Assembly: GCF_004103825.1 (NCBI RefSeq)
Contig: NZ_RYFI01000001.1
Span: forward strand, 155,000 to 191,161
DNA: 36,162 nucleotides
Direction of reading: 5' to 3'
Source of the DNA: Hansschlegelia zhihuaiae
Lineage (GTDB): Bacteria; Pseudomonadota; Alphaproteobacteria; Rhizobiales; Methylopilaceae
Shown here: in pieces, positions 1 through 36,162 of the stretch
Layout of the letters: each line of letters opens with the position of its first letter
How positions within the stretch are numbered: position 1 is the stretch's first letter
The notes under the pieces: model-generated
The model's database searches: none
The model's input: the letters and a program-made list of their open reading frames with translations, nothing else
Told to the model about the DNA's origin: nothing
Translations under genes and position numbers: made by a program

Positions 1-31
1 CGGCGGCGGAATGTAGCACCTCGCCCGCCTT

Positions 32-1369
32 CTAGCGTCGCGTGGGCGGGCGGCGCGCCTGGCGAAGCCGCGCCGCGACCGCGCCCACGAAGCCGAGGCC
101 GCGCGCCGGCCTGTCGAGCAGATGCGGCGCATGCACCGCCACCGGCCCGCCGATCCCCAGCGCATATCCCAGCCAGCCGGCCGATCCATAGGCCGGCGAA
201 AGAGGCCGCAGAGGCAGCGCGGATCCCAGTCGCTCCTGTCCCCCGATCAGCGCGGCGCACTGCGACAGCAGCGCCTCCGGGTCGGCGGCCGCGCCGGAGC
301 GTTTGCTGAGCCAGTCGGACTTCGCGACAGCCGGGAGATCGGGCGACAGGTCAGCGAGCGCCGCGAAGCAGCCCGATCCGATGAAATAGGAGGTCCCGAG
401 CGCCTCCGAGACTCCGAAGTCCGACACGATCCGCGTCGGCACGCCGCGCGCCATCGCCTCGACCGCGACCGTCGAGCTCACGGTCGCCGCCAGCGAGACG
501 CGATCGAGCAGATCGTGGGCGGGCTCGTGGGTGAAGTTGAGATTGGCGGGCCTGCCGCCGCGCGCGAACAGCTCGCGGGCGATGTCCTCCAGATGGAATC
601 GCGTCTGATGATGGGCGGTCTCGTCGCGCGCGTGGCGCAGCTTCACCAGCACCTCGACGTCCGGCGACCGGCGCGCGAGGTCGATCAGGCCGGCCAGGAG
701 GTGCGTGCGCTGCATGCGCCGGGCGGGGATGACCGGCTGCTCGAAGAAGGCGATCGAACGCTGTCCCGACGGAGAGCCCGCGCGCGGCCGAACGTCGAGG
801 CCGAGCAGGCCGGTGACGATCGCGTTTGTCGGGTCGACGCCGATCTCCTCCGCGGCCGCGTAATAGAGCACGCGCTCGCCCTCGGCGTTGAAGCAGAGCA
901 CGTCCGCTGGCGCGCGGCTCATGAAGCCCTGCAGATGCTCGGTCAGCGCGACGCCGGGCGACGCCACGGCGATAATCGGGCGCGACGCCTCGCGCGCGAG
1001 ATCCGCGGCCGCGCAGGCGAGGAACAGCTCGCGCGCCCGCCCGCCATCGATCACCGCGATCACCACATGGGCATCGCGGAACAGGCGGGAGGCGACGAGC
1101 GCCTCGGCGGCGAGCACGGGCACGCTCTCGTGGACGCCGCCGGCGCGGAGCTGCCGCGACGAGAGCTGTCCCGTCGTGGCCGAGGCGGCGAGCGCCGCGA
1201 TCCTCAGGCTCGCTCCCTCGGCCTCGAACAGGCGGCCGATGACGGCTGCGGTGCGGATGAAGCTGTCGAAGGTGCCGAGCGCGAGCACGCGCCGTCCCGC
1301 GAAGCGGCCGGACCGTTGATCCGAGGTCGTGTCCGTATGGCTTGCTGACATGCCCTCGGTCGGTCTCAC
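32..1369 (-). CDS. DUF6716-type putative glycosyltransferase
   Basis: A 445-residue soluble protein with no signal peptide, resembling the DUF6716 putative glycosyltransferases by overall pattern. The C-terminal half carries a GT-B-like stretch, with VLVKLRH, then NFTHEPAHDLLDRVSL and AVEAMARGVPTRIVSDFGV, which looks like a nucleotide-sugar binding and acceptor region. The GTG start overlaps the stop of the upstream gene (GTGA), which indicates translational coupling. An in-frame ATG at 1351 is the alternative start. It is the last gene visible in a three-gene series of sugar transferases. In actinobacteria such proteins are, from memory, often found beside polysialyltransferase-like genes and nonulosonic acid synthesis genes, so a role in an acidic surface polysaccharide is inferred. 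Donor and acceptor are unknown. Confidence 0.7.
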   Translation of the reverse strand: MRPTEGMSASHTDTTSDQRSGRFAGRRVLALGTFDSFIRTAAVIGRLFEAEGASLRIAALAASATTGQLSSRQLRAGGVHESVPVLAAEALVASRLFRDAHVVIAVIDGGRARELFLACAAADLAREASRPIIAVASPGVALTEHLQGFMSRAPADVLCFNAEGERVLYYAAAEEIGVDPTNAIVTGLLGLDVRPRAGSPSGQRSIAFFEQPVIPARRMQRTHLLAGLIDLARRSPDVEVLVKLRHARDETAHHQTRFHLEDIARELFARGGRPANLNFTHEPAHDLLDRVSLAATVSSTVAVEAMARGVPTRIVSDFGVSEALGTSYFIGSGCFAALADLSPDLPAVAKSDWLSKRSGAAADPEALLSQCAALIGGQERLGSALPLRPLSPAYGSAGWLGYALGIGGPVAVHAPHLLDRPARGLGFVGAVAARLRQARRPPTRR

Positions 1370-2457
1370 GGCGCGGCGACAGGCTCCGGCGCGATCACGC
1401 GCAGCCTCGGATTGAACGCGTCATGGGCGAGAACCACGGCCCGAATGTGGTCCGCCCGCTTCTTCAGATAGTCGTCCGGCAGCGCGATCCGAGCGATCTC
1501 GAGCTCCGGGTCGAGAACCGAGAGCGAGTCGATCGCCGAGGAGGCGAGCGCCGCCGTCATGGCGGGACGCTCCCCAGTCTGCAGATAATCGAGCTCGACG
1601 GGAAACGTCGAGAGCCCGAGTTCCATGGCGCCCACCTCCGCGATCTCCGCGGCCTTGCCGGGGCGCTCGCCGCGGTGGGGACGATAGACGATGCGCCGTC
1701 TGCCTTCGGCGCGGAGCGCCGCGGCGGCGCCGAGCACGACGCGGCGATAGGACTGAGGCTCGCAGATGCCGGCTTCCGCATGGTCGGAGCCAAGCAGCCA
1801 GACGGCGTCGCCCCGCGGCTTGGCCGGTGCGGCCTCCCGCAAGGCCGCATAGGCGTTCGGCGCGATTCTGTCCCCGGGGGCGAGCCGCCCCTCGAGCAAC
1901 GGCCCGTAGATCGTGAAGAAGGTGAGCCGCTCGGGATCGGCCAGCGCCGTCTCGCCGAAGGCGCGCCGCGCGAGGCGCGTGCGGAACCAGGAGAGGTCGA
2001 ACTGGCGCGGCTCTGGCGCGCTCGCCCGGTCGGCGCGGTAGGCGGCCGTCTGCGGCGTCACCGATCCGTCGTCGAGCAGCACGTGGGCATCCGCCGCGAG
2101 CCGGGCGGCGAGCAGCCGCTGGGAGACGTTGCGGTAATCGCCGATGACGACGGCGCCGCAGCGCTCGCGCGACAGCTCCCGGGCGAGCGCTTCGAGGCTC
2201 CGGCGGTGACCGGCGTCCATGAGATCGCGGACCAGGAACGGGACGAACCGCGACGGTCGGGGGCGCCGCGGGTGGCGACGGACGGACCTCCAGGGCGACT
2301 TCAGCCTCATCAGCGCCTCGATGGCCGCCGCGCCGCCATGGCGGTCGCCGACGATCACGAGGTCGGCGGGCCGCCCTCCCGTCGCCGCGCGCTGCTCCAC
2401 TGCGTTCATATATTGCAGGGGCGAGGAGACGATCACGATGTCGGCCGGGTCGGTCAT
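1366..2457 (-). CDS. Polysialyltransferase-like GT-B glycosyltransferase
   Basis: A 363-residue protein starting MTDPADIVIVSSPLQYMNAV. The SSPLQ signature near residues 10-14 is typical of the bacterial sialyltransferase and polysialyltransferase-like group (GT52 / PF07388-like). A later IVYRPHRGE resembles the HP motif that binds the CMP-sugar donor, and SSAIDSLSV near the C-terminus resembles the conserved serine motif of that superfamily. The ATG overlaps the stop of the upstream GT4 gene (ATGA), and its own stop overlaps the next gene, so the three are cotranslated. A longer open frame runs to 2769, but its upstream part is an arginine-rich shadow of the neighbouring gene. Family assignment is by motif only; the exact sugar is not predictable. 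Confidence 0.65.
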   Translation of the reverse strand: MTDPADIVIVSSPLQYMNAVEQRAATGGRPADLVIVGDRHGGAAAIEALMRLKSPWRSVRRHPRRPRPSRFVPFLVRDLMDAGHRRSLEALARELSRERCGAVVIGDYRNVSQRLLAARLAADAHVLLDDGSVTPQTAAYRADRASAPEPRQFDLSWFRTRLARRAFGETALADPERLTFFTIYGPLLEGRLAPGDRIAPNAYAALREAAPAKPRGDAVWLLGSDHAEAGICEPQSYRRVVLGAAAALRAEGRRRIVYRPHRGERPGKAAEIAEVGAMELGLSTFPVELDYLQTGERPAMTAALASSAIDSLSVLDPELEIARIALPDDYLKKRADHIRAVVLAHDAFNPRLRVIAPEPVAAP

Positions 2458-3866
2458 GCGTGGGACCGCTGCGGCGCGTCGGTTCCCGCGGCCTCGTCCC
2501 ATACGCCTGCGAGCTGGTCGGCGAGCCTGCTGGGCGCATAGGCCTCGGCGACGCGGGCGCGCCCCGCCTCGCCCATCCGCCGCCGGGTCTGCGGGTCGGC
2601 CGCGAGGTCGGCGAGCGCCTCCGCGAAGGCGACGACGTCGCGCGACGGCGCGAGCCGGCCGGTGACGCCATCGAGAACGTTCTCGACTAGGCCGCCCGAG
2701 GCGTAGGCGACGACGGGCCGACCGGCCGCGCCGGCTTCGAGGGGAACGCGCCCGAATGGCTCGGACCACAGCGTCGGCAGCGCGACCACGTCGCAGTCGC
2801 GATAAAGCCGGGCCAGGGTCTCGCCGGTGACGTGGCCGTGCAGCGTGACCCGGTCGGTCACGCCCAGGCGCCTCGCGACGCGCTCGATCTCGCTGCGCGC
2901 CTCGCCCTGCCCTGCGAAGTCGATGCGGGCGTTCGGGATGCGGGCGACGATCTCCGGCCAGGCCTCCAGCAGATGCGCCTGTCCCTTGTTCCTGGTGAGC
3001 GTGCCCACGACCAGAATGGAGAAGCTCTCGCCGCCCGCGCCCAGACCATGCTGCGGAAGCTCGACCGGCTCGAGCGGCAGCCGTTTAAGACGCCCGGCGG
3101 GCACGATCTCGGCGAGCGTCTCCGCGAGATGCGCGCTGGTCGCGATCACCGCCGTCGCCCGCCGCAGGCAGGCCTGACGATAGGCGAGCGCCGCCCGGGC
3201 GCAGCGGGCGGCGAGCCGTTCGCGGAACGTCAGGGCGTCGTCGGGCGGCCCGAGCGCCTGATCGAAGCGCAGGCTGGTGAAGCGATGGTCGCGAACGAAC
3301 GCGACGAGCGGCTCGGCGCGCTCGGCGAGCACGTCGGCCGCCATCATGATCGAGCGTGCGTTGTCCGCATGGACGACGTCCGGCCGGACCGCGTCCAGCA
3401 CGGTCCGGATCTCCGGCTGCACGCGTCCCTCCGGCACGGTCGCGTGCGCCATGCGGACGCCGCCCGGCGGATCGCCCACGAGCCGCAATCCGAGAGCCGG
3501 CCCATGGATCTTGGGATCCCGCAGGGCGCAGGCGGCTGCTTCGGCGAGAAACTTGGGCCATTTGAGGCCGTAGCGCCGCGCCTTCAGGCGCTCCACCTGA
3601 TCCTGCGACATGCGGTGCAGCGGCCAGGCGGCGTTCATCGGCAGGGCCAATACGTCGACGCCGTCGATTTCGCGGCGGCGCGGCCCGGGCAGGGACTTGT
3701 CGAAGGTCACGACCAGCGACTGGTCGCGCAACGCCGGCTCCCGCATCAGCAAATGCAGGCTGAGCTCGGCGCCGCCGCCGGAATCCGGCGGATAGCGGTC
3801 GGACAGGACGACGACGCGGCGCCGGCCGATCTCGGCCGCGATGCGCTGCAGGTCGCCAACTCTCAT
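2454..3866 (-). CDS. Glycosyltransferase family 4
   Basis: A 470-residue GT-B enzyme. The N-terminal acceptor domain begins VVVLSDRYPPDSGGGAELS (about residues 17-35), the usual glycine-rich entry loop of GT4. The C-terminal donor domain begins ILVVGTLTRNKGQAHLLEAW (about residue 285) and contains EPFGRVPLEAGAAGRPVVA, matching the EX7E donor-binding motif of Glycos_transf_1 (PF00534). It should move a sugar from a nucleotide donor to a lipid-linked or polysaccharide acceptor at the cytoplasmic face of the inner membrane. It is the first gene of the overlapping three-gene series, and about 110 bp without a gene lies upstream, where a promoter would sit. No membrane segment is seen. Confidence 0.9.
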   Translation of the reverse strand: MRVGDLQRIAAEIGRRRVVVLSDRYPPDSGGGAELSLHLLMREPALRDQSLVVTFDKSLPGPRRREIDGVDVLALPMNAAWPLHRMSQDQVERLKARRYGLKWPKFLAEAAACALRDPKIHGPALGLRLVGDPPGGVRMAHATVPEGRVQPEIRTVLDAVRPDVVHADNARSIMMAADVLAERAEPLVAFVRDHRFTSLRFDQALGPPDDALTFRERLAARCARAALAYRQACLRRATAVIATSAHLAETLAEIVPAGRLKRLPLEPVELPQHGLGAGGESFSILVVGTLTRNKGQAHLLEAWPEIVARIPNARIDFAGQGEARSEIERVARRLGVTDRVTLHGHVTGETLARLYRDCDVVALPTLWSEPFGRVPLEAGAAGRPVVAYASGGLVENVLDGVTGRLAPSRDVVAFAEALADLAADPQTRRRMGEAGRARVAEAYAPSRLADQLAGVWDEAAGTDAPQRSHA

Positions 3867-3975
3867 GCCTCAACCCGCCGCCCCACCCCGCCGCGCGAGT
3901 GCTCGGCCGATCGCGCGACGTGGTTGCCGTCGCCGGGCGGCGACGTCAAGCGGGAAGGCGCGAGCCGGGCGGACC

Positions 3976-4407
3976 TCAGGCGGTCGCGATGTAGTCCCGC
4001 ATCGCCGACGCCTCGGCCTCGATCGACTCGATCCGGTGCTTCACCACGTCGCCGATCGACACCATGCCCACCAGACGGTCGCCAGCCATGACCGGGACAT
4101 GGCGGAACTTGCCGCGCGTCATGCGCTCCGACACGTCGTCGATCTTGTCGTCGGCGTGCGCCGTGACGACCTCGCGCGTCATGAGCTCCGACACGAGCGC
4201 GGCGAGCGCCTCGGCGCCGCGGCTCGCGAGGGCGCGAACCACGTCGCGTTCGGTGATGATGCCCGCCACGCCGCCGTGACCGTCCGTCACGACGACCGCG
4301 CCGATGCTTTTTTCGGCGAGCGTCCGGACCACGTCGGCGATCGTGCTTGCGGCCTCGACGGTGGTCACGTCGCGGCCCTTGGCGGCGAGAATGGCTTCGA
4401 CCCTCAT
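3976..4407 (-). CDS. CBS-domain-pair protein
   Basis: A 143-residue protein made almost only of two CBS domains (about residues 8-65 and 72-130). The first has GAVVVTDGHGGVAGIITERD and the second FRHVPVMAGDRLVGMVSIGD, the two typical strand-turn-helix repeats. Such stand-alone pairs bind adenosine nucleotides (AMP, ATP or SAM) and act as energy or ligand sensors for partner proteins. A longer open frame reaches 4581, but the ATG at 4407 is chosen because AAGGAGGGA lies just upstream at good spacing and the protein starts like its family (MRVEAIL). It has its own ribosome site and follows the rhomboid gene on the same strand. The partner is not evident. Confidence 0.92.
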   Translation of the reverse strand: MRVEAILAAKGRDVTTVEAASTIADVVRTLAEKSIGAVVVTDGHGGVAGIITERDVVRALASRGAEALAALVSELMTREVVTAHADDKIDDVSERMTRGKFRHVPVMAGDRLVGMVSIGDVVKHRIESIEAEASAMRDYIATA

Positions 4408-4489
4408 CCCAATCCCTCCTTCCGCCGTCTGGCGCGGCGTTGGGCCGGCGCGGCCCGCTGGAGATCGGAAGGGGCCGGCGTCGGCGGCG

Positions 4490-5329
4490 TCAGCTGTCCC
4501 GGCCCGGGCGCTGGGCCGGGCCGGCCCCGCCATCATGGGGGCGATCGCCGTCCGCACGCAAGCCGTCATCCCATGCGCCATCCGGATGAGACGCGAAGGG
4601 ATGAGGCGCTGGCTCGCCCCTCACCGGGTCGAACAGCGGGAACAGCGCGAGCCCCGCCAGGAAGCCGCCGATATGCGCCTCCCAGGCGATCGAGGCGTCG
4701 CCCTCGCCGATCGCTATCGCGCCGAGGCCGAACAGGATGTTCATGCCGAACCAGGCGACGAAGAACACGATCACCTGCGGCCGCCTCAGCGCCTGCATGA
4801 AGGGCTCGGCCGGCGCCATGAAAGCGCCGTGGCCGGCCTGGCGGAAGGCGCTGAGCGGGCCTCCCACCTCGAAGATGAAGCGGGTCGCGGCCGCCATGTG
4901 GCCCGAAATCGCCGCCGACGCGCCGATGACCGGCGTCGGCTCGCCAAAATGGAACAAGAGATGCGTGGCGGCGCCCGCCGCGGCGGTGAGCGCCGAGAAC
5001 AGCAGAAAGCGGCCCGGGCCGAACCGCCAGGCGAGCGCGCTTCCGAAGGCGAGCATCCAGACCGAATTCACCGCGAGGTGCATCCAGTCGCCATGCAGGA
5101 ACGCATAGCTGACGAAGGTCCAGAGCTTCGCCCCCTCCCCGCCCAGCATGTCCGAGGCGTATTGCGAAGCCGCGTCGTAGCGCGCCGGAATGAACGCGAA
5201 GCGCAGCAGCAGCCCGATGTCCGTCTCCTCGGAGACCACGCTCCGGAGCAGGTGGATGGCCACGAAGGCCGCAAGCGCGACGAGCACGACGCGCGGCGCG
5301 TTGAAGGCCGGTTCGCCGGGTGGTGGCAC
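4490..5329 (-). CDS. Rhomboid family intramembrane serine protease
   Basis: A 279-residue polytopic membrane protein of the rhomboid family (PF01694). It cleaves transmembrane segments within the inner membrane. The HLAVNSVWMLAFG segment (H84, N88) is the transmembrane segment 2 histidine and asparagine region, VIGASAAISGHM holds the likely nucleophile S138, and AHIGGFLAG holds the catalytic histidine near residue 219. The usual GxSG reads G-A-S-A here, so the residue after the serine is alanine. The C-terminal 40 residues are a hydrophilic tail. The start is GTG; no ATG was seen at the expected place. Substrate unknown. Confidence 0.88.
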   Translation of the reverse strand: MPPPGEPAFNAPRVVLVALAAFVAIHLLRSVVSEETDIGLLLRFAFIPARYDAASQYASDMLGGEGAKLWTFVSYAFLHGDWMHLAVNSVWMLAFGSALAWRFGPGRFLLFSALTAAAGAATHLLFHFGEPTPVIGASAAISGHMAAATRFIFEVGGPLSAFRQAGHGAFMAPAEPFMQALRRPQVIVFFVAWFGMNILFGLGAIAIGEGDASIAWEAHIGGFLAGLALFPLFDPVRGEPAPHPFASHPDGAWDDGLRADGDRPHDGGAGPAQRPGRDS

Positions 5330-5549
5330 GGGCTTGTGGACCGATCGTTCGAGGACGGGGACGGCCGGGCGCCGCGCGGGATAGAACTAGCTGACGTGAA
5401 GTTCTGACGATTGCAAGGCGCGGCGAGGGGCGACGAGACGGATGGCACGGACCCTGCTCAACCAGCTGTTAACCGCAATTTCCGGCCCGACTCCGTCCCA
5501 GATCGGGACGGACCGGACGGACGCAGACCCGACCGTGAGGTCAGACAGC

Positions 5550-6146
5550 ATGAAAGCCGCCGCCACCAAGGATCTGTTCGGCTACTGGAATCGCATCCGC
5601 GGCGCCCGGGCCGCGCCCGAAAGAGCCGACGTCGATCCCGCCGCCATCCGCAAGACGCTCGGCGACACCTTCATCCTCGAGGCCGACATCGGGGGCGGGT
5701 ATCCGTTCCGGCTGTCCGGCTCGCGGATCTGCGCCTTGATCGGCCATGAAATGAAGGGCGAGACGTTCCTGTCGCTCTGGCGCGGACCCGACCGGGCGAC
5801 GCTGCTCGGCACGCTCGCCACCGTATCCGACGACGCGGCGGTCGCGGTGATCGGCGCGCAGGGCTTGACGGAGCTCGGACGCAGGATCGATCTCGAGATC
5901 GGCCTGCTGCCGCTCCGGCACCGCGGCCGCACCCATGCGCGGGTGCTCGGCTCCCTCGCGGCGGTGGAAACGCCCTACTGGCTCGGCGCCTGCCCGGTGA
6001 CGCGCTTCGAACTGACGTCGCTCCGGATGATCTGGCCGAGCGGGCGGCGGCGTCCGCTGGAGCCGACTGATCCCGCGCCTGTCCCTGGCCTCTCCGCAAT
6101 GGGCCGCCGGATCGGTCGCTTCCTCGTGTTCGACGGCGGTCGCTGA
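5550..6146 (+). CDS. PAS_5 family PAS-domain protein
   Basis: A 198-residue protein matching the alphaproteobacterial PAS_5 family (PF07310). It begins MKAAATKDLFGYWNRIRGAR, which is the standard family opening, followed by a PAS-like core (FRLSGSRICALIGHEMKGETF, about residues 45-70) and a C-terminal strand region ending in R-F-L-V-F-D-G-G-R. The open frame extends to an ATG at 5442, but that extension has no family character, so the start at 5550 is preferred, with a weak GAGG upstream. Family members lack output domains and are thought to be small sensory or adaptor proteins; ligand and partner are unknown. It lies on the same strand as the PilZ gene, 108 bp upstream of it. Confidence 0.8.
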   Translation: MKAAATKDLFGYWNRIRGARAAPERADVDPAAIRKTLGDTFILEADIGGGYPFRLSGSRICALIGHEMKGETFLSLWRGPDRATLLGTLATVSDDAAVAVIGAQGLTELGRRIDLEIGLLPLRHRGRTHARVLGSLAAVETPYWLGACPVTRFELTSLRMIWPSGRRRPLEPTDPAPVPGLSAMGRRIGRFLVFDGGR

Positions 6147-6254
6147 CGGCTTCCGGCGCAGCGAAGTTACGGCGCGTTAACGCCGTTCATTTAGCTTTAC
6201 GGATGCGTCGGACGGAGCGTCCGACGGCGCGCGCCATCTTCCGGAACGCCAGCG

Positions 6255-6851
6255 ATGTTCTCACTCAAAGTCCCGCTCTCGGACGAGCGTCGCCGCCATC
6301 AGCGCGTGAAGGTGGCTCTGCTCGGCCGGTACATGTTGTCGTCGCGGCGCGAATATCCGTGCCAGACGATCGACATGTCGCCGGGAGGACTCGCGCTGAT
6401 CGCGCCGGTGCCGGCGCAACAGGGCGAACGCGTGGTCGCCTATCTCGACCATATCGGCCGCGTCGAGGGCGTCATGGTGCGGGCGATCCCGAACGGCTTC
6501 GCCATGACGGTCGGCGCGACGATCCGCAAGCGCGACAAGCTCGCAGCCCAGCTCACCTGGCTCGCCAACCGCTCCATTCTCGGCCTGCCCGAAGATCGCC
6601 GGCACGAGCGCGTCACGCCGCGCAACCCGCGCGCCATGCTGATCACCGAGGACGGGACCGAAACCGAGGTGCGGATCATTGACGTCTCGCTCTCCGGCGC
6701 CGCGGTCACGACCACGCTCGACCTGCCGATCGGCGCGCCCGTGATGCTCGGACGCACCGCCGCCCGCGTGGTGCGCCATTTCGAGAAGGGCCTCGCGGTC
6801 GAGTTCGCGCGCACGCAGAACCAGGAACAACTCGCCGAACAGTTCGGCTGA
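6255..6851 (+). CDS. Tandem PilZ-domain protein (c-di-GMP binding)
   Basis: A 198-residue cytoplasmic protein with two PilZ domains (PF07238). The first has RRRHQRVKV (about residues 12-20) and then DMSPGGLAL (about 42-50). The second has RRHERVTPR (about 115-123) and DVSLSGAAV (about 147-155). Both therefore keep the RxxxR and [D/N]xSxxG elements that bind cyclic di-GMP, although the second has only a serine where a glycine is more usual. It probably relays c-di-GMP levels to motility, adhesion or envelope functions. The downstream neighbour is a LapG-family periplasmic protease, separated by a terminator and about 390 bp, so the two are not cotranscribed. Confidence 0.9.
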   Translation: MFSLKVPLSDERRRHQRVKVALLGRYMLSSRREYPCQTIDMSPGGLALIAPVPAQQGERVVAYLDHIGRVEGVMVRAIPNGFAMTVGATIRKRDKLAAQLTWLANRSILGLPEDRRHERVTPRNPRAMLITEDGTETEVRIIDVSLSGAAVTTTLDLPIGAPVMLGRTAARVVRHFEKGLAVEFARTQNQEQLAEQFG

Positions 6852-6883
6852 CCGCAGACCAGCGCCATTCCCGACGACGACGC

Positions 6884-6907
6884 GCCGCCCCTCGGGGCGG
6901 CGTTTTT
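6884..6907 (+). terminator. Rho-independent terminator after PilZ gene
   Basis: A perfect GC-rich hairpin, GCCGCCC-CTCG-GGGCGGC, is followed by a run of five T, placed 32 bp after the PilZ stop codon. The stem, tetraloop and U-tract are all present, so this is a textbook intrinsic terminator. Confidence 0.88.
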
Positions 6908-7239
6908 GCGTTCGGAGGGGTCTCCGGCGTCGGCCTTGGACGCTCTGGGCGGCCATCGGCGCCGCGGCCAATGAACGGCCATTCAGAAACATGGTGAACA
7001 CTTCGACAAACGACCCCCCGGAAAAGCCGCGGGCGTTAACGTTTAGCGCACCAAGTCGACCCTTCAACCTCTTGCAGACGGCGCTCGTGGTAAACAAATC
7101 AGCCAATGAATTTCTAAACAACTGACTTCCAATACGTTTCCAAAATCCAAATCTTGTCGCTAAAACCCCCGATTTCGACTTAGACCGACAGCAAAACCAA
7201 TGTGAGACTTTGTTTCCCGGGACAGGACGGGAGACGGAA
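6908..7239. other. AT-rich noncoding interval upstream of LapG-family gene
   Basis: No credible gene is seen between the terminator and the next start. The stretch is markedly richer in A and T than its neighbours, with GTTAACGTTTA at about 7035-7045 and several AAACAA and AATCC tracts. It probably carries the promoter and regulatory sites of the peptidase gene. Short start-stop frames are present but have no ribosome sites. Confidence 0.5.
7154..7182 (+). promoter_or_regulatory. Candidate sigma-70 promoter for the LapG-family gene
   Basis: TTGTCG (7154-7159) and GACTTA (7177-7182) are separated by exactly 17 bp and would start transcription near 7190, about 50 bp before the gene. The match is only partial, in an AT-rich setting where chance matches are expected. 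Confidence 0.3.
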
Positions 7240-7881
7240 GTGCTCAATTCTCTCAAGAAGAACACGATTTATATTCTGTTTGGACTGGTTGCCGGCGGAT
7301 TCACCATCGCGCAGCCGGCCGCCGCCAGCGAGCGGCTCCGGGTCGCCGCCGCGACCCCGATGCTGGTCGACGGGTCTTCGAAGGCCCCGATCGGCTGGAT
7401 CGACTTCTGCAAGGCGAGCCCCGCGGAATGCGACGCCAAGCCCATGAAGCCGGCGCGCGTGAAGATGACGCCGGCGCGCTTCGCCGAGCTCGACCGGATC
7501 AATCGGAAGGTCAACGCCGAGATCGAGCCGCTGACCGACCAGGAGCTCTACGGCGTCGAGGAGCGCTGGACCTATCCGGACGGCGCCAAGGGCGATTGCG
7601 AAGACTTCGTGCTGCTGAAGCGCCGCCTGCTGATGCAGGCCGGCTGGCCGCGCCAGGCGCTGCTGATCACGGTGGTGCGCGACCTCAAGGGCGACGGCCA
7701 CGCGGTGCTGACCGTGGTCACGGACAAGGGCGACTACGCGCTCGACAACCAGGCCGAGGACGTCAAGCCCTGGTTCGAGACCGGCTACAGCTTCATCAAG
7801 CGCCAGTCTCAGACCGACCCCAACCAGTGGGTCCTGCTTGGCGACGGCGTCGGCCCGGTCGGCGTCGCGGCCGCTCCGTAA
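7240..7881 (+). CDS. LapG-family transglutaminase-like cysteine protease (BTLCP)
   Basis: A 213-residue exported protein of the bacterial transglutaminase-like cysteine proteinase family (PF06035), the family of the periplasmic protease LapG. A signal peptide follows the start (hydrophobic YILFGLVAGGFTIA, cleavage probably after AAA near residue 30). The triad is visible: Cys in GDCEDFV, His in GDGHAVLTV and Asp in YALDNQAED. GTG at 7240 is chosen because GGGAG lies just upstream and the lysine-rich signal peptide N-terminus follows directly. LapG cleaves large surface adhesins when c-di-GMP falls and is normally controlled by LapD. No LapD or adhesin gene is visible here, so the substrate is open. 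A PilZ gene precedes it. Confidence 0.88.
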   Translation: MLNSLKKNTIYILFGLVAGGFTIAQPAAASERLRVAAATPMLVDGSSKAPIGWIDFCKASPAECDAKPMKPARVKMTPARFAELDRINRKVNAEIEPLTDQELYGVEERWTYPDGAKGDCEDFVLLKRRLLMQAGWPRQALLITVVRDLKGDGHAVLTVVTDKGDYALDNQAEDVKPWFETGYSFIKRQSQTDPNQWVLLGDGVGPVGVAAAP

Positions 7882-7952
7882 GCCCACACGATTTCAGGGA
7901 CGCTCGCGGCCGGTCGCCGTCCCCACTCCCGCCCCAGACCGACCGCAAGCCA

Positions 7953-7982
7953 GAGGCCGGCTCCTTCCCAGGAGCCGGCCTC
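7953..7982. terminator. Bidirectional hairpin between convergent genes
   Basis: A 13-bp perfect inverted repeat (GAGGCCGGCTCCT, loop TCCC, AGGAGCCGGCCTC) sits midway between the convergent peptidase and carbonic anhydrase genes. It has no strong T-tract on either side, but its position and stem stability fit a shared terminator. Confidence 0.7.
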
Positions 7983-8012
7983 GACGATTCCGGCTCCGAA
8001 AGCAGCGGAGAT

Positions 8013-8543
<531 letters not shown>

Positions 8544-8686
8544 CCGATCTCTCCCATGCCACGTCCCGAGACGGTCGTTTAGTTGACGGCCGCGCGCGCG
8601 TCCAACGGGATGGCGTCGGCGCCGGGTCGTCACAGACCGGTCGCTTGCCGGCCTTATTTGACTCGCTCGAACCAGGAGGACGCGCG

Positions 8687-10492
8687 ATGGCGGGCGATTT
8701 CGAGAACGGCGACGAACGGTCGGGCCTGCGGCTGACGCGGCGCGAAGCGCTGAGGCTCACGGTCGCGGCGGGCGTTTCGGCGACCACGCTGACGCTCGCG
8801 GTCACGGACCCTGCGGTCGCGGCGCGCGCCGGCGCCTTCCTGCACGGCGTCGCGAGCGGCGATCCGAAGCCGCGCCGGGTGATCATCTGGACGCGCGTCA
8901 CCAAGGCGGACGCGCCGGCCGAGATCCCGGTGACATGGTCCGTGGCGGAAGACGCGCAGATGCGGCGCGTCGTGCAGAGCGGCGAAGACGCGGCGCGGAT
9001 CGGCCGCGACCACACCGTGAAGGTCGACGTCGTCGGGCTCGAGCCAGGCAAAACCTACTATTACCGCTTCGAGGCTGAAGGCGATGTCTCACCGGTCGGC
9101 CGCACCAGGACGCTGCCCGAGGGCGCGGTGAAGCGCGCGAAATTCGCGGTCTGCTCCTGCTCGAATTACGAGCTCGGCTACTTCAACGCCTATCGCGAAG
9201 CGGCCCGCCGCGACGATCTCGACGCGGTGCTGCATCTCGGCGACTACATCTACGAATACGGTCCCGGCCTCGAGGGCTACACGACGCCCGCCACAGCGCT
9301 CGGCCTCGCCCCGAAGCCGCGCGACGGCCTGCTCGAGCCGCGCGAGGAAATCGTCGCGCTCGAGCAATACCGGGCGCGCCACGCGCTCTACAAGACCGAC
9401 CCCGACCTGCAGAAGCTGCAGCGCCAGAACCCGTTCATCCATATCTGGGACGACCACGAGGTCGCGAACGACGCCTATGTGAACGGCGCCGAGAACCATC
9501 AGCCGGAGACCGAGGGCCCATGGAGCGCGCGCCGGCGCGCCGGGATCCGGGCGTTCTACGAGTGGCTGCCGGTGCGCGAGCCGTCCGACGGCTTCCGTCT
9601 TGATCCGGAGACCGGGCGACCCGACGACCTCTACCGGGTGTTCGACTTCGGCGACCTCGCGCGCCTCGTCATGACCGACTCCCGGCAGGCCGGCCGCGAG
9701 AAGCAGCTCGCGACCGAAAAGCTCGTCGCCGCCTATACGGGCCAGCCGCCGCAGGGTCCCTTCCCGCTCGACGTCAACGGCAAGGGCGAGACCCGGACGC
9801 TGCTCGGCGCCGAGCAGGAGAGCTGGTTCGAGAAGCGGATCGCGCAGTCGACGCAGACCTGGCAGCTGATCGGCAACCAGGTGCTGATGTTCTATCAGGC
9901 GGCGCCCGACATCAACGGCTCCACGGTGCTTGATGCGACCCAGAAGGCGCAGATCATCGGGCTGCTCGACCAGATCTTCGGCGCGGGCTCCGGCGCCCAG
10001 ATCGCGGCGCTCGGCGCCGCGGGCCTGCCCTTCCCGCTCGCGGCCGACGCCTGGACCGGCTATCCGAGCGCCCGGATCAAGATGCTCGAGGCGCTCTCCA
10101 AGGCCCCGAACCCGGTCGTCCTCACCGGCGACTCGCACAACGCGTGGACCGCCAATCTGGTGCTGCCGTCCGCCGAAGGGGCAAAGCCCGTCGGCGCGGA
10201 GTTCGGCGGGACCTCGATCAGCTCGCCTGGCATCGAGCAATATCTGCTCGGACTGCCGCCGGAACTCATCGCCGCAGTGCTGGTCGAAACCAGCGCCAGG
10301 CATCCGAACGACAAGCTGATCTTCACCGACCAGGGGCGGCGCGGGTTGATGCTGGTCGACGTCACGCCAAAGGCCGTGACCGTCGACCACGTGTTTGTCT
10401 CGACCGTGTTCGAGAAGGGCTACGCGACGGAGACCAAGCGGTTCCGGGTGCCCGTCGGCAAGAAGGCGGCGGAAGAGGCCGTCTCGTCCTGA
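8687..10492 (+). CDS. phoD: PhoD-like alkaline phosphatase, Tat-exported
   Basis: A 601-residue protein of the PhoD phosphatase / phosphodiesterase family (PF09423, with the N-terminal PF16655 domain). The N-terminus has a twin-arginine signal (LTRREALRLTVAAGV), so it is folded in the cytoplasm and exported by Tat. The mature part begins with the Ig-like domain (HGVASGDPKPRRVIIWTRV). Metal-site motifs follow: HLGDYIYEYGP, WDDHEVANDAY, GNQVLMF and LTGDSHNAW. It would hydrolyse phosphate esters in the periplasm with Ca and Fe as metals. ATG at 8687 has AGGAGGA six bases upstream. No Pho box was looked for in detail. It is a single gene, divergent from the carbonic anhydrase. Confidence 0.93.
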   Translation: MAGDFENGDERSGLRLTRREALRLTVAAGVSATTLTLAVTDPAVAARAGAFLHGVASGDPKPRRVIIWTRVTKADAPAEIPVTWSVAEDAQMRRVVQSGEDAARIGRDHTVKVDVVGLEPGKTYYYRFEAEGDVSPVGRTRTLPEGAVKRAKFAVCSCSNYELGYFNAYREAARRDDLDAVLHLGDYIYEYGPGLEGYTTPATALGLAPKPRDGLLEPREEIVALEQYRARHALYKTDPDLQKLQRQNPFIHIWDDHEVANDAYVNGAENHQPETEGPWSARRRAGIRAFYEWLPVREPSDGFRLDPETGRPDDLYRVFDFGDLARLVMTDSRQAGREKQLATEKLVAAYTGQPPQGPFPLDVNGKGETRTLLGAEQESWFEKRIAQSTQTWQLIGNQVLMFYQAAPDINGSTVLDATQKAQIIGLLDQIFGAGSGAQIAALGAAGLPFPLAADAWTGYPSARIKMLEALSKAPNPVVLTGDSHNAWTANLVLPSAEGAKPVGAEFGGTSISSPGIEQYLLGLPPELIAAVLVETSARHPNDKLIFTDQGRRGLMLVDVTPKAVTVDHVFVSTVFEKGYATETKRFRVPVGKKAAEEAVSS

Positions 10493-10508
10493 GACGCCGC
10501 GCGGCGTC
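10493..10508. terminator. Short hairpin between convergent genes
   Basis: GACGCCGC followed directly by GCGGCGTC forms a perfect palindrome right after the phosphatase stop. It is framed by CTGAGA and TCTCAG, which extend the symmetry. There is no T-tract, so terminator function is inferred from position. Confidence 0.45.
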
Positions 10509-10513
10509 GGCTC

Positions 10514-10807
10514 TCAGACGAACGCCGAGAGCATCGCGGCTCCGATCACGAGGCTCCAGAGCCCCGTGACCACCGTCCCGGCCGCGACCGCCCAGGCCGG
10601 GCGCTTGCGGCCGAACAGCACGTTGCGCGCGAGGATGTAGGCCGCGCCGAGCGTCACCACGGGCACCGCCGCCACGGCGGTGACGTCGGGCGCGCGCAGC
10701 ATGCCGAAGCCCGCGCGCTTGCCTGTCGCCCCCTCATAGGCCGAAGCCGTCGCGCCTGACACGGCGAAGCCGAGCACGATGGTGAGAACGCCGGACAGGA
10801 ACGACAT
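10514..10807 (-). CDS. Small membrane protein, hypothetical
   Basis: A 97-residue hydrophobic protein (MSFLSGVLTIVLGFAVSGAT at the start) with three likely membrane segments, at about residues 3-20, 44-62 and 72-93, and short basic loops (NVLFGRKRPAW). It resembles small conserved membrane proteins of rhizobia (possibly the DUF6949 group), but I cannot name a function. It lies 62 bp after the DUF3126 gene on the same strand, so the two may be cotranscribed. The ATG is preceded by a weak GGAGG further upstream (AGGAGGCTTTCGGCCC). Confidence 0.75.
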   Translation of the reverse strand: MSFLSGVLTIVLGFAVSGATASAYEGATGKRAGFGMLRAPDVTAVAAVPVVTLGAAYILARNVLFGRKRPAWAVAAGTVVTGLWSLVIGAAMLSAFV

Positions 10808-10869
10808 GGGCCGAAAGCCTCCTGCGGCCGGCGCAGCAAGAGGCGGGCCGTCCCGTTCCGGGACAGGGA

Positions 10870-11079
10870 TCAGTCGAGATCGGTCTCGAGGATCGCCATA
10901 GAGAAATTGTACGAGAGGTCGCCGTCCTCGTCGTCGCGGAACAGCACGCCGACGAACTCCTCGCCGAGATAGACCTCGGCGGAGTCGTCCTTGCGGGGCC
11001 GCGCGACCACGCGGAAGGACGGGTTCTGGAACTGCTTGCGCAGATAGGCCTGCACGCGCTCGAGCTCGCGTTTGTCCAA
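10870..11079 (-). CDS. DUF3126 family protein
   Basis: A 69-residue acidic protein that matches the alphaproteobacterial DUF3126 family (ELERVQAYLRKQFQNPSFRV near the start and LSYNFSMAILETDLD at the end). The start is TTG, supported by AAGGAGCG eight bases upstream; no ATG exists in the right place. It is conserved and small, with no known function, and is probably a soluble alpha-beta protein. Confidence 0.9.
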   Translation of the reverse strand: MDKRELERVQAYLRKQFQNPSFRVVARPRKDDSAEVYLGEEFVGVLFRDDEDGDLSYNFSMAILETDLD

Positions 11080-11356
11080 CGTCGGCGCTCCTTGGATGTC
11101 GCTCGGGAAGTCCGGCGACGCTTGCCACGTCAGCAGGCCCGAGGCAAGCCGCCAGCGCTAGGCCCGACGCGATACTGCTTGGAAAGGCCTGTGGAACCAG
11201 ACGGCCGCCGCGCAAGTTATGGCCGGCGATCCGGCGCTCTCCCACTGGCAGGGTGCGTTGATGCTGCTTTAGGATGAGCGGTAATCGATTGTTCAGCGTT
11301 GCGGTCGACCACATATGCGGCGTCAATTTTCGCAGTCGTTCGCTCGAGGAGATTCG

Positions 11357-11626
11357 ATGGCGGTGCAGTTCAAGCCAGGCGATCTGGTGACCCTGAAATC
11401 CGGCGGTCCGGGGATGACCGTCGACGCCGTCGAATACCTGAACGGTCTGGAACGGGCCGTCTGCTTCTGGTTCTCGGAGGAGCAGGCGCACAAGGCCGTT
11501 TTTGCGGTCACGTCCCTGGAAGCGCTGGAGCAGGAGCCGGCCGAGGCTCGCCGCCCTGAGCGCGGACGTACGAGCGCCCCGGCTCGAACCCGCCGGAGAC
11601 CGGCGCTCCAGATCGCGGCAGAGTAA
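11357..11626 (+). CDS. DUF2158 (YodC-like) small protein
   Basis: An 89-residue protein whose first 55 residues match DUF2158: MAVQFKPGDLVTLKSGGPGM, then CFWFSEEQAHKAVF, a small SH3-like fold with the usual W-F motif. The ATG has GAGGA at good spacing; a longer frame from 11315 is not needed. The last 30 residues are arginine- and alanine-rich and unlike the family, and this tail is read through DNA that also encodes the end of the sensor kinase on the other strand (119 bp overlap). The tail may be a simple readthrough extension. Function is unknown in this family. Confidence 0.82.
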   Translation: MAVQFKPGDLVTLKSGGPGMTVDAVEYLNGLERAVCFWFSEEQAHKAVFAVTSLEALEQEPAEARRPERGRTSAPARTRRRPALQIAAE

Positions 11627-12989
11627 GCTCGGCGCGCAGCCCCGGAGCATTGTCGGAGAGCGCAAGCTCGCCGCCGTGAAGCCGCGCCACCGCCGAGGCG
11701 AGCGCGAGGCCGAGGCCCGAGCCCGGCCGCGAGCGGCTGGGGGCGAGCCGCACGAACCGCTCCATCGCGCGCGCGCGATCGGCTTCCGGAATGCCCGGCC
11801 CGCGATCCGCGACCGTAAGGACAGCGGCCGTAGGCTGCGCGATCGCCGAGACGGTCACCTCGTTCCCTGTCCCTTCGCCGGTCGCGTAGTTCAGCGCGTT
11901 CTCGACGAGGTTCGCGACCACCTGGCCGATCAGCTCGCGGTTGCCCGTGACGCCGATTGAGACCGGGGCCTCGACCTTCAGCGTCGCGCCGCGCTCCTCG
12001 GCGAGCGGCTCGTAGAGCTCCGCGACCTCGCGCACGACGTCCGCGACGTCGACTTCGGCGAGCTGTCCCCGCGCGCCGCCGGACTCGGCCCGGGCGATCA
12101 GCAGCAGCGCGTTGAAGATGCGGATCATGCCGTCGGCCTCGGCGATGATCTGTTCGGTCGAGGTCTGCCAGTCCTCGTCGGTGCGGGCGTCGCGCAGCGC
12201 CGCCTCCGCTCGGTTTCTGAGGCGTGTGAGCGGCGTCTTGAGGTCGTGGGCGATGTTGTCCGAGACCTCCTTGAGGCCCGCCATCAGCTCGTTGATGCGC
12301 TCGAGCATGGCGTTGACGGCCTCTGCGAGCCGGTCGAACTCGTCGCCGGATCCTGTCACCGCGAGCCGGCCGGACAGGTCGCCCGCCATGATCGAGCGGC
12401 TGGTCTCGGTCATGGCGTCGAGCCGCTTCAGGACGCGCCGCGCGACGAACACGCCGCCCGCGAGCCCCAGCACAACGACCAGCGCGAGCGACCACTGCAC
12501 CGCGTTGGCGATGACGCCCGCGAGCCGCTCCCGTTCCTCGGTGTCGCGTCCGACCAGCAGGCGGTAGCCGCCCGGCAGCACGAAGACCCTGACCACCGCG
12601 GGATAGGGCGCTGTCTGGTCCTCGCCGACCCGCTGATAGGGCAGCTCCCGCTCGCCGGCCTCCGCGAGCGATGCGCCCGGAAGCCCCGAGACGTTGCCCG
12701 CGAGCGTATCGCCCGAGAAGGTCGTCAGCAGGTAGATCGAGCCGTTGCCCGCGCGGTTCGAGCGCTCGTCCACCACGGCGACGAGCTTGCGGATGCCGCC
12801 CTGCCGGTACTGCTCGGCGAGACCGGTGATCTCGGCGTTGACGGTGGCGTTGAGCTGACCCGCGATCAGCGCGTTGGCGTGCCACGACACATAGGTCAGC
12901 ACCACCATCGACAGCGTCGCGAACACCGCGAGATAGGCGAGGGCGAGCTTGAAGGCGGTTGTTCGGAGGAGCTTACCGAGCGCCGTCAC
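11508..12989 (-). CDS. Two-component sensor histidine kinase
   Basis: A 493-residue membrane kinase. It has membrane segments at about 14-35 and 163-183 flanking a periplasmic sensor of about 125 residues, a HAMP domain (about 184-236), HisKA with the phospho-acceptor H248 in DNIAHDLKTPLTRLRNR, and HATPase_c with an N box (LVENALNYA), G1 (DRGPGIP) and G2 (GSGLGLALA). The GTG start lies inside the end of the response regulator gene (17 bp overlap), so the two are coupled. It follows degP in the transcription order, which suggests envelope stress sensing. The last 30 residues are a Pro/Gly/Arg-rich tail beyond the ATPase domain and overlap the convergent DUF2158 gene. Confidence 0.92.
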   Translation of the reverse strand: MTALGKLLRTTAFKLALAYLAVFATLSMVVLTYVSWHANALIAGQLNATVNAEITGLAEQYRQGGIRKLVAVVDERSNRAGNGSIYLLTTFSGDTLAGNVSGLPGASLAEAGERELPYQRVGEDQTAPYPAVVRVFVLPGGYRLLVGRDTEERERLAGVIANAVQWSLALVVVLGLAGGVFVARRVLKRLDAMTETSRSIMAGDLSGRLAVTGSGDEFDRLAEAVNAMLERINELMAGLKEVSDNIAHDLKTPLTRLRNRAEAALRDARTDEDWQTSTEQIIAEADGMIRIFNALLLIARAESGGARGQLAEVDVADVVREVAELYEPLAEERGATLKVEAPVSIGVTGNRELIGQVVANLVENALNYATGEGTGNEVTVSAIAQPTAAVLTVADRGPGIPEADRARAMERFVRLAPSRSRPGSGLGLALASAVARLHGGELALSDNAPGLRAELTLPRSGAPVSGGFEPGRSYVRAQGGEPRPAPAPALPGT

Positions 12990-13653
12990 GGATCATGTAT
13001 CCCGCGCCGCGCACCGTGTGCAGCAGCTGCCTGTCGAAGCCTTTGTCGATCTTCGAGCGCAACCGGGAGACATGGACGTCGATCACGTTGGTCTGGGGAT
13101 CGAAATGATAGTCCCAGACATTCTCGAGCAACATGGTGCGCGTGACCACCTGGCCGGCGTTACGCATCAGATATTCGAGCAGGCGGAACTCGCGCGGCTG
13201 CAGCGGGATGTCCTGCCCGCCGCGCGTGACGCTATGCGACAGCCGGTCGAGCTCGAGGTCGCCGACCCGGTAGACGGTCTCGGCCGCGGACGCGCCGCCG
13301 CGCCGCGACAGCGCTTCGACGCGCGCGAGCAGCTCGGCGAAGGCGTATGGCTTGGTGAGATAGTCGTCGCCGCCGGCGCGCAATCCCTGCACGCGGTCGT
13401 CGACCTGACCGAGCGCCGAGAGGATCAGCACCGGCGTCTTGGACCCCTCGGCCTTCAGCCGGCCGATCAGCGTCAGCCCGTCGAGCTTGGGGAGCATGCG
13501 GTCGACGACCAGCACGTCGTAATTGGCGCCGCTCGCGAGCTCATAGCCCTGCTCGCCGTCGGCGGCATGGTCGGCGACGTGGCCGGCTTCGGAGAACGCC
13601 TTGACCACATAGGCCGCGGCCTCGCGGTCGTCCTCGACGATTAGAAGCTTCAT
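12973..13653 (-). CDS. OmpR-family response regulator
   Basis: A 226-residue regulator with a receiver domain (MKLLIVEDD, phospho-acceptor D51 in VLVVDRMLP, the conserved Ser near ILSALGQ, Lys in LTKPYAF) and a C-terminal winged helix (Trans_reg_C; LQPREFRLLEYLMRNAGQVV to VHVSRLRSKID). It is paired with the overlapping kinase gene. The upstream neighbour degP suggests that envelope protein quality is part of its job, but targets are not visible. An ATG four codons earlier (13665) is equally possible; neither has a clear ribosome site. An open frame up to 13857 has no family character. Confidence 0.93.
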   Translation of the reverse strand: MKLLIVEDDREAAAYVVKAFSEAGHVADHAADGEQGYELASGANYDVLVVDRMLPKLDGLTLIGRLKAEGSKTPVLILSALGQVDDRVQGLRAGGDDYLTKPYAFAELLARVEALSRRGGASAAETVYRVGDLELDRLSHSVTRGGQDIPLQPREFRLLEYLMRNAGQVVTRTMLLENVWDYHFDPQTNVIDVHVSRLRSKIDKGFDRQLLHTVRGAGYMIRDGAR

Positions 13654-13869
13654 GGCCGAGGTCATGGCGCGCCGCCAGATCCGCTGCAAGCGAATTGAGG
13701 GGAGGCCGGCCCGCCCGCGCGCTCTCGTCGAAGAGGGGGGACAACGAAAGCGCGCGGGGGACAGGCCGTCGACGAAGCGGCGCGCGGCCGGGGGAACCGC
13801 GCGCCGCCCGCAGAATGGCCCGGGGACGGATCGGGGGAGGCCGTCCTCCGGGTCCAACCGGCGCGGGGC

Positions 13870-15438
13870 TTACCCGCGGCCGATCTCGATCGCGACGAAG
13901 CGGGTCTGGTCGTTGCGCTTGACCAGCAGGAGAACGGACTTCTTGCCGTTCTTCTGCGCCTCGTCGAGCTGCGCCGTGACGTCGGGAATGCTCGACACCG
14001 CCTTCCCTCCCACGCGCAGGATCACGTCTCCCTGCTCAAGCTTGCCAGCCGCCGCGCCATCGTCGTCGACATCCGTCACCACCAGGCCCTGGTCCCCTGC
14101 GCCCGCCATCCTGGACGCGGGCGAGACCTCGATGCCGAGCTTCACCTTGCCGCTGTCGGGCGCGGCGTCGTCGCCTTCGTCCGGCGTCAGCGCCGCCTGC
14201 TTGGGCTCGTCCGGAAGCGTGCCGAGCTTGAGCTCCTTGGTCTCCTCGCGACCGTCGCGCCAGATCGTCAGCGTGACCGGCTTGCCGGGATCCATCGAGG
14301 CGATCCTGCGCGACAGTTCGCGGGCGTTCTCGATCTCCTGGCCGTCGACCCTGAGGATCGTGTCGCCGGACTTCAGCCCGGCCTTCTCGCCCGGCGTGCC
14401 CTTCTGGGCCTCGGCGACCAGCGCGCCATGCGGCTTCTTGAGGCCGATCGACTCCGCGATCTCGTCGGTCACCGGCTGGATCTGCACGCCGATATAGCCG
14501 CGCGCGATCTTCCCGCCGTTCTTCAGCTTCTCGACGATGCTGGTGGCGACGTCCGAGGGAATCGAGAACGCGATGCCGACATTGCCGCCGGACGGCGAGA
14601 AGATCGCGGTGTTCACGCCCACGACCTCGCCCCTCAGGTTGAAGGTCGGGCCGCCGGAGTTGCCGCGGTTCACGGCCGCGTCGATCTGCAGGAAGTCGTC
14701 ATAGGGACCGGCGCCGATGTCGCGGCCGCGCGCCGAGACGATGCCGGCCGTGACCGAACCGCCGAGGCCGAACGGATTGCCGACCGCGATCACCCAATCA
14801 CCCACCCGCGCGGCGTTCGAGTCGCCGAACTTCACATATTTGAAGTCCTTGCGGTCACCCTCGACCTTCAGCAGCGCGAGGTCGGTGCGGGCGTCGGTGC
14901 CGACGACCTTGGCCTTGTAGGTGGTGTCGTCGTCGGAGGCGAGCTCGACCTCCTTGGCGCCCTGCACGACGTGGTTGTTGGTGACCACGTAGCCGTCCTC
15001 GGAGATGAAGAAGCCCGAGCCCTGGCTCATGCCGCGCGGTCCCTGCTTCTTGGGACCGCCGGGTCCGCCGCGCTGGCCGAACTCCTTGAAGAACTTCTTG
15101 AGCGGGTGGCCGTCGGGCAGCTGGTCGAGGCCGGGAATCTGGGGCATGCCGCCGCCGGGGCCGCCGGCGACCTCGTCTTCGGTCGACACGTTCTTGACCT
15201 TGACGCTCACGACCGCCGGCTTCACGCGGTCGACGACGTCCGCGAAGCTCGGCAAGGCCGGGGCGGCCTGCGGCTGGATCGCGGTCTGGGCGTTCGCGGG
15301 AACGGTCGTCGAGGTCAGGGTCTGGGCGCCCAGGGCGCCGGCGAGCGCAAGCGCCAGGGCGGAGGCCACGAGCGGCTTGCGGCGCCGGGACAGGAATCCG
15401 CCGGCGGCCGCCTGCTCTGAAGGCTTCTCGATCGTCAT
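13870..15438 (-). CDS. degP: Do-like periplasmic serine protease (DegP/HtrA)
   Basis: A 522-residue HtrA-family protease and chaperone. It has an N-terminal basic stretch and membrane or signal segment (KPLVASALALALAGALGA, about 21-38), then a trypsin-like domain with triad H156 (TNNHVVQG), D186 (RTDLALLKV) and S261 (RGNSGGPTF), and two PDZ domains (about 300-390 and 425-515). It degrades or refolds damaged periplasmic proteins. A glycine- and lysine-rich loop (about residues 92-136) is of the long LA-loop type. The start is ATG at 15438, since the extended frame upstream runs into the ccmH region without family character. It lies between ccmH and the two-component pair on one strand. Confidence 0.95.
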   Translation of the reverse strand: MTIEKPSEQAAAGGFLSRRRKPLVASALALALAGALGAQTLTSTTVPANAQTAIQPQAAPALPSFADVVDRVKPAVVSVKVKNVSTEDEVAGGPGGGMPQIPGLDQLPDGHPLKKFFKEFGQRGGPGGPKKQGPRGMSQGSGFFISEDGYVVTNNHVVQGAKEVELASDDDTTYKAKVVGTDARTDLALLKVEGDRKDFKYVKFGDSNAARVGDWVIAVGNPFGLGGSVTAGIVSARGRDIGAGPYDDFLQIDAAVNRGNSGGPTFNLRGEVVGVNTAIFSPSGGNVGIAFSIPSDVATSIVEKLKNGGKIARGYIGVQIQPVTDEIAESIGLKKPHGALVAEAQKGTPGEKAGLKSGDTILRVDGQEIENARELSRRIASMDPGKPVTLTIWRDGREETKELKLGTLPDEPKQAALTPDEGDDAAPDSGKVKLGIEVSPASRMAGAGDQGLVVTDVDDDGAAAGKLEQGDVILRVGGKAVSSIPDVTAQLDEAQKNGKKSVLLLVKRNDQTRFVAIEIGRG

Positions 15439-15539
15439 TTGGGGGACATCTCCGATAAGGTGTCGTCTCGCCTCATATGGGCGCGTCCTGCGAAGATTCA
15501 CGCCGTCTGGCTTACGGGCCGCTGTCGGCGGCATGAAAT

Positions 15540-16253
15540 TTACGTAAGCCGAGAACCCGGCGGGTTCGCGGCCCCGCCTTCGCCGCCTGCGGCGAGCAGC
15601 GCCTCGAGCCGCTTCCGCTCCGCCTCGCTCAGCGACGGGGCCGAGGGGCGCTCCTTGCGCCTGCGGAACGCCCAGACGAGGTAGCCGACGAGACCAATCC
15701 CAAGAATAGCAGGCGCGAGCCCCCAGAGCAGCAGCGTTTCGCCGCGCAGCCGCGGCCGGAGCAGCACGAACTCGCCATAGCGGGCGGTGAGGAAGGCGAG
15801 GACTTCGTCGTCGCTGTCGCCCGTCTTGACCCGTTCGCGCACGAGCAACCGCAAATCTTTTGCGAGCGGGGCGTCGGAATCGTCGATCGACTGGTTCTGG
15901 CAGACCATGCAGCGCAGCTCTTCCCCGAGCGCCCGGGCGCGCGCCTCGAGCTTCGGGTCCTGCAGCTGCTCGCCGGGCTGCACGGCGAGGGCGGGGACAA
16001 AGTCGAAAGCAGCAGCGAGCACGACAAGCGCTGCGCCGAGGTAAAGCCTGCGTAGAGGTGCTGCGTGCTTCGAGACGCCTCGGCTGGCGCCGAGGCTCCT
16101 CAGCATGAGGAGGGAAGCGCGCTGCACCATCGACCGCTGCGATCCGCCGTTTCGTCTTCCAACTTCGCTTCCGCCATCCTCCGCGCTCCTCATGCTGAGG
16201 CGCCGGCCGGAGGCCGGCGTCTCGAAGCACGCAGCACGTCGGAGCCGGAGCAT
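15540..16253 (-). CDS. ccmH: Cytochrome c maturation protein CcmH with repeat-derived N-terminal extension
   Basis: CcmH (CycL) reduces the apocytochrome c CXXCH cysteines before haem attachment. Here the redox motif is [11 protein letters not shown] (C115 and C118 from this start), followed by the family helix and a C-terminal membrane segment ([20 protein letters not shown]) and charged tail. Family members are usually about 150-160 residues; this reading is 237. The ATG at 16253 shares one base with the ccmF stop (TGATG), the expected coupled start. About 60 extra residues (roughly 7-66) are encoded by a pair of inverted palindromic repeats, and only then comes the hydrophobic [16 protein letters not shown] segment. 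Alternative starts exist at internal ATGs (M42 or M50), but these also lie within or beside the repeat. Confidence 0.88.
16058..16112 (-). repeat. Palindromic repeat unit 1 in ccmH 5' region
   Basis: This 55-bp unit is the inverted copy of the one at 16186-16237. The outer 22 bp (16058-16079) and inner 15 bp (16098-16112) match the other copy exactly in reverse complement. Its central hairpin, GCCTCGGC / GCCGAGGC, differs from the other copy while staying paired. The pattern (CTCATGCTGAGG ... TCTCGAAGC) resembles the abundant dispersed palindromes of Bradyrhizobium-like genomes. Confidence 0.9.
16186..16237 (+). repeat. Palindromic repeat unit 2 in ccmH 5' region
   Basis: This 52-bp unit is the mate of 16058-16112 in opposite orientation. 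Its central hairpin is CGCCGGCC-GGA-GGCCGGCG, a different stem from the mate, so the hairpin has changed on both sides together. The pair, including the spacer, spans 180 bp, a multiple of three. Confidence 0.9.
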
Positions 16254-18241
16254 CACTCCGCCGGCTGCAGCGCGGGCGCGGGGCGGGCCGCGGCTTTCCG
16301 CGGAGCCCCCACCCTCAGCCGCCGGTCGGCGAGCGACAGCGTCGCGCCGAACGCCATGACGACGGCGCCGAGCCAGATCAGCAGCACCAGCGGCTTGTAT
16401 TGCAGGCGAAGGCCGGTCGCGCCGTCGGTGCGGGCCTCGGCGGTCGCGGCGTAGAGCTGAGACAGGCCGAAGGTCGCGATGCCGCTCTCGGCGAGGTCCA
16501 TGCGCCGGGCCCGGTAGATGCGCCGCGCGGGCTCGACGGTCGCGACGACGCGGCCGCCCTCTCGCACCGTCAGATGCGCGACCGAAGACGCATAGTTCGG
16601 CCCGGGGCGTTCCCGCAGCCCGTCGAAGGTGAGTTCGAAGCCCGAAAGGGCGACGGTCTCGCCCGGCTTCAGCGCCACTACCTTCTCGCTCGACCAGGCC
16701 GAGGCCGCCACCACGCCGATCAGCGTCACGCCCATGCCCGCATGGGCGAAGGCCGCGCCCCAGGAGGAGGTCGGCAGGCCCTTCAGCCGCGCGAGGCTGT
16801 CGGCCGCCGGCGCGCGGAACAGTTTTGTCCGTTCGACGATCTCGGCGAAGGCGCCGCAGATCGCGAACAGGCCGATCCCGATCCCGATCGGAGCGAGCGT
16901 GGGGCCTCCGCGGACAAAGCCCGCCACGAGGCAGGTCGCCACGATCGCGATCCCGAACGCCGCGACCAGACCCCTGGCGGCGCGGCCGATGTCGCCGCGC
17001 TTCCAGGCGAGCAGCGGCCCGAACGGCATGATCAGCATCAAAGGCAGCATGATCGGCCCGAAGGTCGAGTTGAAGAAGGGCGGGCCGACCGAGATCTTCT
17101 CGCCCGTCGCGGCTTCGAGCGCGAGCGGGTAGAGCGTGCCGACGAACACCGCGGCGGTCGCGGCGGTCAGGAAGATGTTGTTGACGACCAGCGCGCCCTC
17201 GCGGCTCACCGGCGAGAACACGCCGCCCTGTTTCAGCGCCGGCGCGCGTAGCGCATAGAGCGTGAGGCTGCCCCCGACGAAGACGGTGAGGATGATCAGG
17301 ATCGCGACGCCGCGCGCGGGATCGACCGCGAAGGCGTGCACGGAGGTCAGCACGCCGGAGCGCACCAGGAAGGTGCCGAGCAGCGACAGCGCGAAGGTCA
17401 GCAGCGCCAGCAGGATGGTCCAGACCTTGAGCGCCTCGCGCTTCTCCATCACCACGGCGGAATGGAGCAGCGCGGTGCCCGAGAGCCAGGGCATCAGCGA
17501 GGCGTTCTCGACCGGGTCCCAGAACCAGAAGCCGCCCCAGCCGAGCTCGTAATAGGCCCAGTAGGAGCCCATCGCGATGCCGAGCGTGAGGAAGCCCCAG
17601 GCGGTCAGCGTCCAGGGCCTCACCCAGCGCGCCCAGGCGGCGTCGATCTTGCCCTCTATCAGCGCCGCGACCGCGAAGCTGAAGGCCATCGAGAAGCCCA
17701 CATAGCCGAGATAGAGCAGCGGCGGATGGATCGCGAGGCCGGGGTCCTGCAGCAGCGGGTTGAGGTCCTGTCCCTCGATCGGCGCGGGCGCCACCCGGGC
17801 GAACGGGTTCGAGGTGACGAGCACGAACAGCAGGAACGCGGTCGAGATCATCGCCTGCACGCCGAGCACGTCGGCCTTGAGGCGCTGCGGAAGGTTGCGG
17901 CCGAAGACCGCCACCAGCGCGCCGAACAGCACCAGGATCAGCACCCAGAGCAGCAGCGAGCCCTCGTGGTTCCCCCAGACGCCGGAGAACTTGTAGACCA
18001 GCGGCTTCGCCGAATGGCTGTTCTCGACGACGTTGAGCAGCGAGAAGTCGGAGGTGACATAGGCGTGGGTCAGCGCCGCGAAAGAAATCGCGACCAGCAC
18101 GAACTGCGCGACCGCGAGCGGACTCGCGAGGCCCATCAGCGTCGCGTCGCGCGCCCTCGCGCCCCAGACCGGCAGAACGGACTGCAGGATCGCGAGCGCG
18201 AGCGCGAGGACGAGCGCGTAGTGGCCGGTCTCGGCGATCAT
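16253..18241 (-). CDS. ccmF: Cytochrome c haem lyase subunit CcmF
   Basis: A 662-residue polytopic inner-membrane protein of the CcmF (CycK) family. The tryptophan-rich WWD signature is present as [19 protein letters not shown], along with the haem-handling region around [14 protein letters not shown]. It works with CcmH to attach haem to apocytochrome c at the periplasmic side. The start at MIAETGHYA overlaps the ccmE stop (ATGA), and its stop overlaps the ccmH start, showing tight translational coupling. The longer frame upstream is arginine-rich and is discarded. The last 15 residues form an Ala/Pro-rich cytoplasmic tail. Confidence 0.97.
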
Positions 18242-18738
18242 TTCGGCGCCCCGGCCGGGGCGTCGCCGCCGCGCCATTCGCCCTGCGCCTTCAGGCGGTC
18301 GGCCACGTCCTTCGGCATGTAGTTCTCGTCGTGTTTGGCGAGCACGCTGTCGGCCTTGAACACGCCGTCCGGCCCGACCGCGCCCTCGGTCACCACCCCC
18401 TGCCCCTCGCGGAACAGGTCGGGCAGCATGCCGACATAGACCACCGCCTGGTCGGCCCTGTTGTCCGTCACCGTGAAGCGGACCGTCGTGCCCTCATGTG
18501 CGACCGAGCCCTGCTTCACCAGGCCGCCGAGCCGCATCCGGGTGCCGGGCGCGTCGGCCCGCTGGGCGATCTCGCTCGGCGTGCGGAAGAACACCAGCGT
18601 GTCCGTGAAGGCGTTGAGGATGAGCGCGGTGGCGGCGGCGAGCGCGAGGCCCACCAACGCGAGCAGGGCCAGGCGGCGGCGCTTGCGGGCGCTCGCCCGG
18701 CGGCGCGGAGAGGGGAAGGCTGAAGCGTCGATCGTCAT
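18238..18738 (-). CDS. ccmE: Haem chaperone CcmE
   Basis: A 166-residue protein of the CcmE (CycJ) family. One N-terminal membrane anchor ([18 protein letters not shown], about 24-41) follows a basic cytoplasmic stretch, with an OB-fold periplasmic domain after it. The haem-binding motif [11 protein letters not shown] gives the covalent H136 and Y140. It carries haem from CcmABCD to CcmF/H. The ccmABCD genes are not in this window. It overlaps ccmF by 4 bp and follows ccmI by 10 bp. Confidence 0.97.
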
Positions 18739-18748
18739 CCGGGACCCC

Positions 18749-19867
18749 TTACGCGCCGCGGCCTTCGAGGCCGAGGCCGAGCGCCAGCGCCTCGAGCCGC
18801 ATCGCGGCGCGCCCGTCGCCGCCGAATTTCTCGCGCGCGCTCTTCAGCGCCTCGCGGGCCTTCTCGACGTCGCCGAGCGCCGCGCGGGCACGCACCAGCC
18901 TGAGCCACTCGCCGACGTCGCCGCCGTCCTTCGACAGGCGCTCGCCTAGGCCGTCGACCATCGTGCGGATCATGGCCATCCGCTCCTCGGGCGTCTTGGG
19001 CTGCTCCATCGCCGACTTCGAGGGCATCGGCATCGCGGGCACGTCGGCGATGCGCTGCAGTTCGCCCCTCAGCGCCTCGAGATAGGGCGCATCCTCCGGC
19101 GCCTTGGCGACCAGCGGCCTCAGCCGCGCCACCGCGCCCGCCATGTCGCCGTCCTGCTCGGCGGCGCGGGCGAGATAGAACGAGCCCTTGACCGAAGGAT
19201 CGTCGCCCGCGACCGAGGCCTCGAAGGCCTCGCGGGCGCCAGCCGTGACGACGCCGTCGGCGGCCGCGAACAGCGCCTCGCCGAGATCGGCCTGCCGGTC
19301 GGGCGTGGAGCCCAGAAGCCGGATGGCGTTCGCGTAAGCCGTCGCTGCGTCCTGCGGACGGCCGAGCCGCATATAGACCGGCGCGACCACGGCGTAGCCC
19401 CGGCCGTCATTGGGGTTCTTGGCGATCGCCGCCTCGACCCGCATCGCGAGGTCGGCGAGGTTCTGCAGGTCCGGCGTCTCGCTCTGGCGCGAGGCCAGCG
19501 GAAGGTCTGGCAGGTCCGGCTTGCCGAGCGCGCCGTAGAAGCCGAGCGACACCGCCGGGATCACGACGAGCGCCGCGAGCGCCGCGATGCGCCGCCGCCG
19601 GGTCGCGCCTTCGGTCGCGACGATCTCGTCGGCGCGCTCGGAGGCCGCGATCAGCCTGCGCGCCACCTCGGTCCGCGCGCCCTCGGCCTCGCGCTCGTCG
19701 ATCAGTCCGCGCGCCCGATCACGCCCGATCTCGTCGATCTGGTCGCGATAGACCGCGGCGTCGGCCTCCGCGTCGGCGGTCGCCGTCCGCCCGCGCGCAA
19801 GCGCGCCGAGCACGACAAACGCCGCCGCGCCGGTCATCAGCGCGAAGGTCAGCCAGAGAGCGGTCAT
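18749..19867 (-). CDS. ccmI: Cytochrome c maturation protein CcmI
   Basis: A 372-residue CcmI (CycH) protein. Two membrane segments (about residues 3-23 and 95-115) flank a cytoplasmic leucine-zipper-like loop (AAVYRDQIDEIGRDRARGLI), and a periplasmic TPR domain follows (about 140-290, with YAVVAPVYMRLGRPQDAATA). It chaperones apocytochrome c to the CcmFH complex. It heads the ccm series. The ATG at 19867 has GGAAACGAACGG upstream. The frame to 20005 is not family-like. Confidence 0.95.
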   Translation of the reverse strand: MTALWLTFALMTGAAAFVVLGALARGRTATADAEADAAVYRDQIDEIGRDRARGLIDEREAEGARTEVARRLIAASERADEIVATEGATRRRRIAALAALVVIPAVSLGFYGALGKPDLPDLPLASRQSETPDLQNLADLAMRVEAAIAKNPNDGRGYAVVAPVYMRLGRPQDAATAYANAIRLLGSTPDRQADLGEALFAAADGVVTAGAREAFEASVAGDDPSVKGSFYLARAAEQDGDMAGAVARLRPLVAKAPEDAPYLEALRGELQRIADVPAMPMPSKSAMEQPKTPEERMAMIRTMVDGLGERLSKDGGDVGEWLRLVRARAALGDVEKAREALKSAREKFGGDGRAAMRLEALALGLGLEGRGA

Positions 19868-20055
19868 TAATCCGTTCGTTTCCTTCCCTGGGCCTGTAAT
19901 TAGAAGCGTTCGACGCCCGCGGGAAGAGACACGCGGTCGCGCGGGGCCCGCCGGGTCCGCGAAAAAACGTGATCGACGTGGCTGATCGCACGGCTTTCCC
20001 GCCATATAGAGTGGCGTTCCCGCCTCTTCCCTCGCTTCTCCATCCGGAACGGGCC
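19868..20055. promoter_or_regulatory. Divergent promoter region, ccm series and sarcosine-oxidase-like pair
   Basis: This 188-bp interval separates the divergent ccmI and oxidoreductase genes. It should carry both promoters. It contains a GAAAAAACG tract and a CCATATAGAG element near 20002-20011. No clear operator is seen, and no site is assigned. Confidence 0.4.
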
Positions 20056-21198
20056 TTGATCTCTCGCGACCTCCTGTCCGCCGTCCTGAGACGCCGCCGT
20101 CCTCGCGACATCTGGTCCGCCCCCGAGACCGCGCCCGAAAGCTGCGACGTCGCCGTGGTCGGAGGCGGGGTCCGGGCGCTCGGCGTCGCCCGCGCCTGCG
20201 CGACCGCCGGCGCGAAGGTCGCGCTGTTCGCGTCGGGCGAGATCGCGGCGGCCGGCGACGAGCGCGCCTGGCCGGTCGTGCGCGCGGCGCATGTCGACAG
20301 GCTGCGGTCCGCGACCGACGCCGCGGCCCCTGCGATGCTGCGCCGCGTGGCGAGAAGCCTTGGCGGCGTTCCGATCGACGTCTCGGGCTGCCTCACGCTC
20401 GCCGAGGATTCCGAGGCCCTGGGCCGCGCTGCGGCGCGGATCAAGGCGGACGGGGCCGGCGCCTGGATGGTGCCGGAGCGTGAAGTCGTGGCGCTGAGCC
20501 CGCCGCTCGCAGGCTTCTCCCACGCAGCGCTCTACGAGCAGGCCGCGATCACCGTTGACGCCGACGCGCTCGCTCTGGCCCTTGCGGGAGCAGCCGTGGC
20601 CGCCGGGGCGCGGCTGTTCGCAGGCCTCGGGGCGACCGCGCTCGAGCGCGACGGCCCGGCCGCGACGGGTCTTCTGCTCGGCGACCGCGCAGTGCGCGCC
20701 GGCGCGATCGTGCTCGCCGACGACTTCGCGGCGATCCGGCTGATCCGGGAAGGCAATGGCCGCCTCTCACTGACCCGCGAGGAGCGCGTGACGCTCGTCA
20801 CCTCGGGCGGCGCGCCCGCGATCGGACCGGCGCTCGCCGTCGAGGACCTCAGGATCTCGCGCGACCGAGCCGGCGCGCTCTCGGTTTCGGGCCCGCTCGG
20901 AGCCGACGCGCTGGCGCGCCGCCTGCTCGTCCTCGCCCCTGCGCTCGCCGGACTGACCGTCACCGACACGGAGCCCGTGACGGTCTGGACGGGCGTCGAC
21001 GGCCAGCCGCAGATCGGGGCGGCCGGAATCGACGGCGTCTGGCTCGCGCTGGGCTTCGGCCGCGAGGCGCTGTCGCTCGCGCTGCCCGCAGCCGAGCATC
21101 TCGCCGCCGCGATGTCCGGCGATCGCGGTTCGCCGGCCTTCGAGCCGTTCGCGCCGACCCGCGGTCCGGGCCTGCGCCTCGAGGAGCTGGTGCGATGA
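20056..21198 (+). CDS. FAD-dependent oxidoreductase resembling sarcosine oxidase beta subunit
   Basis: A 380-residue DAO-fold protein. The dinucleotide fold begins CDVAVVGGGVRALGVARAC, where the usual third glycine (GxGxxG) is replaced by alanine. The protein follows the architecture of heterotetrameric sarcosine oxidase beta (SoxB), from the LLSAVLRRRRPRDIW opening to the short C-terminal FAD-binding region, but is shorter than the usual 400-420 residues. The arginine-rich substrate loop (RNTTIVRSNYL in family members) is unrecognisable here. Start: TTG at 20056 gives a SoxB-like N-terminus; a GTG frame to 19969 is the alternative. It overlaps the next gene by 4 bp (ATGA). Substrate unknown; sarcosine oxidase activity is doubtful. 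Confidence 0.65.
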   Translation: MISRDLLSAVLRRRRPRDIWSAPETAPESCDVAVVGGGVRALGVARACATAGAKVALFASGEIAAAGDERAWPVVRAAHVDRLRSATDAAAPAMLRRVARSLGGVPIDVSGCLTLAEDSEALGRAAARIKADGAGAWMVPEREVVALSPPLAGFSHAALYEQAAITVDADALALALAGAAVAAGARLFAGLGATALERDGPAATGLLLGDRAVRAGAIVLADDFAAIRLIREGNGRLSLTREERVTLVTSGGAPAIGPALAVEDLRISRDRAGALSVSGPLGADALARRLLVLAPALAGLTVTDTEPVTVWTGVDGQPQIGAAGIDGVWLALGFGREALSLALPAAEHLAAAMSGDRGSPAFEPFAPTRGPGLRLEELVR

Positions 21199-22901
21199 GC
21201 GGCCCCTATCGCCTGCCCTCCTCCGCGCCGAGCCGGTTCGGATCGGAGGTCGACCGCGCCGAGCCGGTGGGATTCCGGTTTGGCGGCCGCGCGCTCTCGG
21301 GGCTCTATGGCGACACGCTCGCGAGCGCGCTCGCGGCCTCAGGCGTCGCCGTGCTGGGGAGCAGTCCGCTGCTCGGCCGACCGCGCGGCCTCATGGGGCT
21401 CGGCCTCGAGGACCACATGCCGCTCGCGCTCGAGGGGGACCACGGCCCGTGGAGCATGGTCTCGGGCGACGAGATCGTGGTTCGCGAGGGCCTCAGGGCG
21501 CGCGCCCAGGGACTCGGGCAGACGCTCCGCCGCCTCGCCGCCCCGGCCGCCGCCGACCGGCGGGCGCTGCCGGTGGTTCAGCAGATGATCGAGCGGCTGC
21601 GCCGCGCGCTTCCGCTGCCCGCCCCGCGGCTGCCGGCGGGGGAGGCTTTCGCCGACGCCCGGCGCGAGACCTGCGACGTGCTGATCGTGGGCGCAGGCCT
21701 CGCGGGGCTTTCGGCCGCCGCGGCCCTGCGCTCGGCCGGCCTCGACGTCCGCATGGTCGAGGCGTCGCACCGCCCCGGCGGGATCGCCGACCTCTATGAC
21801 GGCCGGATCGACGGTCGACCGCTCGCCGAATGGGCCGCGACGCGGGCCTCCGCGCTCCGCGACCGTGGCGTGCTTCGTCTCTCCGCCACGGCGATCGCAA
21901 TCGATCACGATGGCTCGGTGACGGTGATCGAGCGTCCCGAGCCGCAGCGACCGGGCCGCGTGTCGCTGCGGCTGATTTCGGCCGGCGCCGTCGTGGTCGC
22001 GACCGGTTTCCGGGAGCGGCCTCTGGTCTTCGCCGACAACGACCGGCCGGGCGTGACGCTGGCGACGACGGCCCGGGCGCTGCTGCGCCGGCACGCCGTG
22101 GCGCCGGGCCGGAAGGCGCTGGTCGCGACGTCGAGCGACGAGGGCTACCGCACGGCGATGGATCTGCGGGACGCCGGCGTCTCGGTCCAGATGGCGCTCG
22201 ACGCCCGCGACGATCCGCAGGGGTCGGTCTTCGACATCGCCAAGGCGCTCGGCGCGCCCATCAGCCTGTCGACGCTCGTCACGGGCGTCGAATATGAGGA
22301 GCGCAAGGGCGGCCTGACGGGCGTGCGCGCCCAGAACCGCTTCGGCGAGGGCGCGAGCGCAGGCGCGCGGGTGCTTTCGGCGGACGTCCTCATCGTCTCG
22401 GGCGGGTTCGCGCCGCGCGACGAGCTTCTCCGCGGGACGGGGCTCGACGCAGAACACGGCGTCCATGCCGCGTTGAGGGGGCCGAACGCCATCGAGGCGG
22501 TCGCGGGCGGCTGGGCGGCGGGCGCCGCCGCGGCGGCCCAGCTCGGAGCCCCGCTTTCGGGCGCAGAGCCCGAGGTCGAGGTCATGCCGGACGAGCCGGG
22601 CGAGATCGTGCCGCCGTCGCCCGAAAGCTTCCGCGGGCCGGGCGCCGACGGCGCCTTCGTGGATTTCGCGGCCGACGTGACGCTTGGCGACCTGCTGCGC
22701 GCCGTCGAGCGCCGCGGGCCCGCCCCCGCCGCGATCTCGCGCCGCCTCGGGCTGACGCTCGGCCCCGACGCCGGGCGGCTGTCCGCGGATCTCGCCGCGA
22801 TCGCGTTCCGGGCGCTTGGCGGGCCGGGCGACGTCGCCGGTCCCGCGGCCGGGCGGCCGACGCTGAACTTGCTCGCGGCGCGGGCGAAGGTCAGAGACTG
22901 A
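21195..22901 (+). CDS. FAD/NAD-binding protein resembling the N-terminal half of sarcosine oxidase alpha
   Basis: A 568-residue protein. The first 100 residues match the Fer2_4 domain of SoxA-type proteins (FGGRALSGLYGDTLASALAA and RPRGLMGLG) without iron-sulfur cysteines. Then comes a pyridine-nucleotide oxidoreductase domain with CDVLIVGAGLAGLSAAAAL (about residue 160), a second motif VVVATGFRERPLVFADNDRPG and GGFAPRDELL. The end has AFVDFAADVTLGDLLRAV, the SoxA_A3-like region. Genuine SoxA is about 1000 residues, with a C-terminal aminomethyltransferase half that binds tetrahydrofolate; this is absent. soxD and soxG are absent too. The pair is therefore a reduced, probably repurposed, relative of the sarcosine, opine or hydrogen cyanide synthase group. 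Confidence 0.7.
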   Translation: MSGPYRLPSSAPSRFGSEVDRAEPVGFRFGGRALSGLYGDTLASALAASGVAVLGSSPLLGRPRGLMGLGLEDHMPLALEGDHGPWSMVSGDEIVVREGLRARAQGLGQTLRRLAAPAAADRRALPVVQQMIERLRRALPLPAPRLPAGEAFADARRETCDVLIVGAGLAGLSAAAALRSAGLDVRMVEASHRPGGIADLYDGRIDGRPLAEWAATRASALRDRGVLRLSATAIAIDHDGSVTVIERPEPQRPGRVSLRLISAGAVVVATGFRERPLVFADNDRPGVTLATTARALLRRHAVAPGRKALVATSSDEGYRTAMDLRDAGVSVQMALDARDDPQGSVFDIAKALGAPISLSTLVTGVEYEERKGGLTGVRAQNRFGEGASAGARVLSADVLIVSGGFAPRDELLRGTGLDAEHGVHAALRGPNAIEAVAGGWAAGAAAAAQLGAPLSGAEPEVEVMPDEPGEIVPPSPESFRGPGADGAFVDFAADVTLGDLLRAVERRGPAPAAISRRLGLTLGPDAGRLSADLAAIAFRALGGPGDVAGPAAGRPTLNLLAARAKVRD

Positions 22902-22930
22902 GACGCCGCGTCTGTCGAACGGCGGCGCGC

Positions 22931-24367
22931 TCAAACGGCGGGCAGCGTCAGTTCACCCCTGAGCCCGCCCTCCGGCGCGCGGCCGAGCGTGAGCCTTCCG
23001 CCATACATCGAGGCGAGTTCGCTCACGATGGCGAGGCCGAGACCGGAGCCCGGCTTGGTCTCGTCGAGCCGGCGCCCGCGCGCGAGCACATGAGCGGATT
23101 GCTCCGGGGTCAGCCCTGGACCGTCGTCGTCGACGAAGATGCGGATCGCGCGGTCCGACTTGCCGCCCTTGCCCTCGGCCGTCTCGGCCGAGATCGACAC
23201 CAGGTTGCGCGTCCATTTGCAGGCGTTGTCGACGAGGTTGCCGACCATCTCCTCGAGGTCCTGCCGCTCACAGCGAGCCCGGAGGTCGTCCGCGATCGAG
23301 ACCGTCATCGCGAGATCCCGGTCGCGGTGAATCTTCTCCATGGTGCGCGCCAGCCCTTCGACGATCGGGCGGAGCTCGCTCGTCTCGCCCGCGAAGGCGA
23401 TGCCCGCCGAGAGCCGCGCGCGCTCCAGATGATGGTCGATCTGCCGCCGCATCAGCAGAGCCTGCTCCCGCACCTTGTCGGCGAACGGCCCCTCGCCCGC
23501 GTTCGACTCGTTGGCGATGACCGAGAGCGGCGTCTTAAGGCCATGCGCGAGGTTGCCGACATGGGTGCGCGCCCGCTCCACGATCTCGCGGTTGGAGTCG
23601 ATCAGCGCGTTGAGCTCGGCGGCCAGCGGCGCGATCTCCCTGGGGAACGCGCCGTCTAGACGCGCCCGGCCGCCAGTGCGGATCTCGACGAGCTGGGCGC
23701 GCATCCTCGACAGCGGGCGGAGGCCGAAGCCGACCTGGAAGCCGGTCGTCACCACGAGACCGAGACCGAGCAGCGCGAAGGTCACGAGCAGCGCGAAGTT
23801 GAAGTCGGCGACATCCTTTTCGATCTCGCCCGAGGCCGCGCCGATCGCGATCAGATAGCGGCCGTCCTGACCGAGGTCGATGATGCGCTCGACCATGCGC
23901 AGCCGACGTCCTTCGGGGCCCACGGCGTAGCCGTCGCGGGCGGTCGGCGAATTGCCGGCGTCGGGCAGACGGGGCAGTTGATCCTCGAACAGCGATTTCG
24001 ACGTCGTGGCTTCCGGCGGGTCGCGGTCGAGCCGCGTGATCTGCCAGTACCAGCCGGACAGCGGCAGCTCGAAGCGCGGCTCCCCGAACGAGCCCGGGTC
24101 GTCGCGTCCGAAGCTGCCATCCGCGACCCCCGTCACGAGCGTCTTCAGATAGACGTGCAGACGCTGGTCGAAGGCGCGCTCCACCGACCGGACGTAATAG
24201 GAGGAGAGCAGCACGCCGCCGATAACCAGGATCGCGGTCGCCCAGATCGCCGCCGACCCGAACAGGCGTGACGCGATCGAGGCCGGCCGGCGCCGGCGTT
24301 CTGCGCGCGTCCCCGCCTCCGCCGCCGGAGCCGCAGCGGCCGGCCCCGTCTCGGCGTGGACGCTCAT
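22931..24367 (-). CDS. feuQ: FeuQ-like sensor histidine kinase
   Basis: A 478-residue kinase. It has membrane segments at about 38-58 and 190-212 with a periplasmic sensor of about 130 residues (with GWYWQITRLD), HAMP at about 213-265, H275 in NLAHGLKTPLSVIAN (the HGLKTPL form typical of FeuQ/PhoQ-like kinases), and HATPase_c with NLVDNACKW, DDDGPGL and GSGLGLAIV. It overlaps the regulator gene by 4 bp (ATGA). In Sinorhizobium, FeuQ-FeuP controls cyclic glucan export and osmoadaptation under control of the periplasmic inhibitor FeuN. The gene symbol is given by similarity of pattern and of partner. Confidence 0.85.
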   Translation of the reverse strand: MSVHAETGPAAAAPAAEAGTRAERRRRPASIASRLFGSAAIWATAILVIGGVLLSSYYVRSVERAFDQRLHVYLKTLVTGVADGSFGRDDPGSFGEPRFELPLSGWYWQITRLDRDPPEATTSKSLFEDQLPRLPDAGNSPTARDGYAVGPEGRRLRMVERIIDLGQDGRYLIAIGAASGEIEKDVADFNFALLVTFALLGLGLVVTTGFQVGFGLRPLSRMRAQLVEIRTGGRARLDGAFPREIAPLAAELNALIDSNREIVERARTHVGNLAHGLKTPLSVIANESNAGEGPFADKVREQALLMRRQIDHHLERARLSAGIAFAGETSELRPIVEGLARTMEKIHRDRDLAMTVSIADDLRARCERQDLEEMVGNLVDNACKWTRNLVSISAETAEGKGGKSDRAIRIFVDDDGPGLTPEQSAHVLARGRRLDETKPGSGLGLAIVSELASMYGGRLTLGRAPEGGLRGELTLPAV

Positions 24368-25029
24368 GGGCTGTCGGCGCTCAGGAGATAGCCGAGACCG
24401 CGCACGGTCTGGATGACGTCGGAGCCGAGCTTCTTGCGCAGCCGTCCGACGAATACCTCGATCGTGTTGGAGTCGCGGTCGAAATCCTGGTCGTAGAGGT
24501 GCTCGACCAGTTCGGTGCGCGACACCACCCGGCCCTGATGGTGCATCAGATAGGCCAGAAGCCGGTATTCGTGGCTGGTGAGCTTTATGGCGCTGCCGTC
24601 GACCGTCACCCGACCCGAACGGGTGTCGAGCCGGACAAGGCCGCAATTGAGCTCGCTCGAGGCATGGCCGCTCGCGCGCCGCAGCAGCGCGCGGATGCGC
24701 GCGAGGATCTCCTCCATGTGGAAGGGCTTCGCGACATAGTCGTCGGCTCCGGCGTCGAAGCCCTGCACCTTGTCGGACCAGCGGTCGCGCGCCGTCAGGA
24801 TCAGCACCGGCGTCGTCTTGCCGTCGCGCCGCCACTGCTCGAGCACCGAGATGCCGTCCATCTTGGGCAGTCCGATATCGAGAACGATCGCGTCATAGGG
24901 TTCGGTGTCCCCGAGGAAATGCCCCTCCTCGCCGTCCTGCGCACGGTCGACGGCGTAGCCCGCCTCCTCCAGCGCGGCGACGATCTGGCGGTTGAGATCG
25001 GGATCGTCCTCGACGACGAGCAGGCGCAT
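24364..25029 (-). CDS. feuP: FeuP-like OmpR-family response regulator
   Basis: A 221-residue OmpR/PhoB-family regulator. The receiver has MRLLVVEDDPDLN, phospho-acceptor D51 (AIVLDIGLPKMDG), Thr in LILTARD and Lys in VAKPFHM. The winged helix includes LTSHEYRLLAYLMHHQGRVV and EVFVGRLRKKLG. The closest pattern is FeuP. It is followed by its overlapping kinase gene and preceded, after 69 bp, by a PepSY-domain exported protein. Start ATG at 25029. Confidence 0.88.
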   Translation of the reverse strand: MRLLVVEDDPDLNRQIVAALEEAGYAVDRAQDGEEGHFLGDTEPYDAIVLDIGLPKMDGISVLEQWRRDGKTTPVLILTARDRWSDKVQGFDAGADDYVAKPFHMEEILARIRALLRRASGHASSELNCGLVRLDTRSGRVTVDGSAIKLTSHEYRLLAYLMHHQGRVVSRTELVEHLYDQDFDRDSNTIEVFVGRLRKKLGSDVIQTVRGLGYLLSADSP

Positions 25030-25098
25030 GGCTTTAGGTCCCGACTTGTGAGGCGCGCCTGGAGGCGACGCGAAGCGGCCGTTCAGCGGTCGCGGCGC

Positions 25099-25740
25099 TC
25101 ATCGCACGCCCACCAGCTTGCCGTTCGCCGCCTCGACGCGCACCCGCGCGACGCGGCCGTCCGTGTTGAGCAGAGTGAGCTCGTAGGCGAGCGCGCCGTC
25201 ATAGGTGCAGAGCTTGTAGTCGATCACCTCGCCGTCCCACGCCTCGCGCGCGGCCCGCATCGCCTTGACCAGGGTGACGGCGCGGTTGGCGCGGATCGCG
25301 CCGCGCGCTTCGCGGGCCGACAGGCAGTCCTTGCCACCGCTGGAATCTGCTGCGCGTGCGGCCGCGCGGGCGCGCTCCAGTCCCTGAAGCCGCGGGTCGG
25401 CGGCGCGCGCCGCCGCGCGGGCCCGTTCGATCTCGTCTTCGGCCTCCTTGTCGTCGGCGGGGGCCGCGGATCGGGACTCGCCGTCGGCGTCCTTCGGCCC
25501 AGGGGGCGCCAGCAGGACGGCGGGCGACCCGCCGGGCGCGACCACGACCGGCCGGCCGTCGCCCGGGACCCTGCCCCGGTCCGACTGTCCCGGCGGCGCG
25601 ACCGCGGGGCGGGCGTCGCTCGGATCCCGGTCCGACTGCCCCGGAGGGGCGGCGACGGACTGGTCCTGAGCGGACGCGGGCCCCCCCGCGCAGAACAGAA
25701 ACATCAGCGCGGCCAGCCCGACTGATCGAGGCGACGACAT
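25099..25740 (-). CDS. Exported PepSY-domain protein upstream of FeuPQ
   Basis: A 213-residue exported protein. The signal peptide runs MSSPRSVGLAALMFLFCAGG and is cut probably after ASA. A Pro/Gly/Asp-rich linker (about 27-90) carries repeated PPGQSDR units, then an acidic and Ala-Arg helix with GLERARAAARAAD and a partial second copy. The last 75 residues form a PepSY-like domain (LSAREARGAIRANRA ... AYELTLLNTDGRVARVRVEA). PepSY proteins inhibit proteases or regulate kinases in the periplasm. Placement just ahead of feuPQ, where rhizobia carry the inhibitor FeuN, suggests a sensory partner for FeuQ. Start ATG 25740 begins a clean signal peptide; a longer frame to 25839 is less likely. Confidence 0.8.
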   Translation of the reverse strand: MSSPRSVGLAALMFLFCAGGPASAQDQSVAAPPGQSDRDPSDARPAVAPPGQSDRGRVPGDGRPVVVAPGGSPAVLLAPPGPKDADGESRSAAPADDKEAEDEIERARAAARAADPRLQGLERARAAARAADSSGGKDCLSAREARGAIRANRAVTLVKAMRAAREAWDGEVIDYKLCTYDGALAYELTLLNTDGRVARVRVEAANGKLVGVR

Positions 25741-25844
25741 GCACGTCTTGTGCTGGAGGCGCCCTGAACCCACGATGAATGTTCGCTCCCGCCATTGACG
25801 GCCTATGACCAAGTATGGACGCCTGAGCGTCCGCGCCAACCCCG

Positions 25845-26507
25845 TCAGCGTTCTGCGCCTGCTTCGGCGCGCTCAACCCTGGCGAGCCGTTCGCGGAGGT
25901 CGAGGATCACGTCGCGCGCGCCGTAGACCCCGCCGAGAGCGGATTTGAGCTCGTCGAGCTGCCTCTGGACCGAGGCGATCGCGGCGTCCTGGCCGCGCCA
26001 GCGCTCCTGGTGCTCGCCGCGCGGCACCACCGCCTCGCCGGCCGCGCGGGCGCGTCGCTCCAGCTCGGCGACGGCTGCGTCGACGCGCGCGAAGCGGGCG
26101 TCGAGGTCCTGCCGCCCGACCAGCCGGTCGCTTTCATAGGTCGCCTTGAACTCCGCGAAGCCCGAGGTCCTGACCGCCTCGCGCGTCAGGCGGTCGTAGT
26201 CGCGCTCGAGCCTCGCCAGCGCGTCGTCGACCGGCGCCTTGGCGAGCTGGCCGCCCGCGGTCACAATCGCGAGCACGACGCCCATCGCCGAGACGATGGT
26301 CGCCCAGGGCGTTCGCGAGCGTTCGTCGAGCTTGGTGGAGAGACCCGCGAGTTGCGCCGACACCTCCCCGATCCGCCCGGTGAACAGCTGGTTGAGGTCG
26401 TGGACGCCGCGCTCGAGCCCATAGACCCGCTGCTCGAGCGCGGCGAGCTTGGCGTCGTCGCGCAGGCCGCGCTCGACGACGTCGCGAACCGCCGAGGCCG
26501 ACGCCAT
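25845..26507 (-). CDS. Coiled-coil protein with one membrane segment, phage lysis region
   Basis: A 220-residue protein not recognised as a named family. Residues 5-60 and 90-215 are long heptad-rich helices (AALEQRVYGLERGVHDLNQL, VAELERRARAAGEAV), with a single membrane segment between (TPWATIVSAMGVVLAIVTAGG, about 67-87). It follows the holin-like gene by 10 bp and ends about 100 bp from the feu operon start. This resembles the small membrane coiled-coil proteins at the end of phage and GTA lysis cassettes (spanin- or holin-associated), but no lipobox is present. Start ATG 26507; GTG 26510 is adjacent. Confidence 0.7.
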   Translation of the reverse strand: MASASAVRDVVERGLRDDAKLAALEQRVYGLERGVHDLNQLFTGRIGEVSAQLAGLSTKLDERSRTPWATIVSAMGVVLAIVTAGGQLAKAPVDDALARLERDYDRLTREAVRTSGFAEFKATYESDRLVGRQDLDARFARVDAAVAELERRARAAGEAVVPRGEHQERWRGQDAAIASVQRQLDELKSALGGVYGARDVILDLRERLARVERAEAGAER

Positions 26508-26517
26508 CACCCCAGCG

Positions 26518-26895
26518 TCACTTCAGCGGGCGGGTGGTGGTGGCTCGACCATGCCAGGCGTAGGCCGCGCCCGCGAGCGACACGAGCGTCGAGAGCGCGG
26601 TGGCGGCGTCGCCCTGGGCGATCTCGACGCCGGCCAGCCGGCCGATCGCGACCAGGAGGGGCGCGCCGGCCGCGATCACGAGGCCGCGGATCGTCTGGCT
26701 GTCGAAACGCGAGACCGGCGCGAGCGCCGGGGCGATGCGCGGGTCGCGCGCCACGTCGGCGGCCGCCTGCGAGGCCTTGGTCACGATGCGCCCCGCGCTC
26801 GGCGGCTGGGCCGCCGCGGTCTCGCGCAGCGCCGACGCGACCACGTCGGCGACCACCCGTTCGAGCTTCGGGCGGGTGATGGAGGTGTCGGGCAT
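26518..26895 (-). CDS. Holin-like small membrane protein
   Basis: A 125-residue protein with a hydrophilic first half and a C-terminal hydrophobic pair: IRGLVIAAGAPLLVAIGRLAG and ALSTLVSLAGAAYAWHGR. This two-helix C-terminus ending in a tryptophan-basic motif is seen in phage and GTA holin-like proteins, but I cannot place it in a named holin family. The ATG at 26895 has AAGGAG at good spacing. It lies 28 bp after the endolysin gene, and the likely job is to permeabilise the inner membrane so that the endolysin can reach the wall. Confidence 0.6.
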   Translation of the reverse strand: MPDTSITRPKLERVVADVVASALRETAAAQPPSAGRIVTKASQAAADVARDPRIAPALAPVSRFDSQTIRGLVIAAGAPLLVAIGRLAGVEIAQGDAATALSTLVSLAGAAYAWHGRATTTRPLK

Positions 26896-26923
26896 CTGCG
26901 GCTCCTTGAATTTTGGTCGAGGG

Positions 26924-27649
26924 TCACGCCGCGAGCAGCGCGGCGGTCCGGTCGCGGAACAGGTCGCCGACGGCGCGCGCGCCGACGACGCCGGGATCGA
27001 AGGCGAGGCGCGAGACGTCCCATTTGCCGCGCTGGCGCACGCCAAGCTCGCTCTCGACCTCGGCATGGCTGAGCACGGTCCTGCGCGTCACCGGGATGCG
27101 GTAGGCGCGGCAGATGTCTGCGAGGACTGGCGGCAGCCGATCCCACTGGACCGGCGTCATCGGCGCGGAGCCTGCGTGGAACGGCCGCTCGACGGCGCCC
27201 GCCATGCAGCAGAGCGCGACGCCGACGAAGCCGCGGTTGAGATTGAGCGTGTGGGCCGCGTAGGCGCCGTCAGCCGTCGAGGCGTTGGCGGCGATCGAAT
27301 GCGTCCCCCGGACGAGCCGGCCGTCGCCTTCGATCAGCACGTGATAGTGGGCGCGGTCCAGTGCGGAGGCGCGGTGGCCGCCAGCCGTCCAGTGCGCCAC
27401 GATTCCGCGCATGGCGGCGGGCGGCGTCCAGTCGGCCGGCAGCGCGCGTCCGGCGGCGCGCGGCGAACCATCCGGGTCCGCTGCGAGCGCCGCGGACGTG
27501 ATTGGTCCGACGATCCCGTCGGCCGCAAGCCCCCGCGCCCTCTGGAAAGCCCGGATCGCGGCGACGGTGCGCGGCCCCCGCACGCCATCGAGCGGGCCGG
27601 GATCGAAGCCGAGCGCGGCCAGCCGTCGCTGGAGCTCCAGCACGGTCAT
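26924..27649 (-). CDS. Endolysin: peptidoglycan-binding domain plus amidase
   Basis: A 241-residue lysin. An N-terminal PG_binding_1 domain (LQRRLAALGFDPGPLDGVRG and AIRAFQRARGLAADGIVGP, about 5-55) is followed by an N-acetylmuramoyl-L-alanine amidase domain (amidase_2, about 80-215), with zinc-ligand candidates in VAHWTAGG, HYHVLIEGDG and LSHAEVES. No signal peptide is present, so release would need the holin-like protein. The ATG at 27649 has GGAG nine bases upstream. It lies in the same direction as the GTA tail genes, but a small plus-strand gene intervenes. Confidence 0.9.
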   Translation of the reverse strand: MTVLELQRRLAALGFDPGPLDGVRGPRTVAAIRAFQRARGLAADGIVGPITSAALAADPDGSPRAAGRALPADWTPPAAMRGIVAHWTAGGHRASALDRAHYHVLIEGDGRLVRGTHSIAANASTADGAYAAHTLNLNRGFVGVALCCMAGAVERPFHAGSAPMTPVQWDRLPPVLADICRAYRIPVTRRTVLSHAEVESELGVRQRGKWDVSRLAFDPGVVGARAVGDLFRDRTAALLAA

Positions 27650-27737
27650 GACGAAATCTCCAGGAAATGAGCGTCGGCCCTTCCGGCTCAACGGGATTTG
27701 CGTAGCGCGAGCGAGGGAGCCCCTGCACAATCGGGGC

Positions 27738-28010
27738 ATGAACACATTCGCCAGATGGACGACGTTCGCACTTGCGACCGCCGTGGCGGCGATCGCAGGG
27801 GCGTTGCTGCTGCTGGTGATGGGCCGGCTTTACGGCGGGCTGCTGTCGCCCGAATTCACCTTCGGCGCGCTGGTCGCGTTCTGCGTTGGCGTAACCCTGG
27901 CCTCGATCGCCTACGGCTCGAAACTCGAAGACGAGCGGGCTGCGATCGAGGCGGCCGAGGCGGCGCTCATGGAGGGTCCGATCGAGCCGGAGGAAAGGCC
28001 GGACCGGTGA
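27738..28010 (+). CDS. Small two-helix membrane protein, hypothetical
   Basis: A 90-residue protein (MNTFARWTTFALATAVAAIA...) with two membrane segments (about 7-29 and 39-60) and an acidic helix (LEDERAAIEAAEAALMEG) at the C-terminus. It is the only plus-strand gene within the phage-derived region and sits between the endolysin and the tip-protein genes. The ATG is preceded by GGGGC. Not recognised. It could be a spanin- or antiholin-type partner, but there is no proof. Confidence 0.6.
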   Translation: MNTFARWTTFALATAVAAIAGALLLLVMGRLYGGLLSPEFTFGALVAFCVGVTLASIAYGSKLEDERAAIEAAEAALMEGPIEPEERPDR

Positions 28011-28094
28011 GGCCAGCCTTCGAAGGCGCTCCGAAGGAGGCGCGGCTCTTCGCTGCTCCAGGCGACGGCCGGCTCTCGGCCAGAGCTCAGCTCG

Positions 28095-29600
28095 TCACCT
28101 ATACGAGACGACCCAGACTTCGCCCCGCGCGCCGTCGCCGCCCTTGCCCGACGACAGGCCGTTGCGGGCCGCGCCGCCGCCGCCGCCCAGACCGCCCGGC
28201 GCGCCGCCATTGCCGCCGGCGCCGCCATTGACCGCGGCCCCACCCGCGCCGCCGGAGCCGCCGGCCCCGCTTGCGAGCAGGAAGGTCTGCGACCATGCCG
28301 CCCCGGCGGCTCCGCCGGCGCCGTCGCTTGCGCCGCCGGCCGCGCCGTTGAGGTAATTGCCCGTGCCGGGCGACGAGGCGCCGGTGCCGCCGCCCGCGCC
28401 GAACACATTGGCGGCCGACACGCCGCCGCCTCCTCCGCCGCCGCAGGCGAAGCGGCCGGGCGCGTGGGTCGCGACGCCGCCGGCCCCGACATTGCCCGCG
28501 CCTCCGGCGATGTCCTGGCAGGGCGGAAGGCAGTTCCAGCCGTTCAGCACGCCGCCATTGACCGTCCCGGTCGAGCCCCCGAGGCCGTAGGCGTTCGATC
28601 CGAAGCCGAGCGCGCCGCTCGGATTGGCCCTGAGATAGGCCCCGAAGGCGCTGACGCCGCCGAGCGCGCCGTTCGCGCCGTTCGCGTCGTTCGTGCTGCG
28701 CGCCGCGCCGCCCGCGCCGCCGGCGCCGACCGCAATCGCGACCGTCGCCGTCAGATCCGCGGCCGGGAACTCGGCCATGCAGATCGTGCCGGGCGCGCCG
28801 CCGGAGCCGCCCGAGGCCGCGGCGCCCGGACCCCGGGTGGCGCCGGACCCGCCTCCGCCGCCGCCCGAGATCGCGATCACGGCGACGCGCGACGCCCAGG
28901 CGGGCTTTGTCCAGGTCCCCGCCGAGGTGAACTTGTCAATCTTCACGCGCTGGGTCGCGGGCGTCTCCACCGCTCCGGTCGCGGCGTCGACGGTGAGCGC
29001 GCTGATCCACGAAGAGCCGTCGCCCGAGACCTTCAGGCTGAAATCGTCGGAGCCCGCCAGCCCGAACTCCGCGCGTCCGGAAAAGCCTGTCTGGAACAGG
29101 AGGCTCGCCGTGTCGCCGGCCGCCGCCCTGTTGAGCTTCACCTGCACCCCGGCGCCGTCGTGATTGAACAGCACCGCCTCGGAGGCGACCGCCACCCGGT
29201 TGGTGAGGTCCGCCGTCGCATTGACCCCGAGCCTCGTCAGCGCCTCAAGGCTCGACAGCGAGCCGAGCGCGGAGACCCAGCTCCCCGACAGCCGGACCAG
29301 CAGTTCGCCTTCATCCGCCACATAGGCGAGCCAGCCGGGCTTCGGCTCGATGAAGACCCAGGCGCCGTCGAGGAAGGCCGCGATCCGCCCGTCCCGCCCG
29401 CTCCAGGCGCCGGTCGCGCCTTCGGCCACGACGTGGCGGTCGCCCTCTCCGGGGTCTTCGGGCGGCTCGGTCCTCGTCCGGTCGAGCGCGCCGAGCTGCA
29501 CGATCGCGTCGAGCCGCCGGAACGCCTCGTTGACCGTGACGTGCTTCTGCGCCTGGGCGGGCGCGAGATAGCCGAGGCCGAGATGCGGGCTGTCGGACAT
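28095..29600 (-). CDS. DUF2793 glycine-rich tail-tip protein
   Basis: A 501-residue structural protein. Residues 1-90 form a DUF2793 domain (SPHLGLGYLAPAQAQKHVTVNEAFR is the hallmark start, written here in part), as found next to GTA and prophage tail genes. A beta-rich middle follows (about 150-245), then about 250 residues of glycine- and alanine-rich sequence with GGGGGG tracts and many GGAG units, closing with ARGEVWVVSYR. The glycine-rich fold resembles polyglycine helix bundles of phage receptor-binding tips. It likely binds the recipient cell surface. The start at 29600 has a weak AGAG site. It lies downstream of the gp15 gene, separated by 157 bp with a palindromic repeat pair. Confidence 0.85.
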   Translation of the reverse strand: MSDSPHLGLGYLAPAQAQKHVTVNEAFRRLDAIVQLGALDRTRTEPPEDPGEGDRHVVAEGATGAWSGRDGRIAAFLDGAWVFIEPKPGWLAYVADEGELLVRLSGSWVSALGSLSSLEALTRLGVNATADLTNRVAVASEAVLFNHDGAGVQVKLNRAAAGDTASLLFQTGFSGRAEFGLAGSDDFSLKVSGDGSSWISALTVDAATGAVETPATQRVKIDKFTSAGTWTKPAWASRVAVIAISGGGGGGSGATRGPGAAASGGSGGAPGTICMAEFPAADLTATVAIAVGAGGAGGAARSTNDANGANGALGGVSAFGAYLRANPSGALGFGSNAYGLGGSTGTVNGGVLNGWNCLPPCQDIAGGAGNVGAGGVATHAPGRFACGGGGGGGVSAANVFGAGGGTGASSPGTGNYLNGAAGGASDGAGGAAGAAWSQTFLLASGAGGSGGAGGAAVNGGAGGNGGAPGGLGGGGGAARNGLSSGKGGDGARGEVWVVSYR

Positions 29601-29637
29601 CTTGTATCTCTGTGGTTGGACGTGGCGCGCCGCCGTC

Positions 29638-29661
29638 ATGTCCCGGCCTTGAGCCGGGACC
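29638..29661. repeat. 24-bp palindromic repeat, copy A
   Basis: GTCCCGGC-CTTGA-GCCGGGAC forms an 8-bp stem with a 5-base loop, flanked by AT and C. An identical unit lies in reverse orientation at 29724-29747 and another copy at 36102-36125. This kind of repeat is common between genes in Hyphomicrobiales. Confidence 0.9.
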
Positions 29662-29723
29662 GATTTTTCGCGGCTGCTTCCGAAAAGAGCGCGCGGGCTG
29701 TCTTGCTCGGATTGAGCCGAATG

Positions 29724-29747
29724 GGTCCCGGCTCAAGGCCGGGACAT
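29724..29747. repeat. 24-bp palindromic repeat, copy B (inverted)
   Basis: This is the reverse complement of the copy at 29638-29661; the two flank about 60 bp that include TTTTTCG and CGAAAA. Together they form a composite inverted repeat in the gap between the gp15 gene and the DUF2793 gene. Confidence 0.9.
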
Positions 29748-29757
29748 GAGCGTGGCG

Positions 29758-32700
29758 TTACAGCGCGAAGGTTCCCTGCGTCGGCAGGCCGGGACCGACG
29801 ACGGCGGAAAGCTGGCGGACCGCGATCTCCAGCAACGCAGGCGGAGTGCCGAAATCGGCGAGTTGATCGGCGGCGGCGTAGATCGCGGACGGCGTGTCCG
29901 TTTCGATCGTCCGGAGCGTCTCGCCGCCGGAGATCACCTCGACCTCGTAGGCCTCGCTCTCCTCGCCGAGGCGCACGTCCCGCGAGTCGAAATCGTCGCC
30001 GCCGATCCGGGTGCGGCGGATCCACGTGATCTCGACGTCGCCCGACGCCACCCGCTTCGCGCCAAGCCGGACCGGCGCCAGCGGCATGAGGCCTCGTGCG
30101 CCGATGCGGACGGCTGCTGCGACGTAGGTCGGATCGTTCCTCGCGCGCGAAGCCGGCCCCGCCCGCCAGCCAAGCTCGATGCCGCGCAGCCCCTCGCCGA
30201 CCTCCGAAGGTGGCGTCCGCGCGTCGATCAGCACGAAGGCGGCGCCCGCGGGCGTCGGGGCGCCGATCGCCTCCTCGGTCCCGAACTGGCCGCGCAGCAG
30301 CGTCGCAAGCCGCCAGAAGCCCGGCGCGACGAGCTCCGCGACGCGGAACTGCAGGACCTCCCAGGCGCCGTCGGGCCCCTTGACCGCAGCGAGGTTCACG
30401 CCGCCAAGCAGGACGCGCTCGCTCACGCTTTCGAGCGCCTTGTCGCGGCCGATCTCGACCTCCAGCACATTGGTCCGGTCGAACCGCCCGCTGGCGTGGA
30501 AGTCGAGCGGCGCCGCGAGCCGCCCCATTGTCGCGGCGCGGCGCAGCACCTGGTCGAGCGCGAAGCGCTCGCCGTCGTCGGAGCGGAACACCGCAACTGG
30601 CGACCAGGGCCGCGAATAGACTGCGAGCCGCGGCGCGTGCGCCGGCGCCTCGCCGATCAGCGGCAGGTCCAGCACTTCGAAGACCGGCTGCACCGGCCGG
30701 CCCGGCCGCGGCGGCGGGCGGGTCTCGCCCGGGACCGTCGCGACGTCGCGCGCGTCGGGATCGCGGCGCGCCAGCTTTGCGGGCCGGACATATTCCTCGC
30801 CGATCTCGTCGAGCCGCATCAGCGTCGTGCGACCATGTGCGGTGAAGACCACGAGGTCGCCGGGCTCGAGCGCGAGCCGGCTCGGCGGCAACGCGAAAGC
30901 GCCCGTCTCGCGCGCGACCGAGGCCTCGATCAGCAGCCCGTCGGCGAGCGCCTGGGCCTCCTCGTTGGTCAGCGACAGCGCGAACGCCGCCTCGCGCACC
31001 GCCTTGCCTTCGCCCGCGAGCCGCCGCGCCTCGACGGTCCCCTGCCGGAAGTCGCGGTCGGGATCGACATGGCGGAGCTTCAGCGTCTCGGGGACTTCGG
31101 AAGCCTGAGCGCGGGTGAGCGTGAAGCCGGGCTTGCGCTCGCCGGGATCGGCGAGGTCGTCGGGCGTCAGCGCCGCGACCGGCGCCTTGCGGCGGTTCGC
31201 GATCCGGATCACGCCGCCGCTCGCGGACGCCTCTGCGCCGAAGGCGTCGATCAGCGGCTCGATCGCGTCGCGCGGGCTCATGATTCGTTCGAGCATGTAG
31301 CCGCGCACCAGCCCGTCGAGATCGTCGAGTTGAAGGTCCGCACCCAGGCCGCCGGCGATGTCCGCCACCACTTCGCGCAGGCCCGCGACGCCGAGCCGCC
31401 CGGTGATCCAGTGCCCGAGCCGCCAGTTCTCCGCGTCCGTCCAGACGTCGGAGAACAGCGGGAAGGCCGCGGGCGGCCGGGCGTCCCAGGTCCACACATG
31501 GATGCGGGCCGGGTCGATCATCCGCTCGCCGGTCAGCGACGAGACGGGATTGTGTCCGCCTTCAGGGTCCCAATGCGCGATCTGCGCGGCGAGACAGGCC
31601 CGCTGGACGAGGTCGTCGCGCCGCCCGCTGGAGAAATGCGGCAGCGCCGACTCCGACGACTTCGTATCGACGAAGACGTTCGGCTGGTTCGATCCCTTGT
31701 CGACCGCGGGGCACCCGATCTCGCAGAACACGATCGGCTTCGACTGCGGGACCCAAGGCGTGGGCGACGCCGCGCGGACGCCGCCCGGCCGGTCGTGATG
31801 GGCGCTCTCCCACCAGCTCCGGAAGTCCTTGGTCCGGAAGACCCAGTGCTCGCCATGGGCCGTGTCGACGATCGGCGTGCGAAGTTGAGCCGCGCGGTCG
31901 GCGGGGCTGGCGTAGTACCAGTCGAAGCCCTCGCCCCCTTCGATATTGGCGTCGAGATAGCCGGCCTCGGTCGGCCCCTTCCAGCCGGCCTCGGCGTCGA
32001 GATGGTCCGCGCCGTCGCGCCAGTCGGCAAGCGGCGTGTAGTTGTCGAGCCCGACGAAATCGATCGCCTCGTCGGCCCAGAGCGGGTCGAGATGGAAGGC
32101 GACGTCGTTCGAGCCGTCGGCCGGCCGGTGCGGCGGGAACTCGCTCCAGTCGGCCGCATAGCCGATCCTGACCTCTGGCCCCAGCATCGTCCGCGCATCC
32201 GCCGCAAGCGCCTTCAGCCGCGCGACCGCCGGGTAGGAGCCGGGCGCATCGCGCAGCGTCGTAAGGCCGATCATTTCAGTGCCGATCAGGAAGGCGTCGA
32301 CCCCGCCCGCCGCCTGCGCGATCTTCGCGACATGGAGAATGAAGCGCCGGTAGCTGCGCTCGTCCTCGGACCCGTCGAACGAGACCGTCAGTTCGTCGTC
32401 GCGCCAGCCGAAGTCGCCCGGCTCGGCCTCGCCGAAGAAGGCGGCGACGTCGTCGGCGACCGCCGCCGTCCCGTCGGGCGAGCCCGGCTGACCCGGCGCC
32501 GGATGGCATGTGACGCGCCCGCGCCAGGGGTAGGCTGCCTGGCGTTCGCCGCCATAGGGGTCGGGCAGCGCGTTGTCGGCCGCCACGTCCATCATGATGA
32601 AGGGCGTGACCATGACCTTGAGCCCGCGCGCGGTCATCTCGCGGATCGCCTGATAGACGGAGCGGTCCGCCGGCGCGCCGCCGACCGCAGGGCCGCCGTC

Positions 32701-33690
32701 GATCAGGCTCACGATCGCGGTCTCGTCGCGCGTCAGCCCGCCGACGCGCCATTGGAAGGGCCGCGTGGTTTTGTCCGCCGTCTCTGCCTTCGGCCAGATC
32801 TCGCACTGGCCGACCCGCAGATCCGTGCCGTGCCAGGCGACGATCAGCGAGACGTGGGACACATTCGGCGCGACGGTCTGGAGCTCGTCGAGCGAGGCGA
32901 TCAGGTCGGCGCGGCCGTCCGCGAGATGGGCGTTCTCGGCCTCCCAGGCGCCGAAGCCGTCGGCGCGCTCCACCACGTCGGTCGCATAGGCGAATTCCGA
33001 GGCGCCGGGGATCATTGTGACCGCGGTGACGAGGTCCTCGAGCGCGGGGCGCTCATCCTTCGGCCGTCGGATGACCTCGACGGTGATCTGCGGCACGCGG
33101 TTGCCGAAGCGTTCGAGCGGCAGCTCCTCGAACACCAGATAAGCGAGGCCGCGATAGGCTGGCGCGAACTCCTCGCCCTCGACCGCGACGATCTTGGGGT
33201 CCGGAAGCTGATCCTCGCCGCCCGTGTAGAGCCGCATCTCGAAGCCGTCGGGCTCGAGAATCTCGCCGTCGGCCCAGACGCGGCCGATCCCGTCGATCGG
33301 GCCTTCGCAGAGACCCACGGCGAAGCTGGCCGAATAGGAATAGGTGGTGGTCTCGACCCCGCCGCCGCCCTTGCCGCCATGGCTCTCGGTCTCGGAGGTC
33401 TCGCGGAAGCGGCTCGCCCAGATCACCTGCCCGCCGACCCGCATCCGCCCGTAGACGCGCAGGACGGCCGCCCCCTCGACCGAGGTGGTGATCTGCACGT
33501 CCTGCAGGCGCGGACCCGAGGTCTTCACCGTCGGGGCGAGCAGCGCCTGGTCGATGGCCGAGCCCGCGAGCCCGCCGATCGCCCCGCCGATCGCAGCGCC
33601 CGACAGCGTCGCGCCGAGCAGCGAGATTCCGGCCGGCAGCAACGCGCCGCCGAGCGCCGACCCGATCGCGGTGAAGGCGAGCACGGCCAT
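29758..33690 (-). CDS. GTA megatron protein gp15 (TIM-barrel host-specificity protein)
   Basis: A 1310-residue baseplate protein matching GTA gp15 (GTA_TIM, PF13547, and phage-tail_3, PF13550). The N-terminus has a glycine-zipper hydrophobic segment (IGGAIGGLAGSAIDQALL, about 35-52) that may thread the membrane on injection. The central TIM-barrel part contains YGGERQAAYPWRGRVTCHP, IGTEMIGLTTLRDAPGSYP, WSEFPPHRPADGSND and FVGLDNYTPLADWRDG. The C-terminal half carries the phage-tail region (SPRDAIEPLIDAFGAEASASG). In the Rhodobacter capsulatus GTA this protein sits at the tail tip and pierces the recipient wall. Start ATG 33690. A 1352-residue antisense frame is a shadow. Confidence 0.95.
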   Translation of the reverse strand: MAVLAFTAIGSALGGALLPAGISLLGATLSGAAIGGAIGGLAGSAIDQALLAPTVKTSGPRLQDVQITTSVEGAAVLRVYGRMRVGGQVIWASRFRETSETESHGGKGGGGVETTTYSYSASFAVGLCEGPIDGIGRVWADGEILEPDGFEMRLYTGGEDQLPDPKIVAVEGEEFAPAYRGLAYLVFEELPLERFGNRVPQITVEVIRRPKDERPALEDLVTAVTMIPGASEFAYATDVVERADGFGAWEAENAHLADGRADLIASLDELQTVAPNVSHVSLIVAWHGTDLRVGQCEIWPKAETADKTTRPFQWRVGGLTRDETAIVSLIDGGPAVGGAPADRSVYQAIREMTARGLKVMVTPFIMMDVAADNALPDPYGGERQAAYPWRGRVTCHPAPGQPGSPDGTAAVADDVAAFFGEAEPGDFGWRDDELTVSFDGSEDERSYRRFILHVAKIAQAAGGVDAFLIGTEMIGLTTLRDAPGSYPAVARLKALAADARTMLGPEVRIGYAADWSEFPPHRPADGSNDVAFHLDPLWADEAIDFVGLDNYTPLADWRDGADHLDAEAGWKGPTEAGYLDANIEGGEGFDWYYASPADRAAQLRTPIVDTAHGEHWVFRTKDFRSWWESAHHDRPGGVRAASPTPWVPQSKPIVFCEIGCPAVDKGSNQPNVFVDTKSSESALPHFSSGRRDDLVQRACLAAQIAHWDPEGGHNPVSSLTGERMIDPARIHVWTWDARPPAAFPLFSDVWTDAENWRLGHWITGRLGVAGLREVVADIAGGLGADLQLDDLDGLVRGYMLERIMSPRDAIEPLIDAFGAEASASGGVIRIANRRKAPVAALTPDDLADPGERKPGFTLTRAQASEVPETLKLRHVDPDRDFRQGTVEARRLAGEGKAVREAAFALSLTNEEAQALADGLLIEASVARETGAFALPPSRLALEPGDLVVFTAHGRTTLMRLDEIGEEYVRPAKLARRDPDARDVATVPGETRPPPRPGRPVQPVFEVLDLPLIGEAPAHAPRLAVYSRPWSPVAVFRSDDGERFALDQVLRRAATMGRLAAPLDFHASGRFDRTNVLEVEIGRDKALESVSERVLLGGVNLAAVKGPDGAWEVLQFRVAELVAPGFWRLATLLRGQFGTEEAIGAPTPAGAAFVLIDARTPPSEVGEGLRGIELGWRAGPASRARNDPTYVAAAVRIGARGLMPLAPVRLGAKRVASGDVEITWIRRTRIGGDDFDSRDVRLGEESEAYEVEVISGGETLRTIETDTPSAIYAAADQLADFGTPPALLEIAVRQLSAVVGPGLPTQGTFAL

Positions 33691-33701
33691 GGGACGCCTC
33701 C

Positions 33702-33806
33702 CGTCATCCCGGACGGCGGCGAAGCCGCCGAGCCAGGATCGTCATCAGGATCAAGTTTCGGTCTGTTCGCGATCCCGGATCGGCCTGACGGCCGTCCGGG
33801 ATGACG
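33702..33806. repeat. Composite palindromic repeat upstream of gp15
   Basis: Outer 15-bp arms CGTCATCCCGGACGG (33702-33716) and CCGTCCGGGATGACG (33792-33806) are perfect inverted copies. Inside lies a second hairpin, CGGCGGC-GAA-GCCGCCG (33714-33730). It is a different family from the 24-bp unit and resembles REP-like elements. It marks the left border of the low-GC insert. Confidence 0.88.
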
Positions 33807-34225
33807 CTCGCCGCTCTTCCCCCATCCCCGGCGATAGCGAGGAGGGTAGGCTTAGCGATGGCAAGAGAGCGGGATTTCGGCAGCCGTCGCTTACGGGAGG
33901 GCGGCACTCCCCGTTTGGAAGAGGTGACTAGGTTAGCGCTTCAGTTTGAATTTAGTCGCTGAAAAGCGGTCGAGGGCCGCCCTAGTCAATAAGTGCCTTT
34001 CAGACGCTCTGTCACGACCCTTATCTGCTCAGCTCTTTCGTCACAGGTCAGGGTGTCGGCCGGATCCAAATAGTGATTTTAGCCAGAGGGATGTCGCCAA
34101 ACAAGCGATATCGAGCCGTCAGCGCGAGGCATCGGCCCCATCGGCCCCATAGGGAACCCCAAGGCTCTCAGCGCTTTATCGTGCTCATCGACCGTCATGC
34201 GGCCGCGATGAGATCACGATTCTAT

Positions 34226-34555
34226 TTAAATGCAATTATTAGATGCATGGGCCGCAAGGATATCCACCGGCACCACTGACCACGGCGCATCAATCTCCGG
34301 TTCGTCCTCAAGCTCACGCTGCTCCCATGTCGAGGGCACGGCCCGAACTTTTAGGCCGAGCCTTTCGCTAAAGATATGCTCTAAAGCGGCACCGACAGCA
34401 GCATGGATACCCTCGTAACCTTTTGCGGAAACGAACAGATCTGGCTCATTCGGGCTTGTGGCCGAAAACATACCAAACTTGCCCTCGCGGATATCAACGC
34501 GGACGAGGTGCGCCAGCTGGGGCATTTTCGGGGAGTCCAAGGGTTTGAATCGCAT
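34226..34555 (-). CDS. Small protein in the insert, possibly HicB-like
   Basis: A 109-residue protein not recognised with confidence. The core LVRVDIREGKFGMFSATSP...DLFVSAKGYEGIHAAVGAAL has the strand-strand-helix rhythm of HicB / DUF1902 partial RNase H-like folds (antitoxin-type small proteins), but no HicA toxin gene or DNA-binding tail is seen. Composition and codon use are lower in GC than the neighbours, pointing to transfer. The ATG at 34555 has no ribosome site; ATG at 34525 (MPQLAHLVRV) is an alternative that better fits the promoter candidate. Confidence 0.55.
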   Translation of the reverse strand: MRFKPLDSPKMPQLAHLVRVDIREGKFGMFSATSPNEPDLFVSAKGYEGIHAAVGAALEHIFSERLGLKVRAVPSTWEQRELEDEPEIDAPWSVVPVDILAAHASNNCI

Positions 34556-34562
34556 GGTGCGT

Positions 34563-34591
34563 TTAACTCGGGATGATCATGCGTTTGTCAA
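34563..34591 (-). promoter_or_regulatory. Candidate promoter of the insert gene
   Basis: On the minus strand a perfect TTGACA (34586-34591) is followed after 17 bp by AGTTAA (34563-34568), a weak -10. Transcription would begin almost at the ATG at 34555, so the message would be leaderless or the true start is 34525. Confidence 0.35.
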
Positions 34592-34680
34592 GCCCGAAAT
34601 TCTCGACAGCGACTCACACAACCATAGTTAGATATCATTGGAAAGTCCCTTTAAAATCACTAACGGCCGACATTCCCGGT

Positions 34681-35208
34681 TCAAGACGAATTCAATGAGG
34701 CAATTGAGACACTCTCCAACACCGTAAGGGAGCGTGACACCGCCGGAAACCGGAAGCGCGCCGCGAGACGGTGGAGCCAGACATCCGGGACCTGCGTCTC
34801 GGCCACCGCGTGGCCGTCATAGGCGTGGACCATCGTGCGCGGACCGGTCGCGATCCCGCAATGTTTCGCGACGGTCCCGCGCGAGACCCGGAACAACAGC
34901 ACGTCGCCGGCCGCGATCTCCTGCCCCGGCGCCGGGACCAGCCAGCGCTCCGCCGCGGCGAGCATCAGTTCGCCGGCGCCGTCCTCGGCCCAGCTCCGCG
35001 CATAGGGCGGCAGGCCCTCGGGCTCCGGGCCGACCAGCTCGCGCCACACGCCCCGCACGACGCCGAGACAGTCCGCGCCGGCGCCCATGACGCTCGCCTG
35101 ATGGCGATAGGGCGTCCCGATCCAGGACCGGGCGGCGTCCACGACCTTTTCGGGACAGCAGCTTTTAGCCAACTCTTCATCCGGAGTCTCAGACAAGCCG
35201 GCCTCCAT
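34681..35208 (-). CDS. GTA gp14-like NlpC/P60 cell-wall peptidase, altered C-terminus
   Basis: A 175-residue peptidase of the NlpC/P60 fold, as in GTA gp14. The core ARSWIGTPYRHQASVMGAG, ADCLGVVRGVW (catalytic Cys), VAKHCGIATG (catalytic His) and the DVLLFRV strand are intact. It cuts recipient peptidoglycan during DNA entry. Family members end soon after the AARFRFPAV stretch; here about 20 further residues (SRSLTVLESVSIASLNSS) are read from the low-GC insert, so the native stop was probably lost when the insert arrived. ATG 35208 overlaps the gp13 end by 20 bp; a TTG at 35196 with GGAGG five bases upstream is an attractive alternative start. Confidence 0.88.
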   Translation of the reverse strand: MEAGLSETPDEELAKSCCPEKVVDAARSWIGTPYRHQASVMGAGADCLGVVRGVWRELVGPEPEGLPPYARSWAEDGAGELMLAAAERWLVPAPGQEIAAGDVLLFRVSRGTVAKHCGIATGPRTMVHAYDGHAVAETQVPDVWLHRLAARFRFPAVSRSLTVLESVSIASLNSS

Positions 35209-36061
35209 CGTGGTCCGGTCCCTGGCGCGCGGGGCGCGCCAGCCAGTCGTTCCCCGGCATCTGCGGAAAGCCACGAAAGTTCAGAATGTTGTCGAAGCGG
35301 TCTCGACAGCTGGAGAAGCCCTTGTCGCAGCCGGCCGTCACCGTGAAGGCGTCGCCCTCCGCGATCGGCATGGCGGGCGCCTCGGCGAGCTCGACCGAGC
35401 CGCCGGCGTGCCGCCGCACCTCGCAGGCCGCGCCGGAATTGGCGCCCGACGTCCAGACCAGCCGGCCGCGCTCGAAGACGTTTTGGCGATCCTCGAGCGC
35501 TTCCGAGACGAAACCCCGGACGCCGACGATCTCTCCGACCGCGCCCTCCGCGTGGTGAACGGGCAGCGTCAGGTCCACCTTGCAGCGGCCGTCGCCGAGG
35601 CTGGCGTCGCAGGCGCGCTGGTAGAGCCGGCCGCGCGGCTGGGCGAGCGCATGGGTCAGGCTGCGGAGCTCGGCCGTAAAGGCGCCGCGTTCGCGCGTCA
35701 CTTCGCCGAGCGTCCCGACGAACAGCACCACGCGACTCGCGGGCTCGCTCCAGTCCACCAGGCTGAGCTCGACCGCCGCCCCGTCATAGGCGCCGCGGGC
35801 GAGGTCGGCGTCGGTGATCCCGTCGTCGTCGAGCGCGCCCGCGACCTCCAGCCCGTCGACCGCGAGGCCGAGCGCGGCCTCGGCCGCCGAGGCCGTCATG
35901 CCGCTCGCCGCGCGATGCGTGACGCCGCCGACAACGAGGTTGCCGTCGTGATCGGTGAAGCCGAGCGTCTCTCCGTCGCGCCGCGTCACCGTCCAGCAGC
36001 GCGCGAAGGTCGTGACGCCCGAGGCGAGCGCCCCCGCCATCAGTTCCGGGATCTGGCGCAT
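35189..36061 (-). CDS. GTA gp13-like hub protein (DUF2163 / phage BR0599)
   Basis: A 290-residue baseplate hub protein. The N-terminal DUF2163 domain has TTFARCWTVTRRDGETLGFT and RSLTHALAQPRGRLYQ, and a phage_BR0599 C-terminal domain ends in NFRGFPQMPGNDW. Cysteines in ACDASLGDGRC and AGCDKGFSSCRDRF match the positions thought to hold the iron-sulfur cluster of GTA gp13. ATG at 36061 has GAGGG at fair spacing; the frame extends further to 36103, but without family sequence. It overlaps gp14 by 20 bp. The preceding gene (gp12) is beyond the window end. Confidence 0.93.
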   Translation of the reverse strand: MRQIPELMAGALASGVTTFARCWTVTRRDGETLGFTDHDGNLVVGGVTHRAASGMTASAAEAALGLAVDGLEVAGALDDDGITDADLARGAYDGAAVELSLVDWSEPASRVVLFVGTLGEVTRERGAFTAELRSLTHALAQPRGRLYQRACDASLGDGRCKVDLTLPVHHAEGAVGEIVGVRGFVSEALEDRQNVFERGRLVWTSGANSGAACEVRRHAGGSVELAEAPAMPIAEGDAFTVTAGCDKGFSSCRDRFDNILNFRGFPQMPGNDWLARPARQGPDHDGGRLV

Positions 36062-36101
36062 GGCCACCCTCGCTTTTCCGGCGCATGGAGCGCCGCCGCC
36101 C

Positions 36102-36125
36102 ATGTCCCGGCCTTGAGCCGGGACC
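36102..36125. repeat. 24-bp palindromic repeat, copy C
   Basis: A third copy of the GTCCCGGC-CTTGA-GCCGGGAC unit, in the same orientation as copy A at 29638, lies just upstream of gp13 between it and the expected gp12. It fills the intergenic gap, which is otherwise very short in GTA clusters. Confidence 0.9.
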
Positions 36126-36162
36126 CATCCATCGCCGGGCGAGCCATTTCGCGCGGGGTGCC

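Follow-up and report, generated by a model that had tools for sequence, protein, structure and literature searches.

The ccmF-ccmH junction of Hansschlegelia zhihuaiae raises the question of what becomes of a repetitive, palindromic DNA element that lies among the first codons of a gene for cytochrome c maturation, a process reported to need CcmH in E. coli (PMC3601427). In the 36,162-nucleotide stretch of this genome analysed here (the window), the initial annotation described a double palindrome inserted in frame between the coupled start of ccmH and its hydrophobic segment, and proposed that the N-terminal extension may delay membrane insertion or be removed, or that translation may restart inside it. 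We considered these fates in the light of the other copies of the element, the same junction in related genomes, and the reading frames and start codons that the inserts leave available.

Anatomy of the repeat within ccmH

The two genes are identified by strong Pfam matches, ccmH to PF03918 (E 9.9e-50, 168 bits against a cut-off of 25) and ccmF to PF16327 (E 4.3e-112), and they are coupled, the ccmF stop TGA (16255-16253) overlapping the ccmH ATG (16253-16251). The features of the locus are as follows.

15540..16253, minus strand: ccmH, 237 codons counted from the ATG, with the Pfam CcmH domain downstream of the element
16253..18277, minus strand: ccmF, listed from its first ATG; the true start may be nearer 18240
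16251..16255, minus strand: TGATG, in which the ccmF stop and the ccmH ATG overlap; in coding order it precedes the element
16186..16237, minus strand: 52-bp palindromic unit that comes first in the coding direction, with an in-frame ATG at 16193
16113..16185, minus strand: spacer of 73 nt separating the two units, with an in-frame ATG at 16130
16058..16112, plus strand: 55-bp second palindromic unit, in the opposite orientation to the first, with an in-frame ccmH ATG at 16106
15984..16057, minus strand: host-coded remainder of the CcmH signal segment, ending A-L-A, with a GTG at 16022 as its sole in-frame start

The element at 16058-16237 begins at about ccmH codon 6, ahead of the hydrophobic segment, and is an inverted pair of palindromic units of 180 bp, or 60 codons. 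Its outer arms (16058-16079 and 16216-16237) match exactly over 22 bp and, when extended, over 25 nt at 96%, while the inner arms (16094-16112 and 16186-16204) match over 19 nt at 95%, including 15 bp that are exact, which confirms the double repeat as first described. As RNA the element has a predicted folding energy of -125.5 kcal/mol (z -8.45), equalled by none of 200 shuffles. Rfam at its gathering thresholds gave no match within the window.

A dispersed family of inverted pairs

The initial annotation left it to a genome search whether the unit has other copies, and it has many. With 40 of its 137 candidate places scored, a 191-nt query gave at least 155 BLAST matches in the window's genome to this element, here called family A. 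We examined the window and 38 stretches surrounding such matches; leaving out a short fragment in L178, they contain 41 copies, every one an inverted (+/-) pair of one unit. The family comprises two size classes: 36 copies are 112-131 bp long with spacers of 18-29 nt, and five (L176, L178, L180, L181 and the window) measure 147-180 bp and have 46-73 nt between the units. The longest of all is the ccmH copy. The aligned unit consists of GCGTGCTTCGAGACG, a variable hairpin, and TCCTCAGCATGAGGA. Five inner pairs of this hairpin stay paired despite changes on both sides across 26 aligned units, bearing out the earlier statement that the central hairpins differ between copies while remaining paired.

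By a codon model, 30 of the copies lie between co-directional genes, nine between convergent and two between divergent ones. Among the 34 with a co-directional next gene, five lie wholly in the open frame of that gene, and four of these have a start after the element (ATG at 21, 22 and 50 nt; GTG at 99 nt). The ccmH copy alone is wholly in frame with no nearby downstream start except a GTG. For this genome we therefore reject the idea that family A generally inserts in frame. The copy with the GTG 99 nt on (L209 1964-2090, minus strand, G000:C3) is a possible second translated one. L176, a candidate second in-frame case on the grounds that the same coding frame runs in both flanks, was ruled out by stops in that frame. 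A Y1 transposase of the RAYT type (PF01797) was found neither in the window's genome, a 97.5% complete draft, nor in 11 of 12 congeners; the sole genome of the 13 with a match, G004, has a weak one, and the control search was positive in five of 14 named genomes. Elsewhere in the window, two further intergenic inverted palindrome pairs lie at 29636-29749 (TCATGTCCCGGCC...) and 33702-33806 (CGTCATCCCGG...), the second resembling the family B described below.

Different repeats at one junction in sister species

The genus sample comprises 13 genomes under a GTDB-type grouping, including that of the window (G000), from the Methylopila group of methanol-using bacteria. Inspection by eye finds an element at the ccmF-ccmH junction in ten of them.

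Family A (five genomes): G000, G006, G008, G010, G011
Family B, CGTCATCCCGG type (three genomes): G002, G004, G009
Family C, CGTCATCCCCCGG type (one genome): G007
Family-D-like insert (one genome): G005, with no strong inverted repeat
Empty junction: G001, G003, G012

The distance from the ccmF stop to the CxxC codon is 239-344 nt where an element is present (344 in G000), compared with 143-149 nt in the three element-free genus genomes and 125-133 nt in five of five outgroups from the family. These short junctions, along with the frame preservation described below, support the earlier view of the element as an insert in the ccmH frame. Family B is dispersed, with at least 52 matches in G004, 49 in G002, 43 in G009 and 58 in G008, as is family C, with at least 76 in G007 and 29 in G012; family A has at least 82 in G008 as well (in each genome, no more than 40 candidates were scored per search). 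Dispersal is established for these three families, while D and the inserts outside the genus are known from the junction only. By eye, the elements at the genus junction appear to represent at least three unrelated families.

The presence of other palindrome families at this junction in sister species was not foreseen in the initial annotation, and because of it the phenomenon seems to belong to the junction more than to the element. The initial annotation had named as grounds for refutation any orthologues carrying the same extension without repeat homology. In form such orthologues exist, since the CcmH extensions from families B, C and D share no homology with A; being repeats too, those extensions do not refute insertion.

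Reading frame and start codons

Whether the inserts are read as protein depends on where CcmH starts. One account holds that the element is a spacer, translated in part or not at all, that CcmH restarts inside it (at 16193, 16130 or 16106) or after it, and that the upstream frame is open incidentally. We consider this unlikely. Several observations do speak for it. The G000 element contains in-frame ATGs at each of these positions, in addition to the coupled ATG ahead of it at 16253. The ccmH frame is indeed open through both units, as first reported, but so are three more of the six frames in this copy, so that the openness of a single copy proves little; 89 of 240 frames are open in 40 dispersed family-A copies. 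N-terminal REPs, according to Di Nocera et al. 2013 (PMC3733652), may often be extragenic, with translation starting downstream.

The comparison across inserts points the other way. The count covers 24 inserts with a palindrome at ccmF-ccmH, drawn from the genus, named and drawn sets; inspection by eye covered the loci with longer gaps, L089 being a half element. Left out were L064 (misplaced anchor), L087 (additional small ORFs), L124, L139 and L147 (lacking a paired palindrome), L079 and L083 (the same genomes as L014 and L023), and L295, L248 and L298 of the drawn set. The ccmH frame stays open in 22 of the 24, against an expected 12.3 calculated from the number of open forward frames, out of three, in every insert (P 1.2e-5). 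When likely shared events are merged by removing L013, L023, L255 and L137, it is open in 18 of 20 events against 10.7 expected (P 2.9e-4). The frame of the coupled start is kept in 15 of the 20 (P 1.7e-4 against one third); it is also kept in 70 of 96 loci with no element at the junction.

The start codons available differ from one insert to the next. In L099 and L138, the two inserts whose ccmH frame is closed, a new ATG follows the element, in line with a restart, and L127, L255, L091, L016 and L282 likewise offer a potentially usable ATG at the element's end or beyond it. Among the family-A carriers, G006, G010 and G011 are no longer in frame with the coupled start and would depend on GTG or TTG starts, with an ATG after the element in G011 and a TTG in G010. 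In G000 the sole start after the element is the GTG, 13 codons before the mature protein, and a start at 16106 would still translate most of the second unit. Also speaking against a restart is G008, whose element contains no in-frame ATG, GTG or TTG. That leaves the coupled ATG at the ccmF stop and a GTG placed 8 codons ahead of the mature protein, and the start must be the former. In G000, G006, G008, L096 and L135, any start between the element and the hydrophobic core lies only 8-14 codons from the mature N-terminus.

The repeat as a probable part of the CcmH leader

The same account meets a further difficulty in the length of the leader that the host itself encodes. In the three family-B carriers, only 12 (G004), 13 (G002) and 12 (G009) residues of zero charge separate the element from the mature protein, compared with a leader of 23-25 residues, not counting a Met, in the empty genus genomes. 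A Sec leader of such shortness is one without an n-region. Because these 12-13 uncharged residues lack that region, the family-B repeat should supply the CcmH leader's charged part together with some of its hydrophobic core. The situation in G000 is different in degree. Its host-coded signal segment reaches a hydrophobic peak of 2.58 (on the Kyte-Doolittle scale only) and ends in A-L-A, a motif found by script; since this host-coded part appears to be full-length, the repeat there would be an extension of the leader.

Taken together, we favor the reading in which REPIN-like DNA is translated as a disposable leader of CcmH, with a probability of roughly 0.7 as judged from the sequences. A dispersed, REPIN-like palindromic repeat would have inserted a few codons past the coupled ccmF stop and ccmH start, and its 60 codons would be read as precursor sequence, separating the CcmH start from the hydrophobic core of the signal peptide. 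The repeat-coded residues would then be cleaved off together with the signal peptide, and since they go with it, the mature CcmH would be unchanged. In family-B carriers the whole charged part and some of the hydrophobic part of the leader would come from the repeat. Of the fates first proposed for the extension, removal fits best, as the element lies wholly upstream of the predicted A-x-A/mature boundary. The strong RNA hairpin runs counter to a translated leader, as it would be expected to hinder translation. So do a codon-usage model, which classes 16043-16315 as non-coding, the ATGs inside the G000 element, the shifted frame in G006, G010 and G011, and the ATGs that several inserts offer at or past their end.

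A disposable leader would also make the ccmF-ccmH junction a safe harbor, where an insertion just 3' of the stop codon meets the codons of a cleaved leader and not those of a folded domain. An in-frame insertion would be harmless there and a frameshift would not, which would explain the observed frame bias. The ccmI-ccmE and ccmE-ccmF junctions presumably have no such tolerance. CGTC-tagged REPs are described as lying near where the upstream gene ends (Di Nocera et al. 2013, PMC3733652), and at ccmF such a placement would already fall within the leader codons of ccmH.

Occupation and turnover of the junction

The junction is a firm hot spot within the genus. By an automatic rule (inverted-repeat score of 15 or more), six of 13 ccmF-ccmH junctions are positive, compared with seven of 212 junctions elsewhere in those stretches (one-sided P 1.4e-5). 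A threshold of 12 (9/13 against 35/212) was set aside because one of its nine positives, G012, is element-free by eye. Beyond the genus the evidence is only suggestive. Among 80 named loci, five from the genus and 75 from outside it, the junction is positive in 10/80, compared with 1/71 for ccmI-ccmE and 2/75 for ccmE-ccmF (P 0.002); expressed per kb (1.13 for ccmF-ccmH against 0.59 for ccmE-ccmF and 0.29 for ccmI-ccmE), the excess is about two- to fourfold, less than per junction. In an order-wide draw there is no significant enrichment, with 3/100 at ccmF-ccmH against 1/94 and 0/94 at the other two junctions (1/188; P 0.12); a fourth insert, L255, was spotted by eye. The inserts of L127 and L255 resemble in appearance the RIME-type mosaic elements of Rhizobium. 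At L087 (Xanthobacter aminoxidans) a ccmF-ccmH gap of 598 nt holds no palindrome but two small ORFs, which may resemble a toxin-antitoxin-like pair. At its ccmE-ccmF junction, the operon of L096 (Brucella endophytica) has another palindrome pair (3505-3662), different from the one at ccmF-ccmH.

Repeated occupation of one junction within a genus, whatever the family, would also be expected if the palindrome were kept for regulation, as a hairpin in the ccmF-ccmH mRNA that adjusts the CcmF:CcmH ratio or shields the mRNA upstream of it, the families being interchangeable. The strength of the hairpin suits this role, and REPs elsewhere are said to stabilize upstream mRNA and to act near stop codons (PMC5082802; PMC3733652). 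However, the element is absent from three genus genomes and from nearly all drawn outsiders, and the junction of G012 is empty despite the family-C matches in that genome, from which it follows that the element is not needed. We therefore hold a regulatory purpose to be improbable.

Near-identical genomes G002, G008 and G009 carry families B, A and B, respectively, with 66% support at the relevant tree node, and at least seven changes are required on the tree of CcmI, CcmE, CcmF and CcmH. One alignment of the family-A spacer of G008 with family B hinted at a B footprint; the other G008 spacers differ from it and from each other. Descent of all junction elements from a single old insertion, with drift accounting for their different looks, is scarcely credible: they share the junction and lie similarly far from the stop (by eye, about 16-35 nt), but in the carrier genomes A, B and C each form a dispersed family of their own, and near-identical relatives differ in family even allowing for the support at that node.

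Returning to the leader reading, its wider form would make the junction a landing site independent of family, where unrelated repeats in succession become signal-peptide sequence (the charged region and some of the hydrophobic one) and are swapped between close relatives while the mature CcmH stays unchanged. We advance this form tentatively, as a possibility short of even odds.

Comparison with known repeat systems

Family A resembles the REPINs of Bertels and Rainey 2011 (PMC3116915) as described there, with an inverted pair of short palindromic units around a less conserved spacer, mostly between genes, seen here in at least 41 pairs. It differs in its units of about 43-55 nt with a covarying inner hairpin and in the ccmH copy, which lies inside a reading frame. 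The inverted doublet with a spacer and the dispersal mainly between genes were both found and a RAYT in the genome was not; family A is thus built like a REPIN but is not filed as one, since no RAYT was detected. It shares with the CGTC-tagged REPs of Di Nocera et al. 2013 (PMC3733652) an alphaproteobacterial host, mostly head-to-head dimers, the lack of a dedicated transposase, a position near the 3' end of the preceding gene and some intragenic copies. Families B and C begin with CGTCATCC, by eye, whereas family-A units have no unpaired CGTC (or TGTC, CCTC) end and run GCGTGCTTCGAGACG...TCCTCAGCATGAGGA. In the available sections of that study N-terminal copies are taken as mostly extragenic, which at ccmH some cannot be, and those sections make no mention of a signal-peptide use of REPs. 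They do report different REPs at about the same recB site in two Xanthomonas species, which is a precedent for a site effect.

The likeness to Rickettsia palindromic elements drawn in the initial annotation holds in that both are palindromic repeats of 100-180 bp found in frame in a protein gene (PMC10969869, PMC3733652). It fails as a habit. The Rickettsia elements are described as entering many unrelated genes with a conserved peptide (PMC10969869), whereas entry into many unrelated protein genes was not seen for family A: only five of 34 copies are in frame, four of them with a later start, and one of 41 must be translated, at an N-terminus that would be cleaved. The earlier interpretation as a whole is partly supported. 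A literature search, judged on titles and the openings of abstracts, found nothing on ccmH with palindromic repeats.

Repeats within coding sequences are usually read as tolerated accidents or as mis-annotated starts. Here, close relatives present an empty site and three or more apparently unrelated repeats at one codon-level position, some of them with no alternative start codon. With genomes this close that have the site empty or variously filled, some lacking any other start, it becomes testable how selfish DNA may turn into protein, why it would concentrate at a disposable N-terminus, and how it may spread with no RAYT detected.
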